Part shown: positions 1 through 64,000 of the stretch, piece after piece
Numbering within the stretch: the stretch's first letter is position 1
Layout of the letters: each line of letters starts with the position of its first letter
NCBI GenBank assembly: GCA_913776615.1
Contig: CAJYPK010000024.1
Location: forward strand, 1 to 64,000
DNA: 64,000 nucleotides
Reading direction: 5' to 3'
Source of the DNA: an uncultured Hymenobacter sp.
GTDB taxonomy: Bacteria > Bacteroidota > Bacteroidia > Cytophagales > Hymenobacteraceae
The notes under the pieces: generated by a model
What the model was told of the DNA's origin: nothing
What the model saw: only the letters and a program-made list of their open reading frames with translations
The model's database searches: none
Translations under genes and position numbers: made by a program

Positions 1-90
1 GTCCTGCCCGCGCCCACCTTTGGTCCCTTCTCGGCCCGGCAGCAGCGGCGCAATTCGACCCCACTGCGCATCCGTCAACAAATAGTCCAT
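1..90 (-). CDS. IS5-family transposase, N-terminal fragment cut by window edge
   Basis: Reading leftward from the ATG at 88-90, 30 codons are open to the window edge. They translate to a peptide beginning MDYLLTDAQWGRIAPLLPG, which matches the usual N-terminal helix-turn-helix start of IS5/IS427-type DDE transposases (D-x-QW-x-x-IAPLLP). The rest of the gene, including the DDE catalytic residues and the left inverted repeat, lies outside the window. The right end of the element should fall between about 91 and 145, but I could not define the terminal repeat without the other end. It is too short for the ORF track. Whether the element is intact cannot be told from here. Confidence 0.75.
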   Translation of the reverse strand, partial: MDYLLTDAQWGRIAPLLPGREGTKGGRGQD

Positions 91-145
91 GCCCAAACAT
101 AACCACTACTGTTAACACTTCCTAGCAACTACTTCTAAAACAAGA

Positions 146-2791
146 ATGTCCAAGCCCTATCTAACCACCGCCCTGCTAGCCCTGAGCCTAGCCGCCACCC
201 AGCCCACCGCCGCCCAAAACCGCTACTTTTTCCCCGCCGCCAAAACCGAGGATTTCGACCCTGCCATTCCCACGCCTGAGCAATTCCTCGGCTATCCCAT
301 CGGCTCGCACTACACGCGCTCCGACCAGATCGTGGCCTACCTGCGCGAGCTGGACCGGGTTTCCGACAAGGTGAGTACCCGCGTTATCGGCACTACTTAC
401 GAGGAGCGCCCGCAGCTCGTGGCTACGATTACGGCCGTCGAAAATCAGCAGAACCTGCCCCAGCTGCACGAGCAGCGCCGGGGGCTCACCGACCCCAGCC
501 GGTCCGCGCCCGACTACGCCAAGCTGCCCGTGGTGGTGAGCCTCAACTTCGGGGTGCACGGCAACGAGAGTAGCAGCAGCGAGGCGGCGCTGCTGCTGGC
601 CTACTACCTCACGGCCTCGCGCAGCCCCGAAACCCAGCGCTGGCTGCGCGAATCGGTCGTGACCATCGACCCGCTCGAAAACCCCGACGGCCGCGACCGG
701 GCCAGCCACTGGTTTGACCAGAATAAGTCGTGGCCGGCCGTGACCGACCCGCTCGACCGCGAGCACACCGAGGCCTGGCCCGGCGGCCGCACCAACCACT
801 TCTACACCGACCTCAACCGCGACTGGCTGGCCCTGGTGCACCCCGAAAGCCGCGCCCGCATGGCCTTTTACCACGAGTGGTACCCCAACGTGCTCATCGA
901 CTTTCACGAGATGGGTACCAACGGCACGTATTATTTCGAGCCCTCCAAGCCCCACAGTACCGAGAACGACCTGGTGCCGCGCTCAACCTACGAGGTGCTC
1001 AACGTGCACCTGGCCAAGTACTTCGCCGGGGCGCTCGACCAGCTGGGCTCGCTGTACTGGACCAAGGAACAATTTGACAACCTGTCGCCCATCTACGGCT
1101 CTACCTACCCCGATTTTCAGGGTGGCGTGGGCATTACGTTCGAGGTGGGTAGCTCACGCGGGCTGGCCCAGGAAAGCAGCAACGGCGTGGTGAAATTTCC
1201 TTTTACCATCCGCAACCACGTGGCTACCGGCCTGGCTACCGTGCGCGGCGCGGTGGAGGAGAAGGACTTGTATTTGAAAGCCCAGCGCGATTTCTTCACC
1301 TCGGCCCTCACCGAGGCCCGCAAGTTCCCCACCAAGGCCTACGTCTTCGGCAGCGCCCAGGACCCCACGCTCACCAACAAGCTGCTCGAAACCCTGCTGT
1401 TGCACCACGTGCAGGTGCACGAGCTGGGGCAGAATGTGACGCTGGACAAGCAGAGCTTCACCAAGGGCGCGGCCTACGTGGTGCCCACTGCCCAGCCGCA
1501 GTACCGCATCGTCAATTCCATTTTTGAGGAATTGACCGCCTTCCACGACAGCGTATTTTACGACGTCACTGGCTGGGCCTTGTCGCACGCCTACGGGCTG
1601 CCGGTGGCCAAGCAAAAAACGGCTGCCCTAGTCCAGGGCGCGCCGCTGGCGGCACCCAAAGCCTTGGCAGGCAACGTAATCGGTGGTCAGTCAACTTACG
1701 CCTACCTGCTGCCGTGGTCCGACTACAACGCCCCCAAGGCGTTGGTGGCCTTGCAGCAGGCGGGCGTGACGGGCAAGGTAGCGTTTAAACCCTTCGCCGC
1801 AGGTACCAAGGATGGCGGTAAAACCGACTTCGGCTACGGGACGCTGGTGGTGCCGGTGGCGGCCCAGAAGCTACCCGCCGACTCGGTGTTTCAGATAGTG
1901 AGCCGGGTGGCACAACAGGCGCGGGTGACGTTTACCGGCGTGGGTACGGGCTTCAGCGTGGGCGGTATCGACTTGGGTAGTAATAACGTGCGCACCGTGC
2001 CCGAGGCCAAGGCCGCCCTGCTGGTGGGTACCGGTACCAATGCCTCGGAAGTGGGGGAGGTGTGGTACCACGCCAGCCAGCAGCTGGGCCTGCCGCTGAG
2101 CAAGCTGGAGCTGAGTAATTTCGGCAAAGCCCCGCTGGGACGCTACTCGGCCCTGGTGCTGGTGGGCGGCGTGTACGCGGCCCTCGACCGCCCCGCCGTG
2201 GAGCGCCTGCGCCGCTGGGTGCAGGAGGGCGGCACGCTCATTACCATTAAAAACGCTTCGGAATGGGCGCTCAAACAGGGCCTGGTCACCGAAAAGCTGC
2301 TCATTCCGGCCGGTTCCAGCTGGGCCGATACGGCTGCTACCAAAGGCTCCGTGGCGGCGCGACGGGCCGACTTCGTAACCCAGGAGCAGGAGGGTACCCG
2401 CGCCATTGCCGGCTCCATCTACCGCGCCGACGTGGACCTCACCAACCCCATCGCCTTCGGCCTGATGAGCCGCAACCTGTACGTATTCCGCAATGGTACC
2501 ACGTTTCTGCGGCCCAGCCGCAACCCCTATACCACGGTCGTGCGCTACGCCCCCCAGCCCCTGGTGAGCGGCTACGCATCTAAGGGTAACGTGCAAAAAA
2601 TCAGTAATTCGGCGGCCGTGGTAGTCAGCAAGCTCGGCGCGGGCCGCGTAGTGCTCTTCGCCGACGACCCGGTATTTCGTTCCTACTGGCACGGTACTTC
2701 CCGCCTGCTCAGCAACGCCTTGTTGCTGGGGCCGCTGCTCAACGTGCCCGAGGGCGCGGCACCCGTCGCGGCAGAGGAAGAAGCCAATTAA
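146..2791 (+). CDS. Secreted M14-family zinc carboxypeptidase
   Basis: This 881-residue protein should hydrolyse peptides from the C-terminus after export. Residues 1-23 form a signal peptide ending TAAQ. The M14 catalytic core is visible: the zinc pair His138 and Glu141 in VHGNES, a third ligand His254 in DFHEMG, and the likely general base Glu333 in ITFEVGSS. An N-terminal strand region precedes the core. A long C-terminal half of about 480 residues follows, with a glutamine-amidotransferase-like fold suggested by GRYSALVLVGG and the GRVVLFADDPVF motif. That layout is common in large Bacteroidota M14 proteins. No sorting domain is seen at the C-terminus. It is a single-gene transcript that runs into a strong bidirectional terminator. 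Peptide specificity cannot be inferred. Confidence 0.9.
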   Translation: MSKPYLTTALLALSLAATQPTAAQNRYFFPAAKTEDFDPAIPTPEQFLGYPIGSHYTRSDQIVAYLRELDRVSDKVSTRVIGTTYEERPQLVATITAVENQQNLPQLHEQRRGLTDPSRSAPDYAKLPVVVSLNFGVHGNESSSSEAALLLAYYLTASRSPETQRWLRESVVTIDPLENPDGRDRASHWFDQNKSWPAVTDPLDREHTEAWPGGRTNHFYTDLNRDWLALVHPESRARMAFYHEWYPNVLIDFHEMGTNGTYYFEPSKPHSTENDLVPRSTYEVLNVHLAKYFAGALDQLGSLYWTKEQFDNLSPIYGSTYPDFQGGVGITFEVGSSRGLAQESSNGVVKFPFTIRNHVATGLATVRGAVEEKDLYLKAQRDFFTSALTEARKFPTKAYVFGSAQDPTLTNKLLETLLLHHVQVHELGQNVTLDKQSFTKGAAYVVPTAQPQYRIVNSIFEELTAFHDSVFYDVTGWALSHAYGLPVAKQKTAALVQGAPLAAPKALAGNVIGGQSTYAYLLPWSDYNAPKALVALQQAGVTGKVAFKPFAAGTKDGGKTDFGYGTLVVPVAAQKLPADSVFQIVSRVAQQARVTFTGVGTGFSVGGIDLGSNNVRTVPEAKAALLVGTGTNASEVGEVWYHASQQLGLPLSKLELSNFGKAPLGRYSALVLVGGVYAALDRPAVERLRRWVQEGGTLITIKNASEWALKQGLVTEKLLIPAGSSWADTAATKGSVAARRADFVTQEQEGTRAIAGSIYRADVDLTNPIAFGLMSRNLYVFRNGTTFLRPSRNPYTTVVRYAPQPLVSGYASKGNVQKISNSAAVVVSKLGAGRVVLFADDPVFRSYWHGTSRLLSNALLLGPLLNVPEGAAPVAAEEEAN

Positions 2792-2832
2792 CGAAACGGC
2801 CCGGCGCTTTCTGAGCGCCGGGCCGTTTCGTT
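2790..2832. terminator. Bidirectional hairpin terminator between convergent genes
   Basis: A perfect 19-bp inverted repeat (arm AACGAAACGGCCCGGCGCT, 5-nt loop) overlaps the stop codon of the M14 peptidase. It sits just before the stop of the convergent DUF427 gene, so it can serve both transcripts. Confidence 0.85.
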
Positions 2833-2840
2833 GGTAAGTT

Positions 2841-3122
2841 TTATTGCTCAATCTTCACGCCCTTCCAGAAAGCCACCCGGCCCTGAATATTCTGGGCGGC
2901 CGGGCTGGCCTCGGGATAATACCAGGCCGCATCTTTGTTCAACTCGCCATTCACGCGCAGGGAGTAATAGCTGGCGCGCCCCTTCCAGGGGCAGGAGGTG
3001 TGCGCGATGCTATCCTCAAAAAACTCTTTTTTGAGCGAGTCGGCGGGGAAATAGTGGTTGTTTTCTACCACCACGGTGTCGTCGCTCTCCGCCACGACGG
3101 TATTATTCCAAATAGCTTTCAT
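2841..3122 (-). CDS. DUF427 domain-containing protein
   Basis: This small cytosolic protein of 93 residues fills a whole DUF427 domain. It opens with MKAIWNNTVVAESDDTVVVE and carries the conserved HTSCPWKGRASYYSL segment and an AWYYPEAS motif, all hallmarks of the family. There is no signal peptide or membrane segment. DUF427 proteins adopt a small beta-tent fold of unknown biochemical role, so no reaction is assigned. The gene is convergent with the M14 peptidase and divergent from the VWA gene. The divergent space on its 5' side holds three copies of repeat family A, so its promoter must lie in or between them. Confidence 0.9.
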   Translation of the reverse strand: MKAIWNNTVVAESDDTVVVENNHYFPADSLKKEFFEDSIAHTSCPWKGRASYYSLRVNGELNKDAAWYYPEASPAAQNIQGRVAFWKGVKIEQ

Positions 3123-3132
3123 CGAATTAAAC

Positions 3133-3283
3133 TGTAGGGTAAGCTTCAGCTTGCCCCGCGTCGGGCCAGCCGCTAATGAAGAGATGTAGGGTAAGCTTTA
3201 GCTTGCCCCGCGTGAGGCCAGCACGTTTGGCGTACCGCTGGCGTAGCCCGCCCGGCGCGGGGCAAGCTAAAGCTTACCCTACA
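3133..3283. repeat. Repeat family A cluster (two forward, one inverted copy)
   Basis: The unit is TGTAGGGTAAGCTTTAGCTT followed by GCCCCGCG. Forward copies lie at 3133-3160 and 3185-3212, and an inverted copy at 3256-3283. The core GGGYAAGCT-WW-AGCTTRCCC is itself a dyad, so each unit can fold alone and opposed units form a longer cruciform. The same unit recurs at 10831, 11459, 17806, 17854, 21059, 21116, 30638 and 30689. This is the only cluster in the window that sits between divergent gene starts rather than at gene ends. Confidence 0.9.
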
Positions 3284-3343
3284 GGACAATGAACATTGCC
3301 GTTGCCGCCGTTGTTTTTGGCTTACTACCGTTACGTAGATTCT

Positions 3344-4453
3344 ATGGCTCTTGGCGTTCGCTTTCGTGATTTTGTGCCCGATGAAAACTCGGGTGAAAAG
3401 GGGTTTGAGCAGTTGTTCAACCTATTTATGCAGCTCATTACCATTACCAGCGGCGACGTGGGCGAGGCCTTGCAATGGCTCAACGAGCTCGATAAGCAGT
3501 ACGGCCTTACCGACAACGACTACGGGATGGGTAATTTCATCGAAGACCTCAAGAAGAAGGGCTACATCGATGAGAACGAGCAGGAGCGGGGCGAGTTGAA
3601 AATCACGCCCAAAACCGAGCAGAAAATCCGCAAGTCGGCCTTGGAGGAAATTTTCGGCAAGCTCAAGCGCGGCAACACCGGCAACCACCGCACCCCCCAC
3701 ACCGGGCAGGGCGACGAGCAGAGCACCGACCTGCGCGAATTCCGCTTCGGCGACTCGCTGGAGCAGATTCAGATGTCCGAATCCATCCGCAACGCCCAGC
3801 TCAACCACGGCATGGACGGCGATAACTTCATGCTGACCGAGGGCGACCTCGAAGTGCGCGAAAACGAGCACAAGTCGCAGACCAGCACCGTGCTCATGAT
3901 TGACATCTCGCACTCCATGATTCTCTATGGCGAGGACCGCATCACGCCGGCCAAGAAGGTGGCGATGGCGCTGGCCGAGCTCGTAAAGCAGAAATATCCC
4001 AAGGATACGCTCGACGTCATCGTATTCGGCAACGATGCCTGGCAGATTGAGGTCAAGGATTTGCCCTACCTGCAAGTCGGCCCCTACCACACCAATACCG
4101 TGGCGGGTCTGGAACTGGCGATGGATTTGCTGCGCAAGCGCAAGACGCCCAACAAGCAGATTTTCATGATCACCGACGGCAAGCCCACTTGCCTGAAAGA
4201 GCCCGGCGGCTACTACAAAAACTCCTTCGGCCTCGACCGCAAGGTGGTCAACAAAACCTTGAACCTGGCCGCCGCCGCCCGCCGCATCAAGATTCCCATC
4301 ACCACCTTCATGATTACGTCCGACCCGTATTTGCAGAAATTCGTGGAGGAGTTTACCGAGGTCAATCAGGGCAAGGCCTATTATTCGGGCCTGAAGGGGC
4401 TGGGCCACCTGGTATTTGAAGACTACAAAAAGAATCGGCGCAAGTCGCTGTAG
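3344..4453 (+). CDS. VWA-domain protein, ChlD/CoxE-like partner of an AAA+ ATPase
   Basis: This soluble protein of 369 residues has a helical N-terminal region of about 180 residues and a von Willebrand A domain. The metal-ion-dependent adhesion site is seen as MIDISHSM (DxSxS, Asp187), followed by the VFGNDAW and MITDGKP strands. Such proteins work with ChlI/MoxR-type ATPases as chaperone-like or metal-insertion pairs (NorD/NorQ, CoxE/CoxD, ViaA/RavA are known cases). The likely partner is the ATPase at 9310-10830. I chose ATG 3344. The track starts at TTG 3296, which would add 16 residues lying directly against repeat family A. The substrate is unknown. It is not part of a chlorophyll pathway, since no other such genes are present. 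Confidence 0.85.
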   Translation: MALGVRFRDFVPDENSGEKGFEQLFNLFMQLITITSGDVGEALQWLNELDKQYGLTDNDYGMGNFIEDLKKKGYIDENEQERGELKITPKTEQKIRKSALEEIFGKLKRGNTGNHRTPHTGQGDEQSTDLREFRFGDSLEQIQMSESIRNAQLNHGMDGDNFMLTEGDLEVRENEHKSQTSTVLMIDISHSMILYGEDRITPAKKVAMALAELVKQKYPKDTLDVIVFGNDAWQIEVKDLPYLQVGPYHTNTVAGLELAMDLLRKRKTPNKQIFMITDGKPTCLKEPGGYYKNSFGLDRKVVNKTLNLAAAARRIKIPITTFMITSDPYLQKFVEEFTEVNQGKAYYSGLKGLGHLVFEDYKKNRRKSL

Positions 4454-4468
4454 TAGACTTGTCGAAAC

Positions 4469-4508
4469 GCAAAAAAGGCCGTTCTGCGCGCGCAGAACGG
4501 CCTTTTGC
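4469..4508. terminator. Bidirectional terminator
   Basis: A hairpin with arms GCAAAA(A)AGGCCGTTCTGCGC and its complement, with A- and T-runs on the two sides, lies between the convergent VWA and rhomboid genes. Confidence 0.85.
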
Positions 4509-4523
4509 ATGCCCGCCGCCCGG

Positions 4524-5351
4524 CTAGCGCGAAAGCTCTTCGAGCTTGGTTTTCTCGCGGGCGCTCAGGCTTTCGAGGCCCTTGTGGCTGATTTTATCCA
4601 GCAGGCGGTCGAGCTCTTCGGCCTGGGCCTGCTGCTGGGCGTGGTACTTGTCATCGACCGTCTGGTAGGCGGGGGCCGTTCGGAACAGGCTGCCTACTAG
4701 CAGCGCCTCTGGCTTTTTGAGCAGCACGTAGAAAAAGGCCAGCGCTGGCACGAGGATGGCCGCAATGGCCAAGTAGCTGGTAAGCAGCAGCGCGGGCTGC
4801 ATGGCCACGACGGTAGCCAGCCCCACCAGCCCGCCGCCGAGGTGAGCATCGTGGCCGATGTTGTCGCGCCGGGCCGCAATGCCGTAGGCCGAATACAATA
4901 CGTACAGCAGGCCGTACAGCCAGCCCGGCATGTACACGCCCAGCATGCCGACCCGCATCTCGGGAAAGAGCGCGATGGCCGCAAATACCAGCCCGCTGAT
5001 GGCCCCCGACGCGCCCACGGCCGAATAGTCGGCTTGATTGCGGTGCAGCCACAGCGACAGCAAGTTGCCGCCCAGTAGACTGCCCACGTAGAGCAGCAGA
5101 AAGTTGCGGTAGCCGAGCATGGCCTCCACGCCGCTGCTAAACCAGTAGAAGGTCAACCCGTTGATCAGTAGGTGCGCCCAGCCGGTGTGGAGCAGCCCGG
5201 AAGTCAGCAGCCGGTAGTATTGCCGGCCGTAGCGAATGTCCGCTATCCGAAAAGCGTATTGGTCGAAGTAATGGGCGTCTTTAAAACCTTTATAGGAAAC
5301 GAAGAAGGTAGCCAGTAGGATGGCCAGGCCAACGATGCCAAATTCGTTCAT
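4524..5351 (-). CDS. Rhomboid-family intramembrane serine protease
   Basis: This 275-residue polytopic membrane protein should cleave single-pass substrates within the membrane. The catalytic dyad is visible: Ser115 in GASGAISGL and His170 in HDAHLGG. The upstream HTGWAHLLINGLTFYW segment supplies the conserved His/Asn of the oxyanion region and the L1 loop start. Hydrophobic segments cover about residues 5-20, 50-75, 83-100, 112-130, 140-160, 168-185 and 190-215. The C-terminal 60 residues are charged and probably cytosolic (ending SLSAREKTKLEELSR). Its substrates cannot be inferred. The gene is single, reads toward the shared terminator, and has a 330-bp upstream gap containing a small dyad. 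Confidence 0.92.
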   Translation of the reverse strand: MNEFGIVGLAILLATFFVSYKGFKDAHYFDQYAFRIADIRYGRQYYRLLTSGLLHTGWAHLLINGLTFYWFSSGVEAMLGYRNFLLLYVGSLLGGNLLSLWLHRNQADYSAVGASGAISGLVFAAIALFPEMRVGMLGVYMPGWLYGLLYVLYSAYGIAARRDNIGHDAHLGGGLVGLATVVAMQPALLLTSYLAIAAILVPALAFFYVLLKKPEALLVGSLFRTAPAYQTVDDKYHAQQQAQAEELDRLLDKISHKGLESLSAREKTKLEELSR

Positions 5352-5429
5352 GGCAGAAGAAAGGACAGAAAAAGAGTGTTAGGGCGAGAGCGGGAATTCA
5401 AGGCAGCCCGCGAGCCGATTTTTCAAGTG

Positions 5430-5443
5430 GCAAACGGGTTTGC
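5430..5443. promoter_or_regulatory. GCAAAC-GG-GTTTGC dyad upstream of rhomboid gene
   Basis: A perfect 6+6 inverted repeat lies about 80 bp upstream of the rhomboid start. It resembles LacI/PurR-type half sites, but with a 2-nt rather than zero-nt centre. A chance dyad is quite possible. Confidence 0.25.
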
Positions 5444-5624
5444 AAGCTACAGACGGTCGAGCTTAACGGCAGGCACTACCTAGTAAAAATTTGATAATGA
5501 GTCGGCCGGGTAGCTGCGCCAGCTTACACCGGAGGCCGCTCGGGATAATGCCACTGACAATAGCTTAGCGCGGTTTCTGCAAGCTGTGCCCCGCTTAGGT
5601 TCTGCCTGGGGCGTGTCGGGAAAT

Positions 5625-5657
5625 GAAAATAGCCGACTCCGTAGAGCCGGCTATTTT
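5625..5657 (-). terminator. Hairpin terminator of the surface-protein operon
   Basis: GAAAATAGCCG and the near-complement AGCCGGCTATTTTC form a stem just past the stop of the leftward type IX cargo gene. Confidence 0.7.
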
Positions 5658-5681
5658 CTGCAAGGGAATCTTGCGGTAACC

Positions 5682-7112
5682 TTAATTTACTAGCAGGGGC
5701 AGCGCGCTGGCCCCGGTCCGGATAAAGTAGGTGCCGGTAGCCAGCCCGTCGGGCAGGTGCAGCTGCGTGGTGCCGTTGTCGTCGGCCGTGGCTCGCAGTA
5801 CCAGGCGGCCCACGGCGTCAAATAGTACAACGGTGGCGCGGGCGGGCGTGCCCACTACGGTCACCTGCGAGTGAGCCGGGTTGGGGTAGGCTGCAAACTG
5901 CACTTTAGCCATCGATACGGCCAGCGTAACGACGGCCGACAGGTGGGCGGTGCCGTCGAGATCCAGTTGACGCAGGCGGTAGTAGAGCAGCGGAGCGCCG
6001 GCCGGCAACTGCCCGTCGAGCAGCGTGTACTGGCGGGGGGTGAGGCTATTGCCCGCTCCCGGCACCGTGCCGATGGCCGCGAAGCTCCAGCCATCGGTAC
6101 TGCGCTCCACCGTGAAGCTGGCGTTATTGAATTCCGACGCGGTCGTCCAGTTCAGGCGAGCGGCGGCCGGGCCTTCGGCCTTGGCGGTGAAGGTGGTGAG
6201 CGTAACGGGCAGCGGGGCCGCGGCGGTGCTCGCCGTGAAGAAGGAGTAGTTGGCACTGGTCGGCACCGTGCCCGTCACGCTGCGGCCAGAGCCGTTCTGG
6301 GTGTTGCCGATGCGGTTCCAGTTCGCACCCGCTAGCGGGGCGGTCGCCCGCGCCCATACCTGGGCACTGGTCAGGCTGCCAGTCAGGCCGTTGTCGTTGG
6401 CGGCCAGCCAGCTGAGGACCACCTGGGCGTTAGTAAGCGGAGCCGAGGTTTGCCAGATTTGGTCGATGCCTTTGTTTGCGCCGCTGCCGTCGGTACCGTA
6501 GCTGACCTGCGCGGTGTTGAGGCCGGCCGTGCGGGTGGCGGTCAGATTGGTGAGGGTAGTGGCTGGGGTAACGGTCAGGCCGTTGGGAAACGCGGTGGCC
6601 GCGCCACCCGGTACGCTGGCTTTCACGGCGGCCAGGTTGCCAGCCACGTAGCGGGTAGTGTTTTCCCCGCTGATCGTGGCACCGTTCACCAGCCGCAGGG
6701 TGGCGGAGGGGGCGGTGGTTACCATGCCGTTGGTGAGCGTGAGGGTGCCGGCCACGTCGGCGTTGTTACCGGCCGGCAGGGTCACGCCGCTGGCATTATT
6801 TACCGTGAGGTTGGCCAGCCCGGCCCCGTTGAGGCGGAGCTGCTGGGCGGCCGTGCCGTTGAGCGTGACGGTGCTGGCCGTGCCCGGCGTAAGGGTCGCC
6901 CCGCTGGCATTGGCCAGGTTGCCGCCCACGAAGAGCTGGTTGTTGCTGCCGCCGCCGCTCAGGTCGAGCGTGCCGCTGTTGTTGGCCAGCGAGCCCGCCA
7001 CCGACAGCACCGCCCCGCCCGTGAGGGTGATGGTGGCCCCATTATTAGTCAGGTCCTGGGCCAGGGCGGCGCTGGTGCCGCTCAGCAGGGCAAGGGTAAG
7101 AAGTTGTTTCAT
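5682..7112 (-). CDS. Secreted beta-rich protein with type IX secretion C-terminal sorting domain
   Basis: This 476-residue exported protein starts MKQLLTLALLSGTSAALAQ, a clear signal peptide, which is why I use the internal Met at 7112 and not the track start at 7208. Residues from about 20 to 230 are low-complexity Asn/Gly/Thr/Leu repeats (TNNGATITLTGGAVLSVAGS), typical of beta-helix surface proteins. A fibronectin-like region follows (LPVTLTTFTAKAEGPAAARLNWTT, VERSTDGWSFAAIG). The last 70 residues (AAYPNPAHSQVTVVG ... GTYFIRT) form a type A sorting domain, so export by the type IX system is expected. It lies only 49 bp downstream of the beta-roll protein and is probably co-transcribed with it. 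The binding partner is unknown. Confidence 0.88.
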   Translation of the reverse strand: MKQLLTLALLSGTSAALAQDLTNNGATITLTGGAVLSVAGSLANNSGTLDLSGGGSNNQLFVGGNLANASGATLTPGTASTVTLNGTAAQQLRLNGAGLANLTVNNASGVTLPAGNNADVAGTLTLTNGMVTTAPSATLRLVNGATISGENTTRYVAGNLAAVKASVPGGAATAFPNGLTVTPATTLTNLTATRTAGLNTAQVSYGTDGSGANKGIDQIWQTSAPLTNAQVVLSWLAANDNGLTGSLTSAQVWARATAPLAGANWNRIGNTQNGSGRSVTGTVPTSANYSFFTASTAAAPLPVTLTTFTAKAEGPAAARLNWTTASEFNNASFTVERSTDGWSFAAIGTVPGAGNSLTPRQYTLLDGQLPAGAPLLYYRLRQLDLDGTAHLSAVVTLAVSMAKVQFAAYPNPAHSQVTVVGTPARATVVLFDAVGRLVLRATADDNGTTQLHLPDGLATGTYFIRTGASALPLLVN

Positions 7113-7161
7113 AAGACGATGAGGTAGGGCTACTACTTGCGTTGTACTACGCGTTGACGGC

Positions 7162-9147
7162 CTAGTTGATATAGCCGACGGTCCAGTTCGTGCCATCCGA
7201 AATAGCAATAACGGTCTTCGAGGCGGCGGCTGGCTTCAGCTCGTAGCCCGTAGTGCTCGACACGGCTGCCGAGCTGCTGGCCCCGTAGATGCTGCCCCCG
7301 CTCGTGAGCAGGAAGGCGCTGGCGCTGGTGCTGTTGTTGCGCAGGTAGTATATCCGGCCGGGGCAGGTGGTGGGGTTGGGGAGCTGGTAATAGTTGCTGT
7401 TGGTACCAGGAGCCAGGCCGTAGTAGCCGCCAATAAGGGTAGTGCTATTAATATCCCCTTGGTCGAGGCCGTTGGGACCGCCGCTGGTGCCGCCGCCGAA
7501 GCCCGTCACCACCCCCACGGCAAAGGTGCCGTTAACTTGCAGGGAGCTGTTGGGGGTCGCAGTGCCGATACCCACGCTGATGGCGTCGTTGCTGCCGCGC
7601 GCGTTGCCGATGCTCAGCGAGTTGCCTTGGCTCACGGTGGTGTTGTTGCCGATGGCGTAGGCGTCGTAGAGGCCGGCATCGGCCTGCGCGTTGCCGCCGA
7701 GCAGAATGTTGTTCGTGTTGGAGCTCAGGCCGCTGCCGCTGCTGGTACCGATAACGACGTTATTGCTGCCGGTGACGCTGCTGCTGCCGTTATAGCCCGC
7801 AGAATTACCGATCATGACGTTGTTGGTGCCCGTAGTCAGCCGGTTGCCGGCGTAGTAGCCCAGCAGTGTATTGCTGCCGCCGGTGGTTTGCTGGCCCGCC
7901 GCGTAGCCGATGAACGTGCTGTTGCTGCTGTTGATTTGCTCCCCGGCCCGTGCCCCTACGACGACGTTGTATACGCCGGAGGTATTCGATACCCCGGCGT
8001 TGAAGCCCAGCAGCACCGACGCGGAGCTGGGCGTATTGTTGCCTATCGATACCCGCCCATTAGAATACACCCGGAACGCCTCATTATTGTTGCGCTTGAA
8101 GACGAGGTCCTGGTCGTTGGTGGTGCCTAAAAAAACGTCAACAGTGGGGGCATTGCCCGATAGGCTCCAGCTATTGCCGCCGGGCGGGACAGCCCAGGTG
8201 TTGTCGCCGCGCAGAAAGGTGCTGCTGCTGGGGGTACCGGTGGCGCTCAGCTCGGCCAGGCCGATGGCGTCGTCGGCCACTTTGGCGTTGGTGATGGCGT
8301 TGTCGGCCAGCTTGGCGGTGGTAATGGCGCCGGTCGTCACCGTCGGGTTGGGGTAGGTGCCGGTGAGGTCGCCGCCGGCCGTGCCGCTGGGGCTACCTCC
8401 GCCGCTGGGCAGCGTCACCGAGTTGCCACCGGTGCCGCTGATGCTCAGCGTCTGCCCGCTGATGCTCAGCGTCTGGTTGGCCTCGCTGCTGAGAATGCCG
8501 TTGGCGTCGGTAGTTACTACCCCGGCCGTGCTCAGGCTGCGCAGGCGCACGGCCCCGTTCACGTCGAGCGTTCGGCTGGGGCTCACGCCGCTGCCCAGGC
8601 CGATGCCGACGCGGGAGTTGCCGCTCACGTTGGCCCATTGCAGTACGCTGGTCGTAGCGCCGCTGGCCCGGTAGCCGAGCACGCCGCCAGTGGCACCCGT
8701 CAGCACAGGACCGGCGGTGGTGGCGTCGTAGGCGAGCTTGTTATTGTCGTCGGAGCTGGCGTTCAGCAACAGGTCGTTGCCGTTGAGGACCAAATCTTGG
8801 GTGGCCGAGTGGTTGCCCAGGTTGTCGCCGGCCGGGCTCAGGTACACCCAGGCGGCCGGCGAGCCGGCATAGTACCAGAAGCCCGATTGCGTGCCGCCCG
8901 AGGCCGTACCGTCGGTCTGATACACCATCAGGCCCTGCGGGGGCGAGGCGATAGCCTGGCGCTGCGCCTGAGTGAGGCGCGGCACGAGCAGGCCCTTATC
9001 GGTGGCCGAGATATCGAGTGCCGCCTTGCTGTTGGGGCTCGCGGTGCCGATGCCCACGTTTTGAGCCAAGGCGGCCGGGCCAGTGAGAAGCAGGGCGGCC
9101 ACCCAGAAGGGAGTAGGGGCGGGCAACCAGTGTAGCTGTTGTTTCAT
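7162..9147 (-). CDS. Tail-fibre / YadA-head-like surface protein
   Basis: This exported protein has 661 residues. I use the Met at 9147 (MKQQLHWLPAPTPFW...ALAQ signal peptide) because the track start adds a charged stretch. After the signal comes NVGIGTASPNSKAALDIS, a start shared by many Bacteroidota surface fibres. A phage-tail-like segment (GDLTGTYPNPTVTTGAI, KLADNAITNAKVADDAI) follows. Then come at least four degenerate repeats of the GxxAGxxxxxGxNNxxIG type (TFIGYAAGQQTTGGSNTLLG, NVMIGNSAGYNG), like the trimeric left-handed beta-roll of YadA heads. There is no chaperone domain and no sorting domain, so how it is anchored is unclear. It is first in a two-gene operon with the type IX cargo gene. 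It is probably not a prophage remnant, as no other phage genes are nearby. Confidence 0.75.
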   Translation of the reverse strand: MKQQLHWLPAPTPFWVAALLLTGPAALAQNVGIGTASPNSKAALDISATDKGLLVPRLTQAQRQAIASPPQGLMVYQTDGTASGGTQSGFWYYAGSPAAWVYLSPAGDNLGNHSATQDLVLNGNDLLLNASSDDNNKLAYDATTAGPVLTGATGGVLGYRASGATTSVLQWANVSGNSRVGIGLGSGVSPSRTLDVNGAVRLRSLSTAGVVTTDANGILSSEANQTLSISGQTLSISGTGGNSVTLPSGGGSPSGTAGGDLTGTYPNPTVTTGAITTAKLADNAITNAKVADDAIGLAELSATGTPSSSTFLRGDNTWAVPPGGNSWSLSGNAPTVDVFLGTTNDQDLVFKRNNNEAFRVYSNGRVSIGNNTPSSASVLLGFNAGVSNTSGVYNVVVGARAGEQINSSNSTFIGYAAGQQTTGGSNTLLGYYAGNRLTTGTNNVMIGNSAGYNGSSSVTGSNNVVIGTSSGSGLSSNTNNILLGGNAQADAGLYDAYAIGNNTTVSQGNSLSIGNARGSNDAISVGIGTATPNSSLQVNGTFAVGVVTGFGGGTSGGPNGLDQGDINSTTLIGGYYGLAPGTNSNYYQLPNPTTCPGRIYYLRNNSTSASAFLLTSGGSIYGASSSAAVSSTTGYELKPAAASKTVIAISDGTNWTVGYIN

Positions 9148-9183
9148 AGGATTCTGTTGATTGTCTGATGACAGATTGAAGCT

Positions 9184-9211
9184 CAAAGATAGGGGGCCGG
9201 GGGCCGTAAAA
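9184..9211 (-). promoter_or_regulatory. Bacteroidota-type promoter for the surface operon
   Basis: On the minus strand TATCTTTG (9191-9184) matches the -7 box TAnnTTTG. TTTT lies 16 nt upstream as a weak -33 box. Transcription would begin about 30 nt before the ATG at 9147. Confidence 0.5.
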
Positions 9212-9309
9212 CTGCGCAGTACCTGCCGCCCGCTGTCTGTTTGTCAGATAAGGCCCGCCGGGCGCTTTTTCGCCTGAACCTGGAGCGCCCTCCGCGGGTT
9301 TAAGGGCTA

Positions 9310-10830
9310 ATGAAGCACGAAACTATCCGCACCCTGGGCCAGCTCCGCGCCAGTGGTTACCAGCCCCGCACCGTGAAAGAAGAGCTGCGGGATAACCTCA
9401 TTTCCAAACTCAAAAACAAGGAAGACGTGTTTCCCGGCATCTTCGGCTACGAAGAAACCGTGATTCCCGAGCTTCAGCGGGCCATCCTGGCCGGGCACCA
9501 CATCAACCTGCTGGGCCTGCGCGGGCAGGCCAAAACCCGCATCGCCCGCCTGCTCATCAATCTGCTCGATGAGTACATCCCGGTCGTGGCCGGCTCGGAG
9601 CTCAACGACGACCCCTTGCAGCCGCTGTCGGTATTCGCCAAAAACCTGATTGCCGAGAAAGGCGACGACACGCCCGTCAGCTGGCTGGCCCGCGCCGACC
9701 GCTACACCGAGAAGCTGGCCACGCCCGACGTGACCGTGGCCGACCTCATCGGCGACGCCGACCCCATCAAGGCCGCTACGCTCAAGCTGCCGTATTCGGA
9801 CGAGCGTGTGATTCACTTCGGCCTGATTCCGCGGGCGCACCGGGGCATTTTCGTCATCAACGAGCTGCCCGATTTGCAGGCCCGCATCCAGGTGTCGCTG
9901 TTCAATATCTTGCAGGAGGGCGACATTCAGATTCGCGGCTTCAAGGTGCGCCTGCCGCTCGATTTGCAGTTCGTCTTCACTGCCAACCCCGAGGACTATA
10001 CCAACCGGGGCTCCATCGTGACGCCGCTCAAGGACCGCATCGACGCCCAGATTATCACCCACTACCCCAAGTCGATTGAAATCGGCAAGCGCATCACCAA
10101 GCAGGAAGCCCGCATCAAGGAAGAGCAGCGCGGCCTGGTGACGACCAACGAAATCACCCACGACCTCGTGGAGCAGGTGGCCGTGGAGGCCCGCGGCTCC
10201 GAGTTTGTGGATGCCAAGTCGGGCGTGTCGGCCCGCCTCACCATCTCGGCCTACGAGCAGGTGATTGCCGGGGCCGAGCGTCGCGCCCTCATCAACGGCG
10301 AAAGCACCACCTACGTGCGCGTGGCCGACTTCATCTCGGCCGTGCCGGCCATCACGGGCAAGGTCGAGCTGGTATACGAGGGCGAGCAGGAGGGCGCGGG
10401 CATCGTGGCCGAAAAGCTCATGGGCAAGGCCATCCGCACCTTGTTTCTGAATTACTTCCCCGACCCCGACAAGGCCAAGAAGCTCAAAAATCGCCCCAGC
10501 CCCTACAAAACGGTGCAGGAGTGGTTCGGCAACGGCAATACGCTCGACATCCTGCACGACGCCAGCACCGCCGATTACCGCGCCGCCCTCGACAAAGTGC
10601 CCGGCCTGCGCGCCATCGTAACCGAGCTGCACCCCAACGAGGACGCCGAAACCACCTACTTCCTCATGGAGTTTTTACTGCACGGTCTGGCCGAGCACTC
10701 GCTCATCTCGCGCAACAAGCTCACCGCTGGCGCGCAGTTCAAAGACCTGCTCTCGTCGATGTTCACCATGCCCAGCTTCGGCGACGACGACGATGAGGAC
10801 GAAGACCCTAAGCCCCGCCGCCGCCGCTAG
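9310..10830 (+). CDS. ChlI/MoxR-like AAA+ ATPase (magnesium-chelatase-type fold)
   Basis: This 506-residue cytosolic ATPase has Walker A GLRGQAKTR (Lys75-Thr76), a Walker B-like strand IFVINE (residues 180-185, with Asn in place of the usual first Asp), a sensor-1 region LQFVFTANPEDY, and an arginine-rich helix after SIVTPLKDRIDAQI. This pattern is typical of the ChlI/MoxR branch. A long helical C-terminal lid follows. The tail is first acidic (DDDDEDED) and then basic (PKPRRRR). Enzymes of this branch remodel or load cofactors together with a VWA protein, and the VWA gene at 3344-4453 is the obvious candidate although it lies 5 kb away. A true magnesium chelatase is unlikely without porphyrin genes. 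The stop codon touches a copy of repeat family A. Confidence 0.85.
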   Translation: MKHETIRTLGQLRASGYQPRTVKEELRDNLISKLKNKEDVFPGIFGYEETVIPELQRAILAGHHINLLGLRGQAKTRIARLLINLLDEYIPVVAGSELNDDPLQPLSVFAKNLIAEKGDDTPVSWLARADRYTEKLATPDVTVADLIGDADPIKAATLKLPYSDERVIHFGLIPRAHRGIFVINELPDLQARIQVSLFNILQEGDIQIRGFKVRLPLDLQFVFTANPEDYTNRGSIVTPLKDRIDAQIITHYPKSIEIGKRITKQEARIKEEQRGLVTTNEITHDLVEQVAVEARGSEFVDAKSGVSARLTISAYEQVIAGAERRALINGESTTYVRVADFISAVPAITGKVELVYEGEQEGAGIVAEKLMGKAIRTLFLNYFPDPDKAKKLKNRPSPYKTVQEWFGNGNTLDILHDASTADYRAALDKVPGLRAIVTELHPNEDAETTYFLMEFLLHGLAEHSLISRNKLTAGAQFKDLLSSMFTMPSFGDDDDEDEDPKPRRRR

Positions 10831-10857
10831 TGTAGGGTAAGCTTTAGCTTGCCCCCG
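10831..10857 (+). repeat. Repeat family A, forward copy
   Basis: TGTAGGGTAAGCTTTAGCTT-GCCCCCG starts at the first base after the ATPase stop codon. With the inverted copy at 11457-11483 it brackets the DUF4269 gene. Confidence 0.9.
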
Positions 10858-10862
10858 CTAAA

Positions 10863-10897
10863 AAAAGCCCCGCGAACAGTAAGTACGCGGGGCTTTT
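10863..10897 (+). terminator. Hairpin terminator after the ATPase gene
   Basis: AAAAGCCCCGCG, an 11-nt loop, CGCGGGGCTTTT, then CTT. It ends only 11 bp before the DUF4269 start codon, so that gene must rely on read-through or a promoter overlapping this hairpin. Confidence 0.8.
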
Positions 10898-10908
10898 CTT
10901 TGCCTCCC

Positions 10909-11460
10909 ATGCTCCCCAACTGGCACGACCTAACCTACCTAAAGCACGGCAGCGCTCCCCAGCGCCGTGCCTTCGACCTCCTCCAGCGCTACCAGCTCCT
11001 CGAGCGCCTCGCCACCCACGCCCCCGTGCTGGTCGGTACCTTCCCGCTCGACCTCACCGTGCCCGGCAGCGACCTCGACCTCGTTTGCGAAGCCCCCGAC
11101 CTGGCAGCCTTCCAACGCACCCTGGCCGCTTTCGCCACCTACCCCCAGTACACGTTACGGTTGGCCAGTACCGCCGAGCCCGCCCTGGTCGCTTTCTTCG
11201 AGCTGGAAGGGCTGCCCGTAGAAATATTCGGCCAGGCCCTGCCGACGGCTCACCAAAACGGCTACCGCCACCTGGTAGTAGAGGCGCGGCTACTCGCCGT
11301 GGGCGGCGCGTCCCTGCGGCAAGCCGTGCTGGCCCTCAAAACCCGCGGCGTCAAAACGGAGCCCGCCTTCGCCCAGGTGCTGGGGCTGCCCGGCGACCCC
11401 TACCACGCCCTGCTAATGTTGGAAGCATTCGACGATAAAGCATTGGCGGCTCTTATGTAG
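10909..11460 (+). CDS. DUF4269 nucleotidyltransferase-like protein
   Basis: A 183-residue protein starting MLPNWHDLTYLKHGS at ATG 10909. The track start at 10849 would read through the terminator hairpin and repeat A, so I reject it. The segment VLVGTFPLDLTVPGSDLDLV matches DUF4269 and looks like the G-x-x-DxD signature of the nucleotidyltransferase fold. A later FELEGLPVEIFGQ strand could supply a third acidic residue. Family members are uncharacterised, so the substrate is unknown. The gene is bracketed by inverted copies of repeat A: one just after the preceding gene, one whose GTAGGG supplies its own TAG stop. Confidence 0.8.
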   Translation: MLPNWHDLTYLKHGSAPQRRAFDLLQRYQLLERLATHAPVLVGTFPLDLTVPGSDLDLVCEAPDLAAFQRTLAAFATYPQYTLRLASTAEPALVAFFELEGLPVEIFGQALPTAHQNGYRHLVVEARLLAVGGASLRQAVLALKTRGVKTEPAFAQVLGLPGDPYHALLMLEAFDDKALAALM

Positions 11461-11483
11461 GGCAAGCTAAAGCTTACCCTACA
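11457..11483. repeat. Repeat family A, inverted copy, nearly perfect palindrome
   Basis: GTAGGGCAAGCTAAAGCTTA-CCCTAC reads almost the same on both strands. It contains the DUF4269 stop codon (TAG) and ends 3 bp before the convergent cyclophilin stop, so it could also act as a small bidirectional terminator. Confidence 0.85.
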
Positions 11484-11485
11484 CC

Positions 11486-11944
11486 TTATGCTTCGGTCAC
11501 CACGATTTTTTTAATCTTATCATTAGGGCGAATCTGGTCGATGACGTCCAGTCCTTCCACTACTTTACCGAATACCGTGTGCACGCGGTCGAGGTGAGCG
11601 GTATTGTCGCGGCTGTGCACGATAAAAAACTGCGAACCGCCGGTGTTTTTGCCGGCGTGGGCCATGCTCAGGGCGCCGCGCTCGTGGTACTGGTGGCCGC
11701 CGCTGGTTTCGCAGTCGATTTTGTAGCCGGGGCCGCCGGTGCCGGGGGCACCCTTGGCGCCGGGCTTGGTGTTGGGGTCGCCGCCCTGAATTACAAAATT
11801 CGGGATGACGCGGTGAAAGGTGGTGCCGTCGTAGAAGCCTTTGCTGGCCAGGTCAGTGAAATTCTTCACGGTGTTGGGCGCGTCCTGCTCGTAGAACTCG
11901 ACTTTCATCACGCCCTTGGGCGTGTGGATTTCAGCGGTTTTCAT
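11486..11944 (-). CDS. Cyclophilin-type peptidyl-prolyl cis-trans isomerase
   Basis: This 152-residue protein is a single cyclophilin domain without signal peptide, so it is probably cytosolic. It catalyses proline isomerisation during folding. Recognisable features are [15 protein letters not shown] (with the catalytic Arg), [16 protein letters not shown] and [15 protein letters not shown]. The start at 11944 ([18 protein letters not shown]) fits the family. The track start adds 19 residues without homology. A glycine-rich insert ([16 protein letters not shown]) corresponds to the usual loop. It is a single gene, convergent with DUF4269. Confidence 0.95.
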
Positions 11945-12104
11945 GGGAAAGTAGCTGGGATAAAGGGTAGGAATATGGTCCGGCTTACGGTGGCCGGGCA
12001 CCGCGAAGGTAAACCCGGTAACCCCGACCGGGGTTTTGCCCGAACCGAATAGCCCCGCTGCTACGTAAGGGGGCTACCATTTACCTAACCCCTTTTCTGT
12101 TTTC

Positions 12105-12743
12105 ATGAACAAGCTGTTCTTCCCCCTCGCCGCGCTTTCCCTCAGCCTCGGCCTCAGCAGCTGCGGCGGCGATAAAACCACCGAAACGAGCACCACGACC
12201 ACCGAAGCCAGCACCGCCAACCCGGCCGACTCGGTAGCCGCGATGGCCGGCGACTCGGCCCGCATGGCCAAACCCGGCGGCGTGATGGTGGACGGCGTAG
12301 CCATGACCCCCGACAAGGACATTGTAGAAAACGCGATGGGTGCCAAGAGCGTGAGCACGCTCGTGTCGCTGGTAAAGCAGGCCGGCCTGGTCGAAACCCT
12401 GAAAGGCACCGGCCCCTTCACCGTGTTTGCCCCCACCAACGCGGCTTTCGATAAGCTGCCCAAGGCCGCCGTAGCGGCCCTTACCGACCCCGCCAACGCC
12501 GCCAAGCTCAAGGGTGTGCTCACCTACCACGTCATCCCCGGCCGCCTCGTGGCCGCCGACCTCAAAGACGGCCAGGAGCTGACCACCGTCAACGGCGAGA
12601 AGCTGCACATCATGATCAAAGACGGCAAAGTGATGGTCGGCAACGGCAAAGACGCCCCCGCCACCGTGCAAATCGCCGACGTTATCTCCAAAAATGGCGT
12701 CACCCACGTCATCGATACCGTCGTGCTCCCGCTGGCTAAGTAG
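12105..12743 (+). CDS. Fasciclin (FAS1) domain lipoprotein
   Basis: A 212-residue lipoprotein: MNKLFFPLAALSLSLGLSSC ends in a lipobox with Cys20. It is followed by a flexible Thr/Ala/Glu linker to about residue 60 and one FAS1 domain from about 68 to 210. The FAS1 H1 motif is GPFTVFAPTNAAFDKLP, the YH motif is VLTYHVIPG, and the H2 region ends THVIDTVVLPL. FAS1 domains mediate adhesion or protein-protein contacts, and the ligand here is unknown. The gene stands alone and is followed directly by repeat family E and a strong terminator. Confidence 0.93.
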   Translation: MNKLFFPLAALSLSLGLSSCGGDKTTETSTTTTEASTANPADSVAAMAGDSARMAKPGGVMVDGVAMTPDKDIVENAMGAKSVSTLVSLVKQAGLVETLKGTGPFTVFAPTNAAFDKLPKAAVAALTDPANAAKLKGVLTYHVIPGRLVAADLKDGQELTTVNGEKLHIMIKDGKVMVGNGKDAPATVQIADVISKNGVTHVIDTVVLPLAK

Positions 12744-12928
12744 TGAAATGGTGAGGTGGTGAAACGGTGAGTTTTCAAGCTGACCGTGAGCTTGCTTCGT
12801 TATCAGTACATTACTTCATAAAAATGAAGGGAATCAGTCTGGCGCAGTTCCGCCAAACTGATTCCCTTTTTTCTTGAGCGGTTGGTAATTGTTAAAAACT
12901 CACCATCTCACTAGTTCACCATTTCACC
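12744..12928. repeat. Repeat family E pair (GGTGAAATGGTGAG type)
   Basis: Directly after the fasciclin stop lies GAAATGGTGAGGTGGTGAAA-CGGTGAGTTTT (12745-12775). Its degenerate complement AAAACTCACCATCTCACTAG-TTCACCATTTCACC is at 12895-12928. The pair forms a long imperfect stem around the terminator. The right copy contains the TGA stop of the convergent dehydrogenase. Confidence 0.75.
12827..12872. terminator. Strong hairpin terminator between convergent genes
   Basis: AAGGGAATCAGT-CTGGCG pairs with CGCCA-AACTGATTCCCTT, followed by a T-run. It lies inside the family E pair, between fasciclin and dehydrogenase. Confidence 0.85.
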
Positions 12929-13814
12929 GTATTCCCGCGTCTTCCGATACGCGCTTGGCGAAGCTGGCCCAGTCTACGTCGGGCTCGTTCAGGGCCACGG
13001 TGGTGGTGAGGCGGTCGCGCACGATGTTGGCGAAGGGCATGGGCATATCGTGCTTGTAGGCCTCCTGTACCACGAGGTTCATGTCCTTGCGGATGATGGC
13101 GGGCGGTGCGCCTACCGGCTGGTAGTGCTGCTCGGCAATGAGCTTGCCGTAGCTTTTGTAGATGGGATTGTTGAAGAGCGTGCTGGTCAGCATCTCGTAG
13201 AAGCCCACGCGGTCCAGGCCGCATTTTTCGGCTAGGGTCAGGGCCTCGGCCATGCCCTCAATCATGGTGCCGAGCAGGAAATTGCCGCAGAGCTTGGCCA
13301 CGCTGGCCGCGCCGGGGTCGTCGCCAAAATCATAGGTACCCTGCCCGATGGCGTCCTGCGCGGGCTTGAGGCGCTGGCGCACCTCGGCCGTGGCGCCCGA
13401 CGAACCCACCCAGAGCTTGCCGGCCGCCGCCACGTCGGGCTTGCCAAACACGGGCGAGGCCACGAGGTAGGAGCCGTGGGCGCGGTGCGCTTCGGCCAGG
13501 CGACGGTTGGTATCGGGGGCCACGGTGCTGCACGAAGCGTGGATGGCTCCTTTCGGTAGAGTGGTTAAGATGCCATCGGGACCGGTGGTGAGCGCTTCGA
13601 GCGCTTTGTCGTCGGTCACCATCGTGAAGACGATGCTTGCCTCGCGGGCAGCCTCGGCGGGAGTAGCGGCCACGGTAGCGCCCTGCTGGCGCAGCGGCTC
13701 AGCCTTGGCGGCGGTGCGGTTGTAAACGGTCAGGGGAAAGCCCGCCTTGAGTAAGTTGGCGGCCATCGCCGCCCCCATGCTGCCCAGACCCAGAAAGGCA
13801 ATTTTGTCAGCCAT
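12924..13814 (-). CDS. NAD(P)-dependent oxidoreductase, 3-hydroxyisobutyrate dehydrogenase family
   Basis: This 296-residue cytosolic enzyme belongs to the beta-hydroxyacid dehydrogenase family, which oxidises 3-hydroxy acids or reduces the corresponding semialdehydes. It starts MADKIAFLGLGSMGAAMAAN, containing the Rossmann GxGxxG motif. The substrate-binding stretch is CSTVAPDTNRRLAEAH and VASPVFGKPDVAAAGKL. The catalytic lysine lies in SVAKLCGNFLLG. The helical second domain runs to the C-terminus, which ends DAGIR with a stop codon inside repeat family E. I chose Met at 13814, as the four extra residues of the track start lie outside the fold. The exact substrate (3-hydroxyisobutyrate, tartronate semialdehyde, glyoxylate or succinic semialdehyde) cannot be decided. 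Confidence 0.9.
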   Translation of the reverse strand: MADKIAFLGLGSMGAAMAANLLKAGFPLTVYNRTAAKAEPLRQQGATVAATPAEAAREASIVFTMVTDDKALEALTTGPDGILTTLPKGAIHASCSTVAPDTNRRLAEAHRAHGSYLVASPVFGKPDVAAAGKLWVGSSGATAEVRQRLKPAQDAIGQGTYDFGDDPGAASVAKLCGNFLLGTMIEGMAEALTLAEKCGLDRVGFYEMLTSTLFNNPIYKSYGKLIAEQHYQPVGAPPAIIRKDMNLVVQEAYKHDMPMPFANIVRDRLTTTVALNEPDVDWASFAKRVSEDAGIR

Positions 13815-13868
13815 AAGAAAAAGCAAAATCAGAAATGGCTGGCTGTACGCAGAAAGCAGCGTGCGGGG

Positions 13869-15416
13869 CTAAGGCTCGGTCGCTGTTGTGTCGCGGGGCA
13901 GGGCAGGAGCGTCCGTCATCGCTGGCTGAGCGCTGTCGGTGGCCAGCGGTGCGTTAGAGCTGGCATTCACTGGCATAGCGTCGGGAGAAGGCGGTGACTC
14001 CGCTATTTCTTCCTCGTGCTCATCGTTGTCGTTACCAGCTAGCTTACCAGTTAGCGTGTCGTACACAATAACGGGTGCTGGCCGCTGGGCTTCCGTTGAT
14101 AGTGGGCGTGAGGCCGCCCGGCCCGCCGTAGCCAGTCGGCCATGACCAGCCGATTGCTTCACCAAGTGCACAACGCCCCACGTGCCCCCGCCGAGCAGGG
14201 TTAGCCCCATTATCAGCACGCCCCAGCGCTCGGCCCGGCGCAGCGGCCGGTAAGAGGATAGTTTTAGCAGCGGCTGTGCCGGCTTGGTGGCCGCACTCGT
14301 GGCGCGGGGTGGGGGCGCGGCCACCCGGGCCGGCTGGCGCGGCGAGGTTTGGGAGCCCGCCGCCGAAATCGCCGGGGCCGCCGCAGGTTTAGCGCTGGCC
14401 TGGGCTTGGAGCTGCTGCATAAGCCGCCCGAGTTCCTGAATGCGGGCGTCCAGCTCGCGGTGACGATCGGCGAGCTCAGCACGGGCCGCCCGCATTTCGG
14501 CTTCGAGGGCCGCTTGTGCCCGTTGCTCGGCCTGGCGGGCAGCGGCGGGCTGACCGGCCTGGGTTACCTGCTGCCGTAGCTGCGTCAGCTCCCGGGTGTA
14601 AGTGGCCTCGCGGGCGGCGGCTTCCCGGCGCTGCTGGGCCAGTTCGGCTTGCAGGTCCTGGCGCAGCTGGTGCAGGCGGGCTTGCTCCTGCTGGTCGCGC
14701 TGGGCCAGGTCGGGCGCGCCGTAGGGCGGGTCGGCCGGAATGTCTTCGGCCCCCAGCCAGCGCCAGAGCTGCCGGAACTTCTGCGCGAGGTACTCGGTCG
14801 TACTTTCGGCCACGCCCTGTTGATGAGCCACGTATGGCTCATTGGTCAAATAATCAGCCCAATCAAGCAACTCGGCCTCGCTTAGCGCTGCCGCCTCGGG
14901 GTGGGACACTGGCAGCCGCGGTGGCAGCGCACTGGCGCCGCCTACTAATTGAAAATCGTAGTCGGCCGCCTGGCGATGCAGGTTGGTTTCCACGCCCGCC
15001 CCAAAAGTGAGTGGGGCGTCGAACAGCGCCAGGCCCGCGCAGGGCGGCAGCTCCGTCGCCGGCACGCCCAGCTGTTCGCTCAGCCACGCCAGGGCCAGCG
15101 GCACTTGCTGCTGATAGCGCGCCAGCGGATTGCCGGCGGGCTGCGGGTCGGCCAGCGGCTGCCCGTCGAGCCGCCAGGGTAGGCCGGGTAGCTCCGGGAG
15201 CGCGAGCTCGCCGGCACGGGGCGTCAGAAACAGTAAAACCACGCTCGTGGGACGAATGAGCAGCGCATCGGCCGCAACCGGCGTCCACGCGCCCAGGTTG
15301 CCCAGTAGTATGGTGGCCGGGGCCGTAGCGTCGGCGTGCAGGGCCGCGGCTACGGCCTCAAATTGCCGCTGGCGACCAGCATCCGCAAAGGGTACAGGGT
15401 GAAGGCTGACCAGCAT
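13869..15416 (-). CDS. Coiled-coil single-pass membrane protein with possible NERD-like N-terminal domain
   Basis: This 515-residue protein is not firmly recognised. It starts MLVSLHPVPFADAGRQRQFE at Met 15416. Residues 1-150 contain ATILLGNLGAW..., a hydrophobic ADALLIRPTSVVLLFLTPRA strand pair, and NPLARYQQQVPLALAWLSEQ. This order resembles nuclease-related NERD domains, but the catalytic Glu/Lys pattern is not obvious. Residues about 240-355 are a long Gln/Arg/Glu/Ala coiled coil. An Ala/Pro-rich linker follows, then one transmembrane helix (WGVLIMGLTLLGGGTWGVV) near 410-430, and an acidic Pro/Ala/Thr-rich tail of about 100 residues. It ends 73 bp after rsgA on the same strand. Function is unknown. 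Confidence 0.6.
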   Translation of the reverse strand: MLVSLHPVPFADAGRQRQFEAVAAALHADATAPATILLGNLGAWTPVAADALLIRPTSVVLLFLTPRAGELALPELPGLPWRLDGQPLADPQPAGNPLARYQQQVPLALAWLSEQLGVPATELPPCAGLALFDAPLTFGAGVETNLHRQAADYDFQLVGGASALPPRLPVSHPEAAALSEAELLDWADYLTNEPYVAHQQGVAESTTEYLAQKFRQLWRWLGAEDIPADPPYGAPDLAQRDQQEQARLHQLRQDLQAELAQQRREAAAREATYTRELTQLRQQVTQAGQPAAARQAEQRAQAALEAEMRAARAELADRHRELDARIQELGRLMQQLQAQASAKPAAAPAISAAGSQTSPRQPARVAAPPPRATSAATKPAQPLLKLSSYRPLRRAERWGVLIMGLTLLGGGTWGVVHLVKQSAGHGRLATAGRAASRPLSTEAQRPAPVIVYDTLTGKLAGNDNDEHEEEIAESPPSPDAMPVNASSNAPLATDSAQPAMTDAPALPRDTTATEP

Positions 15417-15488
15417 GGCAAAGCGAAAATTAGAAGCCCAAGATAACGTAGAACCCGGCCTGCGCTGCAGCGGTGGCATACCGCTGGC

Positions 15489-16415
15489 CTAGTGCCGGTT
15501 GTCCTCGTCGGCCAGCATGCTGAGGTAGCTCTCGTAGCGCGGCACGGCCAGCTTGCCTTTGTCCACGGCCTCGCGCACGGCGCAGCCGGGCTCATGCACG
15601 TGCTGGCAGTTGTGGTAGCGACACTGCCCCAGCAGGGCGCGCATTTCGGGAAAATAACCGGCCAGCTCGGCGGGCGGCACGTCAACCAGCCCCAGCTCCT
15701 TGATGCCGGGCGTGTCGATGAGGTAGGTGCCGGGTACTACTTCCAGCATCTCGGCAAAGGTGGTAGTGTGCTTGCCCTTGTCGGAAAACTCGCTGATTTC
15801 GGCCGTTTTGAGATCTAAATCAGGTACTAGCGAATTGATGAGCGTGCTCTTGCCCACGCCCGAGTGGCCCGAGAGCAAGGATACCTTATTGGGCAGCAGC
15901 GCGGCCACCTCGGCTACGTGCTCGCCGGTTTCGGCCGAGCATAGTACGCTGGGGTAGCCCAGGCTGGCATACATGCCGGCTACCTGCCGCTGGTAGTCAA
16001 GCGTGTCCTCATCGTAGAGGTCGGCCTTGTTGAAAATCAGCTTGGCGGGCAGGTGGTAGGCTTCGGCCGTGACGAGAAAGCGGTCGATAAACCCGAACGA
16101 AGTAGCCGGCGACACCAGCGTAACGACCAGCAACGCTTGGTCGAGATTGGCCGCCACGATGTGGGCGTGCTCGCTCTTGTGCACCGAGCGCCGAATAATG
16201 TAGTTACGGCGCGGCCGGATGGTGTGAATGACGCCCGCGCCTTCCGACTGCTCGGGTATTTCAAAATCCACCAGGTCGCCCACGGCCAGCGGGTTGCTTA
16301 CCTTCAAACCCTTGTTTTTAAACTTGCCCCGCAGCCGGCAGCGGTGCAGCTGCCCAGTGCTTGTTTCGCGTACCACGTACCACGAGCCGGTAGACTTGAC
16401 GACAACTCCGGTCAT
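15489..16415 (-). CDS. rsgA: Ribosome small-subunit-dependent GTPase A
   Basis: RsgA helps late maturation of the 30S ribosomal subunit. This 308-residue protein has the expected order: an N-terminal OB-fold (TGVVVKSTGSWYVV), a circularly permuted GTPase with NKADL (G4) before GHSGVGKST (G1) and DTPGIKEL (G3), and a C-terminal zinc knuckle CRYHNCQHVHEPGC. The length is typical. The stop lies 73 bp before the coiled-coil gene on the same strand and the start borders repeat family D. A role in stringent response, known for the family, is likely but not shown here. Confidence 0.97.
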   Translation of the reverse strand: MTGVVVKSTGSWYVVRETSTGQLHRCRLRGKFKNKGLKVSNPLAVGDLVDFEIPEQSEGAGVIHTIRPRRNYIIRRSVHKSEHAHIVAANLDQALLVVTLVSPATSFGFIDRFLVTAEAYHLPAKLIFNKADLYDEDTLDYQRQVAGMYASLGYPSVLCSAETGEHVAEVAALLPNKVSLLSGHSGVGKSTLINSLVPDLDLKTAEISEFSDKGKHTTTFAEMLEVVPGTYLIDTPGIKELGLVDVPPAELAGYFPEMRALLGQCRYHNCQHVHEPGCAVREAVDKGKLAVPRYESYLSMLADEDNRH

Positions 16416-16417
16416 TA

Positions 16418-16528
16418 TTTAATTATGAATTATGAGTTATAAATTATGAATTGGTGGCTCAATAAGTAACGCTGCTAGTTAAGCAGACGGCTTAATTCAT
16501 AATTCCTAATTCATAATTTTTAATTGTT
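16418..16528. repeat. Repeat family D (AATTATGAATT type), inverted pair
   Basis: A degenerate A/T-rich stretch TTAATTATGAATTATGAGTT and its complement CTTAATTCATAATTCCTAAT-TCATAATTTTTAATT face each other across about 45 bp. Other copies are at 18471, 21704 and 62334. The right half encodes the last four residues and the stop of waaA. Confidence 0.8.
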
Positions 16529-17750
16529 GCAGAATTCGCCCCGTCGCGCCGGCGTGGGTGTGCACGTAGTCGAGGCTCAGGTCTTGTACCTTCAGCCGGG
16601 CTTCCTCGTTGTAATACAGGCGGTCGAAGGCCGTTTCCAGCTGCTGGGCCGATGTTACCGAGAATGCGCAGCCGAGCTGTACCAGCTCCACGGCTTCCTG
16701 AAACCGCTCGTAGCGCGGGCCGAAGAATACGGGGAGCCCGAAGGCGGCGGCTTCCAGCGTGTTGTGTAGCCCCGTCCCAAAGGCCCCGCCGATGTAGGCA
16801 AAACGCCCGAAGCGGTAGAGCTGGCTGAGCATCCCCACGTTGTCGATGAGCAGCAGGCGGGCCTCGGCCACCGTAGCGGGCGTGGCCCGTGAGTACCGCA
16901 CAGTCAGGCCCGGCAGGGCAGCTTCCACTTCCTGCAAATGCGCCTCATTTACCTCGTGCGGGGCGATGATGAAGCGCATGGTGCGGGCGTGCTTACGCAG
17001 CAGTGGGGCCAGGGCGGGTAGGTCTTCGGGCCAGGTGCTGCCGGCTACCAGCACGGGCGCGCCATCGGCCACGAAGGCTTCGGCCACGGGCAGGGAGCGG
17101 GCGGGGGCCAGCGCCGTAGCAGCCACGGTATCGAAGCGGGTATCGCCGGCCACGCTCACGCGGGTAAGTCCTACCCCGCGTAGCAGTTCGGCCGAGGCTT
17201 CATTCTGCGTGAAAATGTGCTGCAACTGACCCAGAATCTCTCGAAAAAAGCCGCCCCAGGGCTTGAAAAATACCTGGCTGGGCCGAAAAATTGCCGCTAC
17301 CACCACCGCTGGGATGCGGTGTAGGTGTAGCTCTCGCAGGAAATAATACCAGAACTCGTACTTCACGAAAATGGCCAGCCGGGGCTGCACGGCGGCCACG
17401 AAGCGCCGGGCATTGTCAGCCGTGTCGAGCGGTAGGTAAAAGATGTAATCGGCCCCCGCCCAGTTTTTGCGCACCTCGTAGCCCGAGGGCGAGAAAAACG
17501 TGAGCACGATTTTGTGATCAGGATATTCCCGCCGTAGCCCTTCTATAAGCGGCCGGCCCTGCTCAAACTCACCCAGCGAGGCGCAGTGCACCCACAAACG
17601 CGGGGCACTCTCGCCAGCTAGCGCCCGCTCGACGCGGGCTAGCAGCCCCTCGCGCCCCGCCACCCAAGCCGCCGCCTTGGGGTTGAAAGGGGCGACTAGC
17701 CGCAGCAACAGCGCATACAGCGCTAATCCTAAAGAATATAAAAATCGCAA
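16506..17750 (-). CDS. waaA: 3-deoxy-D-manno-octulosonic acid (Kdo) transferase
   Basis: WaaA transfers Kdo from CMP-Kdo to lipid A precursor at the inner membrane. The 414-residue protein has the usual N-terminal membrane anchor (FLYSLGLALYALLLRLVAPF), the acceptor-domain motif WVHCASLGEFEQGRPLIEGL, and the CMP-binding region with APHEVNEAHL and IGGAFGTGLHNTLEAAAFG, typical of GT30. It ends QQLKIMN, and the last codons plus stop (TTAAAAATTATGAATTAG) are a piece of repeat family D. So the native C-terminus may have been replaced by repeat sequence. Presence of WaaA indicates Kdo-containing LPS or lipooligosaccharide. Whether it adds one or more Kdo units cannot be told. Confidence 0.95.
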   Translation of the reverse strand: MRFLYSLGLALYALLLRLVAPFNPKAAAWVAGREGLLARVERALAGESAPRLWVHCASLGEFEQGRPLIEGLRREYPDHKIVLTFFSPSGYEVRKNWAGADYIFYLPLDTADNARRFVAAVQPRLAIFVKYEFWYYFLRELHLHRIPAVVVAAIFRPSQVFFKPWGGFFREILGQLQHIFTQNEASAELLRGVGLTRVSVAGDTRFDTVAATALAPARSLPVAEAFVADGAPVLVAGSTWPEDLPALAPLLRKHARTMRFIIAPHEVNEAHLQEVEAALPGLTVRYSRATPATVAEARLLLIDNVGMLSQLYRFGRFAYIGGAFGTGLHNTLEAAAFGLPVFFGPRYERFQEAVELVQLGCAFSVTSAQQLETAFDRLYYNEEARLKVQDLSLDYVHTHAGATGRILQQLKIMN

Positions 17751-17805
17751 AAAGCAGCCGCACCAGGGAAGAAAAGCCCCGGCGCGGCCCCAAAATTACG
17801 CTCAA

Positions 17806-17881
17806 TGTAGGGTAAGCTTTAGCTTGCCCCGCGTCAGGTTTGCATCTCCCGACCGCCGGGCAAGCTAAAGCTTACCCTACA
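17806..17881. repeat. Repeat family A, head-to-head pair
   Basis: A forward unit (17806-17833) and an inverted unit (17854-17881) are separated by 20 nt and can form a long hairpin. The inverted unit encodes Val-Gly-stop of the peroxiredoxin that reads into it. Confidence 0.9.
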
Positions 17882-18462
17882 GGACCTTCCTCCGCTTCCC
17901 AATTCGCCGGGCAGGTTTCCCCGTGCTCCTCGAAGTGACGCAACGCATCTACCATGCGCAACGCATCAGAAATACGGCGGCCCAGGAAACGGTCATTCAC
18001 AAGCTGGTGCCGCACGATGCCATCGCGGTCTATCAAAAACAAGCCCCGGTAAGCCTGGGGCGTGCCAATGAAAATCATTTCGCCAGCCTCATTGTAGTCG
18101 TAGTGGCCGGCCAGCACGTCGTAGTTAGCCGAAATAGTCTTGGTGGCATCGGCCACGAGCGGGTAGGTCACGCCCCCAATGCCGCCTTCATCGAGCGGGG
18201 TGCGTAGCCAGGCCGCGTGCGTCTGGTGCGAGTCGGTGCTGCACCCCACCACCGCCACCCCCCGGCGCTCAAACTCGGGCAGCATTTGCTGAAAGGCCAG
18301 CAGCTCGGTAGGGCAGAGGCCCGAAAAATCAGCCGGGTAAAAAAACAGCAGTACGTAGCGCTTGCCCAAATAACGGTCAAGCGAAAAATCCTCTTCTATC
18401 AGCGAGCCAATGGCCGCATAGGCCTTGAAAGACGGCGCACGTTTGCCAACGAGAACGGGCAT
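17872..18462 (-). CDS. 2-Cys peroxiredoxin (AhpC/Prx1 type)
   Basis: This 196-residue thiol peroxidase reduces H2O2 and organic peroxides. The peroxidatic Cys50 is in YPADFSGLCPTEL (family motif FxxxDFxxxCPTE). The resolving Cys lies in the C-terminal HGETCPANWEAEEG, so this is a typical 2-Cys enzyme. The STDSHQTHAAWLRTP stretch is also conserved. No signal peptide is present. The protein ends GPVG, where Val-Gly and the TAA stop are encoded by repeat family A (GTAGGGTAA). The electron donor is not encoded nearby. Confidence 0.93.
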   Translation of the reverse strand: MPVLVGKRAPSFKAYAAIGSLIEEDFSLDRYLGKRYVLLFFYPADFSGLCPTELLAFQQMLPEFERRGVAVVGCSTDSHQTHAAWLRTPLDEGGIGGVTYPLVADATKTISANYDVLAGHYDYNEAGEMIFIGTPQAYRGLFLIDRDGIVRHQLVNDRFLGRRISDALRMVDALRHFEEHGETCPANWEAEEGPVG

Positions 18463-18470
18463 TTTGTGGA

Positions 18471-18501
18471 GTTATAAGTTAAAAATTATGAGTTAGAAGT
18501 T
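18471..18501. repeat. Repeat family D, single arm
   Basis: GTTATAAGTTAAAAATTATG-AGTTAGAAG lies directly upstream of the peroxiredoxin start. It is followed by the GC-rich microrepeat CCGCGTCTTCCGCGGGTACT-TCCGCGTCCTCCGCGG, which is not otherwise explained. Confidence 0.6.
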
Positions 18502-18594
18502 GCGCCATTCAGCCTCCGCGTCTTCCGCGGGTACTTCCGCGTCCTCCGCGGTGAAAACTCCTAAGTGCCTCTTACTACGAAAATCCCCCAACAG

Positions 18595-19893
18595 TTATTC
18601 GCGCACCAAAAACTGAAACGTGCTACGCGTACGCTGCTCCAGCAGCAGCTCGCGCCCAGCCGTCAGCCGCTCCAAGCTCGCTGCGTCGTAGTGCTTGATG
18701 GTAAAGAGCGTCAGCGCGCTATTGTACTGCACCCGAAACTGCCCTTGCAGCAGCGCCAGCAGTCGCTGCACCCGCATCTCATTGAAATCGGTACACACCG
18801 AAAAGCTGATGGCCGAATTCTGCATCAAATTGATTTTGAGCCGCGCCTGGGCCAGCGCCCCAAAAATCACCTCCAAATTCTCCTCCGAGATGAAAGCAAA
18901 ATCCTTACTCTCAAACGACAGCAAACACTGCCCGCCCTTGCGAATAAACGCCGGCACCAGCGGCGGGTGCTGGCAGTCGTGAATGAGCGTGCCCGGCGCG
19001 CCAGGATCCAAAAACGACTTCACCCGCAGCGGAATGTGGCGGTCGGCCAGCGGCTTCAGCGTCTTGGGGTGAATGACGCTGGCCCCGTAAAAGGCCATCT
19101 CGATGGTTTCCTGGTAGCTGATTTCGGGGTAGAGCACCGTGTCGGGGAAGATTTTGGGGTCGGCGTTGAGCAAGCCCGGCACGTCCTTCCAGATAGTGAC
19201 GCTCGCGGCGCGCAGGCAGTAGGCGAAGATGGCGGCCGAGTAGTCGGAACCCTCCCGGCCGAGGGTAGTGGTGCGGTGGTCGTCTTTGACCTGGCCTGTA
19301 AATCCTTCGGTTACTAGGATGCGGGCGTTGCTATTAAAGGATAATCCTTGAACAATCTTCTCAGTTTCTTTCCAATCTACTTTACCTTCTCGCCAAGTGG
19401 AATCCGTTATAATCATCGAGCCACTATGGTAAACTTCTTCATCTAAACTGCTTGCCAACGCATAGTAGACCAAATAAGAGGAAAGTGCTTCGCCAAAGCT
19501 CACTATTTGGTCGTATCCCTCATCGTAGCTACTGTTTGGTGAGAGGTCTGCTAATCTATTCGCTAACCCTTGAAAGAGGCTTTCTAATCCAGCATCTGGT
19601 TTGTGTAATTCTACGCCAGGATGAGGTAGTGTTTTGCCTATTTCCTTACCCGCTTGTTCGTGATAAGATTGTAATGCCGTCAACTGCGCCGAGTAGTCAC
19701 GCCCGTGATACGCCAAGTCGTAAATCTCCTCCAGCGCATTTGTCGTCTTCCCCATCGCCGATACCACAATCAGCAGTGGCCCCTGCGGCCCAAAGTCGCG
19801 CACGATGCGGCAGAGGTTGAGAATCGCCGCCGCGTCCTTCACCGAGGCCCCGCCAAATTTGTAGACCTGCAAGCCCGTTAGTTCGTTTTCCAT
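18595..19893 (-). CDS. Aspartate kinase (monofunctional)
   Basis: Aspartate kinase phosphorylates L-aspartate, the first step toward Lys, Met, Thr and diaminopimelate. The 432-residue protein starts MENELTGLQVYKFGGASVKD (motif KFGGxSV). It has the active-site stretches VVSAMGKTTNALEEI, FGEALSSYL and REGSDYSAA. Two ACT-type regulatory domains at the C-terminus (FAFISEENLEVIFG ... SISFSVCTDFNE) imply feedback control. I use Met 19893, as the track start adds 28 unrelated residues. The middle third (about 19325-19680 on the plus strand) is much poorer in GC (42-47% in hand-counted 60-base lines) than its flanks (63-73%), although the frame is open throughout. This points to a mosaic allele. Confidence 0.95.
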   Translation of the reverse strand: MENELTGLQVYKFGGASVKDAAAILNLCRIVRDFGPQGPLLIVVSAMGKTTNALEEIYDLAYHGRDYSAQLTALQSYHEQAGKEIGKTLPHPGVELHKPDAGLESLFQGLANRLADLSPNSSYDEGYDQIVSFGEALSSYLVYYALASSLDEEVYHSGSMIITDSTWREGKVDWKETEKIVQGLSFNSNARILVTEGFTGQVKDDHRTTTLGREGSDYSAAIFAYCLRAASVTIWKDVPGLLNADPKIFPDTVLYPEISYQETIEMAFYGASVIHPKTLKPLADRHIPLRVKSFLDPGAPGTLIHDCQHPPLVPAFIRKGGQCLLSFESKDFAFISEENLEVIFGALAQARLKINLMQNSAISFSVCTDFNEMRVQRLLALLQGQFRVQYNSALTLFTIKHYDAASLERLTAGRELLLEQRTRSTFQFLVRE

Positions 19894-19898
19894 GGGCC

Positions 19899-19906
19899 CA
19901 AAACTA
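19899..19906 (-). promoter_or_regulatory. TAGTTTTG box abutting the aspartate kinase start
   Basis: TAGTTTTG on the minus strand fits TAnnTTTG and lies only 5 bp before the ATG, which would give a nearly leaderless transcript. I could not find a convincing -33 box. Confidence 0.3.
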
Positions 19907-20019
19907 GGACGCGGGGCGGCTTGCCAGCTTGCCCGGCTGGGCTGGTTCGTTAAAAAAGCCGTTGGCGGCCCCCGCAATCGTATGCAGAGGTTTCGCTAGG
20001 CCGCTTGGCGTGCCTCGGC

Positions 20020-20027
20020 TAGCTTTG
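20020..20027 (+). promoter_or_regulatory. TAGCTTTG -7 box for fructose-bisphosphatase
   Basis: TAGCTTTG matches the Bacteroidota -7 element about 28 bp before the ATG at 20055. The -33 box is not well conserved. Confidence 0.35.
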
Positions 20028-20054
20028 TGGCAATTCTCGCCCTTATTTCCCTAC

Positions 20055-21068
20055 ATGGACCACAATAAGCTAGCCCTGCCCGTCGGCACCACGCTCGACC
20101 GCTTTATCATGCGCAAGCAGGAAGATTTCCCCTACGCCACCGGTGAGCTTTCGCAGCTGCTACGCGACATCGCGCTGGCCGCCAAGATTGTAAACCGCGA
20201 AATCAACCGCTCGGGTCTCATTGACATTGCCGGCGCCTATGGCAGCCGCAACGTGCAGGGCGAAGACCAGCAGAAGCTCGACGTGATTGCCAACATCCGC
20301 TTCATCCGCGCTCTGCGCAACGGCGGCGAGGTGTGCACCATCATCTCGGAGGAAGACGACGACATCATCCAGACCGGCAACAACCAGGGCAAATACGTGG
20401 TGGCCATCGACCCGCTCGATGGCTCCAGCAACATCGATGTCAACGTCAGCATCGGTACCATTTTCAGCATCTACCGCCGCATTTCGCCCACCGGCCGCGA
20501 GGGCGGCAGCGCCGACTGCCTCCAGCCCGGCACCCACCAGGTAGCGGCGGGCTACGTCATCTACGGCTCCAGCACCATGCTCGTGTACACCACCGGCAAC
20601 GGCGTCAACGGCTTCACCTACGAGCCCAGCCTGGGCGAATTCTTCCTGTCGCACCCCACCATCCAGACGCCCAAGACTGGCAAGATATACTCTATCAACG
20701 AGGGTTCGTCTGAGTCGTTTTCGCCCGGCGTGGCGGCTTTCGTACAGCAGTGCAAGGCCGAGAAGTTTTCGGCCCGCTACATCGGCTCGCTGGTGGCCGA
20801 CTTCCACCGCAACCTGCTCAAAGGCGGTATCTATATCTACCCCGCCACCGCCAAGGATACCAACGGCAAGCTGCGCCTCATGTATGAGTGCAACCCGTTG
20901 GCCTTCATCGTTGAGCAAGCCGGTGGCAAAAGCTCCAACGGCCACCTGCGCACCCTCGAAATCGAGCCCAAAACCTGCCACGAGCGCTGCCCGGTCTTCA
21001 TCGGCAGCAAAGAGCTGGTCGAGCAAGCCGAAGCCTTTCTGGCCAAAGAAAATGAGCCTGTAGGGTAA
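20055..21068 (+). CDS. fbp: Fructose-1,6-bisphosphatase class 1
   Basis: This gluconeogenic enzyme hydrolyses fructose 1,6-bisphosphate to fructose 6-phosphate. The 337-residue protein has the class 1 metal-binding motifs SEEDDDIIQ and [16 protein letters not shown], and the substrate loop [20 protein letters not shown] followed by [20 protein letters not shown]. The start at 20055 ([17 protein letters not shown]) fits the family. The track start reads through the upstream promoter. The final residues are ENEPVG: Val-Gly-stop comes from repeat family A inserted or grown at the gene end. It is divergent from aspartate kinase. The terminator after the repeat pair serves this gene. Confidence 0.96.
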
Positions 21069-21138
21069 GCTTTAGCTTACCCGGCGTCAGGTAAGCCGCA
21101 CCGCGCCTAGCGTAAGGCAAGCTAAAGCTTACCCTACA
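21059..21138. repeat. Repeat family A, head-to-head pair
   Basis: A forward unit (21059-21086) that contains the fbp stop codon and an inverted unit (21116-21138) are separated by about 30 nt, immediately followed by a rho-independent terminator. Confidence 0.9.
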
Positions 21139-21173
21139 AAAAAGCCCATCCTAACGCTAGGATGGGCTTTTTT
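21138..21173. terminator. Bidirectional hairpin terminator
   Basis: AAAAAAGCCCATCCTA, a short CGC loop and TAGGATGGGCTTTTTT lie between the convergent fbp and DUF5606 genes. Confidence 0.9.
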
Positions 21174-21192
21174 AGTGACTTAACCGAAACAG

Positions 21193-21696
21193 CTATTTCG
21201 TAGCCTCCGGGTTGCCAGCCGCTTTCGGGTCAGCATCCGTCTCGCCAATTACGCCGCCCGTGCTCAGTGGCTCGCCTGCCGCCGGCTCCTCGGCGCTGGC
21301 CTCGGAGTAGGGGACGTGCTGGCTCACAATGCCGTACCACGAAGCCAATTTCTTGATGTCGGAGAGGTACACGCGATCGCGGTCGTACTCCGGCATTACA
21401 TCAGCCAAAAATTCCTTCAGCTCGCCCTCGCCCGATTTGCTCGATACGGGGATGTTAGCGCCGTGCTTCTGGTGAATGCGCTCAAAAATCTCAGTCAGCG
21501 GTAGCGTCTCGTCCGAATCCTGGGTGTACATGCCGATTTCGCTCAGCAGCGATACTTTATTGCTGGCCGGGGCCAGCGAGCGGGTAGCTTTTGCGTCCAG
21601 GCTTTCAACCAGCACACCGTGGCGGGCGGGGCGTACCAGGCGGTACAGGCCCGGCTGGCCGCTGATGGCCGCCAACTCTTTCAAATCGTAGGGCAT
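21193..21696 (-). CDS. DUF5606 domain-containing protein
   Basis: This 167-residue cytosolic protein of unknown function is nearly confined to Bacteroidota. The N-terminal half has the Sm-like pattern MPYDLKELAAISGQPGLYRL ... HGVLVESLDAKATR, followed by KVSLLSEIGMYT. The second half contains LPLTEIFERIHQKHG and YLSDIKKLASWYGIV, the parts by which I recognise the family. The C-terminal 35 residues are Ala/Glu/Pro-rich and disordered-looking. There is no signal peptide. It is a single-gene unit between the shared terminator and repeat family D. Confidence 0.85.
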   Translation of the reverse strand: MPYDLKELAAISGQPGLYRLVRPARHGVLVESLDAKATRSLAPASNKVSLLSEIGMYTQDSDETLPLTEIFERIHQKHGANIPVSSKSGEGELKEFLADVMPEYDRDRVYLSDIKKLASWYGIVSQHVPYSEASAEEPAAGEPLSTGGVIGETDADPKAAGNPEATK

Positions 21697-21703
21697 TCTT
21701 CTT

Positions 21704-21803
21704 GAATTATGAATTAAAAATTATGAATTATGAATTGAAAAACCGGAATCTGAACTGCTCTCGAAAGCAATTCATAATTCATAATTTTTAATTCATAATT
21801 CAA
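21704..21803. repeat. Repeat family D, inverted pair
   Basis: TGAATTATGAATTAAAAATT-ATGAATTATGAATTG faces CAATTCATAATTCATAATTT-TTAATTCATAATTC across about 35 bp. It occupies the whole gap between DUF5606 and the TonB-domain gene. Confidence 0.8.
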
Positions 21804-21807
21804 AAAA

Positions 21808-22260
21808 CTATTCCACCGTATTCGCGCCGGTTACGCCGAGCTTGAAATCGATGGGTAGGCTAGTTAGAATGGGGTATTCGGGTTTCTTAAATTTGAGTAG
21901 GCGTACTACGCGCAGGGCTTCCTCGCCGGTGCCGCCACCCACTTGCTTCACTAGCTTGATACCCTGCATGGTACCATCGGTATTGAGCGTGAAGCTCACG
22001 ATGCAGCGCCCCTGAATGCGGTTGCGCTTGGCCAGCAGCGGGTATTTCAATTCCTTGGCGATGAAGGCGTACATGGCTTCTTGGCCACCTTCGTAATAAG
22101 CGGCCACCGGAATGTCCTGGCCTACGTGGTTAAGACCCGTGCCCTGGGCCTGCGCCGGCGTGGTTTGGGCCGGGGGCGGCGTGTTGGGCTTGGGAGTTTG
22201 GGCCTGGGCCGTGGCGAGTAAGCCACCCAAGGCCAGCGGGGTGAGCAGTAATTTCTTCAT
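21808..22260 (-). CDS. TonB C-terminal-domain periplasmic protein
   Basis: A 150-residue exported protein. MKKLLLTPLALGGLLATAQA is a signal peptide, so the start is the Met at 22260, not the track start. A Pro/Thr/Gln-rich linker (TPKPNTPPPAQTTPAQAQ) leads to a TonB-C domain from about residue 65. That domain includes YAFIAKELKYPLLAKRNRIQ, GRCIVSFTLNTDGTMQGIKL and EALRVVRLLKFKKPEY. Unlike true TonB it has a cleavable signal and no membrane anchor, so it probably does not transmit proton-motive force to TonB-dependent receptors. Soluble TonB-C proteins are common in this phylum but uncharacterised. It lies 64 bp downstream of engB and may be co-transcribed. Confidence 0.85.
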   Translation of the reverse strand: MKKLLLTPLALGGLLATAQAQTPKPNTPPPAQTTPAQAQGTGLNHVGQDIPVAAYYEGGQEAMYAFIAKELKYPLLAKRNRIQGRCIVSFTLNTDGTMQGIKLVKQVGGGTGEEALRVVRLLKFKKPEYPILTSLPIDFKLGVTGANTVE

Positions 22261-22324
22261 GAGTTTAGTAAAATGTACGGGACCGAAAGTCCCCGCCCCT
22301 GGGCAATTGCCGCGCCAAAAGTAC

Positions 22325-22942
22325 TTACGCGCCCGTGGCATCAGCCGCAACTTGCCGGTTTATTTCCGTAATAAAATCCAACACCTCCTCGCGGCCCACG
22401 CCCGTTTCGGCCGAAGTCACGAAATGGCGCGGCAGCTCGTCCCAGGTTTCGCCCATCTTGGCCAGGTAGGCCGCAATGAGGGTGCGGGTCTGGGTGGCCG
22501 ACTGCTTATCGGTTTTCGTGAAAATCATAATAAACGGCACTCCTGCCTCACCCAGCTTAGCCATAAAATCCAAATCGACGGCCTGCGGCGCGTGGCGCGA
22601 GTCGAGCAAGACGCACACGCAGGTCAGGTTTTCGCGCTTGGTCAGGTAGGCATTGATCATCTTGCCCCAGTCGGCGCGTGAAGTCTTGCTTACCTTGGCG
22701 TAGCCGTAGCCCGGTAAGTCGACCAAGTACCACTCGTCGTTGATGTTGAAGTGATTGATAACTTGGGTTTTGCCCGGGGTGCTCGACGTTTTGGCCAGGC
22801 CCACGCGGCCCGTCAGCATATTTATCAGCGAAGACTTGCCCACGTTGGAGCGCCCAATAAAGGCGTACTCGGGCCGGTCGGGGGTAGGGCAGAGGGCTAC
22901 CTGGGTGTTACTGCTTAAAAAACTAGCTTCTCGAATTACCAT
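22325..22942 (-). CDS. engB: Ribosome biogenesis GTPase EngB/YsxC
   Basis: EngB is an essential GTPase for 50S subunit assembly. The 205-residue protein shows the G motifs GRSNVGKSSLIN (G1), TPGKTQ (G2), VDLPGYGYAKVS (G3) and FTKTDK (G4). The start at 22942 (MVIREASFLSSNTQVAL) fits the family. The length is normal. It is the first gene of a leftward pair with the TonB-domain gene, and lies back to back with the large OmpA gene across 430 bp. Confidence 0.96.
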   Translation of the reverse strand: MVIREASFLSSNTQVALCPTPDRPEYAFIGRSNVGKSSLINMLTGRVGLAKTSSTPGKTQVINHFNINDEWYLVDLPGYGYAKVSKTSRADWGKMINAYLTKRENLTCVCVLLDSRHAPQAVDLDFMAKLGEAGVPFIMIFTKTDKQSATQTRTLIAAYLAKMGETWDELPRHFVTSAETGVGREEVLDFITEINRQVAADATGA

Positions 22943-23046
22943 AAGCGGGTTACCTATCGGGCGGTGCGGGTACAAAGATGGGTGGTGCAGCGGCAGGCCG
23001 CTGGCGGGCCTCAGTGGGCTGCCAGGTAAAGCCGGTAGCTAAGCCA

Positions 23047-23075
23047 TTGTCTTTCACAACCTGCCACTATATTTG
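23047..23075 (+). promoter_or_regulatory. Bacteroidota promoter P1 upstream of the OmpA gene
   Basis: TTG (23047-23049), 18 nt, TATATTTG (23068-23075) gives a good match to TTG-N17-23-TAnnTTTG. Confidence 0.55.
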
Positions 23076-23177
23076 CGCGGCTTGCGTCCAGTTGTTTTCT
23101 CGTTGCTGAAACCATCCAATACAATAACCGGCGCGGTTTAGTGCCCAGCCTGGGCCGGCTTGGCAGCGCTTTTCGGG

Positions 23178-23185
23178 TATATTTG
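23178..23185 (+). promoter_or_regulatory. Second TATATTTG box (P2)
   Basis: An identical -7 element lies 110 bp downstream of P1. The nearest TTG is about 16 nt upstream, close to the lower spacing limit. Tandem promoters would fit a highly expressed envelope gene. Confidence 0.45.
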
Positions 23186-23372
23186 CCGCTGCAAGCGGTT
23201 GTATCGTGTTCGTAAAAAATTACACCGGTGCGGGCCAAACGGGCCAACCCTATTGCCAAAATTTAGTATAAGTCGGCAAAACAAGCGAGCCATTAGTCCG
23301 CTTATGCCAAAGGCTGTGCTAAAGCTACCTTTTCGCTCTTCCCTTTAAAATTTTCCAAACACCCTTTTTTCA

Positions 23373-25601
23373 ATGGACAACGTATCCAAAAGGCTGTTGC
23401 AAGCCTCCTACGCGCTGGCCCTGACCACGGCCGTGGCTAATTCGGCCCAGGCCCAGAGCACGCGCAAGGACCTGCAAACCGGCAACAAGCTGTTCAATCA
23501 GGAGAACTACCGCGCTTCTATCCCCTACTACGAGCGGGTGATTGCGAAAGACCCCAACAACGCACAAGCACTGTTCCGGGCCGGCGTGGCGTACCTGTCC
23601 TTTGATAAAGAAAAGGCTAGCGACTACATCTACAAAGCGCAGAAGCTGAAGCCGAAAGTATCGAAAGACGTAGAATACTGGCTGGGGCGCGTTGACCACC
23701 TCAATTACAACTTCGACGAGGCCATCACGCACTACCAGGCTTACAACGCTACGCTGAAAAAGCGTAACGACACCCGCCGCGAAGAAGTGGCCCAGTTGAT
23801 TCAGCACAGCAAAAACGCAAAAGTGCTGTTTAACTCGCCCAAGGACATCTTCGTGAAAAACCTGGGTCCCACGGTAAACACGCAGTATTCGGAGCACAGC
23901 CCGGTTATTTCGTCGGATGACAAGACGCTGATTTACACGACCCGCGCTAACCCGACCGATATCCCGGGCCTTGATTCGAAAGCCCGTAGCAAAACGGCCG
24001 CCGACGGCGAATACTACGAGGGTATTGTAGAAACGCACCGCATCGACGCCGACAACTGGGAGAAGCCCCGCTCGCTCTCAACCGCGCTCAACAGCAAAGG
24101 CCACGACGCTTCGGACCAGTTGTTTGACAACGATACCAAGCTGCTCATGTACCGCAGCGACGAGGACGGTGACGTATTCGTCGCCTCGAAGCAAGCCGGT
24201 GGTGACTGGGGCGCCCCAACCAAGCTCAACAGCAACATCAACTCGAAGGCTTACGAAGGTGATGCTTACATCACGCCGGACGGCCTGACGCTCTACTTCT
24301 CGACGGCCCGCTACTCGGAAGATGGCAACCTTGACCTGTATTACAGCACCCGCACGGCGGGCGGCGACTGGGGTCCGGCCAAATCGCTGGGTAGCACCAT
24401 CAACACGAAGTATGACGAGGACAGCCCGTACATCAGCCGCGACGGCCGGACGCTGTACTTCAGCTCGCGTGGTCACAACACGATGGGCGATTACGATATC
24501 TTCGCCTCGAAGTATGACAGCATCGGCCACAAGTGGGGCCGTCCCGAGAACATGGGTTACCCCATCAACACGCCGGACGCTGACTCGTACTACCGCCTCG
24601 CTCCCGATGGCACGTATGCTTACCTGAGCTCGTACCGCATTGGTGGCTACGGTGAGAAGGACATCTACACTATCAGCTACATCAAGAATATCACCATTAA
24701 AGGCACGGTGTTCTCGAAGCGCGACAGCGCGCAGGTTATCCCGGGTGTGGAGTTGGTATTCAACGGTACGCAGGCCGATAAAACGGCCATCAGCTTCCGC
24801 GATGTAACCAAGGAAGGCGGTGACTACCAAGTAAAGGTACTGTCGGCGCGTACCTACCAAGTAGCCGTGAATAAAGACGGTAAAAACATCGAAACGCAGG
24901 AGTTTGCGGTGCCGATCTCGACGAATGATTCGACGAGCATCACCAAGAATTTCTACGTTGATTACATCGACACCACAGTTACCAATAACACGCGCTTCGG
25001 CCGAATTTTCTTCGACACCGACAAGTATAAGTTGCGTCCGGAGTCGATCAAAACGCTGAACAAGACGGCGGCCATCCTGAAGGCTAACACCGGTCTCAAC
25101 ATCTCGATTGAAGGTAACTGCGACTCGCGCAACACCGACGAGTACAACATGGTACTCGGTCAGAACCGCGCCGATGCTGCTAAAAACTACCTCGTGAAGC
25201 AGGGCGTAGCCGCTAGCCGCCTCACCACGGTAAGCTTCGGCGAGCGCAAGCCCATTGCCCCGAACGATACGCCGGAAAACATGCAGCTCAACCGCCGCGA
25301 TGACTTCCGCGTGGTGCTGAAGGAAGGCGAAAAAATGCCCGTAATCAAGGCCGTTGAGACCACCACGGTTATCGCCGTGCCCGTAGCTCCGGCCCGCCCG
25401 CTGCCCGGCAAGAGCAAAGTGAAAATGGCCGACGGTACCAAGGTGAAAACCAAAGTAGACGAGGATAGCGACAAGGTGAAGGTGAAAACTAAAGGTGCCG
25501 CTGGTGAGAAATCGAAAACGGTTTCGAAAGACGGCGAGCTCGACTCGAAAGCGAAGGACGCTTCGGGTGAGAAGGCCAAGGTAAAAGCTAAAGCTGAGTA
25601 A
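23373..25601 (+). CDS. OmpA-family envelope protein with TPR, beta-propeller and regulatory domains (PorE-like)
   Basis: This 742-residue exported protein has a signal peptide (YALALTTAVANSAQAQ) and TPR repeats at about 25-145 (GNKLFNQENYRASIPYYERV). A PD40/WD40-like propeller at about 155-430 contains repeated TLYFSSRG-type blades. A carboxypeptidase-regulatory domain (IKGTVFSKRDSAQVIPGVEL) and an OmpA peptidoglycan-binding domain (RIFFDTDKYKLRPESIKTL ... NRADAAKNYLVKQG) follow. This order is the one known for PorE, which links the type IX secretion complex to peptidoglycan, so a PorE or paralogous role is likely. After the OmpA domain comes an unusual tail of about 60 residues, rich in Lys/Val (KVKTKVDEDSDKVKVKTK). 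Confidence 0.85.
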   Translation: MDNVSKRLLQASYALALTTAVANSAQAQSTRKDLQTGNKLFNQENYRASIPYYERVIAKDPNNAQALFRAGVAYLSFDKEKASDYIYKAQKLKPKVSKDVEYWLGRVDHLNYNFDEAITHYQAYNATLKKRNDTRREEVAQLIQHSKNAKVLFNSPKDIFVKNLGPTVNTQYSEHSPVISSDDKTLIYTTRANPTDIPGLDSKARSKTAADGEYYEGIVETHRIDADNWEKPRSLSTALNSKGHDASDQLFDNDTKLLMYRSDEDGDVFVASKQAGGDWGAPTKLNSNINSKAYEGDAYITPDGLTLYFSTARYSEDGNLDLYYSTRTAGGDWGPAKSLGSTINTKYDEDSPYISRDGRTLYFSSRGHNTMGDYDIFASKYDSIGHKWGRPENMGYPINTPDADSYYRLAPDGTYAYLSSYRIGGYGEKDIYTISYIKNITIKGTVFSKRDSAQVIPGVELVFNGTQADKTAISFRDVTKEGGDYQVKVLSARTYQVAVNKDGKNIETQEFAVPISTNDSTSITKNFYVDYIDTTVTNNTRFGRIFFDTDKYKLRPESIKTLNKTAAILKANTGLNISIEGNCDSRNTDEYNMVLGQNRADAAKNYLVKQGVAASRLTTVSFGERKPIAPNDTPENMQLNRRDDFRVVLKEGEKMPVIKAVETTTVIAVPVAPARPLPGKSKVKMADGTKVKTKVDEDSDKVKVKTKGAAGEKSKTVSKDGELDSKAKDASGEKAKVKAKAE

Positions 25602-25624
25602 GCACGGCAATTTTGCTAAAAATG

Positions 25625-25657
25625 AAACGGCCGGACGAACAGTCCGGCCGTTTTTTT
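25625..25657 (+). terminator. Rho-independent terminator of the OmpA gene
   Basis: AAACGGCCGGAC, a GAACA loop and GTCCGGCCGTTTTTTT. Confidence 0.9.
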
Positions 25658-25737
25658 GTCTGCTAGCTAGCGCAGTCCACTGGGGTGGCGCGCTACGCAA
25701 TTTTTATGGCACCTTGCCGTTCTTTGCACTCCTCCCT

Positions 25738-26466
25738 ATGGCCGTAGTACCCTACAAAGAAGACGCCGCCGATAAGAAATCGCAGGTGGCCCGCATGTTC
25801 GACAACATTGCGGGGAAGTATGATTTTCTCAACCATTTTCTGAGCGTCGGCACCGACATCTACTGGCGGCGCAAGGCCGTGGACGAGCTCAAGGCTTTGC
25901 GTCCGGCCCGCATCCTGGATATTGCCACCGGCACTGCCGATTTTGCCATCGAAACGCTCCGCGCCGCCGCGCCCGATGCCCAGGTAACGGGCGTGGATAT
26001 TTCGGCGGGGATGCTCGACGTGGGCCGCCAGAAACTGCAGGATAAAAAACTCAGCCACCGCATCAAGCTGGAGCTGGCCGACTCGGAAAACCTGCCGTTT
26101 GAGGACGGTACGTTTGATGCCGTGACGGCCTCGTTCGGGGTGCGCAATTTTGCGCATCTGGAAAAGGGGCTAGCCGAGATGCACCGCGTGCTGCGTCCGG
26201 GTGGGCAGCTCGTTATTCTGGAATTCAGCAAGCCCACGGCGTTTCCGCTCAAGCAGGCGTATAATTTTTATTTCAAGCGGGTGCTGCCGGTCTTTGGCAA
26301 GGTTATTTCCAAGGACCAGAGCGCGTACACCTACCTGCCCGAATCGGTGCAGGCATTTCCCGACGGTGCCGACTTCGTAGCCATTCTGCGCCGCGTCGGC
26401 TTTACCAATCCTGCATGGCAACCTCTCACGTTCGGCATCAGCTCCATTTACACCGCCCGCAAATAG
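25738..26466 (+). CDS. ubiE: Demethylmenaquinone methyltransferase (UbiE/MenG)
   Basis: This enzyme makes the final C-methylation of menaquinone using S-adenosylmethionine. Bacteroidota use menaquinone, so MenG activity is expected. The 242-residue protein starts MAVVPYKEDAADKKSQVARM at ATG 25738. It carries the family signatures YDFLNHFLSVGTDIYWRRKA, SAM motif I ILDIATGTADFA, and NFAHLEKGLAEMHRVLRPGG. The length is typical. The stop lies 14 bp before porT, an arrangement often seen in the phylum, and the two genes are probably one transcript. Confidence 0.95.
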   Translation: MAVVPYKEDAADKKSQVARMFDNIAGKYDFLNHFLSVGTDIYWRRKAVDELKALRPARILDIATGTADFAIETLRAAAPDAQVTGVDISAGMLDVGRQKLQDKKLSHRIKLELADSENLPFEDGTFDAVTASFGVRNFAHLEKGLAEMHRVLRPGGQLVILEFSKPTAFPLKQAYNFYFKRVLPVFGKVISKDQSAYTYLPESVQAFPDGADFVAILRRVGFTNPAWQPLTFGISSIYTARK

Positions 26467-26480
26467 TCGCCGCGTCCCGG

Positions 26481-27242
26481 ATGCGCCCACTGCTGCCGTT
26501 GGCGCTGCTAGTGCTGCTGGCTGGCCCCGCGCTGGCTCAGCGCAAGCGTAGCGATACCATCGACCGCAACCGTAAGGGCCACATCAAGGGTGTTGTAGTC
26601 GAAAACCTATCCAACTACAACGCCCGGTTTTACCGGCCGGGTCTGACAATAGCGCCCAATTTCTCGCGGTTCTTTATCGAGCAGTCGGCCGCTTATTTCC
26701 AAGCGGCGCAACAGGGGCGAGGTATCTCGGCCAACTCCATTATCAGTCCCGGCTTTGGGGTAGGGTTCGTGAATGATATCCGGCTGGGTAACCCGAGCAC
26801 GCCGTTTCACCTGCGCTTCGTGCCGGGGCTGAGCTTTATGACTCGCCGGGTCGAATACAAAAGCGTGGGCGCGGGCCAGCCTGATACGATACGCACGCAA
26901 GAAGTAAGCACCACTCAGCTGGAGCTGCCGCTGCTGCTCAAGTACCAATCGAACCGCCGCCGCAATACGCGCTTCTACATGATAGGCGGCATCAAGCCCA
27001 GCCTGGCCGTGACGCAGCGCCAGAATACGCCCGCCATCAATCAGCTCACCATCACCCGCAACGATGTGCTGCTGGAGTATGGCTTTGGCCTCGACTTGTT
27101 TTACCCATACTTCAAGTTTGGGCCGGAGCTGCGCTTTTCGCACGGGCTGCGTAATATTTTGTCGCCCCGTAATAACGAATACAGCAACAGTCTGCAAAGC
27201 CTGCGCACCAATACGGTGACGCTATACCTCAACATTGAATAA
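26481..27242 (+). CDS. porT: Type IX secretion system outer-membrane protein PorT
   Basis: PorT (SprT) is an outer-membrane beta-barrel needed for type IX secretion and gliding. The 253-residue protein begins with a signal peptide (MRPLLPLALLVLLAGPALAQ). Then comes KGVVVENLSNYNARFYRPGL, corresponding to the family's ENLPNYD...YHFGF opening, and alternating amphipathic strands (GFGVGFVNDIRLG, HLRFVPGLSFMTRRVEY, LELPLLLKYQS, FGPELRFSHGLRN). It ends with an aromatic-poor strand TVTLYLNIE. It follows ubiE by 14 bp, a conserved neighbourhood. I use Met 26481, since the earlier track start overlaps ubiE. With the sorting-domain protein at 5682 it shows that the host has a type IX system. Confidence 0.88.
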   Translation: MRPLLPLALLVLLAGPALAQRKRSDTIDRNRKGHIKGVVVENLSNYNARFYRPGLTIAPNFSRFFIEQSAAYFQAAQQGRGISANSIISPGFGVGFVNDIRLGNPSTPFHLRFVPGLSFMTRRVEYKSVGAGQPDTIRTQEVSTTQLELPLLLKYQSNRRRNTRFYMIGGIKPSLAVTQRQNTPAINQLTITRNDVLLEYGFGLDLFYPYFKFGPELRFSHGLRNILSPRNNEYSNSLQSLRTNTVTLYLNIE

Positions 27243-27341
27243 TTTTTTAAGCTGTTAGTTATTAGCTGCTAGCTATTAGCCTTTCGCAAAAAGGCACTGC
27301 TAAGAAGCTAACAGCTGGCAGCTAATGGCCAACAGTTCAAC
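27243..27341. repeat. Repeat family C (AGCTGTTAGTTATTAGCTGCTAG type)
   Basis: AAGCTGTTAGTTATTAGCTG and CTAGCTATTAGCC face AAGAAGCTAACAGCTGGCAG and CTAATGGCCAACAG as an imperfect inverted pair. It fills the gap between porT and the SDR gene. Other copies are at 47195-47285 and 50365-50398. Confidence 0.7.
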
Positions 27342-28085
27342 ATGAAAACTGCCTTTATCACGGGTGCCTCTTCCGGCATCGGCCGGGCTACGGCCGTGGC
27401 GCTGGCCGGGGCCGGCTTTCAATTAGTAATAACCGGCCGCCGCCGCGAGCGCCTCGACGCGCTGGCCCAGCAACTAGCCCCCACGCCGGTGCACATACTC
27501 ACATTCGACGTGCGCGACCGGGCCGCCGTAGAAGCGGCTGTGGCTGAGCTACCAGCAGCCTTCGCCCACGTCGATGTGCTCATCAACAACGCGGGCAATG
27601 CCCACGGGCTGGCCCCCATTCAGGAGGGCGACCCGGCCGACTGGGACGCCATGATGGATGGCAACGTGAAGGGCCTGCTCTACGTGAGCCGCGCCGTGCT
27701 GCCGCGCATGGGCGAGGGCGGCTTTATCATTAATCTGGGCTCCATTGCCGGACACGAGGCCTACGCCAGCGGCAACGTGTACTGCGCCTCTAAGGCAGCG
27801 GTATCGATGCTGACCCGCACGATGCGGATTGACTTGCTACCCAAGGGTATCCGCGTGGCGGAGGTAGCACCGGGCATGGTCGAAACCGAATTTTCGGAAG
27901 TACGCTTTAAGGGTGACGAGGAGCGCGCTGCCAACGTGTACAAAGGCGTACAAGCCCTGCAAGCCGCTGACATCGCTGACATTATCCAGTTTATGGTGAC
28001 GCGCCCGCCGCACGTGCAACTGGCCGAAGTTATCGTGTTTCCGGCGGCGCAGGCGGGGGCCAGCACCGTGAAGCGTGCCGGCTAG
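27342..28085 (+). CDS. SDR-family NAD(P)-dependent oxidoreductase (YdfG-like)
   Basis: This 247-residue classical short-chain dehydrogenase has the cofactor motif TGASSGIGRATAVAL, the NNAGNAHG motif, catalytic Ser in NLGSIAGHEAY and the Tyr-Lys pair in VYCASKAAVS. The GRR after the second strand (ITGRRRERLDAL) suggests NADP preference. Overall it resembles YdfG, a serine and 3-hydroxy acid dehydrogenase, including EVAPGMVETEFSEVRFKGD. The substrate is still uncertain. Its TAG stop overlaps that of the convergent YggS gene in CTAG, so the two genes share their last bases. Confidence 0.92.
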   Translation: MKTAFITGASSGIGRATAVALAGAGFQLVITGRRRERLDALAQQLAPTPVHILTFDVRDRAAVEAAVAELPAAFAHVDVLINNAGNAHGLAPIQEGDPADWDAMMDGNVKGLLYVSRAVLPRMGEGGFIINLGSIAGHEAYASGNVYCASKAAVSMLTRTMRIDLLPKGIRVAEVAPGMVETEFSEVRFKGDEERAANVYKGVQALQAADIADIIQFMVTRPPHVQLAEVIVFPAAQAGASTVKRAG

Positions 28086-28750
28086 CCCCGGCTGCCAAAA
28101 ATGGCGCTGCCCACCCGGATGAGCGTGCTACCCTCGGCCAGTGCCCAGGGGTAGTCGGCGCTCATGCCCATCGAAATCTCGCGGAACTCCTCGTCGGCCG
28201 CGAAGTAGGTGGCTTTTAAGTAGTCGAAATATTGCCGGAGCTGATGGAATTCGCCACGCACGAGAGCCTCATCGGGCGAGTGCGTGGCGATGCCCATTAC
28301 GCCGGTCAGGCGTACGTGACGCAGCGCCTGGTACTCGGCCGATTGCAGAATTTCCTCGGCTTCGGGCAGCGTGAGGCCGGTCTTGGTATCTTCCTGGGCG
28401 ATGTGAAATTGCAGCAGGCCCCGAATGATGCGGTTGTGCTTGGCGGCCTGCTTATCGAGCTCCAGCAGCAGGCGCAGGCTGTCGATACTCTCTACGGTGT
28501 GGACGAAGGGAGCTAAATACTTGACTTTATTGGTTTGCAGCTGCCCAATCTGGTGCCACTCGATATCGGCCGGGAGCTCGGGCTGTTTGGCGGCCATTTC
28601 CTGCACCCGGTTTTCGCCGAAGATGCGCGCCCCGGCTTCGTACGCTTCGCGCAGCCGCTCCACGGGGTGAGTTTTGGTAACGACTACCAGGCGGGCAGCG
28701 GTACCGGCTAGCTGGGCTTCAAAGGAGGCGATGTTCTCAGCAATGGACAT
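28082..28750 (-). CDS. YggS-family pyridoxal-phosphate homeostasis protein
   Basis: YggS/PROSC proteins bind pyridoxal 5-phosphate and buffer it without known catalytic activity. The 222-residue protein starts MSIAENIASFEAQLAGTA at Met 28750. The PLP lysine is in LVVVTKTHPVERL. Further motifs are IFGENRVQEMAAK, WHQIGQLQTNKVKYL and SMGMSADYPWALAEGSTLIR, all typical of the fold-type III barrel. The length is normal. The gene may be read from the same side as batA upstream, but repeat family B lies between them. Confidence 0.95.
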   Translation of the reverse strand: MSIAENIASFEAQLAGTAARLVVVTKTHPVERLREAYEAGARIFGENRVQEMAAKQPELPADIEWHQIGQLQTNKVKYLAPFVHTVESIDSLRLLLELDKQAAKHNRIIRGLLQFHIAQEDTKTGLTLPEAEEILQSAEYQALRHVRLTGVMGIATHSPDEALVRGEFHQLRQYFDYLKATYFAADEEFREISMGMSADYPWALAEGSTLIRVGSAIFGSRG

Positions 28751-28785
28751 TTTAAATTGATTTGAAAAACCACTACTCCTCACTA

Positions 28786-28822
28786 GGTTAGTCATGTTGA
28801 GCTTGCCGAAGCATGACTAACC
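28786..28822. repeat. Repeat family B, short solo form
   Basis: GGTTAGTCATG-TTGAGCTTGCCGAAG-CATGACTAACC. It shares TGAGCTTGCCGAAGCAT with the long hairpins at 51193 and 63731 but has a shorter stem. Confidence 0.7.
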
Positions 28823-28867
28823 CAATGAGGAATAATTTCTTGTAATAAAAGAGTCAATGAGTGATGG

Positions 28868-29881
28868 TTAGTCCTCCAGCACGTTGTTCATAAACGTGCT
28901 CTTGAGGGCCAGCCAGAGCAGCCAGAGGGCGATGCCCCAGCCCAGGTAGGGACGGTAAAAATCCTGTACGCTGCGGTAGCGCTGGGTGCGAATGTCGGAC
29001 TTTTCGAGCTTATCAATGGCCTTGAAGACCCGGCTGAGGGCCTCGTTGTCGGTGGCGCGGAAAAAGCGGCCGTCGGCCGCCTCGGCCAGCTGGCGCATGG
29101 TGGTTTCGTCGAGGCGGGTTTGTACGTAGCGGGGCTTGCCGGTGGTGGAGTCGCGGCCGAAGGGCACGTAGCCATCCTCACCCAGGCCAATGGTATACAA
29201 CCGGATGCCGTAGGCGTGGGCGAGCTGGGCCGCCAGCAGCGGGTCGAGGTTGCCGGCGTTGCTCTCGCCATCGGAGAGTAGCACGCACACCCGCGACTTG
29301 GCCGGCGACTCGCGCAGGCGGTTGATGGCGGTGCCCAGCGCCGTGCCGATAGCGGTGCCGTCTTCGGCGATGAGGCCGGGGTGCAGGCTGGCCAGGTTGT
29401 CGAGCAGCAAGTCGTAGTCGGTAGTGAGGGGCACCAGTGAATACGCCTGCCCGGCGAAGGCCACCAGCCCGAGGCGGTCGCCGGCCCGACGCTGGATAAA
29501 TTGCCGGGCCAGGCGCTTGGCGGCTTCGAGGCGGGTTGGCTTGAGGTCTTCCAGCTCCATGCTGCCCGATACGTCGAGCGCCAGCACGATGTCGATGCCC
29601 CGGCCCGTTTGGGTTAGCTGCTCGCTCAGGTGCTGGGGACGGGCTACGGCTACGATTAATAATACTTGACTCAGGGCCAGTACGATAGTCGGCACGAAAC
29701 GCAGCCCGGCCCGCCAGTCGGGCCGGATGCCCGCCGGCCCGAACGCTACCACCACCTGCCGCCGCCGCCGGGCCAGCAGCCAGCGCAGCAGGGGCAGCAG
29801 CGGCACCAGGGCCAGCAGCAGCAGCAGGCGCGGGTGCTGCCATTCGTAGCCAGCCAGGGTGGCGTAAGAAAAGATGTTCAT
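28868..29881 (-). CDS. BatA-like VWA-domain membrane protein
   Basis: A 337-residue inner-membrane protein. Two N-terminal transmembrane helices (LLLLLALVPLLPLLRWLL and FVPTIVLALSQVLLIVAVA) precede a VWA domain with MIDAS motif LDVSGSMELEDLKPTR. A C-terminal helix (YLGWGIALWLLWLAL) closes the protein. This is the layout of BatA of the Bacteroides aerotolerance operon, where it normally sits with a MoxR ATPase, BatB and further genes. Here the neighbours are YggS downstream and a divergent HAD gene, so it is either an orphan paralogue or the operon has been split. Its function is inferred from the family only. Confidence 0.88.
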   Translation of the reverse strand: MNIFSYATLAGYEWQHPRLLLLLALVPLLPLLRWLLARRRRQVVVAFGPAGIRPDWRAGLRFVPTIVLALSQVLLIVAVARPQHLSEQLTQTGRGIDIVLALDVSGSMELEDLKPTRLEAAKRLARQFIQRRAGDRLGLVAFAGQAYSLVPLTTDYDLLLDNLASLHPGLIAEDGTAIGTALGTAINRLRESPAKSRVCVLLSDGESNAGNLDPLLAAQLAHAYGIRLYTIGLGEDGYVPFGRDSTTGKPRYVQTRLDETTMRQLAEAADGRFFRATDNEALSRVFKAIDKLEKSDIRTQRYRSVQDFYRPYLGWGIALWLLWLALKSTFMNNVLED

Positions 29882-29987
29882 GCAAAAATGGCCAGGAGGC
29901 GCAAATTACGGCTAATCTCACCCGTCGGCCCGGCCCAGACTTGGCGGGCTACCTTTGTCCCGACCTTACGCCCCCAGGGCTGGCCCC

Positions 29988-30647
29988 ATGATTCGTACCG
30001 TAATTTTTGATATGGATGGCGTCATTATCGACACCGAGCCCATCCATCACCACGCCTTTTTTACGCAGTTTGCCGAGCTGGGCATCGCCGTGAGCGACGA
30101 GCTGTACGCCTCGTTCTTAGGCTCTTCCACGCGCAACGTGTTTCAGCGACTTAAGCAGGAGTTTGCCTTGCCCCAGAAAGTACCGGCGCTGCTTCAGCGC
30201 AAGCGCGAGCTGTTCAACCAGGCCTTCGATACCGATGCCAGCCTCGACCTGTTGCCCGGCGTGCGAGCGCTTATTCAAGACCTGCGGGAGCACGATGTGC
30301 AATTGGTGCTGGCTTCTTCGGCCTCGAAGGCCACGATAGCGCGGGTATTCAACCGCTTTGGGCTGGGGCCTTATTTTTCGCACACCGTTAGTGGCGAAGA
30401 CTTTGTGCAGTCTAAGCCCAACCCCGCCATTTTTCTGCACGCGGCAGCGCTGGCCCAAACGCCCGTGAGCGAGTGCATCGTCATCGAAGACTCGGCCAAT
30501 GGGGTAGCGGCGGCCAAGGCGGCCGGGATTTACTGCATCGGCTACGCCAGCCCGCACTCGGCCGGGCAGGACTTACGGCTGGCCGACCGCGTGATTCAGG
30601 ATTTTTCTGAGCTATCGGCCACGGAGATTCGGCAACTTGTAGGGTAA
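29988..30647 (+). CDS. HAD-superfamily hydrolase (beta-phosphoglucomutase-like)
   Basis: This 219-residue phosphatase or mutase has HAD motif I VIFDMDGVIIDTEPIHH (nucleophile Asp and acid/base Asp), motif II LVLASSASK, and motif III/IV SKPNPAIFLHAA ... CIVIEDSANGVAAAKAAG. The alpha-helical cap between residues 20 and 85 places it with the beta-phosphoglucomutase and phosphoglycolate phosphatase group. Its substrate is uncertain. I use ATG 29988. The protein ends IRQLVG, and the Val-Gly-stop is encoded by repeat family A, so the native C-terminus may have been altered. A TACCTTTG box (29950-29957) is a possible -7 element. Confidence 0.9.
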   Translation: MIRTVIFDMDGVIIDTEPIHHHAFFTQFAELGIAVSDELYASFLGSSTRNVFQRLKQEFALPQKVPALLQRKRELFNQAFDTDASLDLLPGVRALIQDLREHDVQLVLASSASKATIARVFNRFGLGPYFSHTVSGEDFVQSKPNPAIFLHAAALAQTPVSECIVIEDSANGVAAAKAAGIYCIGYASPHSAGQDLRLADRVIQDFSELSATEIRQLVG

Positions 30648-30716
30648 GCTTTAGCTTGCCCGGCGTCTGGTGAGCATTACCACCCAGACGCCGGGCAAGC
30701 TAAAGCTTGCCCTATA
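30638..30716. repeat. Repeat family A, head-to-head pair
   Basis: A forward unit (30638-30665), which contains the HAD stop codon, and an inverted unit (30689-30716) are joined by GTCTGGTGAGCATTACCACC and CAGA, itself partly self-complementary. The whole forms one long hairpin ending 1 bp before the convergent DUF4846 stop. Confidence 0.92.
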
Positions 30717-30717
30717 G

Positions 30718-31551
30718 TTACTCAAGCCGGCCTAGCTCGGTGCTGGCAAACGTCCATTCCGGAGTATCGAATTCCGTCGCCTGCGGCCCCGGCACGGCAA
30801 ACCACGCGCCCAGCGCCGGCTGGCCCACGTTGCGTAGCAGGTGGATATTTTGGGCGGGCATGTAGCTCTGCAACAGTAGGAAATAGCGCTGGCCGGTGCG
30901 CGGGTTTTCGGCTACGTCGGCCACCAGCACGGCGTGGCCGGGGTTGCCACCGTGCACCAGCACGTCGCCGGGCTGGGCCTGGGCCAGCGGCACGGGCTGC
31001 ACCTCGCGGCTGAGCGAGCGCGTGCCCGCGTAGCCGAATACCGGCAGCAGGTAGCGGCCCAGCGCAGCGTGGGTAGCGGCTTCGGCCGGCTTAGGTGCGG
31101 GGTAAACTCGCTCGCCCTGCACCCGAAACGTAGTGCCCGCCAGATAGTCCGAAAACCAGGCATCGTAGCCGGTAGTCAGGTGGAAATGAATCTTATCAGG
31201 ATTGACGCTGAACAGATATTCGGCCCGCAGCCGCATCACGGCATCGGCGCACTGCTGCAAGTCGGTGGTGCCGGGGTCGATGTCAAGCACGGCGGCCACC
31301 ACCGCTTGGTTATCCTTCAGACGGCCGTTGAAAAGGCGGGCCGGGGTGCCAGCGGGCTTTAGCGGTAGCCCGCGCAGCCACTCGCCCCACGAGCCGGCGG
31401 CCACCGGTACCCGCTGGCATCCCGGCGGCACCGCGATGCGCTGGGCCAGCCGCTGGGCAGGTGCCGGCCGGGTAGTCAGCCAGGGATAAACCGGCGCGGC
31501 TAGGGTCGGGGGCATTAGCAACAGGCTTCCAAAAAGACAGAGTGACCGCAT
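30718..31551 (-). CDS. DUF4846 domain-containing exported protein
   Basis: This 277-residue exported protein starts MRSLCLFGSLLLMPPTLAAP (signal peptide; Met 31551 rather than the track start). The DUF4846 signatures are WGEWLRGLPLKPAGTPARLF, AAVLDIDPGTTDLQQCADAV and MRLRAEYLF. Later parts, GDVLVHGGNPGHAVLVADVA and FLLLQSYMPAQNIHLLRN, recall the Cys/His-type folds of small periplasmic hydrolases, but no catalytic Cys is obvious. It is common in Bacteroidota and its function is unknown. The gene is monocistronic, convergent with the HAD gene. Confidence 0.88.
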   Translation of the reverse strand: MRSLCLFGSLLLMPPTLAAPVYPWLTTRPAPAQRLAQRIAVPPGCQRVPVAAGSWGEWLRGLPLKPAGTPARLFNGRLKDNQAVVAAVLDIDPGTTDLQQCADAVMRLRAEYLFSVNPDKIHFHLTTGYDAWFSDYLAGTTFRVQGERVYPAPKPAEAATHAALGRYLLPVFGYAGTRSLSREVQPVPLAQAQPGDVLVHGGNPGHAVLVADVAENPRTGQRYFLLLQSYMPAQNIHLLRNVGQPALGAWFAVPGPQATEFDTPEWTFASTELGRLE

Positions 31552-31668
31552 GAGGAGGCTGAAAAAGCAAGCAATAAGGAAATCGGTAGCCGGCAACGTT
31601 GACGAAGTCGTTTTTCGTGTCGTAAATCAGCCGAATTTCGGCTGCTTTAAGCCGGAGCATCAATGCAA

Positions 31669-31714
31669 AAGCTCCCCGCTACGCCTCGCTTAATGAGGAC
31701 GCAGCGGGGAGCTT
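31669..31714 (-). terminator. Interrupted hairpin, probable terminator of the catalase gene
   Basis: AAGCTCCCCGCT...CCTC / GAGG...AGCGGGGAGCTT forms a long, bulged stem downstream of the leftward manganese catalase gene. Confidence 0.6.
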
Positions 31715-31736
31715 CGTCGTAATGCTGGCGTAGCCC

Positions 31737-32606
31737 TTAGCTGAGCGAGTCTTTGATATTACCGATGAGATTATCGGTCAAGGTCATCTGCTCTTTCTGG
31801 GCGTGGCCCTCGGGCACGGGCGGGGCGAGCTTGGGCTCGTCGCCGTAGGGCTCGGCTTTCAGCACTTTAAACTCGCCTTTGCCGTCGATGCTGGGGCCAT
31901 GCGTCCAGCGGCCCTCGGGGGTGCCGGTGCCGTCGATGTTGGTCGAGATAAAGGCGTAGCTGAAGTTCTGATTTTCTTTACCCTGCGGGAAAGAGTTGGG
32001 AATGGGCAGGGCCGCCGTGCCGCCCAACTCTTCGATCACGGCCAGCCACTGCTGCTGGTGCATCGTGTCGCGGGCAATCATAAAGCTGAGCATATCCTTC
32101 ATGCCGGGGTCGTCGGTGATTTCCCAGAGTCGGGTGGCCAAGGCGCGGCCCGTACTCTCAGCCGCCACGTTGGTATACATGTCGGCCACCAGGTTGCCGC
32201 TGCCCACCACGTAAGCCCCGCTGAAGGGCACGCCCTCGGCATCGAAGGCCATGGCCCCCAGGCCCGCCGACAAAAACGAGCGCGGATTCATGCCCCCCAA
32301 CACCGCGCCGACCACGCCATCCTGCTTAATGGCGGCCTCCTGCACCGAGAGCGGCGCCCCTTCCAGGTTGAGCGCCACGGCCGTGGCCAGCATTTCAATG
32401 TGCGAGATTTCCTCCGTGCCGGTATCCAGCAGCATGTCGCGGTATTTCACGGGGCCGCGGGCATTCCAAGCCTGAAACAGGTATTGCAGGCAAACGCGCA
32501 TTTCGCCCTCAATGCCGCCAATGGCTTGCTGAAGCATGCGGGCAAACGCTGGGTTGGGCTTTTCGACCCGCACTTTGAACTGCGTGCGCTTATCGTGGTA
32601 AAACAT
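31737..32606 (-). CDS. Manganese catalase
   Basis: This non-haem catalase of 289 residues dismutates hydrogen peroxide at a di-manganese centre. The ferritin-like helices carry the ligands: Glu in GGIEGEMRVCLQYLFQ, Glu/His in TGTEEISHIEMLATAV, and Glu/His in MIARDTMHQQQWLAVIEELG. The opening MFYHDKRTQFKVRVEKPNPA is typical for the family. The C-terminal 60 residues contain the Asn/Gly-rich subunit-contact region. No signal peptide is seen. With the two peroxiredoxins in the window it is part of the cell's peroxide defence, though the three are not linked in one operon. Confidence 0.95.
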   Translation of the reverse strand: MFYHDKRTQFKVRVEKPNPAFARMLQQAIGGIEGEMRVCLQYLFQAWNARGPVKYRDMLLDTGTEEISHIEMLATAVALNLEGAPLSVQEAAIKQDGVVGAVLGGMNPRSFLSAGLGAMAFDAEGVPFSGAYVVGSGNLVADMYTNVAAESTGRALATRLWEITDDPGMKDMLSFMIARDTMHQQQWLAVIEELGGTAALPIPNSFPQGKENQNFSYAFISTNIDGTGTPEGRWTHGPSIDGKGEFKVLKAEPYGDEPKLAPPVPEGHAQKEQMTLTDNLIGNIKDSLS

Positions 32607-32826
32607 CGTGGAAAAGGGTTGAGGTTAGGTTGCCAACGTTGGCAGATATGCCCGTTCCTACGCCCGTCCAAGTGGCTGGGTTGGTGCTTATGAATTTGAT
32701 GATGAGCTTATTATGCTGAAAATGCGCGGCTAAGCGCTGCCTTTCGAACAAGCTAAAGCAGGACTGTTTTCACCCCGAAAACCCTGGCCGTTGCCGGGGC
32801 TAGCGCGCTGTGGATAAAGGGTAAAT

Positions 32827-32864
32827 AAAAAAAGCCGCCCCGCTGACCAGCGGGGCGGCTTTGC
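32827..32864 (-). terminator. Strong hairpin terminator of topA
   Basis: AAAAAAAGCCGCCCCGCTG / CAGCGGGGCGGCTTT, placed just after the leftward topA stop and with an A-run that reads as T on that strand. Confidence 0.9.
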
Positions 32865-32888
32865 AAGCCAGCGGGCGACCGAAAAAAA

Positions 32889-35396
32889 TTATTCAGTAGC
32901 GGCGGCCTTTTTTGCGGTGGGCTTCTTGGCCGCGGCCGGTTTTTTAGCTGCGGTGGCTTTGGTAGGGGCTGCTTTCTTGGTAGCAGTTTTTTTTGCGGCC
33001 GGAGCCTTGGCCGCTTTTTTGGCGGGGGCGTCGGCTTCCTTTTCGGGTTTCTCAGCAGCGGCTTTTTTGCCGAAGCGGCCCCCCTTGGCGGGCTTGTCGG
33101 GCGTGGCGGCGGCCAGCTCCAGGCAGCGCTCCAGCGTGAGGTCGGCGGGCTCTTCGCCCTTCGGAATCTTTACGTTTTTCTTGCCCACTACGATATAGGG
33201 GCCGAAGCGACCGTTGAGCACCTGCACCTCGGGGTTTTCGTCGAAGGTCTTGATGAGGCGTTCGGCGTCCGATTTGCGCTTGGCCTCAATGAGCGCCACG
33301 GCTTCCTCGCCCGTGATGGTGTGCGGATCCTGCTCCTTGCCCAGCGAGTAAAACTTGCTGTCGTGGCGGATGTAGGGGCCGAAGCGGCCGAGCGCGGCCG
33401 TCATGGGCTTGTCTTCAAACTCGCCCACCACGCGCGGTAACTTGAAGAGGTCCAGGGCCTCTTCCAGCGTGATAGTTTCGATAAACTGACCCTTGCGCAG
33501 GTTGGCGTAGGCGGGCTTGGTTTCGCCCTCGGTATCGCCCAGCGCTACGTAGGGGCCGTATTTGCCGAGGCGAGCGGTGATTTTCTCGCCCGTTTCAGGA
33601 TGCACGCCGATTTCACGGGTGCTGCCCAGGGTGCTGCGCTCGATGTCCTGCCCGCGCTCTACGCTGGCGTGGAACGGCTCGTAAAAGCCCGCTAGCATGT
33701 GGCCCCAGTCTTCGTGGCCGTTGGCAATCTGGTCGAATTCATCCTCCACCTTGGCCGTAAACTGAAAGTCCACGATGGCAGGAAAGTGTTCTACAAGGAA
33801 GTCGTTGACTACTAGTGCAGTGTCGGTTGGGAAAAGCTTGGCCTTGTCGGCCCCGTAGGTTTCGGTGCGCTGCTCGGTTTTCACCTCGTTGCCGGCCAGC
33901 GAGAGCACGTAGATTTTGCGCTCCTTGCCCTCCCGCGAGTCTTTTTCCACGTAGCCGCGCTTCTGCACGATGCTGATGGTGGGGGCGTAGGTGCTGGGGC
34001 GGCCGATGCCCATTTCCTCCAGCTTCTTCACCAGCGAGGCTTCGGTGTAGCGGGCGGGCGGCGTGCTGAAGCGCTCGGTGGCGGTGAGGGTTTGCAGCGG
34101 CAGGTTCTGCCCCACGCTCAAGGGCGGCAGGCCGCGGGAAAACGAGCTTTCGCCATCGGCGGGCTGGTCTTCGTCGTCCTTGCTTTCGGCGTAGGCTTTC
34201 AGGAAGCCTTCGAAGGTAATCACCTCACCCGTAGCCGAAAACGTAGTATCCGGCTGGGTGCTGATGCCGATAATGGCCGTAGTGCGCTCAATCTGCGCGT
34301 CGGCCATCTGCGAGCCCATCGCCCGCTTGCGGATGAGGTCGTACAGGCGCTGCTCCGAGGCATCGGCCCCAGCCTTGAGCTGCTTGAAATCGGTGGGGCG
34401 GATGGCTTCGTGCGCCTCCTGCGCCGACGCCGACTTGGTTTTGAACTGACGCTCGTGGGCGTACTCAGCCCCGTACGCGGCCACGATGGCCTCGCGGGCA
34501 CCCCGGCGGGCCTCCTCGCTCAGGTTGACCGAATCGGTTCGCATGTAGCTGATGCGGCCGGCCTCGTACAGCTTCTGGGCCACCGTCATGGTTTGCGCCA
34601 CTGAGAAGCCGAGCTTACGAGAAGCTTCCTGCTGAAGCGTGGACGTGGTAAAGGGCGGCGCGGGGCTGCGCTTACCCGGTTTTTTGTCGAGACTATTAAT
34701 ACTGTACGTCGCCCCGATGCAGCGCGTGAGAAAGGCTTCGGCTTCCTCGCGGGTTTTGTAGCGGGTGGGCAGCTCGGCCTCCAGGGTGGTACCCTGGCCG
34801 GCGTCGAAGCGGGCGACCACGCGGTAGGCACTGCTGGCCGTGTGCTTGTTGATTTCGCGCTCGCGGTCCACAATCAGGCGCACGGCCACGCTCTGCACGC
34901 GGCCCGCCGAAAGGCCGGCCTTCACCTTGCGCCACAGCACCGGGCTCAGCTCGAAGCCCACCAGGCGGTCGAGCACGCGGCGGGCCTGCTGGGCGTTCAC
35001 CAGGTCGATGTTGATGGTGCGCGGGTTGTCGATGGCCGCCAGAATGGCTGGCTTGGTAATCTCCCGGAAGACAATGCGCTTAGTCTTGTCAGCCTTGAGG
35101 TTAAGGGCCTCCGACAAGTGCCATGAAATAGCCTCGCCCTCGCGGTCATCGTCACTCGCCAGCCACACGGTTTCAGCTTCTTTCGACAGCTTTTTGAGCT
35201 GCGAAATCAGCTCGCGCTTATCGGCATCGACCACGTAGGTGGGCTTGAAGCCGTTGGCTACGTCGATGGCGTTGTTGTCCTTGGGTAAGTCGCGGACGTG
35301 CCCGTAGCTGGACTTCACCACGAAATCCGGGCCTAAATAGCCCTCAATGGTTTTGGCCTTGGCGGGCGACTCGACGATAACTAGATTCTTGACCAT
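32889..35396 (-). CDS. topA: DNA topoisomerase I
   Basis: TopA relaxes negative supercoils by single-strand passage. The 835-residue protein starts MVKNLVIVESPAKAKTIEGY with the Toprim Glu. The catalytic Tyr lies in AGRISYMRTDSVNLS and the DxD-type metal motif in SDDDREGEAISWHLSE. The C-terminal part has three to four zinc-free Topo_C repeats (ARLGKYGPYVALGD, AALGRFGPYIRHD, LNGRFGPYIVVGKK) instead of four-Cys zinc fingers. It ends with about 70 residues of Lys/Ala-rich repeats (KKAAKAPAAKKTATKKA), a histone-H1-like tail seen in some bacterial TopA. The track start adds 39 residues without homology, so I use Met 35396. Confidence 0.96.
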   Translation of the reverse strand: MVKNLVIVESPAKAKTIEGYLGPDFVVKSSYGHVRDLPKDNNAIDVANGFKPTYVVDADKRELISQLKKLSKEAETVWLASDDDREGEAISWHLSEALNLKADKTKRIVFREITKPAILAAIDNPRTINIDLVNAQQARRVLDRLVGFELSPVLWRKVKAGLSAGRVQSVAVRLIVDREREINKHTASSAYRVVARFDAGQGTTLEAELPTRYKTREEAEAFLTRCIGATYSINSLDKKPGKRSPAPPFTTSTLQQEASRKLGFSVAQTMTVAQKLYEAGRISYMRTDSVNLSEEARRGAREAIVAAYGAEYAHERQFKTKSASAQEAHEAIRPTDFKQLKAGADASEQRLYDLIRKRAMGSQMADAQIERTTAIIGISTQPDTTFSATGEVITFEGFLKAYAESKDDEDQPADGESSFSRGLPPLSVGQNLPLQTLTATERFSTPPARYTEASLVKKLEEMGIGRPSTYAPTISIVQKRGYVEKDSREGKERKIYVLSLAGNEVKTEQRTETYGADKAKLFPTDTALVVNDFLVEHFPAIVDFQFTAKVEDEFDQIANGHEDWGHMLAGFYEPFHASVERGQDIERSTLGSTREIGVHPETGEKITARLGKYGPYVALGDTEGETKPAYANLRKGQFIETITLEEALDLFKLPRVVGEFEDKPMTAALGRFGPYIRHDSKFYSLGKEQDPHTITGEEAVALIEAKRKSDAERLIKTFDENPEVQVLNGRFGPYIVVGKKNVKIPKGEEPADLTLERCLELAAATPDKPAKGGRFGKKAAAEKPEKEADAPAKKAAKAPAAKKTATKKAAPTKATAAKKPAAAKKPTAKKAAATE

Positions 35397-35536
35397 GCAG
35401 GCGGGGTAGGGGGCGGGGAGGGAAAGGAAGCAGCGGGTTGAGAACGCAGGCTCCGCCCGAAAAGTTAAAAACGGGCACAAAGATGCACGACCGGCGGCGA
35501 CTACGACCGGCAAGCTACCTTCGGGCGGCTATCCTA

Positions 35537-35566
35537 TTGCCGGAAGGCCCGGCACGCCTACTTTTG
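35537..35566 (+). promoter_or_regulatory. Bacteroidota promoter of the chemosensory operon
   Basis: TTG (35537-35539), 19 nt, TACTTTTG (35559-35566) is a close match to TTG-N19-TAnnTTTG, 54 bp before the receptor ATG. It supports one promoter for the five-gene operon. Confidence 0.6.
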
Positions 35567-35619
35567 TTGGTCTCCACTGCGGGCTACGGCCCGTTCCACT
35601 CTCTCCGCGTCCTTCTCCC

Positions 35620-38600
35620 ATGGCTTCCGCCAAGAAAACTACGGCTCCGGTAACTGAACTAGATGAGGCGCCCCGCCCCATCGAAACTGATACGCCCGTC
35701 GATGCTACCACCCGCAAGCGCGGCATTCGTCGCAGCGCGGGCTCTGCCGATACCGATTATGTGAATGAGCAGCTCAACCGGGTGCTCTTCGCCCTCGATG
35801 CCTTTAAAAAAGGCGACGTATCGGTGCGCCTGACCAAACAAAACGACGATATCTTCTCCGAAATCGCCGAAGCCTACAACTCAATGGTGGAGATGATTGG
35901 CGGGGTAGGTGGGGAAGTGTCGCGTATTTCGAAGGTCGCCGGGGTGGAAGGCAACCTGAAAGCCCGCGCCTCGGCCGACGGCGCGGCGGGCTTCTGGCGC
36001 GACATGCTCAACAACATCAACGGCCTCGTGGATTCCATCGCCGTGCCGGTATTGGAAGTAGGTAAAGTGCTGAAAAACATCAGCCGGGGCAACCTCGACG
36101 AGAGCTTCCAGATTCCGGTGTCGGGCGACTTCAAGGTGATGGCCGAAACCATCAACCGCACCATCGACAACCTCAACGTATTCGCCGGCGAGGTAAGCCG
36201 CGTGGCGCAGGAGGTAGGCACCGAGGGCCGGCTGGGCGGCCAGGCCGTGGTGCCCAACGTGGGCGGCGTGTGGAAAGAGCTGACCGACAACGTAAACACG
36301 ATGGCGGCCTCGCTCACCAGCCAGGTGCGCGACATTGCCAACGTGACTACCGCCGTGGCCCGGGGCGACCTCAGTCAGAAGATGACGGTGGACGTGAAGG
36401 GCGAACTGCTGCAATTGAAGCAGAACCTCAACCAGATGGTGGACTCGCTCAACCTCTTCGCCGGTGAGGTAACCCGCGTGGCCCTCGACGTGGGCACCGA
36501 GGGGAAACTCGGCGGCCAGGCCAGCGTACCGGGCGTGTCGGGCATCTGGAAAGACCTGACCGACAACGTAAACAACATGGCCGCCAACCTGACCTCTCAG
36601 GTGCGCGACATCGCCAACGTGGCTACCGCCGTAGCCCGCGGCGACCTCAGCCAGAAGATGACGGTGAACGTGAAGGGCGAGATTCTGGAGCTGAAGAATA
36701 TTCTGAACCAGATGGTGGACTCGCTCAACATCTTCGGTGACGAAGTAACCCGCGTGGCCCGCGAAGTAGGCACCGAGGGTAAGCTCGGCGGTCAGGCCGT
36801 GGTGCCCCGCGTCGGCGGTACCTGGAAAGAGCTGACCGACAACGTAAACACGATGGCGGCCAACCTGACCAGCCAGGTGCGCGACATTGCCAACGTGGCC
36901 ACTGCCGTGGCCCGCGGTGACCTCAGCCAGAAAATGACGGTGGATGTGCAGGGCGAGATTCTCGACCTCAAGAACATCCTCAACCAGATGGTGGACTCGC
37001 TCAACATCTTCGCCGGCGAGGTAACCCGCGTGGCCCGCGAGGTGGGTACCGAAGGTATTCTGGGCGGCCAGGCCAACGTACCCCGCGTGAGCGGTACCTG
37101 GAAAGACTTGACCGACAACGTAAACACGATGGCCTCGAACCTGACTTCTCAGGTGCGGGACATTGCCAACGTGGCTACCGCCGTATCGCGCGGCGACCTT
37201 AGCCAGCGCGTGACGGTGAACGTGCGCGGCGAGCTCTTGCAGCTCAAGGAAAACCTCAACCAGATGGTGGACTCGCTGAACGTATTTGGCGACGAGGTAA
37301 CCCGCGTGGCCCGCGAGGTAGGCACCGACGGGAAGCTCGGCGGCCAGGCCAACGTGCCGGGCGTGAAAGGCACCTGGAAAGACCTGACCGACAACGTAAA
37401 TACGATGGCGGCCTCGCTCACCAGCCAGGTGCGCGACATTGCCAATGTAACCACCGCCGTAGCCCGTGGCGACCTCAGCCAGAAGGTATCGGTAGACGTT
37501 AAAGGTGAGCTGCTCGACCTCAAGGACAACATCAACCAGATGGTGGACTCGCTCAACATCTTCGCCGGCGAGGTAACCCGCGTGGCGCTGGAAGTGGGCA
37601 CCGAGGGCCAGCTGGGCGGCCAGGCCGTGGTGCCCAACGTGAGCGGCGTGTGGAAAGACTTGACCGACAACGTAAACACGATGGCCACCAACCTCACCAT
37701 CCAGGTGCGGGGCATCGTGAAAGTAGTAACGGCGGTATCGCAGGGCGACTTGACCCAGAAGCTGATGCTGGAAGCCGCCGGCGAGGTGGCCGACCTGGCC
37801 CAGACCATCAACCGAATGGTGGACGACCTGAACCGCCTGGCTTCGGAAGTAAGCCGGGTGGCCCGCGTGGCCGGGGCCGAGGGCAAGCTCACCGAGCGTG
37901 CCACGGTAGGCGGCGTATCGGGCTCGTGGAAAGAGCTGGTTGATACGCTCAACGCGCTGATTGAGAGCATAGCACTGCCGGTACTGGAAGTGAGCCGCGT
38001 GGTGCGTGCCATCTCGGAAGGTGACCTGACCCAGATGGTAGAAATTCAAACCACGGGCGACATTCTTTCGATGTCGAACTCGCTCAACCAAGCCGTAGAA
38101 AACCTCAACGCCCTGCTCGGGGAAATCAACGACTCGGCCCAGGTAGTGGGTACCTCTTCGGAAGAAATGGTAGACAAGGGCCAGGAAATGAGCCGGGTAA
38201 CGGTCGACGTGGCCCTGGCTATGCAGCAGATGGCCGAAGGCGCGCAAAATCAGGCCTTGAAAACTGACCAAGCCTTCAAGCTCATCGAGGAAATCATGAC
38301 CGCCACCAAGGAAACGGCCAACAAGGCCGACGTGGTGAACAAGTCGGCCATCATGGGTGAGCAAACCTCGCAACAGGGCCTCAAAACGGTGGCCGAGGTG
38401 GTGAAAAACATGGAAGAAATTTCCGGCGCGGCCACCCAAACCTCGCGCACCATCGAAGTACTCTCGACCCGCTCACAGGAAATCAGCAAGTCGCTGGGCG
38501 TGATTACCGACATCGCCTCGCAAACCAACCTGCTGGCCCTCAACGCCGCCATCGAAGCGGCCCGCGCCGGCGAGGCCGGCCGCGGCTTCGCGGTGGTAGC

Positions 38601-39405
38601 CGAGGAAATCCGCAAGCTGGCCGAAGGCTCGCGCAAATCGGCCAACGAGATTGCCACGCTGGTGGAAGACGTAAAGAAGGATACGACCAGTGCCGCCACC
38701 GCCATCAGCGCGATGGAAGACCGGGTATCGCGGGGTAAAAACGCCACCTTCGAGGCCAGCGCGGCCTTTAAGAACATTGCCACCAGCAGCGGTGAAACGC
38801 TGCGCACCTCGCGCGACATTCTCACGGCTACGGCCGTGCAGCAAACCTCGATTGGCGACGTGGTGAAGTACGTGGAAGAAGTGGTAGCCATCGCCGAGCA
38901 AACGGCCACCGGCACCCAGCAGGTGGCCGGTACGGCCCGCCAGCTGTCGTCGTCGATGCAGGAGCTCACCAGCTCGTCGCAGCGCCTCTCCGACATTGCC
39001 GACGACCTCCAGGACGGCCTCGAAACCTTCCAGCTCTTCGAATACGCCCCCGAGCCGGAGCCCGAACCCGAGCCCGAGCCGCAGCGCCGGGTGGTGCGCC
39101 GCCCGCTGGCTACCAAAGCTACGGTTACCCCCGTGGCCGCTGTCCCGGCCGTTGTACCCAGCACTGGCCGTCCCGCCCCGCGACGCGCCGCCAGCGCCAC
39201 CCCAGCCTCGGCGAATACCGCTGAAGCCAGCCCGGCTAGCAACGGCCGCGCCCGCCGCCCCGCCGCTACGCCGGCTGCCGAGGCTACCCCAGCTAAGGGC
39301 TCGGCACGCCGCGCCCGACCGGCCGCCAGCGATGCCACACCCGAAGCGGAAAGTAAGCCAACTCCCGCTGCTAGCCGTGCGCGCAGCAAGACAAAGGCTA
39401 AGTAA
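35620..39405 (+). CDS. Soluble poly-HAMP methyl-accepting chemotaxis protein
   Basis: This 1261-residue receptor has no signal peptide and no transmembrane helix. After a charged 47-residue lead come repeated HAMP units with a strict 92-residue period, starting near residues 48, 140, 232, 324, 416, 508, 600, 692 and 784. Those from 232 to 691 are nearly identical ([39 protein letters not shown]). A canonical receptor signalling hairpin follows at about 850-1120, with the CheA/CheW contact tip [20 protein letters not shown]. Residues 1141-1261 are a Glu-Pro repeat and then an Ala/Pro/Arg/Lys tail. No ligand-binding domain is seen, so the stimulus is unknown and may be internal. It should assemble in the cytosol with CheW and CheA encoded next. 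Confidence 0.93.
36313..37968 (+). repeat. Six tandem 276-bp repeats coding for HAMP units
   Basis: The DNA repeats in register with the protein: phrases such as CTGACCGACAACGTAAACAC and AACCAGATGGTGGACTCGCT recur every 276 bp. The first five units are very similar and the sixth is diverged. Copy number is expected to vary by recombination between strains. Confidence 0.9.
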
Positions 39406-39468
39406 TGACCTAGCCCGGCGCGTGCGCCATGATAGATTTAATTTTGATACTGAGCTTATTTAGTTTGC

Positions 39469-40065
39469 ATGGCTGATTCTGCTGCTACCCGCCCGGCCGC
39501 TACCTCGGGCCGCGCCGCGCCGGCTGCGCCCGAGGCGGTGGTCCAGCTGATAGTCTTCCGCCTGGGCGACGAGGACTACGGTATCCGCATCGAGCAGGTG
39601 AAAGAAGTCACCATTACCCCCGAGGTAGTGCGGATGCCCAAAACGCCGCCCTTTATTAAAGGCATCACCAACTTGCGCGGCGATATTATCGCCGTGGTAG
39701 ACTTGGAGGAGCGGTTTCAGCTGCGGCCGGCGGGCCGGCCGGTGCCTGAGTTTTCGTATACGCTGGCCGTGGAGGCGCCTGACTATACGCTGGGGCTGAT
39801 AGTCCGGGAAGTACCCCGGCCCATTACCATCCCGGTCAGCGCTATTGAGCCCGCGCCTGAATTTGTGCAGGATACCGGCCAGCGGGACAAATACCTCGAA
39901 GGCATTGCAAAGTTACCCGACGGCCAAGGCGTCATTATTGTGCTGGATATGCCCAAGCTGCTTACTCCTAGCGAGATAATGCGGCTGCCCGGCCAGCCCA
40001 CCGCCTCAGCTGGCCGCTCAGCTGCCAAAGCGGAGGCTGGCGACGCACCCTCCAAGGCGCATTAG
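39469..40065 (+). CDS. cheW: CheW-type coupling protein
   Basis: CheW joins receptor to CheA. The 198-residue protein has an Ala/Pro-rich lead of about 22 residues and one CheW domain. That domain contains LIVFRLGDEDYGIRIEQVKE, VRMPKTPPFIKGITNLRGDI (the receptor-binding NLRG motif) and IAVVDLEERF. A C-terminal extension of about 30 residues, rich in Ala/Ser/Lys, is not part of the fold. It lies 63 bp after the receptor gene on the same strand, consistent with one operon. With a soluble receptor, the complex would be a cytosolic array or cluster. Confidence 0.94.
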   Translation: MADSAATRPAATSGRAAPAAPEAVVQLIVFRLGDEDYGIRIEQVKEVTITPEVVRMPKTPPFIKGITNLRGDIIAVVDLEERFQLRPAGRPVPEFSYTLAVEAPDYTLGLIVREVPRPITIPVSAIEPAPEFVQDTGQRDKYLEGIAKLPDGQGVIIVLDMPKLLTPSEIMRLPGQPTASAGRSAAKAEAGDAPSKAH

Positions 40066-40143
40066 CCGTAGACGAGCCACTTACCAGCCCACTAAGATGC
40101 TGGGTCAGCCTCCTTCCCTCACTTTCCTAGATTGACCTCCTAC

Positions 40144-40524
40144 ATGAATAAGCGCATTCTCATCGTCGACGACTCGTTCTACATGCGGACGATGCTCAAG
40201 AATATGCTCACCGACGCTGGCTATGACGTAGTCGGCGAAGCCGCCAATGGCCAGCAAGCCCTAGAGATGGCCGTAGCAACCACGCCCGACCTCATTACCC
40301 TCGACGTTATCCTACCCGACAACACTGGCCTCGACGTGCTCAAAGGCATTCGCCAGCAGCAGCCCGACGCCAAAGTTGTAATGTGCTCGGCCGTAGGCCA
40401 GGAAACCATTGTCAATGAGGCTATAGAAAATGGCGCTTTGGCCTACATCGTTAAACCCTTCTCGGAAGAGCGGGTGCTGGAAATCGTCGGCAGCGCGTTG
40501 CAGGGCGACGGCTCGCCCGTTTAG
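40144..40524 (+). CDS. cheY: CheY-like single-domain response regulator
   Basis: A 126-residue receiver domain with no output domain. The acidic pocket (VDDS, Asp9-Asp10), phosphoacceptor Asp54 (LITLDVILPD), Ser82 (MCSAVGQ) and Lys104 (YIVKPFSEER) are all present, so phosphorylation by the neighbouring CheA is expected. The start is the ATG at 40144. The track begins at TTG four codons earlier. It sits between cheW and cheA. Its target could be the gliding machinery or another cellular process; the sequence does not say. Confidence 0.93.
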   Translation: MNKRILIVDDSFYMRTMLKNMLTDAGYDVVGEAANGQQALEMAVATTPDLITLDVILPDNTGLDVLKGIRQQQPDAKVVMCSAVGQETIVNEAIENGALAYIVKPFSEERVLEIVGSALQGDGSPV

Positions 40525-40706
40525 CCGGTGCCCGGCTGCGTAGCCGCTATTTAACCGTTCGATAGAACTACCCTCTTGCTTCTCCTCCTTTTTCCTGCGC
40601 AAAGTTCTGGCCCGGCCAGTGCCTGTTGTTGTGGCTATCAAGTAGCCGCTGGCAGCCGGGTGGGCTTTGGGCGGTGTAGAGGCAAGCATTTGCCCGATAA
40701 ACCGCT

Positions 40707-42362
40707 ATGACCGCACGCGAGCAAGAATATCGGGAGCTGTTCATGGCGGAGGCGTTGGAATATTACGACGCCATGTCGCGCCACCTGAGCGAGTTGGAGC
40801 GCAACCCGCAGGATGTGGGGGCGCTTAATGAGCTGTTCCGGCTCATGCACAACCTCAAGGCCAACGCCCGCGCCATGGGCTTCGTCGATATGGGCGAGGT
40901 TGCTCACAAGATGGAGACGCTGTTCGGGCAGATCCGGGGCAATGAGCGCACGTTTACCGGCTCGCTGGTCACGCTCACGTTCCGGGCCGTTGATATTCTG
41001 GGCAACATGATTCGGGCCGTGGGTGCGGGGCAGGACTCAACCGACGCCAAGCCGCTGCTCGAAAATCTGGAGCAACTTATTCAGGGGCAAGAGGTAGTAG
41101 AAGAAACGGAAGCGCCCACCGAAGAAGAGGCCGATGCCGACGCGGCCCGTAAGCTGGAGCTATCGGACCTGGTGTACATCCCGGTCAAAAAGCTCGATAA
41201 CCTGCTTAATCTGGTTGGGGAATTAGTGATCGACCGGGACCGGATTCTGACCCTGGCCGCCGAGCTGGGCCACCCGGCCTTGCAGGCGACGGCCCGGCAT
41301 TTGTTTCGCATCTCCGATGACTTGCAGTACTCCGTAATGGACGTGCGCCTGGTAGGAGCCGGGGTGCTGCTCAACAAGTTTCCCCGCGTGGTACGCGACG
41401 TGGCAGCAGCCGAAGGCAAGCAAGTGGAGTTGCTGCTAGCCGGGCAAGACGTGCAGATTGACCGTAACGTACTGCAACTCATTACCGACGCGCTGCTGCA
41501 TATCGTCCGCAACGCCGTGAGCCACGGCCTGGAAACGCCCGAGGCCCGCCAAGCGGCGGGTAAGCGGGCCACGGGTCGATTGGTGATATCGGCTCTTACC
41601 GAGCGCGATGACGTACTAATTCAAGTGCAGGACGACGGCCGAGGTATCGACACCGAGGCCGTGCGTAAAAAGGCCGTGCGTAAGGGCCTGATTACCGCCG
41701 AAGCCGCCGCCGCTCTCGATGAGCAAGAAGTGTGGGCGCTGTTGTTCGAGCCGGGCTTTTCAATGGCTGATAAAATCACCGACATCTCAGGCCGCGGCGT
41801 CGGCCTGGACGTGGTGAAGCTGGCCATCGACTCGCTGGGCGGGCGGCTGCGCGTCAGTTCGGAGCTGGGTAAAGGCACCACGTTTACGCTGGTGTTACCC
41901 ACTTCTATCGCCGTGAAGGGTGCCCTGCTGATTGAGCTCGATGAGCGTGCCTACGCCGTGCCGCTGCTGCACACCGATACTGTGCTGGCCCTGCCCAACG
42001 ACCAAGTCTTTGCCGTCGGGGGGCTGCTGATGACGCGCATTCAGGAGGAGAACGTGCCCCTCGTACCCCTGCGCCAATTGCTGTATTCTGAGGGCGACGA
42101 AGTACTGCCCCGTGCTACTCGCAGCGACTTACCCACTGATGGTAGCTTGCTCCAAGTATTGGTAGTGAGCTACAATAATCGCCGCCTGGGCCTGATTATC
42201 GACCGTTTTCTTCGCCAGCAAAACATTGTGGTGAAGTCACTAAGTAAACCACTGGATACCATAGACTTGTTTGGGGGCGTTACCCTGTTAGGGAGTGGTC
42301 AGCTCTGCCTCGTGCTGGATGTGCCAGCCCTGACTCGGCTATTTCTGGCCAAACGCCCTTAA
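40707..42362 (+). CDS. cheA: CheA-type chemotaxis histidine kinase, compact form
   Basis: This 551-residue kinase phosphorylates CheY-type regulators. The order is: Hpt (P1) domain with phospho-His48 in FRLMHNLKANARAMGF, a short acidic linker (EETEAPTEEEADAD), dimerisation P3 helices (YIPVKKLDNLLNLVGELVID), an ATPase P4 domain with HIVRNAVSHGLE (N box), DDGRGID (G1) and SGRGVGLDVV, and a CheW-like P5 domain to the end. The CheY-docking P2 domain is missing, so P1 must pass phosphate directly. In P1 the usual HxLKG is HNLKA. It lies 182 bp after cheY, the largest gap in the operon, with no clear terminator between. Confidence 0.94.
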   Translation: MTAREQEYRELFMAEALEYYDAMSRHLSELERNPQDVGALNELFRLMHNLKANARAMGFVDMGEVAHKMETLFGQIRGNERTFTGSLVTLTFRAVDILGNMIRAVGAGQDSTDAKPLLENLEQLIQGQEVVEETEAPTEEEADADAARKLELSDLVYIPVKKLDNLLNLVGELVIDRDRILTLAAELGHPALQATARHLFRISDDLQYSVMDVRLVGAGVLLNKFPRVVRDVAAAEGKQVELLLAGQDVQIDRNVLQLITDALLHIVRNAVSHGLETPEARQAAGKRATGRLVISALTERDDVLIQVQDDGRGIDTEAVRKKAVRKGLITAEAAAALDEQEVWALLFEPGFSMADKITDISGRGVGLDVVKLAIDSLGGRLRVSSELGKGTTFTLVLPTSIAVKGALLIELDERAYAVPLLHTDTVLALPNDQVFAVGGLLMTRIQEENVPLVPLRQLLYSEGDEVLPRATRSDLPTDGSLLQVLVVSYNNRRLGLIIDRFLRQQNIVVKSLSKPLDTIDLFGGVTLLGSGQLCLVLDVPALTRLFLAKRP

Positions 42363-42434
42363 CTTTAGCTGCTTCCTGCTCTTTTCCGTATTAACCTGCC
42401 AGCTTCTGCGCCGCTGCCTACGAACTAAGCCGTT

Positions 42435-43073
42435 ATGACTGTATCAATGAATGAGTTGGAGCGCGATATCATTCGCGAAATCCTCAACATCGGCTTGGCC
42501 CGCGCAGCCGACAGCTTTGCCGTGATTGCACAGGAGCGGGTGATGCTGGAAGTACCCAACCTGGATTTGTTGCCCAGCACCAGCATTATTGAGCGCGTAC
42601 GCGACTACCAGACGCGGTACGTAGCTATTCAGAGCGACATTCGGGGCGATTTCAACGGCTCGACGTTTATGTTCTTCTCGGGGCAGCATGTACAGCGGCT
42701 CTCGCGGGTGTGCTTACGTATGCAGGTGCCCGATTCGCTGCAACTCAACGAACTCCAAGAGTCGCTGCTGCTCGAAATCAGCAATATCATCACCGGGGCC
42801 TTAGTGACGCAGTTGGCCAATATTCTAAAAGCCAATATCTACGGTGCGCCGCCCATGGCACCAACCGGCGACCTGGCAACGGCGTTGCGTAGCCTCATGC
42901 CCGACCCTGATGCCCTGCAACCCCTGATTTTCTCCGTTATTACGCAGTTTTCGGACAAGGAGAATTCGGTGGAGCTACCCCTGATGCTGTTCTTTGACCG
43001 AGCTACGTTCGAAAAGATTCTCGAAATTATTCGTACTTACGATTTTCTGGGCAAGGCCCAATCGGCGGCCTAA
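42435..43073 (+). CDS. cheC: CheC-type chemotaxis phosphatase
   Basis: CheC dephosphorylates CheY-P. The 212-residue protein has two copies of the phosphatase signature DxxxExxN-x22-P. The first is RDIIREILNIG with a later Pro; the second is SLLLEISNIITGAL with GAPP 22 residues on. Both helices are therefore potentially active. It is cytosolic and 72 bp downstream of cheA. In other bacteria CheC often works with the receptor deamidase CheD, but no cheD, cheR or cheB is present in this locus. It closes the chemosensory operon, which ends in a hairpin at 43162. Confidence 0.9.
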   Translation: MTVSMNELERDIIREILNIGLARAADSFAVIAQERVMLEVPNLDLLPSTSIIERVRDYQTRYVAIQSDIRGDFNGSTFMFFSGQHVQRLSRVCLRMQVPDSLQLNELQESLLLEISNIITGALVTQLANILKANIYGAPPMAPTGDLATALRSLMPDPDALQPLIFSVITQFSDKENSVELPLMLFFDRATFEKILEIIRTYDFLGKAQSAA

Positions 43074-43161
43074 GTCAGAAGTTGGCTTGGACTAGCGCCG
43101 CGATGGAAGTGCAAATCGAAGCTTTACAGGAGCTTCAGAAATAAACTTACTTTTTTTCACC

Positions 43162-43193
43162 CACCAAGCGCCATGCGCTTGGTGTTCTTTTTT
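43162..43193 (+). terminator. Hairpin terminator at the end of the chemosensory operon
   Basis: CACCAAGCG-CCATG-CGCTTGGTG followed by TTCTTTTTT. It ends only 4 bp before the GTG start of the next gene and is the main reason to treat that gene as a separate unit. Confidence 0.85.
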
Positions 43194-43197
43194 ACCC

Positions 43198-44280
43198 GTG
43201 TCAGACTCCACTCTCGCGCAAAAGATTGCCAATTTTGACCCTAACGCCCTCGGCGACGCTGCCGGCGGACTGTTTGGCTTGCCCTTTACCCCCGAAGAAG
43301 CCCAGGTGGTGGTAGTGCCCGTGCCGTGGGAAGTAACGGTGAGCTATCGCGCCGGCACCGCCCAGGGGCCGGAAGCCATCCGCGAAGCTTCCCTGCAAGT
43401 TGACCTCTACGACCCCGACCTACCCGAAGCCTGGAAACTGGGTCTGGCGATGGAAGAGGAAGACGAAACCATTGCCCAAATCAGCCGTGAACTGCGCCCC
43501 GTGGCCGCCGACTACATCGGCTGGCTTGAAGAGGGCCAGCCCGTCGAGGGCGCGGCCCAGCACAGTACCGCTCCCGCGCGCATCACCGCTGAGGGCGATA
43601 AGCTTATTCAGTGGCTCAAACAGAAGACGGGCGCGCTGCTCGACGCGGGTAAAGCCGTGGCCGTGCTGGGCGGCGACCACAGCACCCCGCTGGGCTACCT
43701 GCACGCGCTGGCCGAGCGTCACAGCGAGTTTGGCATCCTGCAAATTGATGCCCACTGCGATTTGCGCCCAGCTTATGAGGGCTTTCAGTACTCGCACGCC
43801 AGCATTATGTATAACGCCTTGCAATTGCCGCAGGTGAAGAAGCTGGTGCAGGTGGGTATCCGCGACATGTGCCAGCAGGAGGCCGATCTCATCGAGCACT
43901 CGGTGGGTCGGGTAGCCTTGTTCGGCCAGCGGTTTATGAGCGAGGAGAAATTCGCCAAGAAGTCGTGGAAGAAGGTGTGCGGGAAAATTATCGCGCAGCT
44001 GCCCCAAAAGGTGTACATCAGCTTTGATATCGACGGGCTGGATCCCAAGCTGTGTCCCGGTACCGGTACTCCCGTACCCGGCGGGCTGGAGTTTGAGGAA
44101 GCAACCTACCTGCTGCGCATGATCGTGCGCTCAGGTCGTACTATTATCGGCTTAGACCTCAACGAGGTAGCGCCCGGCGATACCGAGTGGAACGGCATTG
44201 TGGGGGCCCGCCTGCTCTACCAACTCTGCAACTGGATGGCCGTATCACAGGGCCGCCTGACGGCCCGTAAGGCTGATTAA
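43198..44280 (+). CDS. Arginase/agmatinase-family ureohydrolase (possibly formimidoylglutamase)
   Basis: This 360-residue enzyme hydrolyses a guanidino or formimino group at a di-manganese centre. The metal ligands are visible in GGDHSTPLGY, LQIDAHCDLRPAYE and SFDIDGLDPKLCPGTGTPVP. Family members split into arginase, agmatinase, formimidoylglutamase and guanidinase types that cannot be told apart here. An acidic insertion (LAMEEEDETIAQISREL) near residue 85 is not part of the core. The start is GTG 43198. The nearby ATG at 43172 is out of frame and inside the hairpin. It is oddly close to the preceding terminator, leaving almost no room for a leader. The small membrane protein gene follows 28 bp later. 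Confidence 0.88.
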   Translation: MSDSTLAQKIANFDPNALGDAAGGLFGLPFTPEEAQVVVVPVPWEVTVSYRAGTAQGPEAIREASLQVDLYDPDLPEAWKLGLAMEEEDETIAQISRELRPVAADYIGWLEEGQPVEGAAQHSTAPARITAEGDKLIQWLKQKTGALLDAGKAVAVLGGDHSTPLGYLHALAERHSEFGILQIDAHCDLRPAYEGFQYSHASIMYNALQLPQVKKLVQVGIRDMCQQEADLIEHSVGRVALFGQRFMSEEKFAKKSWKKVCGKIIAQLPQKVYISFDIDGLDPKLCPGTGTPVPGGLEFEEATYLLRMIVRSGRTIIGLDLNEVAPGDTEWNGIVGARLLYQLCNWMAVSQGRLTARKAD

Positions 44281-44308
44281 CTTCTCTCACTTTCACACCT
44301 ACGAAAAC

Positions 44309-44647
44309 ATGGGCAAAATCCTCATCAAGTTCATTCTCACGGCCGTGCTCACTTATGGCCTGGCGCAGGTGCTACCCAACGTGCATTTGGACGGTATGGG
44401 CAGCGCGGCGATACTAGTTATCGTGCTGGGCTTGCTCAACGCGACGGTGAAGCCCGTTCTGAAGATAATCGGCTTTCCCATCACGGTGCTGACGTTGGGG
44501 ATTTTCCTGCTGGTAATCAACGTTATCATCGTCAAGCTCGCTGATTTTTTGATGAGTAGCTTCTCGGTGACCGGCTTCCTGAGCGCGCTGATTTTCAGCC
44601 TCGCTATTTCGCTGGTAACGGCCGTAGTGGATATGATAACGGATTAG
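44309..44647 (+). CDS. Small four-helix membrane protein (phage-holin family IV type)
   Basis: A 112-residue hydrophobic protein with four transmembrane helices (KILIKFILTAVLTYGLAQVL, AAILVIVLGLLNATVKPVL, FPITVLTLGIFLLVINVIIV, FLSALIFSLAISLVTAVVD). The pattern LLNATVKPVLKIIGFPITVL is typical of the family named after mycobacteriophage holins, but most bacterial members are chromosomal and not lytic. It is 28 bp downstream of the ureohydrolase and probably in the same transcript. I see no phage genes nearby. Function is unknown. Confidence 0.9.
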   Translation: MGKILIKFILTAVLTYGLAQVLPNVHLDGMGSAAILVIVLGLLNATVKPVLKIIGFPITVLTLGIFLLVINVIIVKLADFLMSSFSVTGFLSALIFSLAISLVTAVVDMITD

Positions 44648-44663
44648 CCCACAAGTAACAAGA

Positions 44664-44716
44664 TTCAAGAAAAAGAGGCCCGCCGAATATGATTCGGCGG
44701 GCCTCTTTTTCTTGAA
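44664..44716. terminator. Bidirectional hairpin terminator
   Basis: A perfect long stem, TTCAAGAAAAAGAGGCCCGC-CGAAT and its complement, with A- and T-runs on both sides, between the convergent membrane protein and DUF4349 genes. Confidence 0.95.
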
Positions 44717-44803
44717 ATTAGTTTGAGTTATTATTCGATTACTTATCCGTGCTTCGCTACGCTTGCAAAGACAAGCGTTTTGCCCAACTTGCGACAGAAC
44801 TGC

Positions 44804-45685
44804 TCAGGTGGTAGAGGCACTAGCTGGCCTACGAGCCTTTACGTTAGCGTGCCGCCGCCAGAATAGCCCGCCCGCCAAGCCAGCCAGCAGCGCGAGCGGC
44901 CACACGTAGAGTACCCCCAGCAGCAGGGAGATAAAGAATTGCCAGCCCCCGTAAAATGCCTCAACCGTGCGGCTGCCCAGGGAAACTACCGGCGCGTCGG
45001 GTACGGCCTGGGGCAGCGTCTGGTACAGCGTAAGCGTGATGGTGGAGTAAGCAACCTCGTCGTTCAGGGCGCGCAGGCGACTTTCGGTGGCTTCGATTTC
45101 TTCGCGCACGCTGCCCAGCTTTTCTTCGATATCGAGAATATCCTTGATTTTCTGCGCCTTGGCCAGTAGTACGGTGTATTGGCGCTCGACGGCGCGCTTG
45201 GCTTGCAGGCGAGCGGCCACGTCGGCGTGCTCAGCAGTGATGTCGTCGGTGCTCAGCTTTTTTTCTTCTACTGTGCCCAGGCCCGCCAGCCCGTTGAGTA
45301 AAGACTGAAACTGCGCGGGCGGCACCCGAATGGTGCTTTCCTGGCGCCATTTGCCGTCGGCGCGGGTTTCGGTGGCGGCGCTGAGGTAGCCTTTGCTGCG
45401 CCGTACCAGGCTATCGAGGCTGGCCGCGGCGCGTGGCAGGGCTGAGGTTTTCAGGCGTACGTCGGCGTGGTAGATGAGTAGGCGGGAGGCGGCGGCAGTA
45501 GCTGGCCCGACTGAAATTCCAGCTGGCGTATCATCAGCCGCGATCTTTATTTCCTCCGGGGCTAGCTCGGCTAACATCATTTGTTTCTGGGCGGATGAAG
45601 GCTGCTTTTCAGCCTGGCCGCAGCCACTGGCTACGACTAACGCTCCTAGAATTACCCCACGGTACCAGTTGCTACTCAATCTCAT
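44804..45685 (-). CDS. DUF4349 domain lipoprotein
   Basis: This 293-residue envelope protein starts MRLSSNWYRGVILGALVVAS with a lipobox ending in SGC, then a flexible Ala/Glu linker. The DUF4349 domain spans about residues 60-260: LLIYHADVRLKTSALPRAAA, RRSKGYLSAATETRADGKWR, and a coiled coil AKAQKIKDILDIEEKLGSVR before YSTITLTLYQ. A C-terminal transmembrane helix (FFISLLLGVLYVWPLALLAG) and a short basic tail close the protein. Family members are uncharacterised. One, in Gram-positives, is linked to lantibiotic or stress response, but that does not transfer. I chose Met 45685, since the track start adds a Cys/His-rich stretch of no known fold. It is monocistronic. Confidence 0.9.
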   Translation of the reverse strand: MRLSSNWYRGVILGALVVASGCGQAEKQPSSAQKQMMLAELAPEEIKIAADDTPAGISVGPATAAASRLLIYHADVRLKTSALPRAAASLDSLVRRSKGYLSAATETRADGKWRQESTIRVPPAQFQSLLNGLAGLGTVEEKKLSTDDITAEHADVAARLQAKRAVERQYTVLLAKAQKIKDILDIEEKLGSVREEIEATESRLRALNDEVAYSTITLTLYQTLPQAVPDAPVVSLGSRTVEAFYGGWQFFISLLLGVLYVWPLALLAGLAGGLFWRRHANVKARRPASASTT

Positions 45686-45811
45686 AGCCTGCGGTTGAAT
45701 AAGGTGAAACGTATCGAACCAGAATAAAGTGGTTCCGCTGAGCAGATGCCGGGACTCGCAGCAATCCACACACCTTATTATGCGGGTGGCAAAAATAGTA
45801 ACCCACCGCCA

Positions 45812-45850
45812 CGCAAAAAGGCCCCGCTTGCGACAAGCAGGGCCTTTGCG
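45812..45850 (-). terminator. Hairpin terminator downstream of murA
   Basis: CGCAAAAAGGCCCCGCTTG and CAAGCAGGGCCTTTGCG form a stem with one mismatch, 27 bp after the leftward murA stop. Confidence 0.8.
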
Positions 45851-45876
45851 AAATAGGGGCGAAGCAACTTAAACAG

Positions 45877-47184
45877 CTACACGCGGCGGATATCGGCCCC
45901 GAGGGCGTTCAGGCGCTCGTCGATGTTCTGGTAGCCGCGGTCAATTTGTTCTACGTTGAGGATTTTGCTGGTGCCGTCGGCCGAGAGGGCGGCGATGAGC
46001 AGCGCCACGCCGGCCCGGATATCGGGCGACGACATGGTGATGCCGTGCAGCTGCTTCTGGCGGTCGAGGCCGATAACGGTGGCGCGGTGCGGGTCGCAGA
46101 GGATAATCTGCGCGCCCATATCGATGAGCTTGTCCACGAAGAACAGGCGCGATTCGAACATCTTCTGGTGGATGAGCACCGTGCCCTTGGCCTGGGTGGC
46201 GATTACGAGGATAATGCTCAGCAGGTCAGGCGTAAAGCCCGGCCAGGTGTGGTCACTTACCGTGAGGATGGAGCCGTCGAGGTAGGTGCTGATTTCGTAG
46301 TGCTCCTGGGCCGGTACGAAAATATCGTCGCCGCGAAACTCCAGCTTGATACCCAGCTTACGGAAGGTGTCGGGAATGATGCCCAGTTCGGGAATCTGGC
46401 AGTCCTTGATGGTAATTTCGGAGCCCGTCATGGCCGCCAGGCCGATGAAGGAGCCGATTTCAATCATGTCGGGCAGCATGCGGTGCTCGGTACCACCGAG
46501 GCTCTCTACTCCCTCAATCGTGAGCAGGTTGGAGCCAATGCCTTGAATCTTAGCCCCCATGCGAACCAGCATCCGGCAGAGCTGCTGGAGGTAGGGTTCG
46601 CAGGCCGCGTTGTAAATGGTGGTGGTACCCTCGGCCAGGACCGCGCCCATCACGATGTTGGCGGTGCCGGTCACGCTGGCCTCATCGAGCAGCATGGACG
46701 CGCCGTGCAGCTTGCCGCCGGGCACGTTGAGGCGGTAGAAATCAGTGCCTTCCAGCGTAAGCTGGGCACCGAGCTTTTCGAGGCCCACAAAATGGGTATC
46801 GAGTGGGCGGCGGCCGATTTTATCGCCGCCCGGCTTGGGCAGCTGGGCGCGGCCGTAGCGGGCCAGCAGCGGGCCGAGAATCATCACCGAGCCGCGCAGC
46901 TCGCGGGCCTGGGCCACGAAGGCGGGCGTGTCGAGGTAGTCGAGGCGCACGTCCTCGGCCTGAAAAACGTAGGTGTCGGGGGCCACGCGGCCTACTTTCA
47001 CGCCCATGTCGCGCAGCAGCTCGATGAGCTTGTTCACGTCCCGAATGTTGGGCACGTTGCTGATGGTGATGGGCTCGGGGCTGAGCAATACCGCGCACAG
47101 AATCTGGAGTGCCTCGTTCTTAGCTCCTTGCGGGATAATTTCCCCGTGCAGCTTCCGTCCGCCGCGTACTTCAAAAGCAGCCAT
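45877..47184 (-). CDS. murA: UDP-N-acetylglucosamine 1-carboxyvinyltransferase
   Basis: MurA transfers enolpyruvate from PEP to UDP-GlcNAc, the first committed step of peptidoglycan synthesis. The 435-residue protein carries the UDP-GlcNAc site in PQGAKNEALQIL, plus EGVESLGGTEHRMLPDMIE and the C-terminal VEQIDRGYQNIDERLNALGA. The catalytic loop reads LPKPGGDKIGRRPLDTH: Asp121 stands where E. coli has Cys115. The same Cys-to-Asp change in mycobacteria and chlamydiae makes MurA insensitive to fosfomycin, and that is expected here too. It lies between repeat family C and a terminator, and its 5' neighbour DUF4290 often accompanies murA in the phylum. Confidence 0.97.
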   Translation of the reverse strand: MAAFEVRGGRKLHGEIIPQGAKNEALQILCAVLLSPEPITISNVPNIRDVNKLIELLRDMGVKVGRVAPDTYVFQAEDVRLDYLDTPAFVAQARELRGSVMILGPLLARYGRAQLPKPGGDKIGRRPLDTHFVGLEKLGAQLTLEGTDFYRLNVPGGKLHGASMLLDEASVTGTANIVMGAVLAEGTTTIYNAACEPYLQQLCRMLVRMGAKIQGIGSNLLTIEGVESLGGTEHRMLPDMIEIGSFIGLAAMTGSEITIKDCQIPELGIIPDTFRKLGIKLEFRGDDIFVPAQEHYEISTYLDGSILTVSDHTWPGFTPDLLSIILVIATQAKGTVLIHQKMFESRLFFVDKLIDMGAQIILCDPHRATVIGLDRQKQLHGITMSSPDIRAGVALLIAALSADGTSKILNVEQIDRGYQNIDERLNALGADIRRV

Positions 47185-47194
47185 TCTCTATGAA

Positions 47195-47285
47195 TTGAGC
47201 TAGTAGCCGCTAGCGGTTAGCTAGTAGCTACTGAGTAAATAAAAATGAAAGAAGAGCTAATAGCTAACCGCTAGCCGCTACTAAC
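47195..47285. repeat. Repeat family C, inverted pair
   Basis: GAGCTAGTAGCCGCTAGCGG-TTAGCTAGTAGC faces AGCTAATAGCTAACCGCTAG-CCGCTACTAAC. It fills the gap between murA and the DUF4290 gene. Confidence 0.75.
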
Positions 47286-47296
47286 TCGACGCAAAG

Positions 47297-48067
47297 CTAC
47301 TGCGGCGGCTGCTGAGGCTCGGAGCGAAATTTCTTATTGCGCTTCTTATCGCGCTTTTTGTTGTTGCCGCCGCCCGCGCTAAAGCCACTGCCGCTGCCTT
47401 CGGGGCGGTCGGCGCGGCGCTCGCGGTTACCTTCGAAACGGTTGCCCTGGCCGCCAGTAGTGCGGCTGGGCTGGCCCTGGCTGGGGCTGGCGGTAGCCGA
47501 CTGGTTGGCCAATTCGAACAGACCCTGGTCGGCCACCGCCTGGGCATCCAGCTTGAGCTGCCCGCCCGAGAGCTCGGCCAAATGCCGGATGATGGTCAGG
47601 TCCTTGGCGTTTTCCTTGTTGTGCTGACGGTAAAGAAACTTCATGGTGCGCCCAATCTGGGCGGCGGCCTGCTCGCGCTCAGCGGCATCCTCGATTGTGA
47701 GAGCCTTGGCAATCAGCGCCTCGATGCCCCGGCCGTAGGCTTTAAGCTTGGGGGCCTGGCGCGGGTACTCCACGCGCTTGGGGCGCTCGGTGTGCAGGCG
47801 CGGGGGCGTGAGCGGCACGGGCGCGTCGAGGGCTACCTCGGTACCCGCCAGGGCGTGCACGTGGTTCCAGAGGCGGGTTTGGATGTCGGGCTGGTCGCGC
47901 AGGCTCGGGCGCAGGCGCAGGATGAGCTGCACGATGCCGGCGGCGCGGCGGGTGCGCTCGGCCACGTCGTCAATCTGGGCCAGGCCCTGAATGAGCTGGT
48001 AGGTGCTTTGCCCGTATTCGCGCACCAGGAGTTGGAGGTGGAAGGGCAGGGGAGAGGTTTCCGTCAT
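47297..48067 (-). CDS. DUF4290 domain-containing protein
   Basis: A 256-residue cytosolic protein found mainly in Bacteroidota. The DUF4290 domain covers residues 1-180: PLPFHLQLLVREYGQSTYQL, VQLILRLRPSLRDQPDIQTR, LWNHVHALAG and ERPKRVEYPRQAPKLKAYGR, then MKFLYRQHNKENAKDLTIIR. The last 55 residues are a low-complexity Arg/Gly/Asn tail (RFEGNRERRADRPEGSGSGF) ending NKKRDKKRNKKF, which resembles an RNA-binding RGG-like region. No function is known. It sits 45 bp after pcrA and just upstream of murA on the same strand, an order frequent in this phylum. Confidence 0.88.
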   Translation of the reverse strand: MTETSPLPFHLQLLVREYGQSTYQLIQGLAQIDDVAERTRRAAGIVQLILRLRPSLRDQPDIQTRLWNHVHALAGTEVALDAPVPLTPPRLHTERPKRVEYPRQAPKLKAYGRGIEALIAKALTIEDAAEREQAAAQIGRTMKFLYRQHNKENAKDLTIIRHLAELSGGQLKLDAQAVADQGLFELANQSATASPSQGQPSRTTGGQGNRFEGNRERRADRPEGSGSGFSAGGGNNKKRDKKRNKKFRSEPQQPPQ

Positions 48068-48112
48068 GGAACGAGGGCGACCGGGCAGAGGCCCGGTCGC
48101 AAAAAATAAGGT

Positions 48113-50359
48113 CTATAATACCCGCAGCTTGGCAAAGCTCAGCAGCAGCGTTTTCTCACCCACTTCCTCGAAGTGAATAATCGCCTTCACGGTGCCGTTC
48201 TGCTTTTCGAGCGTCGCCACCTTGCCGAAGCCGAACTTGGCGTGCTCGACGCGCTGGCCGGCCTGCAAGTTACTCGTATCGGAGGGTTGGAAGTCGGCCG
48301 GGGCCACGTATTTAGTGGCCACCGTCTTACGTACCGGGGCGGCTACGAGGTTCGAGCGGCGCTCAAATACGTGCTGCACCGGGGCCTCGCCGATGGCGGG
48401 CCCGGCCGCAAACTTGATGTTAAGATACTGCGGGTCAATCTCATCGAGGAAACGTGACTTCTCGCACGAGCGCAAATTGCCCCACTGGTAGCGCGAGGTG
48501 GCGTAGCTGAGCGTCAGCTTCTTTTCGGCCCGCGTGATGGCTACGTAAAATAAGCGGCGCTCTTCTTCCAGGTCGGCGCGCGAGGTGATCATCATCTGGC
48601 TGGGGAAGAGATTTTCTTCCATGCCCACGATGTACACGTTGCGGAATTCCAGCCCCTTGGCCGAGTGGATGGTCATCAGCGTCACGGCTTCGCCCTCCTG
48701 GGCGGCGTCCTTGAGGTCGGAGTCGGTAACGAGCGCGATGTCTTGGAGGAAGGCTCCCAGCGACTTATCCTCGCGCTCGGGGTCATCCACGTATTCTTTG
48801 ATACCGTTGAGCAATTCCTGAATGTTCTCGTAGCGCGACAACCCTTCGATGCTTTTGTCGGCGTACAATTCCTCGATCATGCCCGAGTTTTTGGCAATGA
48901 ACTTGGCCGCCTCGAAGGCGTCTTCCTTGCCCGCTACCACGGTGTAGCTCTTGATTTTTTCGGCGAAGCCCACCACCGGATTGGAGACCCTAGCCGGCAA
49001 AAACTGGTCGGCGTTGCTGACCACTTCCCAGATGGTGTGGTTGGCTTCCTCGGCCGAGTTGATGAGCTTGCTAATGGTCGTATCGCCGATGCCACGCTTG
49101 GGATAATTGATGACCCGGCGCAGCGCCTGCTCGTCGTTGGGGTTAACCGTAAGGCGCAGATACGCCACCAAGTCCTTGATTTCCTTGCGCTGGTAAAAGC
49201 TCAGGCCACCGACAATCTTGTACTTGATGTTCAACTTGCGCAGCGCCTCTTCCATCGCCCGGCTCTGGGCGTTGGTGCGGTAGAGGATGGCAAAGCTGTC
49301 GTAGGACAGCCGCTGGTTCATCTTGTCCTCGTAAATGGACTGGGCAATCAATTTACCTTCCTCGTTGTCGGAAGCGGCCTTGATTACCTCGATTAGGTTG
49401 CCGGTCTCGTTGTCCGAAAAGACGTTTTTGCGCAGCTGCTCCTGGTTGTTTTTAATTACCGAATTGGCCGCCCACACGATATTCTTAGTGGAGCGGTAAT
49501 TCTGCTCCAGCTTGAAAACGTTCAGCTCGGGATAGTCTTTCTCGAAATTGAGAATATTGGAGATATCCGCCCCGCGGAAGGCGTAGATACTTTGCGCATC
49601 GTCGCCCACGACGCAGATATTCCGCTCCTTAGCCGAGAGCTTGCGGGTAATCAGGTACTGCGAGTAGTTGGTATCCTGGTACTCGTCCACCATCACAAAC
49701 CGGAATTTGTTCTGGTACTTGTTCAGCACGTCCGGGTGGTCGCGGAAAAGGACGTTGGTTTGAAACAGCAGGTCGTCGAAATCCATCGCGCCGGCCTTGA
49801 AGCAGCGCTGCTGGTACTGCTGGTAGATGACGCCGATTTTGGGTCGCAGCGCCGCCTCGTCGTCCTGCTTGATGACGGGGTCGCTGAGGTACTGGTGGTA
49901 GGAAATCAGCTTGTTCTTGGCGGCCGAGATGCGACCGAGCACGGTGCTGGCCTTGTAGAGCTTGTCGTCCAGCTCCAGCTCCTTCACAATCTGCCCGATG
50001 AGCGTTTTGGAGTCCTGGGTATCGTAGATGGTGAACGAGCGCGGGAAGCCGATTTTCTCCGCTTCGGAGCGCAGGATTTTGGCGAAGACGGAGTGGAAGG
50101 TGCCCATCCACAGGTTTTTGGCCTGGGGGCCGACGACTTTCTCGATGCGGGCGCGCATCTCCTTGGCCGCCTTATTGGTAAAGGTGAGGGCGAGGATGTT
50201 GAACGGGTCGACGCCCTGCTCCAGCAGGTGGGCGATGCGGTAGGTAAGCACCCGCGTCTTGCCCGAGCCGGCGCCGGCGATAATCATGCAGGGACCTTCC
50301 GTTTGGAGGACGGCGGCGGCCTGCGAGGGATTCAACAGGGAACGATAATCTAAAGCCAT
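48113..50359 (-). CDS. pcrA: UvrD/PcrA-type ATP-dependent DNA helicase
   Basis: This superfamily 1A 3'-5' helicase acts in repair and replication restart. The 748-residue protein starts MALDYRSLLNPSQAAAVLQT (Q motif). Walker A is IAGAGSGKTRVLTYR and motif II is VMVDEYQDTNYSQ. Further SF1 motifs are QNYRSTKNIVWAAN, TIHSAKGLEFRNVYIVGMEE and YVAITRAEKKLTLSYA. The C-terminal Tudor-like domain (VEHAKFGFGKVATLEKQNG) that contacts RNA polymerase in PcrA is present. It shares a leftward direction with DUF4290 (45 bp) and is divergent from DUF3109. Repeat family C lies just upstream. Confidence 0.96.
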   Translation of the reverse strand: MALDYRSLLNPSQAAAVLQTEGPCMIIAGAGSGKTRVLTYRIAHLLEQGVDPFNILALTFTNKAAKEMRARIEKVVGPQAKNLWMGTFHSVFAKILRSEAEKIGFPRSFTIYDTQDSKTLIGQIVKELELDDKLYKASTVLGRISAAKNKLISYHQYLSDPVIKQDDEAALRPKIGVIYQQYQQRCFKAGAMDFDDLLFQTNVLFRDHPDVLNKYQNKFRFVMVDEYQDTNYSQYLITRKLSAKERNICVVGDDAQSIYAFRGADISNILNFEKDYPELNVFKLEQNYRSTKNIVWAANSVIKNNQEQLRKNVFSDNETGNLIEVIKAASDNEEGKLIAQSIYEDKMNQRLSYDSFAILYRTNAQSRAMEEALRKLNIKYKIVGGLSFYQRKEIKDLVAYLRLTVNPNDEQALRRVINYPKRGIGDTTISKLINSAEEANHTIWEVVSNADQFLPARVSNPVVGFAEKIKSYTVVAGKEDAFEAAKFIAKNSGMIEELYADKSIEGLSRYENIQELLNGIKEYVDDPEREDKSLGAFLQDIALVTDSDLKDAAQEGEAVTLMTIHSAKGLEFRNVYIVGMEENLFPSQMMITSRADLEEERRLFYVAITRAEKKLTLSYATSRYQWGNLRSCEKSRFLDEIDPQYLNIKFAAGPAIGEAPVQHVFERRSNLVAAPVRKTVATKYVAPADFQPSDTSNLQAGQRVEHAKFGFGKVATLEKQNGTVKAIIHFEEVGEKTLLLSFAKLRVL

Positions 50360-50364
50360 TTAAA

Positions 50365-50398
50365 ATAAGCTGTTAGCCAGTAGCTGCTAGCCGTTAGT
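50365..50398. repeat. Repeat family C, single arm
   Basis: AAGCTGTTAGCCAGTAGCTG-CTAGCCGTTAGT, directly upstream of the pcrA start codon. Confidence 0.65.
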
Positions 50399-50460
50399 TT
50401 GCAAAGGAAACAAAAGCCGGGCGTGGAAAACGGTCGTGGGTGCCGGCGGCGGCTAGCTGA

Positions 50461-50498
50461 CAAAGATAAGTTGGGAGGCAGGGAGGGCGGTATCTTTG
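50461..50498. promoter_or_regulatory. Divergent Bacteroidota promoter elements (pcrA / DUF3109)
   Basis: On the plus strand, TTG (50471-50473), 17 nt, TATCTTTG (50491-50498) is a full promoter for DUF3109. On the minus strand a second TATCTTTG (50468-50461) faces pcrA, although no clear -33 box is seen for it. The two boxes form an inverted repeat 22 nt apart. Confidence 0.5.
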
Positions 50499-50579
50499 TG
50501 CTAGTGTTTTTAGGCAAGCGCCGCGTCTGCCGGCGGGTTGCTAACTGTTTTTTAGCACCGATAATTTCGCCCCGCTTTT

Positions 50580-51152
50580 ATGATTGTTATCCAGAATACC
50601 GTTATCTCCGACGACGTCGCCGAAAACTTCTTCGTCTGCAACCTCGATGCCTGCAAGGGAGCCTGCTGCGTGGAAGGCGACCTCGGCGCACCGCTGGAGC
50701 TGGAAGAGCTGGAAATCCTCAAGAATGAATACCCCAAGATTGCGCCTTTCCTGACTGAGGCGGGCAAGCAAGCCATTGCCGAGCAAGGGCTTTACATTGA
50801 GGACTGGGAAGGCGACTACAGCACCACGACCATCAACGACCGGGAATGCGCCTACGCGCTCTACGACGGGCGCGGCATTCTGAAGTGCGGCATTGAGGAA
50901 GCGTACTTGGCTGGGGCCACTGATTTTAAGAAACCGATTAGCTGCCACTTATACCCGATTCGCATTACAAAGTACGAGGGCTTCGAGGCGCTGAACTACG
51001 ACCGCTGGGATATCTGCTCGCCGGCCTGCTCGTTTGGGGCCAAGCTGGGGGTGCCGGTGTATAAGTTTTTGAAAGACCCGCTTATTCGCAAGTACGGAGC
51101 CGAGTGGTACGCCGAGCTGAGCCGGGAGATTGAGAATCCGACGACGGCTTAA
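50580..51152 (+). CDS. DUF3109 cysteine-rich protein (YkgJ-like)
   Basis: A 190-residue cytosolic protein with conserved cysteines in clusters: [14 protein letters not shown] near residues 20-33, then [23 protein letters not shown] and CSPACSF. The spacing and HLYPIR motif place it in DUF3109, a relative of the YkgJ zinc- or iron-sulfur-binding family. The cysteine pattern suggests metal binding, but no cofactor has been proved. It is highly conserved in Bacteroidota. The opening [20 protein letters not shown] fits. It has its own promoter and is divergent from pcrA. Confidence 0.9.
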
Positions 51153-51192
51153 GAGTCCAAAAAATAGCCTCAAGCCCGCCTATTCAACGTCC

Positions 51193-51282
51193 GTCATGCT
51201 GAGCTTGCCGAAGCATCTCTACCGCATCGTTGAACGGCTTAACAACGGTGCGGTAGAGATGCTTCGGCAAGCTCAGCATGAC
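51193..51282. repeat. Repeat family B, long hairpin
   Basis: GTCATGCTGAGCTTGCCGAA-GCATCTCTACCGC (33 nt), a 24-nt middle, then the complement. It lies between the convergent DUF3109 and aspA genes. A near-identical copy is at 63731-63820 and a short form at 28786. Confidence 0.92.
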
Positions 51283-51316
51283 AAACGTATTGGTTAGGTA
51301 GCAATTCTCTGAACAG

Positions 51317-52726
51317 CTACTTCATGAACACCGGCCGGATGAGATTCTCAAACGTGAAAATCTCGTTCCATTTCTCCTGGGTCAGCAGCCCGCGCTCGGT
51401 CACGGCGATGTCGTGGACCGACTTGCCGGTGGCCAGGGCTTCCTTGGCGATGCTGGCGCTGGTTTCGTAGCCCAGCACGGGGTTGAGCTGGGTGACGATG
51501 CCGATGCTGTTGTAGACCATGCTGGCGGCGTGCTGGGCGTTGGCCGTGATGCCGAGCACGCACTTTTCGCGCAGGGTGCGGCAGGCGTTGGTCATGTAGG
51601 AGATGCTGGTGAAGAGCGCGAAGGAGATCACCGGCTCCATGACATTGAGTTGGAGCTGGCCGGCCTCGGCGGCCATCGTCACGGTGAGGTCGGCCCCGAT
51701 GACGTAGAAGGCCGTTTGGTTGACTACTTCGGGCACCACGGGGTTGACCTTGCCGGGCATGATGCTGGAGCCGGGCTGCAAGGGCGGCAGGTTGATTTCG
51801 AAGAGGCCGGCGCGGGGGCCGGAGGCCAGCAGGCGCAGGTCGTTGCAGATTTTGCTGAGCTTGACGGCGGTGCGCTTGAGCACGCCCGAGAGCTGCACGT
51901 AGGCCCCGGTGTCGTAGGTGGCTTCGATGAGGTCGCCGGCCAGGCTCAGGTCGAGTCCGGTAATCTGACGCAGGTGCTGGGTTACCAGCTCGGGGTAGCC
52001 CTCGGGGGCATTGACGCGGGTGCCGATGGCGGTGGCCCCCATGTTGATTTCGGCGATGAGCCGGCGCGAGTCGTCGATGCGCAGCAGCTCTTCGCGCAGG
52101 TTGGTGGCGAAGGCCCGGAACTCGTCGCCCATGCTCATGGGCACGGCGTCCTGGAGCTGGGTACGGCCCATTTTCAGCACGTTCTGAAATTCCTGGCCCT
52201 TGGCAAAGAAGGCGTCGGCGAGCTGCGAGAGCATGTCGCGGTAGCCCACCAGCTTGTTGTTGAGCGCGATGCGGAAGGCGGTGGGGTAGGCGTCGTTGGT
52301 GCTCTGCGAGCAATTGACGTGGTTGTTGGGGTGGCAGTACTGGTACTCACCCTTTTGGTGGCCCATCATTTCGAGGGCCACGTTGGCGATAACCTCGTTG
52401 GCGTTCATGTTGACGGAGGTACCAGCCCCGCCCTGGATCATGTCGGTGAGAAACTGGTTGTCGAACTCGCCGCTGGCTACGCGGTCGCAGGCCCGGGCGA
52501 TGTAGTCGGCAATGGTGGGGTCGAGTACGCCGAGCTCTTTATTGGCCAGGGCGGCCCCTTTTTTTACGTAGGCCAGCGCTTGAACGAACAGCGGCTCAAC
52601 TTTGACGGGGATGCCGGTGATGTGGAAATTATCGAGCGCCCGCAGGGTCTGGATGCCGTAGTAAACGTCTTGGGGAATAGGCATTTCGCCCAGGAAATCG
52701 TGTTCGAGGCGGGTGGTGGGGGACAT
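51317..52726 (-). CDS. aspA: Aspartate ammonia-lyase
   Basis: Aspartase interconverts aspartate with fumarate and ammonia. The 469-residue protein carries the fumarase/aspartase signature GSSIMPGKVNPVVPE. It also has the flexible-loop Ser region and the motifs GGAGTSVNMNANEVIANVAL, CSQSTNDAYPTAFRIAL and LKMGRTQLQDAVPMSMGDEF. The length matches AspA (about 470). Fumarase class II is closely related and is hard to exclude by eye, but the start RLEHDFLGEMPIPQDVYYGI and the C-terminal VLGYETSASIAKEAL favour aspartase. It is single, with an upstream gap of about 270 bp and repeat family B downstream. Confidence 0.93.
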   Translation of the reverse strand: MSPTTRLEHDFLGEMPIPQDVYYGIQTLRALDNFHITGIPVKVEPLFVQALAYVKKGAALANKELGVLDPTIADYIARACDRVASGEFDNQFLTDMIQGGAGTSVNMNANEVIANVALEMMGHQKGEYQYCHPNNHVNCSQSTNDAYPTAFRIALNNKLVGYRDMLSQLADAFFAKGQEFQNVLKMGRTQLQDAVPMSMGDEFRAFATNLREELLRIDDSRRLIAEINMGATAIGTRVNAPEGYPELVTQHLRQITGLDLSLAGDLIEATYDTGAYVQLSGVLKRTAVKLSKICNDLRLLASGPRAGLFEINLPPLQPGSSIMPGKVNPVVPEVVNQTAFYVIGADLTVTMAAEAGQLQLNVMEPVISFALFTSISYMTNACRTLREKCVLGITANAQHAASMVYNSIGIVTQLNPVLGYETSASIAKEALATGKSVHDIAVTERGLLTQEKWNEIFTFENLIRPVFMK

Positions 52727-52789
52727 GGGGGATGGGGGAAGGAAAAGGGTACTTACGAGCTTAGCGGCTCAAAGTAAGCTACTGGGTAA

Positions 52790-52832
52790 ACAGAACGTCC
52801 TGCCTCGGCTTGCGGGGCAGGACGTTCTGTTT
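52790..52832. terminator. Hairpin, probable terminator of the amylase operon
   Basis: ACAGAACGTCCTGCC, a 10-nt loop and its near-complement GGGCAGGACGTTCTGT form a stable stem in the gap between the amylase stop and the aspA start. T-runs are short on both sides, so its strength is uncertain. Confidence 0.6.
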
Positions 52833-52959
52833 TGCGCGAGTCTGGAGACTCGCCCCACTGGGCAGCCTGCCGTTACGCGCTGCGCGCTAAACGGCGGCTA
52901 GCGATTGTGGGGGGAGCGTTAGGTGAGGATTTGGGAAGAAACTGATGACTGATAATTCA

Positions 52960-52998
52960 CTACTCGCTATCTCACCATTTCACTACTCACCATCTCAC
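52960..52998. repeat. Repeat family E, single arm
   Basis: CACTACTCGCTATCTCACCA-TTTCACTACTCACCATCTC abuts the stop of the leftward alpha-amylase, like the copy beside the dehydrogenase stop at 12924. Confidence 0.65.
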
Positions 52999-54828
52999 TT
53001 AGTGCCAGGTGTCGGTTACGTTTTGGGTGGTGCCGCTGGGGGTGAGTGAGTTGTTGGGGTCGCCTTCCCAGAGGATGTTGCCCGCGGCGTCTTTGCGGAA
53101 GTGCTTGTACTGCACGTTGGTGCCGCTGGTCAGGTTGATCGTTACGGTCCAGGTGGGGTAGGCGGCGCCGCTCATTTTGATGGCGTTGGCCGTGTTCCAG
53201 GAACCGAGCTGGGCGGTGCTGCCCACGATGTAGAGGTCCTGGCCGCTGACGGTGTTGCTGTAGTTGATGGAGAACTTCACGGCCGTGGTGCCGGTGGTAG
53301 TGCCCCCGCCGCCGGTGCTGGTGCCGCCGGGCACCCACACGGCGTAGGAGCGGGCGTTGACGCGGAACGTGCCGGTGCCGTTGGCGTCGGTGGTGACGGT
53401 GCCGGTGGTATTACCGGTGAGGTCGGTGAGGGTCGCGTTTTTGAAGGGCGTGGTGATGGTTTTGCTGGCGGCGCTGCTCCCGTCGTTCAGCAACTGGAGC
53501 AGGCCGGTGTGGGTGGCATCGCCGGCGCGGGAATAGGCGTACACGTCGGCGTCGTTGACGCTGGTGTACTCGTAGCCGCTGCCGAAGGCGTGGCCCTGGC
53601 GGATGCCGATGAGCGTTTTAATCTGCGTACCCAGGCCGTAGTTGTAGTAGTCTTTGTAGAATACGCAGGGGTAGCCCTTCTCGCGGGTCAAAATGTAGCT
53701 GTAGGCCAGCATCTTGAGGTTAGCCACCGGCGAGTAGAGCGCCCCGCCCGTCTGGTCGGTATCGTGGTTATCGACGAACGACACCGACAGCGGCCCGTTG
53801 GCCTCGGTGAAGCCCGCAAATTGCAGTCCGCGCATGTCCCACGAGCCGTTGCCATTGCTCATGTCGGCGAAGGTGTAGTGCAGCGGCACATCGAACAGGC
53901 TCGTGCGCCCGCCCGTGGCCGAGGCGTAGTTGTTCATGTCGCCCAGGTTGCGAAACCACGCCTCGCTCACCGCGAAGCGGCCGCTGCTACCCTTCACGTT
54001 ATCCAGCCAGGTATTTACAAACGAGGTGAGCATGTGCTTGGTCGCGTCGAGGCGGTAGCCGTCGAGGCCCAGCGTGGTGGTCATCCAGTTGCCCCACTTG
54101 ATGGTCTCGTTCACCTGGTTCTGGTCGGCGTAGCGGATTTCCGAGCCCAGCAGATTGTCGTAAGCGTCGCCGTTGGCGTAGGGCTGGAAATCCCAGGCGT
54201 TCCACTGGTACCACCCGTTATTGGGTGCCTGCTGGGTGCCGTTGAAGTTGTAATAGTGCCACTGGTAAGTGCTGTACTTATTGGCCCGGGCGGGGTAGGT
54301 GAAGCTGGTCCACACGTTGTAGTTCGTGCCACCGATGTTGAACTGCTCCTGCGCATCGGCCGAAGTCAAGTGGTTCATCACCATGTCTTCGTACACCTGG
54401 ATGCCCTGGCCGTGCAGCGCCGAGATGCAGCTTTGCAGCTGGCCCAGCGTGCCGTAGTGGGTAGCCACGGTGCCCTTCTGGTTGAACTCGCCCAGGTCGT
54501 AGCGGTCGTACACGCCGTAGCCCACATCGCTCACGCCGCTGCCCTTGTAAGCCGGTGGCAGCCACAGGGCCGTGATGCCGGCGCTCTTGAGCTCGCTGGC
54601 CTTGCCACCGAGCACCTGCCACCAGGTTTGGCCGCTGGTGGTCTGGGGCACGTCCCAGTAAAAGGCCTGCATCATCACGCCGTTGGTTGCGGTGGCGTCG
54701 TTGCTGCTGCGGCTGAGGCCGGCCGGGGCGGGCGCGGTGGGCGCGGTGGCTTCCTTGGCGCAGGAGGCTAGGAACAGCAAGGCGGCGGCCAGCGAAGCGC
54801 GGCCCGCGCCACGTAAAAAAATGAACAT
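52999..54828 (-). CDS. Alpha-amylase lipoprotein with CBM20 starch-binding domain
   Basis: This 609-residue GH13 (subfamily 5-like) amylase cleaves internal alpha-1,4 glucan bonds. It starts MFIFLRGAGRASLAAALLFL with a lipobox ASC, so it should be lipid-anchored. Region motifs are GQGIQVYEDMVMNHL, GLDGYRLDATKHM (nucleophile Asp), FAVSEAWF (acid/base Glu) and SFVDNHDTD. The GITALWLPPAYKGSGVSDVG opening is very close to Bacillus liquefying amylases. A Thr/Gly linker (GGTSTGGGGTTTG) leads to a CBM20 domain with VGSTAQLGSWNTANAIKMSG and YKHFRKDAAGNILWEGD. It is the last of three tandem copies and the only one with a binding module. The Met at 54828 is chosen for the signal. Confidence 0.94.
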   Translation of the reverse strand: MFIFLRGAGRASLAAALLFLASCAKEATAPTAPAPAGLSRSSNDATATNGVMMQAFYWDVPQTTSGQTWWQVLGGKASELKSAGITALWLPPAYKGSGVSDVGYGVYDRYDLGEFNQKGTVATHYGTLGQLQSCISALHGQGIQVYEDMVMNHLTSADAQEQFNIGGTNYNVWTSFTYPARANKYSTYQWHYYNFNGTQQAPNNGWYQWNAWDFQPYANGDAYDNLLGSEIRYADQNQVNETIKWGNWMTTTLGLDGYRLDATKHMLTSFVNTWLDNVKGSSGRFAVSEAWFRNLGDMNNYASATGGRTSLFDVPLHYTFADMSNGNGSWDMRGLQFAGFTEANGPLSVSFVDNHDTDQTGGALYSPVANLKMLAYSYILTREKGYPCVFYKDYYNYGLGTQIKTLIGIRQGHAFGSGYEYTSVNDADVYAYSRAGDATHTGLLQLLNDGSSAASKTITTPFKNATLTDLTGNTTGTVTTDANGTGTFRVNARSYAVWVPGGTSTGGGGTTTGTTAVKFSINYSNTVSGQDLYIVGSTAQLGSWNTANAIKMSGAAYPTWTVTINLTSGTNVQYKHFRKDAAGNILWEGDPNNSLTPSGTTQNVTDTWH

Positions 54829-54917
54829 AAAAAGAGAACTGGTTTGGGTGGGGAAAGAAAAAAGCCGGAGCGGCGCAGGCCGCCCCGGCCCGAAAAGCAA
54901 GGGTTAGCGGGGGCTAC

Positions 54918-56411
54918 TTAGTTGGGTACCCACACCGACCAGCTGCGGCCCTTGACGGGGAAGTTGCCGTAGCCGTTGGCGTCGGTGGTGATGGTGCCCG
55001 CGTAGTTGCCGGTCTTATCGGTGAGCGTGGCGTTTTTAAAGGGCGAGGTAATGCCCTTGGTGCGGGCGCTGCTGCCGTCGTTGAGCACGAGCATCAGGCC
55101 CTTGTGGGTCGAGTCGCCGGCGCGGGAGTAGGCGTAGTAATCGGCGTCGTTGACGCTCGTGTACTCGAAGGCCGAGCCGTAGCCGTTGGCCTTGCGAATG
55201 GCAATCAAGGTTTTAATCTGGCTGCCGAGGCCGTATTCGTACCAGTCGCGGTAGAATACGCAGGGGTAGCCGTTGGCGCGGGTCAGAATGTAGGCGTAGG
55301 CCAGTTGCTTGAGATTGCTGACGGGCGAGTAGAGCGCGCCCGGCGTATCAGTGTCGTGATTATCGACGAACGAGACGGACAGCGAGGGATTAGCCTCAGT
55401 GAAGCCGGCAAATTGCAGCCCGCGCATGTCCCAGGCGCCGTTGCCGTCGCTCATCGCCTTGAAGGTGTAGTGCAGCGGTACGTCGAACAAGCTCGTGCGT
55501 CCGCCCGTGGCCGAGGCGTAGTTTTTGAGGTCAGTGAGGTTGGCAAACCACGCCTCGCTCACCGCGAAGCGGCCGCTGCTGCCCTTCACGGCGTCGAGCC
55601 ATTGGTTCACGAAGGGCGTGTAGATGTGCTTGGTTGCGTCGAGGCGGTAGCCGTCGAGGCCCAGCTTGGTGGTGATCCAGTTACCCCAGCTGATGGTTTC
55701 GTTGGCGTTGGCCGTGTTGCCATTGTACTGAATTTCCGAGCCCAGCAGGTTGTCGTAGGCGTCGCCGTTGGCGTAGGGCTGGAAATCCCAGGATTTCCAC
55801 TGGTACCAGCCATTGTTGGGGGCCTGCTGGGTGCCCGTGAAGTTGCCGTAGGCCCACTTATAGGAGCTATACGTGGTGCCCCGGCCGGGGAAGGTGAACT
55901 TGGTGTATACGTTGTTGCCGTTCACATTTTCCTGCGCGTCGGCCCAGGTCAGGTGGTTCATCACCATGTCTTCGTACACCTGAATGCCCTGGCCGTGCAG
56001 CGCCGTGACGCAGCTTTGCAGTTGGGCCAGGGTGCCGTAGCGGGTGGCCACGGTGCCCTTCTGGTTGAACTCGCCCAGATCGTAGCGGTCGTACACGCCG
56101 TAGCCCACGTCGCTGGCGCTGCCGCCCTTGTAGGCCGGCGGCAGCCACATGGCCGTGATGCCCCCGGCTTTCAGCTCGGCGGCCTTGCTGCCCAGGTTCT
56201 GCCACCAGGTGCCGGCGGAGGTCGTGGTGGGCACGTTCCAGTAGAAGCCCTGCATCATCACGCCGTTCACGGCGACGGCGTTGCTACCGACGCTGGTAGT
56301 AGCCGGGCTGGGGGTGGTGGGGAGAGCGGCTTCCTTGGCGCACGAGGCCAGGAATACTGCGGCGGCGGCCAATGAGGCACGACTCGCCAATTGTCGCGAA
56401 AAAACGGACAT
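54918..56411 (-). CDS. Alpha-amylase lipoprotein (middle tandem copy)
   Basis: A 497-residue GH13 amylase with lipoprotein signal (ASRASLAAAAVFLASCAKEA). The catalytic Asp, Glu and Asp are in LDGYRLDATKHI, FAVSEAWFANL and SFVDNHDTDTPG. It lacks the CBM20 module and ends GRSWSVWVPN. About 210 bp of its 3' end are almost identical at DNA level to the third copy (56485-56697), though the N-terminal halves differ more. This suggests recent gene conversion. The gap of 89 bp to the CBM20 copy has no terminator, so one transcript is likely. Confidence 0.94.
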   Translation of the reverse strand: MSVFSRQLASRASLAAAAVFLASCAKEAALPTTPSPATTSVGSNAVAVNGVMMQGFYWNVPTTTSAGTWWQNLGSKAAELKAGGITAMWLPPAYKGGSASDVGYGVYDRYDLGEFNQKGTVATRYGTLAQLQSCVTALHGQGIQVYEDMVMNHLTWADAQENVNGNNVYTKFTFPGRGTTYSSYKWAYGNFTGTQQAPNNGWYQWKSWDFQPYANGDAYDNLLGSEIQYNGNTANANETISWGNWITTKLGLDGYRLDATKHIYTPFVNQWLDAVKGSSGRFAVSEAWFANLTDLKNYASATGGRTSLFDVPLHYTFKAMSDGNGAWDMRGLQFAGFTEANPSLSVSFVDNHDTDTPGALYSPVSNLKQLAYAYILTRANGYPCVFYRDWYEYGLGSQIKTLIAIRKANGYGSAFEYTSVNDADYYAYSRAGDSTHKGLMLVLNDGSSARTKGITSPFKNATLTDKTGNYAGTITTDANGYGNFPVKGRSWSVWVPN

Positions 56412-56484
56412 GGGAAAAGGAGTTGGGTGGGAAAAGTGAGCGTAGCGTAGGGTGGCCCGGGCCAGCCAGCGGAGCTGGCGGAGG

Positions 56485-57981
56485 CTAGTTAGGCACCCAT
56501 ACCGACCAGCTGCGGCCGTTGACGGGGAAGTTGCCGTAGCCGTTGGCGTCGGTGGTGATGGTGCCCGCGTAGTTGCCGGTTTTATCGGTGAGCGTGGCGT
56601 TTTTGAAGGGCGAGGTGATGCCCTTGGTGCGGGCGCTGCTGCCGTCGTTGAGGATGAGCATCAGACCCTTGTGGGTCGAGTCGCCGGCGCGGGAGTAGGC
56701 GTAGTAGTCGGCGTCATTGACGCTCGTGTACTCGTAGGCCGCGCCGTAGGCATTGGCCTTACGAATGAGGCTGAGCGTCTTGATCTGCGCCCCCAGCCCG
56801 TATTCGTAGTAGTCCTTGTAGTACACGCAGGGGTAGCCCTTCTCGCGGGTCAGGATGTAGGCGTAGGCCAGCATCTTGAGGTTGACTACCGGCGAGTGGA
56901 GTCCGCCCGGCGTGTCGGTATCGTGGTTATCGACAAAGGAGACCGACAGTGGTCCGTTGGCTTCGGTGAAGCCGGCGAATTGTAGCCCGCGCATGTCCCA
57001 GGCGCCGTTGCCGTCGCTCATCGCCTTGAAGGTGTAGTGCAGCGGCACGTCGAACAAGCTCGTGCGCCCACCCGTGGCCGAGGCGTAGTCGTTGAGCTGG
57101 CTCACGCTATTAAACCACACCTCGCTCACCGCGAAGCGGCTGCCCTTCACGTTGTCGAGCCAGTTGTTGAAAAAGCCGGTTTGAATGTGCTTCGCCGCGT
57201 CGATGCGGTAGCCGTCGAGCCCCAGCTTGGTGGTCAGCCAGTTGCCCCACTTGATGGTTTCGTTGGCCTGGTTGACGTCGGCGTAGCGCACCTCGCAGCC
57301 CATGAGGTTGTCGTAGGCGTCGCCGTTGGCGTAGGGCTGAAAATCCCAGGGGTTCCATTGCAGCCAGCTGTTGTTGGCCCCCTGCTGCGCCCCGTTGAAG
57401 TTGTAGTAGTGCCACTGGTAGTTGCTGTACGTGGTGCCCCGGCCGGGGTAGCTGAAGCCGGTGTACACGTTGTAGTTCTGGCCGTTGTAGGTAAAGCTCT
57501 CCTGGTAGTCGGCGCCCATCAGGTGGTTCATCACCACATCTTCGTACACCTGGATGCCCTGGCCGTGCAGGGCCGCGATGCAGCTTTGCAGCTGGCTCAG
57601 CGTGCCGTAGTGGGTAGCCACGGTGCCCTTCTGGTTGAATTCGCCCAGGTCGTAGCGGTCGTACACGCCGTAGCCCACGTCGTAGCCGCCGGCGCTGCCC
57701 TTGTAAGCCGGCGGCAGCCACATCGCCGTAATGCCGGCGGCGCTCAGCTCGGGGGCTTTGCTGGCCAAGTTTTGCCACCAGCTACCGGCCGCCGTGCTGC
57801 CTGGCACGTCCCAGTAAAAGCCCTGCATCATCACGCCGTTGAGGGCGCTGGCCGGGGCGGTGGCGGTGCGGGGGAGAAGGGGGCCGGCGCTGGGCGCGGC
57901 GGCCTCTTTGGCGCAGCCCGCCAGCAATAGCAGGGCCGCCGCGCCAGCAAGGCGCACGGTTCCGGGTAGGGATGGCAACAT
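56485..57981 (-). CDS. Alpha-amylase lipoprotein (promoter-proximal tandem copy)
   Basis: A 498-residue GH13 amylase starting MLPSLPGTVRLAGAAALLLL with lipobox AGC. The track start at 58122 adds 47 residues from the AT-rich leader and is rejected. Catalytic regions are GLDGYRIDAAKHI, FAVSEVWFNSV and SFVDNHDTDTPGG. Small differences from the other copies (Ala in AAKH, a one-residue gap at NVKGSRFAV) suggest altered fine specificity. It is the first gene in the operon, 73 bp before the middle copy. A LacI-operator-like dyad lies 200 bp upstream. No SusC/SusD pair is seen, so uptake of the products must be encoded elsewhere. Confidence 0.93.
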   Translation of the reverse strand: MLPSLPGTVRLAGAAALLLLAGCAKEAAAPSAGPLLPRTATAPASALNGVMMQGFYWDVPGSTAAGSWWQNLASKAPELSAAGITAMWLPPAYKGSAGGYDVGYGVYDRYDLGEFNQKGTVATHYGTLSQLQSCIAALHGQGIQVYEDVVMNHLMGADYQESFTYNGQNYNVYTGFSYPGRGTTYSNYQWHYYNFNGAQQGANNSWLQWNPWDFQPYANGDAYDNLMGCEVRYADVNQANETIKWGNWLTTKLGLDGYRIDAAKHIQTGFFNNWLDNVKGSRFAVSEVWFNSVSQLNDYASATGGRTSLFDVPLHYTFKAMSDGNGAWDMRGLQFAGFTEANGPLSVSFVDNHDTDTPGGLHSPVVNLKMLAYAYILTREKGYPCVYYKDYYEYGLGAQIKTLSLIRKANAYGAAYEYTSVNDADYYAYSRAGDSTHKGLMLILNDGSSARTKGITSPFKNATLTDKTGNYAGTITTDANGYGNFPVNGRSWSVWVPN

Positions 57982-58358
57982 GGAGTTCGGGTGGGAAAGG
58001 GAGGCTGCAATGTTAGCGAATAATCGCGAGTATGTTGTTACAAGATTTAGATTTTTTTTAGTAGCGGTTGAATTTTTGTTGCTGATTTGGAGTAAAGATG
58101 GCCAGAGTTTGTGAATGCGCAATAGGTCTTATTGAGCATGTAGGGCATTTTTTGTTCCTTTTCAATGCCTGTTATGCTCCACAAACGTTTGCGGGAAATT
58201 GTGAACTGACTCTTTATTTTTTATTGTACTTTTTTAAGCTAATGGCTAGCCTGGGCCAGCTTGCGTAAAAGTGGCGGGGTAACTTCGCCGCTCAGTTTGT
58301 AGTTCATGCTACTACCGGCCCCGCACCTGGGCCACCCGCCACTTGCCCCTGAAAAACT
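57982..58358. other. 377-bp AT-richer divergent control region
   Basis: The stretch 58010-58240 is visibly poorer in GC than its surroundings and holds no supported gene. It contains the CAAACGTTTG palindrome and T-runs (GATTTTTTTT-like), and separates the amylase operon from pirin. No full TTG/TAnnTTTG promoter was found for either direction. Confidence 0.6.
58182..58191. promoter_or_regulatory. LacI/PurR-type operator-like palindrome
   Basis: CAAACGTTTG, perfect and with a central CG, matches the core of operators bound by LacI-family regulators (GCAAACGTTTGC type). It lies about 190 bp upstream of the first amylase gene. No such regulator is encoded in the window. Confidence 0.45.
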
Positions 58359-59081
58359 ATGCTCGCCCACATTCCCGCCGCCCGTCGCCACCACGCCGCC
58401 CCCGCCCCCTGGCTCAGCTCTTATTTTTTGTTTTCCTTCGCCGATTACTTCGACCGGACCAACATGCACTTCGGGCCGCTGCGGGTGTTCAACGACGATA
58501 ACATCGCACCCCAGAACGGCTTTCCGCAGCACCCGCACTCCGAGATGGAAATCGTGACGCTGGTGCTCGAAGGCGAGGTCAGCCACGAGGATACGCTGGG
58601 CAACCGTACTGCCATCACGGCCGGCGAGGTGCAGCGGATGACCGCCGGCACCGGCGTGGCGCACAGCGAGATGAACCGCCAGGACAAGCCCCTTCACCTC
58701 TACCAGCTGTGGTTTATTCCCAGCCAGAAGGGCCTGGCCCCCAGCTACGAGCAAAAGGACCTGGGCTTCGTAACAGGCAACAAAAATGAATTGGTGCCGC
58801 TCGTTACGGGCCAGCGGGTGCTGGAAGACGTGGTGTACATGAACTCCAACTCCACCATCTACTGGAGCAATTTGGACTGCGGCAAAAAGCTGACTTTTAA
58901 AACCTTTCCCATCCGCCTTACCTTCATCTACGTAAAGGAGGGTGCCATCACCGTCAACGGCACCGTATTGAACGCGAATGATCAGGCGCGTATCGATGCT
59001 GAAAACGTGCTCGATATCGAAGCCGTGAAGGACGCCCAATTTATTCTGATTGACTTGCCCGGTACCGAGGCAAACTATTAA
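58359..59081 (+). CDS. Pirin-family protein
   Basis: A 240-residue bicupin protein. The metal site is seen in FPQHPHSEMEIVTLVLEGEV (His-x-His), SHEDTLGN and GTGVAHSEMNR. Some pirins act as quercetin dioxygenases and others as redox or regulatory proteins, so the role here is open. The N-terminal half FGPLRVFNDDNIAPQNGF is typical; the C-terminal cupin is degenerate. Its TAA stop overlaps the ATG of the GAF gene by one base (TAATG), strong evidence for translational coupling. Confidence 0.93.
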   Translation: MLAHIPAARRHHAAPAPWLSSYFLFSFADYFDRTNMHFGPLRVFNDDNIAPQNGFPQHPHSEMEIVTLVLEGEVSHEDTLGNRTAITAGEVQRMTAGTGVAHSEMNRQDKPLHLYQLWFIPSQKGLAPSYEQKDLGFVTGNKNELVPLVTGQRVLEDVVYMNSNSTIYWSNLDCGKKLTFKTFPIRLTFIYVKEGAITVNGTVLNANDQARIDAENVLDIEAVKDAQFILIDLPGTEANY

Positions 59082-59782
59082 TGACCACTGACTTTCCCGA
59101 TTCGCTGATTCCGGCGTACGACGCGGCGCGCCTCCGCACGCTGCACCAGTTTCAGATCGTCAACACCACGCCCGAGCAGATTTTCGATGACTACGTGGCC
59201 TGGGCCGCGCTGCTGTTCAACGTGCCCATCGCCCTGATTTCGCTCGTCGATGCCGACTACGTGTGGTTTAAGGCACTGACTGGGGCCACCGGCATTCCGG
59301 GGCTGGTGCGCAACGAAAGCATGTGCTCGGCGGCCATCCTGGCTGGCCAGGACGTGGTGGTGTCCGACTACAAACCCGAAAGCTGCCGGCTGATCAAGCC
59401 CGACGTGGCCCAGGCCATCGGCCTCAACTTCTACGCCGGGGCCGCGCTGGTAGCCGCCGACGACTCGCGGCTGGGGATGCTGGCCGTTATTGGCAAGGAG
59501 TCCCGCGAGTTTTCGGCCGCCGAGGCGAGTATGCTTACCCGGCTGGCCGGCCTCGTGAGCCGTACTATCGAACTGCGTTATAAATACCTTACTGCCGACC
59601 AGCCCGGCGAGTGGGAAGACGCCCAGCGGGAACTGAACAAGGCGCTGGACGATAACTCGGCGCTGGCCCGCTACCTGGCCACTCGCAACCAAGGGATCGA
59701 TCTCAGCGATGCCGAAGTGGCCCAGCCCATCATCCGCCGCCTCGAAAGCGTGGATAAAGTGCTGACGCGCCGACTAGGGTAG
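59081..59782 (+). CDS. GAF domain-containing protein
   Basis: A 233-residue cytosolic protein with one GAF domain at about residues 25-165, including the motifs ALLFNVPIALISLVDADYVW and ESMCSAAILAGQDVVV ... NFYAGAALV. No kinase, GGDEF or other output domain follows; the last 65 residues are helical. The pattern resembles GAF sensors that respond to redox or small ligands, but no ligand-binding residues can be assigned. It is translationally coupled to pirin, which hints at a joint redox-related role. The two genes end at a hairpin at 59808. Confidence 0.88.
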   Translation: MTTDFPDSLIPAYDAARLRTLHQFQIVNTTPEQIFDDYVAWAALLFNVPIALISLVDADYVWFKALTGATGIPGLVRNESMCSAAILAGQDVVVSDYKPESCRLIKPDVAQAIGLNFYAGAALVAADDSRLGMLAVIGKESREFSAAEASMLTRLAGLVSRTIELRYKYLTADQPGEWEDAQRELNKALDDNSALARYLATRNQGIDLSDAEVAQPIIRRLESVDKVLTRRLG

Positions 59783-59807
59783 TGTTGTATTGAAGTAGAG
59801 GTAATTA

Positions 59808-59837
59808 AGAAAGCCTGGCGACGAGCCGGGCTTTCTT
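59808..59837 (+). terminator. Hairpin terminator of the pirin-GAF pair
   Basis: AAGAAAGCCTGG / CCGGGCTTTCTT with a 6-nt loop. Confidence 0.75.
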
Positions 59838-59867
59838 GTTTTAAGGCTCTTTTCTGAAAAGCGAGCT

Positions 59868-59934
59868 GTAGCGCGGACTTTGTAGTCCGTGGTTATGCAC
59901 GCTAACAAAACGCGGACTACAAAGTCCGCGCTAC
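59868..59934. repeat. Repeat family F, inverted pair
   Basis: GTAGCGCGGACTTTGTAGTC and its complement GACTACAAAGTCCGCGCTAC are separated by about 27 nt. A second copy is at 61104-61170, so the two flank the hydrolase at 59990. Confidence 0.9.
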
Positions 59935-59989
59935 ATTTTCCGGTGCGTAGCCCCGTATTATTATTGTATCAAGTACTTGATTGTTAATG

Positions 59990-60856
59990 CTATTTATTAG
60001 TCGAACGTGCGTTCGGAGCAAATACCCGCCGCAGGCCGCGTAGCGCCGCCGGATGATAGATGGTAGCGTGCGTCTCGTTGGGTAGCGGCTCGTAGTACCC
60101 AGCGATGCGCGGCGGGCTGGCGGCCCGCAGCAAGCCCGCCAACTGCCGGGTAGCCGCCGTGTCGCCCTGGCTGCTGGTGGCCAGGTACAGGGTTTTGGCC
60201 GAGCCGTGGTAGGCGGGCACGAGGCGGGCCGCCTGCTGAGTGAGTTGGCCGTTGTTCCACCACAGGCTGGGGTCGAAGGCCAGATACGTATCGAATAAGT
60301 CGGGCTCCAGCAACAGGGTTTCGACGGTGAAGAGACCCGCCAGCGACTCGCCCATGAGGGCAGTTTCGGGGGTAGTGCGGTAGCGCTGGCGTACGGCGGG
60401 CATCAGCTCGCGGCGAATGAATTGGCGGAATGCAGCCGAGCCACCCACGCGGGGGGCTATCTTTTTGTCTTCCGCATTAGTTGTCGGCCCGGTGAGGTCG
60501 CGGCGACGCTGGGTATTCTCGATGCCCACCAGGATAAACGGCCGCATGGTCCCGTTGCCAACCAGCACTTGCACGAGGCCCGCCACGTGCAGAAAGTCTT
60601 CGGCCAGCCCGCCATCGGGCATGTATAGAACTGGCAGCCGGATAGTGGCCGAGTCGCGGTACACGGGCGGCACGTACACGTTTAGGCGCCGGGTTTCGCC
60701 TAGTACCTTCGAGGCCAGCGTAAAGGTCTCGCCGATGCACAGGGGAGCCGGGGCCGTTTGGGCGCTGGCGGGAGTTGGGGCAAGCAAGAAACTGAAGTAG
60801 CTGAGAAGTAGCGCTTGCCTGGTAACGACCCGTAGTAGGTTAGGTAGACTACCCAT
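59990..60856 (-). CDS. Exported alpha/beta hydrolase, esterase D-like
   Basis: This 288-residue exported esterase has a signal region (LLLSYFSFLLAPTPASAQ) and an esterase fold of the PF00756 type. Features are LNVYVPPVYRDSATIRLPVL, LYMPDGG, ILVGIENTQRRRDLTGP and the nucleophile elbow LMGESLAGLFTVE (GxSxG). The C-terminal NETHATIYHP supplies a likely catalytic His. The family includes enterochelin and feruloyl esterases and S-formylglutathione hydrolases, but no siderophore genes are nearby, so the substrate is not assigned. It is a single gene flanked on both sides by repeat family F. Confidence 0.9.
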   Translation of the reverse strand: MGSLPNLLRVVTRQALLLSYFSFLLAPTPASAQTAPAPLCIGETFTLASKVLGETRRLNVYVPPVYRDSATIRLPVLYMPDGGLAEDFLHVAGLVQVLVGNGTMRPFILVGIENTQRRRDLTGPTTNAEDKKIAPRVGGSAAFRQFIRRELMPAVRQRYRTTPETALMGESLAGLFTVETLLLEPDLFDTYLAFDPSLWWNNGQLTQQAARLVPAYHGSAKTLYLATSSQGDTAATRQLAGLLRAASPPRIAGYYEPLPNETHATIYHPAALRGLRRVFAPNARSTNK

Positions 60857-60948
60857 TGAAAATTAAAAATCAGGCCTAGTGGCCGCCTAAGGTAACGCTT
60901 CTCTATCTCCTATTGCAGCTTCGCCCTTTTCGGGCACGTAGCAGGAAA

Positions 60949-61101
60949 ATGCCTCGCCGCTTGGCTACGCTAACGCCCGTAGGCCAGGCGTGGATTTTAT
61001 TGGCGATAGGGGGTGCCCTACCCGTGGGCGTGCTCTACGGGATGACGAATTACTTCCGGGGAATGGCAATTCCGCCAAGCTATCTGTTGTTGAGGCGCTG
61101 A
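60949..61101 (+). CDS. Small hydrophobic ORF, uncertain
   Basis: Fifty residues starting MPRRLATLTPVGQAWILLAI with one predicted transmembrane stretch (AWILLAIGGALPVGVLYGM) and a short tail. I do not recognise it. It lies in the 510-bp gap upstream of the acetyl-xylan-esterase-like gene and runs into repeat family F. It has no RBS-like signal. It may be a real small membrane protein or a chance ORF. Confidence 0.25.
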   Translation: MPRRLATLTPVGQAWILLAIGGALPVGVLYGMTNYFRGMAIPPSYLLLRR

Positions 61102-61103
61102 AA

Positions 61104-61170
61104 GTAGCGCAGACTTTGTGGTCCGCGTATCGTCGAATCTACGACACGCGGATTACAAAGTCCGCGCTAT
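61104..61170. repeat. Repeat family F, inverted pair, diverged copy
   Basis: GTAGCGCAGACTTTGTGGTC faces GATTACAAAGTCCGCGCTAT. The loop contains a second small dyad GTCGAATCTACGAC. Confidence 0.85.
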
Positions 61171-61366
61171 TGTCGCCGGGTTGTCTTATATAACCGCCTA
61201 CCGAGAGCTTATGAGACGGTAAAGGTGAAGAATAGGCCCTGTGGGCCCCGGCCAAAACGAAATTTGGAATGGTGCGTTTTCATACGCGGCAGTAGGCGCG
61301 GGGCGTCCGGCGTGCTCGTCGGCCTCGACACTACTGCCGCGTATATCACTTGCCAAACTGACCTTT

Positions 61367-62332
61367 ATGCAAAAAAACACGTTGCTGCTGGCCCTGGGCC
61401 TGCTGAGTATGACCGCCACCACCCACCTCCACGCCCAAGCCGTAACCGGCGCTACTACGGCCGCCGGTACGGCCGCGCCCGTACTGCCGCTCTACACCGG
61501 CTCCATCCCCGATTCCAAGCCCAGCCAGGTGCAGGAAACCAGCGAGACCAGCGGCGACCGCATCACGGTGGCCAACGTGGTGCAGCCCACGCTCACGGTA
61601 TTTGTGCCGGGCCGCGACAAGGCGAATGGTACGTCGGTTATCATCTGCCCCGGCGGAGGCTATTCGCGGCTGGCGATGGGCCACGAGGGCTACGACGTAG
61701 CTCGGCGGCTGAACGAGCTGGGCGTCACGGCCTTCGTGCTCAAATACCGCCTGCCCAACGACCGCAGCCAGCCCGATAAAAGCATTGCCCCGCTGCTCGA
61801 CGCCCAGCAGGCCCTGCGCATGGTGCGCCAGCTGGCGCCCAAGTACAACCTCAACCCCGAGCGCATCGGCCTGATGGGCTTCTCGGCGGGCGGCCACCTG
61901 GCGGCCACGGCGGGCACCCACTTCGCCCAGCCGGTGGGCGACAACCCCGGCCCGGCCTCGGTGCGACCGGCGTTTTTGGTGCTGCTCTACCCGGTTATTA
62001 GCTTCAGTGACAGCCTCAAGCACACCGGCTCGCGTGAGAACCTGCTGGGCACCGCGGCCAGCCCCGACCAGGTGCGCCGCTATTCCAACGAGCTGCAAGT
62101 AACCGCCCAAACCCCGCCCACCTTCCTCGTCCACGCCGAAGACGACAACGTGGTGCCCGTGCAAAACAGCCTCGTCTTCTACCAGGCCCTGAACCACCAC
62201 AAAGTACCCGCCGAGATGCACCTTTACCCCAAAGGCGGCCACGGCTTCGGTATGAATAATCCCACCACCAAAGACAAGTGGATGGACCGCCTCCAGAACT
62301 GGCTGGACGCCAACGGGTGGCTTACGAAGTAG
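61367..62332 (+). CDS. Exported alpha/beta hydrolase, carbohydrate-esterase-like
   Basis: This 321-residue exported protein starts MQKNTLLLALGLLSMTATTH (signal peptide to HAQA). It shows the oxyanion motif CPGGGYSRLAMGHEGYDVAR and nucleophile GFSAGGHLAATAG (GxSxG). The Asp comes in LVHAEDDNVVPVQNSLVFYQ and the His in PKGGHGFGMNN. This is the pattern of the BD-FAE / acetyl-xylan-esterase-like family that deacetylates or de-esterifies plant polysaccharides. The track start at 61241 adds 42 residues of non-homologous sequence. It is followed by repeat family D. A role in polysaccharide use would match the amylases, though they are not co-transcribed. Confidence 0.9.
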   Translation: MQKNTLLLALGLLSMTATTHLHAQAVTGATTAAGTAAPVLPLYTGSIPDSKPSQVQETSETSGDRITVANVVQPTLTVFVPGRDKANGTSVIICPGGGYSRLAMGHEGYDVARRLNELGVTAFVLKYRLPNDRSQPDKSIAPLLDAQQALRMVRQLAPKYNLNPERIGLMGFSAGGHLAATAGTHFAQPVGDNPGPASVRPAFLVLLYPVISFSDSLKHTGSRENLLGTAASPDQVRRYSNELQVTAQTPPTFLVHAEDDNVVPVQNSLVFYQALNHHKVPAEMHLYPKGGHGFGMNNPTTKDKWMDRLQNWLDANGWLTK

Positions 62333-62333
62333 T

Positions 62334-62458
62334 TATGAGTTATGAGTTAGAAGTTATGAGTTGGCTTGGTGGGGGCATGGGCATACCCATTTGCAGCTAG
62401 CCGCAACAAAAAAGCCCGGTTGCCAATTCATAACTCATAACTTCTAACTCATAATTCA
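62334..62458. repeat. Repeat family D, inverted pair
   Basis: TTATGAGTTATGAGTTAGAA-GTTATGAGTTGG faces CCAATTCATAACTCATAACT-TCTAACTCATAATTC across about 60 bp. It fills the gap from hydrolase stop to peroxiredoxin start. Confidence 0.85.
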
Positions 62459-62463
62459 ACAAA

Positions 62464-62925
62464 GTGCTGAATCTCGGCGACCAAGCCCCCGATTTTACCC
62501 TGCCTACCGATAAAGGCGATACGTTTCACCTGGCGGCCCAGCGGGGCAAGCCCGTGGTGCTGTATTTCTATCCCAAAGACGACACGCCCGGCTGCACGGC
62601 CGAGGCCTGCGCCTTCCGCGACCAGTACGCCGATTTTCTCGACTTCGGGGCCGTGGTGGTAGGCGTAAGCTCCGACAGTGAGGCCTCGCACCAGAAATTC
62701 AGCCAGAAGCACCGGCTGCCCTTCCCGCTGCTGGCCGACACCGGCGGGCAATTGCGCAAGCAATACGAGGTGCCCCGGGCCTTCCTGGGCTTGCTGCCCG
62801 GCCGCGTCACGTTCGTGATTGATAAGGAGGGCAAAATTGCCTACATCTTCAACTCGATGAGCGGGGCTACCGACCATGTCAGCAAGACGAAAGCGGTATT
62901 GCGCGGGCTGGCCGTGCGGACGTAG
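62464..62925 (+). CDS. Peroxiredoxin, PrxQ/BCP type
   Basis: This 153-residue thiol peroxidase has the peroxidatic Cys in PKDDTPGCTAEACAF, with a second Cys five residues later. That spacing is the PrxQ (atypical 2-Cys) hallmark. It opens with LGDQAPDFTLPTDKGDTFHL and ends with GRVTFVIDKEGKIAYIFN. The start codon is GTG 62464, right after repeat family D. No ATG in frame lies near. The reductant is thioredoxin in known cases. It precedes the methyltransferase by 21 bp and the two may be co-transcribed. Confidence 0.93.
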   Translation: MLNLGDQAPDFTLPTDKGDTFHLAAQRGKPVVLYFYPKDDTPGCTAEACAFRDQYADFLDFGAVVVGVSSDSEASHQKFSQKHRLPFPLLADTGGQLRKQYEVPRAFLGLLPGRVTFVIDKEGKIAYIFNSMSGATDHVSKTKAVLRGLAVRT

Positions 62926-62946
62926 CGCACTGATAGGTTGTTTCTT

Positions 62947-63561
62947 ATGCGCAAACGCCTTGGCCGGCTGCTCGACGAGGCGGCCGTTTTCCGCTACCAT
63001 CGGCAGCGCATCAAGGAGTGCGGCGTCGGCAGTCCCGGCGCGCTGGGCTGGCTGCCCGATGGTCAGCTCATTCGCTTTGAGGTGCTGAGCCAGATTGGAG
63101 ACCTCGCCCACTGCTCGGTGCTCGACGTGGGCTGCGGCTACGCCGATTTACATCCGTTTCTGCAACAGCGCTTTGCCGGGGTGCGCTACCACGGCATCGA
63201 GCAGATGCCCGAGCTGCTGAAGCTGGCCCGCACTCGCTACGGCCACGCCCCCGGCGTGACGCTGACTACCGGCGACTTTCTGCGCGCGCCCTTGCCACCC
63301 AGCGACTACGTGCTGGCCAGCGGCTCGCTCAACTACCGCCACCGCAACCCACGCTTCATCTACGAGGCCATCGAAAAGCTGTACGCCGACTGTCGGCGCG
63401 GCCTGGGCTTCAACCTCCTCAGTTGGGAGCCCGCCGACGGCGGCCCGCTCGCGGCCTACGACCCGACCGCTATCGTAGCCTTTTGCCAAACGCTGGCCCC
63501 TGACGTGCAATTGGTAGAAGGCTACCGCGACGGTGATTTTACGGTATTTATGCGCCGGTGA
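62947..63561 (+). CDS. Class I SAM-dependent methyltransferase
   Basis: A 204-residue protein starting MRKRLGRLLDEAAVFRYHRQ at ATG 62947 (the track begins at TTG 62938). SAM motif I is VLDVGCGYADLHPFL, an acidic residue ends the second strand (YHGIEQMPELLKLA), and motif II/III is DYVLASGSLNYRH. The late FNLLSWEPADGG segment is common in a set of uncharacterised bacterial methyltransferases. The substrate is unknown. It lies 21 bp after the PrxQ gene. Confidence 0.88.
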   Translation: MRKRLGRLLDEAAVFRYHRQRIKECGVGSPGALGWLPDGQLIRFEVLSQIGDLAHCSVLDVGCGYADLHPFLQQRFAGVRYHGIEQMPELLKLARTRYGHAPGVTLTTGDFLRAPLPPSDYVLASGSLNYRHRNPRFIYEAIEKLYADCRRGLGFNLLSWEPADGGPLAAYDPTAIVAFCQTLAPDVQLVEGYRDGDFTVFMRR

Positions 63562-63912
63562 GAGATGGCGCTGGGTCCGCTGGCTAGCCCCTGCGTGGCG
63601 TGGAAGCTACCGGCCTCAGCGTAAAGAATTGCTTGCTACGGTGAGCGCAGCGCGATACCTGAACGCTTGCACTTTGGTAAAACGGGTGCAGTAGGAGCAA
63701 GCTAAGGGGGCGCAACTCAAAAGGCCATCTGTCATGCTGAGCTTGTCGAAGCATCTCTACCGCACCGTTAAACGGCTAAGTGACGATGCGGTAGAGATGC
63801 TTCGGCAAGCTCAGCATGACGGACAACTTTTTAAAGTTCAGAATATTCGCTGAGATTAAGGGTGCAAGGGCCAAGGTGCCCCATGTGAAGCAAGGGCTCT
63901 AACTTGCCGCCC
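63562..63912. other. 351-bp intergenic region
   Basis: No ORF is supported. The main feature is the long repeat B hairpin. The stretch 63562-63730 shows nothing recognisable. Confidence 0.55.
63731..63820. repeat. Repeat family B, long hairpin
   Basis: GTCATGCTGAGCTTGTCGAA-GCATCTCTACCGC, about 24 nt, then the complement with one substitution. It closely matches the copy at 51193-51282, including its AACGGCTAAG-like middle. Confidence 0.92.
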
Positions 63913-64000
63913 ATGCAGCCAACCTTACTTTCTACCAAGCCCCATTATCCCATTCTCGACGGCCTGCGCGGCGTGGCGGCGCTCCTGGTAGTGGCCTTTC
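63913..64000 (+). CDS. Acyltransferase family 3 protein, N-terminal fragment
   Basis: From ATG 63913 the frame is open to the window edge. The 29 residues YPILDGLRGVAALLVVAF and before match the conserved start of membrane acyltransferases of the OafA/NodX type (LDGLRGxAAxxVVxxH). These O-acetylate sugars of LPS or exopolysaccharide. The rest lies outside the window. Confidence 0.8.
   Translation, partial: MQPTLLSTKPHYPILDGLRGVAALLVVAF

What the first reader, a model, noticed from the sequence alone, without database searches (positions are those of the whole stretch)
19321..19682. Mosaic aspartate kinase with a low-GC middle
By hand count, 60-base lines at 19381, 19501 and 19561 have 42, 43 and 47% GC, while those at 19201 and 19801 have 73 and 63%. 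Codons also shift to A/T endings. The frame stays open and the motifs around it are intact. This suggests replacement of an internal segment by DNA from a lower-GC relative.
Basis: seen in the sequence. Interest (0 to 1): 0.6.

Follow-up and report, generated by a model that had tools for sequence, protein, structure and literature searches.

The report
Swapped hypervariable cassette inside aspartate kinase
In a large group of Hymenobacter bacteria, the middle third of an ordinary metabolic enzyme (aspartate kinase) has been exchanged again and again between species while both ends stayed nearly identical, a pattern expected of a protein under attack and not of a housekeeping enzyme.

Summary
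The low-GC middle of the aspartate kinase gene (lysC, minus strand) is real: GC3 is 0.38 in codons ~71-204 against 0.78-0.81 on either side (Fisher p 2e-17). It is not a one-off replacement. 25 of 102 lysC orthologues compared (nearly all Hymenobacter) have the same dip at the same place. In that clade the segment is hypervariable. Sister species whose lysC flanks are 92-94% identical in DNA carry segments only 34-42% identical, and the same segment type recurs in distant species. Flank and segment trees conflict (AU p down to 1e-8), with at least 21 segment-type changes on the flank tree. The 3' breakpoint is almost always at codon 207-210 and the 5' one at codon 60-79, both in conserved blocks. 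No other gene in 234 orthologue pairs, nor the paralogous kinase domain of ThrA in the genomes checked, behaves this way. Catalytic residues and predicted fold are kept. Best reading: recurrent homologous-recombination exchange of ancient segment alleles, kept diverse by selection on the enzyme's surface. The selecting agent is unknown; a toxin or phage that exploits or inhibits the enzyme is the leading guess. No donor was found.

The parts
18595..19893 (-). lysC, monofunctional-type aspartate kinase, 432 aa
   Evidence: Pfam AA_kinase 131 bits, NCBIfam TIGR00657 229.5 bits above its cut-off 208.7; best PDB relatives are aspartokinases 3c1m, 2hmf, 2j0w
19270..19683 (-). exchanged hypervariable low-GC segment, codons ~71-208 (type A)
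   Evidence: GC3 and identity change points; flank versus segment trees and AU tests
19684..19773 (-). 5' conserved block (LLIVVSAMGKTTNALEEIYDLAYHGRDYSA, codons 41-70) in or just after which the variable 5' break points (codons 60-79) fall
19228..19275 (-). 3' conserved block (RTTTLGREGSDYSAAI, codons 207-222) holding the 3' break point at codons 207-210
19714..19893 (-). 5' flank of lysC, vertically inherited (codons 1-60)
   Evidence: 60% of columns invariant in the dip group
18598..19275 (-). 3' flank of lysC, vertically inherited (codons 207-432)
   Evidence: 62% of columns invariant in the dip group; flank identity equals the orthologue average in G005 versus G020
20055..21068 (+). fbp, class 1 fructose-bisphosphatase, divergent neighbour; shows that the locus is a fixed chromosomal position
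   Evidence: divergent beside lysC in 75 of 76 loci
17872..18462 (-). AhpC/TSA-family peroxiredoxin, downstream neighbour
   Evidence: within 4 kb in 72 of 76 loci

Best explanation
lysC in one large clade of Hymenobacter carries an exchangeable cassette of about 137 codons in its catalytic domain. DNA from other strains or species recombines by homology in the two conserved blocks on either side (codons ~60-79 and ~207-210). This replaces the middle with one of at least nine divergent segment types, while 18 key residues (catalytic motifs among them) and the fold are kept. The types are older than the species that carry them and are mostly of low GC. The repeated replacement at this one place is best explained by diversifying (rare-allele) selection on the surface of the enzyme's catalytic lobe. 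Most likely something that enters the cell and binds aspartate kinase, such as a phage protein or a delivered antibacterial toxin, is evaded by changing that surface. Shown: dip, hypervariability, incongruence, break points, uniqueness in what was scanned, kept motifs. Inferred: homologous recombination as route, selection as cause. Guess: the nature of the antagonist.
For: Sister species with flank DNA identity of 92-94% have segment identity of 34-42% at the fitted break points. Flank and segment trees conflict: type A as one clade on the flank tree is rejected (p 6e-114); the flank sisters L002+L034, L018+L029, L007+L052 and L035+L011 as clades on the segment tree are rejected (p 2e-8, 1e-5, 3e-5, 0.02). 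At least 21 class changes, and 11 between the two main segment lineages, on the flank tree. Segment dS between flank sisters is saturated while flank dS is 0.26-0.29; within a type dN/dS is about 0.05-0.23, so all types look functional. 56% of segment columns lack a majority residue, against 5-8% in the flanks, yet 18 positions are kept. lysC is the extreme outlier of 234 orthologue pairs between two closed genomes (score 6.8, next 3.2; the runners-up inspected are low-complexity proteins). The ThrA kinase domain shows no such dip or collapse. Both tested types are modelled as aspartokinases. Precedent: a toxin that needs the biosynthetic enzyme CysK for activity (PMC5562914).
Against: No antagonist, no partner protein and no donor was found. 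Each species is sampled once, so within-species polymorphism, the direct mark of balancing selection, could not be seen. No recent transfer was caught in the dip clade: same-type segments always differ by at least 15% in DNA and never exceed flank identity. Within a type dN/dS is low, so there is no sign of ongoing fast amino-acid change. The uniformly low GC of most types is not explained by selection on the protein.
Confidence: 0.55

Rival explanations
1. Repeated but unselected introgression: Hymenobacter takes up DNA from a diverse, unsampled AT-richer relative, and because only the two conserved blocks share enough identity, only the middle of lysC is replaced.
For: Low GC of nearly all swapped segments; break points in conserved blocks; natural sampling of the genus is thin.
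Against: No such donor among about 290 order, 396 phylum and 395 class genomes or in plasmids, phages and viral contigs. Other conserved genes with equally conserved blocks are not affected. Flanks have further conserved blocks, yet break points do not spread to them.
Confidence: 0.25
2. In-place hypermutation or relaxed constraint: the segment simply evolves much faster and drifts to the AT-rich mutational equilibrium.
For: Segment dS is 1.6-4.4 times flank dS even within types in the dip clade; the segment is also somewhat more variable in non-dip species.
Against: Trees of segment and flanks conflict strongly; type A with its own indels sits in three distant flank clades, including beside species with ancestral high-GC segments; dN/dS is low, so constraint is not relaxed; intergenic GC here is 0.53, above the segment's GC3.
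Confidence: 0.05
3. DNA-level driver: a nuclease or other selfish system cuts lysC at this segment and recoded or replaced segments escape or spread by gene conversion.
For: Conversion-like tracts with fixed ends; replaced DNA differs in nearly every synonymous site.
Against: No nuclease, repeat, intron or extra copy of the segment at the locus, and no second copy elsewhere in the genome; the amino-acid change far exceeds what escape from cutting would need.
Confidence: 0.07
4. Regulatory or complex-forming change: the segment sets feedback or partner specificity of aspartate kinase and is swapped to tune metabolism.
For: It lies in the catalytic lobe next to substrate-binding motifs.
Against: Known effector sites of aspartate kinases are in the C-terminal regulatory part (general knowledge), which is conserved here; at least nine alternative types in closely related species is far more than tuning would need.
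Confidence: 0.08

Closest known systems
Mosaic housekeeping or target genes made by interspecies recombination (mosaic alleles in Campylobacter, PMC3139442, abstract only; penicillin-binding protein genes, from general knowledge)
   Same: internal segments replaced by homologous recombination from other species, sharp ends, frame kept
   Different: there a few recent events driven by drugs or introgression; here at least nine ancient types over a genus, always the same ~137 codons, in a cytosolic amino-acid biosynthesis enzyme with no known drug
Trans-species polymorphic loci under long-term balancing selection (e.g. het genes of Aspergillus fumigatus, PMC11138114)
   Same: alleles older than species; diversity confined to a narrow stretch
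   Different: bacterial core enzyme; no known recognition role; within-species polymorphism not observed for lack of samples
CysK as host factor for the CdiA-CT toxin of E. coli 536 (PMC5562914)
   Same: precedent for a cytosolic amino-acid biosynthesis enzyme being bound and exploited by a delivered toxin
   Different: no toxin is known for Hymenobacter aspartate kinase; this is an analogy only
Cassette antigenic variation and diversity-generating retroelements
   Same: hypervariable segment between constant flanks
   Different: no silent copies or template repeat in the genome; variation is between species, not programmed within a genome

Membership tests
Aspartate kinase (LysC) | amino acid kinase domain and aspartokinase profile match | tested here: met
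   Pfam AA_kinase 131.3 bits; TIGR00657 229.5 against cut-off 208.7
Aspartate kinase (LysC) | aspartokinase fold | tested here: met
   AlphaFold models of type A and type F match E. coli AKIII and M. jannaschii AK, TM about 0.7-0.8
Aspartate kinase (LysC) | score above the NCBIfam monofunctional equivalog cut-off TIGR00656 | tested here: not met
   192 bits against 402; so filed at subfamily level (aspartate kinase) only
Aspartate kinase (LysC) | aspartate kinase activity | not testable with these tools
   needs purified enzyme or complementation
Mosaic gene by homologous recombination | different parts of one gene support different trees | tested here: met
   AU tests, trees
Mosaic gene by homologous recombination | break points in stretches of shared identity | tested here: met
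Mosaic gene by homologous recombination | donor lineage identified | tested here: not met
   no donor in plasmids, phages, viral contigs or sampled genomes of order, class and phylum
Trans-species polymorphism under balancing selection | allele lineages older than the species that carry them | tested here: met
   (introgression gives a similar picture)
Trans-species polymorphism under balancing selection | several alleles segregating within one species | tested here: inconclusive
   one genome per species; one metagenome-assembled contig begins exactly at the 3' block, which only hints at it
Cassette variation from silent copies or a diversity-generating retroelement | other copies or a template of the segment in the genome | tested here: not met
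   only the lysC copy itself is found

The most novel reading that the evidence does not exclude
Aspartate kinase is the target or hijacked host factor of an unknown class of phage proteins or interbacterial toxins, and Hymenobacter escapes by trading surface cassettes of the enzyme, making lysC a bacterial analogue of trans-species polymorphic recognition loci.
Probability: 0.35. Interest if true: 0.85.

Novelty: new variant of a known kind. Interest (0 to 1): 0.68.

Why it matters
Core biosynthetic enzymes are taken as slowly evolving, vertically inherited markers. Here one such enzyme has a catalytic-lobe segment with as much standing diversity as an antigen, confined to about 137 codons and bounded by fixed recombination anchors. 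It makes a testable prediction: the segment type decides sensitivity to something that acts on this enzyme inside the cell. It also warns that lysC should not be used as a phylogenetic or typing marker in this genus.

Tried and rejected
Single recent transfer in this genome only: rejected, 25 of 102 orthologues share the dip. Assembly error: rejected, the type recurs in independent genomes and the pattern is present in the near-closed genomes G005 and G020. Donor search in plasmids, phages, viral contigs and order, class and phylum genomes: nothing. Silent cassettes or a paralogue as source: only thrA and distant kinases present, no second copy. Insertion of an element in relatives with half matches: G065 appears split at codons ~174-191 and G757 is frame-shifted near the 3' end of the segment, with no inserted element. 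ThrA kinase domain as a second case: no dip, ordinary divergence. RNA element or repeats at the locus: none above family thresholds, no flanking repeats. Other genes with identity collapse that were inspected: Pro/Ala-rich or otherwise low-complexity proteins. Literature on this gene segment in Hymenobacter: none found.

Full report
What was reported and whether it is there. The window lies in a Hymenobacter-type genome (G000, 6.08 Mb in 62 contigs; the window is contig 24). The aspartate kinase gene lysC runs on the minus strand from 19893 to 18595. Codon-level GC3 is 0.38 in codons 71-204 and 0.78 and 0.81 in the flanks (Fisher p 2.3e-17). The change points are sharp: codon 73 to 199 by GC3, codon 71 to 208 by identity to the flank sister, that is about 19683 to 19270. 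In 1.63 Mb of this genome (1,111 genes) this is one of the two strongest internal GC3 dips; the other is a secreted FG-GAP protein. Intergenic GC in this genome is 0.53 and the median gene GC3 0.78.

The dip is old and shared, but the sequence in it is not. I collected 102 distinct lysC genes, nearly all from Hymenobacter. In 25 of them the same codons have GC3 at least 0.15 below both flanks. The alignment shows nearly invariant flanks (GKTTNALEEIYDLAY... and ...TTTLGREGSDYSAAI) and a middle that falls into at least nine types, called A to I here, which differ in sequence and in indels. Species with flank DNA identity of 92-94% (L002 and L034, L018 and L029, L035 and L011) have segments of 34-42% identity between the fitted break points. 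In the dip group 56% of segment columns lack a majority residue, against 5-8% of flank columns, while 18 segment positions stay fixed, among them the YD..YDQ....GE and T...WRE....W..T motifs.

It is recombination and not fast drift. Flank and segment trees disagree. Type A is found in three flank clades, including beside species with the ancestral high-GC segment. Holding type A together on the flank tree is rejected (p 6e-114), and holding flank sisters together on the segment tree is rejected for L002+L034 (p 2e-8), L018+L029 (1e-5), L007+L052 (3e-5) and L035+L011 (0.02). At least 21 changes of type, and 11 between the divergent lineage (A, B, C, D, F, H, I) and the ancestral-like one, are needed on the flank tree. 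The 3' break point falls at codon 207-210 in 10 of 11 flank-near pairs; the 5' one varies between codon 60 and 79. The 3' block and most of the 5' stretch have long DNA identity, as expected of homologous recombination anchored there. Swaps with high-GC segments also occur in non-dip Hymenobacter (for example L053 and L057, flank 87%, segment 61%; L080 and L067, 83% and 53%), while Pontibacter and Adhaeribacter pairs look ordinary.

The segments are functional and old. Within a type dN/dS is 0.05-0.23, so copies are under purifying selection; between flank sisters of different type segment dS is saturated while flank dS is 0.26-0.29. No pair in the dip group has a segment more alike than its flanks, so no recent transfer was caught: the pool of types must be large and old. 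AlphaFold models of a type A and a type F enzyme (mean pLDDT 88 and 84) both match E. coli aspartokinase III and the M. jannaschii enzyme. The exchanged part makes the long helices 68-88, 101-115 and 123-149, a short helix and two strands of the catalytic lobe in the type A model.

It is special to this gene, as far as was scanned. In 400 kb around lysC of two near-closed genomes (G005, G020; 234 orthologue pairs, mean protein identity 93%), lysC has by far the strongest internal collapse of identity (0.88, 0.31, 0.94; score 6.8, next 3.2); the runners-up inspected are low-complexity proteins. The aspartate kinase domain of ThrA in the same genomes has no dip and ordinary divergence. The locus itself does not move: fbp lies divergently beside lysC in 75 of 76 loci. 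There are no extra copies of the segment in the genome, no flanking repeats, no RNA family above threshold.

Where the segments come from is open. None was found in plasmids, phages or viral contigs. Outside Hymenobacter, genomes sampled from the order, class and phylum have only ordinary aspartate kinases, no nearer to these types than the ancestral Hymenobacter form is. The uniformly low GC of most types remains unexplained; an unsampled AT-richer pool, or long residence outside the codon selection that shapes the flanks, are possibilities.

How it most likely works. Recombination by homology in the two conserved blocks brings in alternative middles. That this happens again and again at one place in one enzyme, and that very old types persist, asks for selection favouring rare types. 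Because the catalytic residues and fold are kept while the surface changes, escape from something that binds the catalytic lobe is the simplest cause. A precedent exists: the biosynthetic enzyme CysK is bound by, and required for, the CdiA-CT toxin of E. coli 536 (PMC5562914). The agent here is unknown, and that step is a guess. The main rival, unselected introgression from an unsampled relative, is not excluded. The paper searches (library of open-licence papers only) found no description of this.

Limits. One genome per species; about a quarter of the window's genome and 400 kb of one genome pair scanned; segment trees rest on about 130 columns; groups tested by AU were chosen after seeing the alignment, so the p-values are indicative. 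One metagenome-assembled contig begins exactly at the 3' anchor, which would fit several types coexisting in one population but is weak evidence.

Noticed in passing
L293 (G757) 3274-4556; L229 (G065 C1:2304336-2305594): lysC is frame-shifted near the 3' end of the segment in G757 (a one-contig genome), and in G065 it appears broken at codons ~174-191; sequencing error or real lesion not resolved.
   Followed up: partly
genomes G050, G059, G062, G083: Four Hymenobacter genomes have no lysC of this type, only thrA and distant kinases.
   Followed up: no
L231 (G028 contig C270) position 1: A metagenome-assembled contig begins exactly at the 3' conserved block of lysC, as if the assembly graph forked there; possible sign of several segment types in one population.
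   Followed up: partly
L113 205-3609: A 4 kb contig of this genome holds a secreted FG-GAP repeat protein with a low-GC3 stretch next to a high-GC3 C-terminal part, perhaps another mosaic gene.
   Followed up: no
window 21062-21172: Between fbp and the DUF5606/DUF6852 gene lies a dyad of GTAAGCTTTAGCTTAC-like repeats followed by a strong terminator-like hairpin; only weak sub-threshold RNA family hits.
   Followed up: no
L053/L057, L080/L067, L081/L053, L063/L075: Non-dip Hymenobacter also show lysC segment identity far below flank identity, with high-GC segments, so the exchange is wider than the GC dip.
   Followed up: partly
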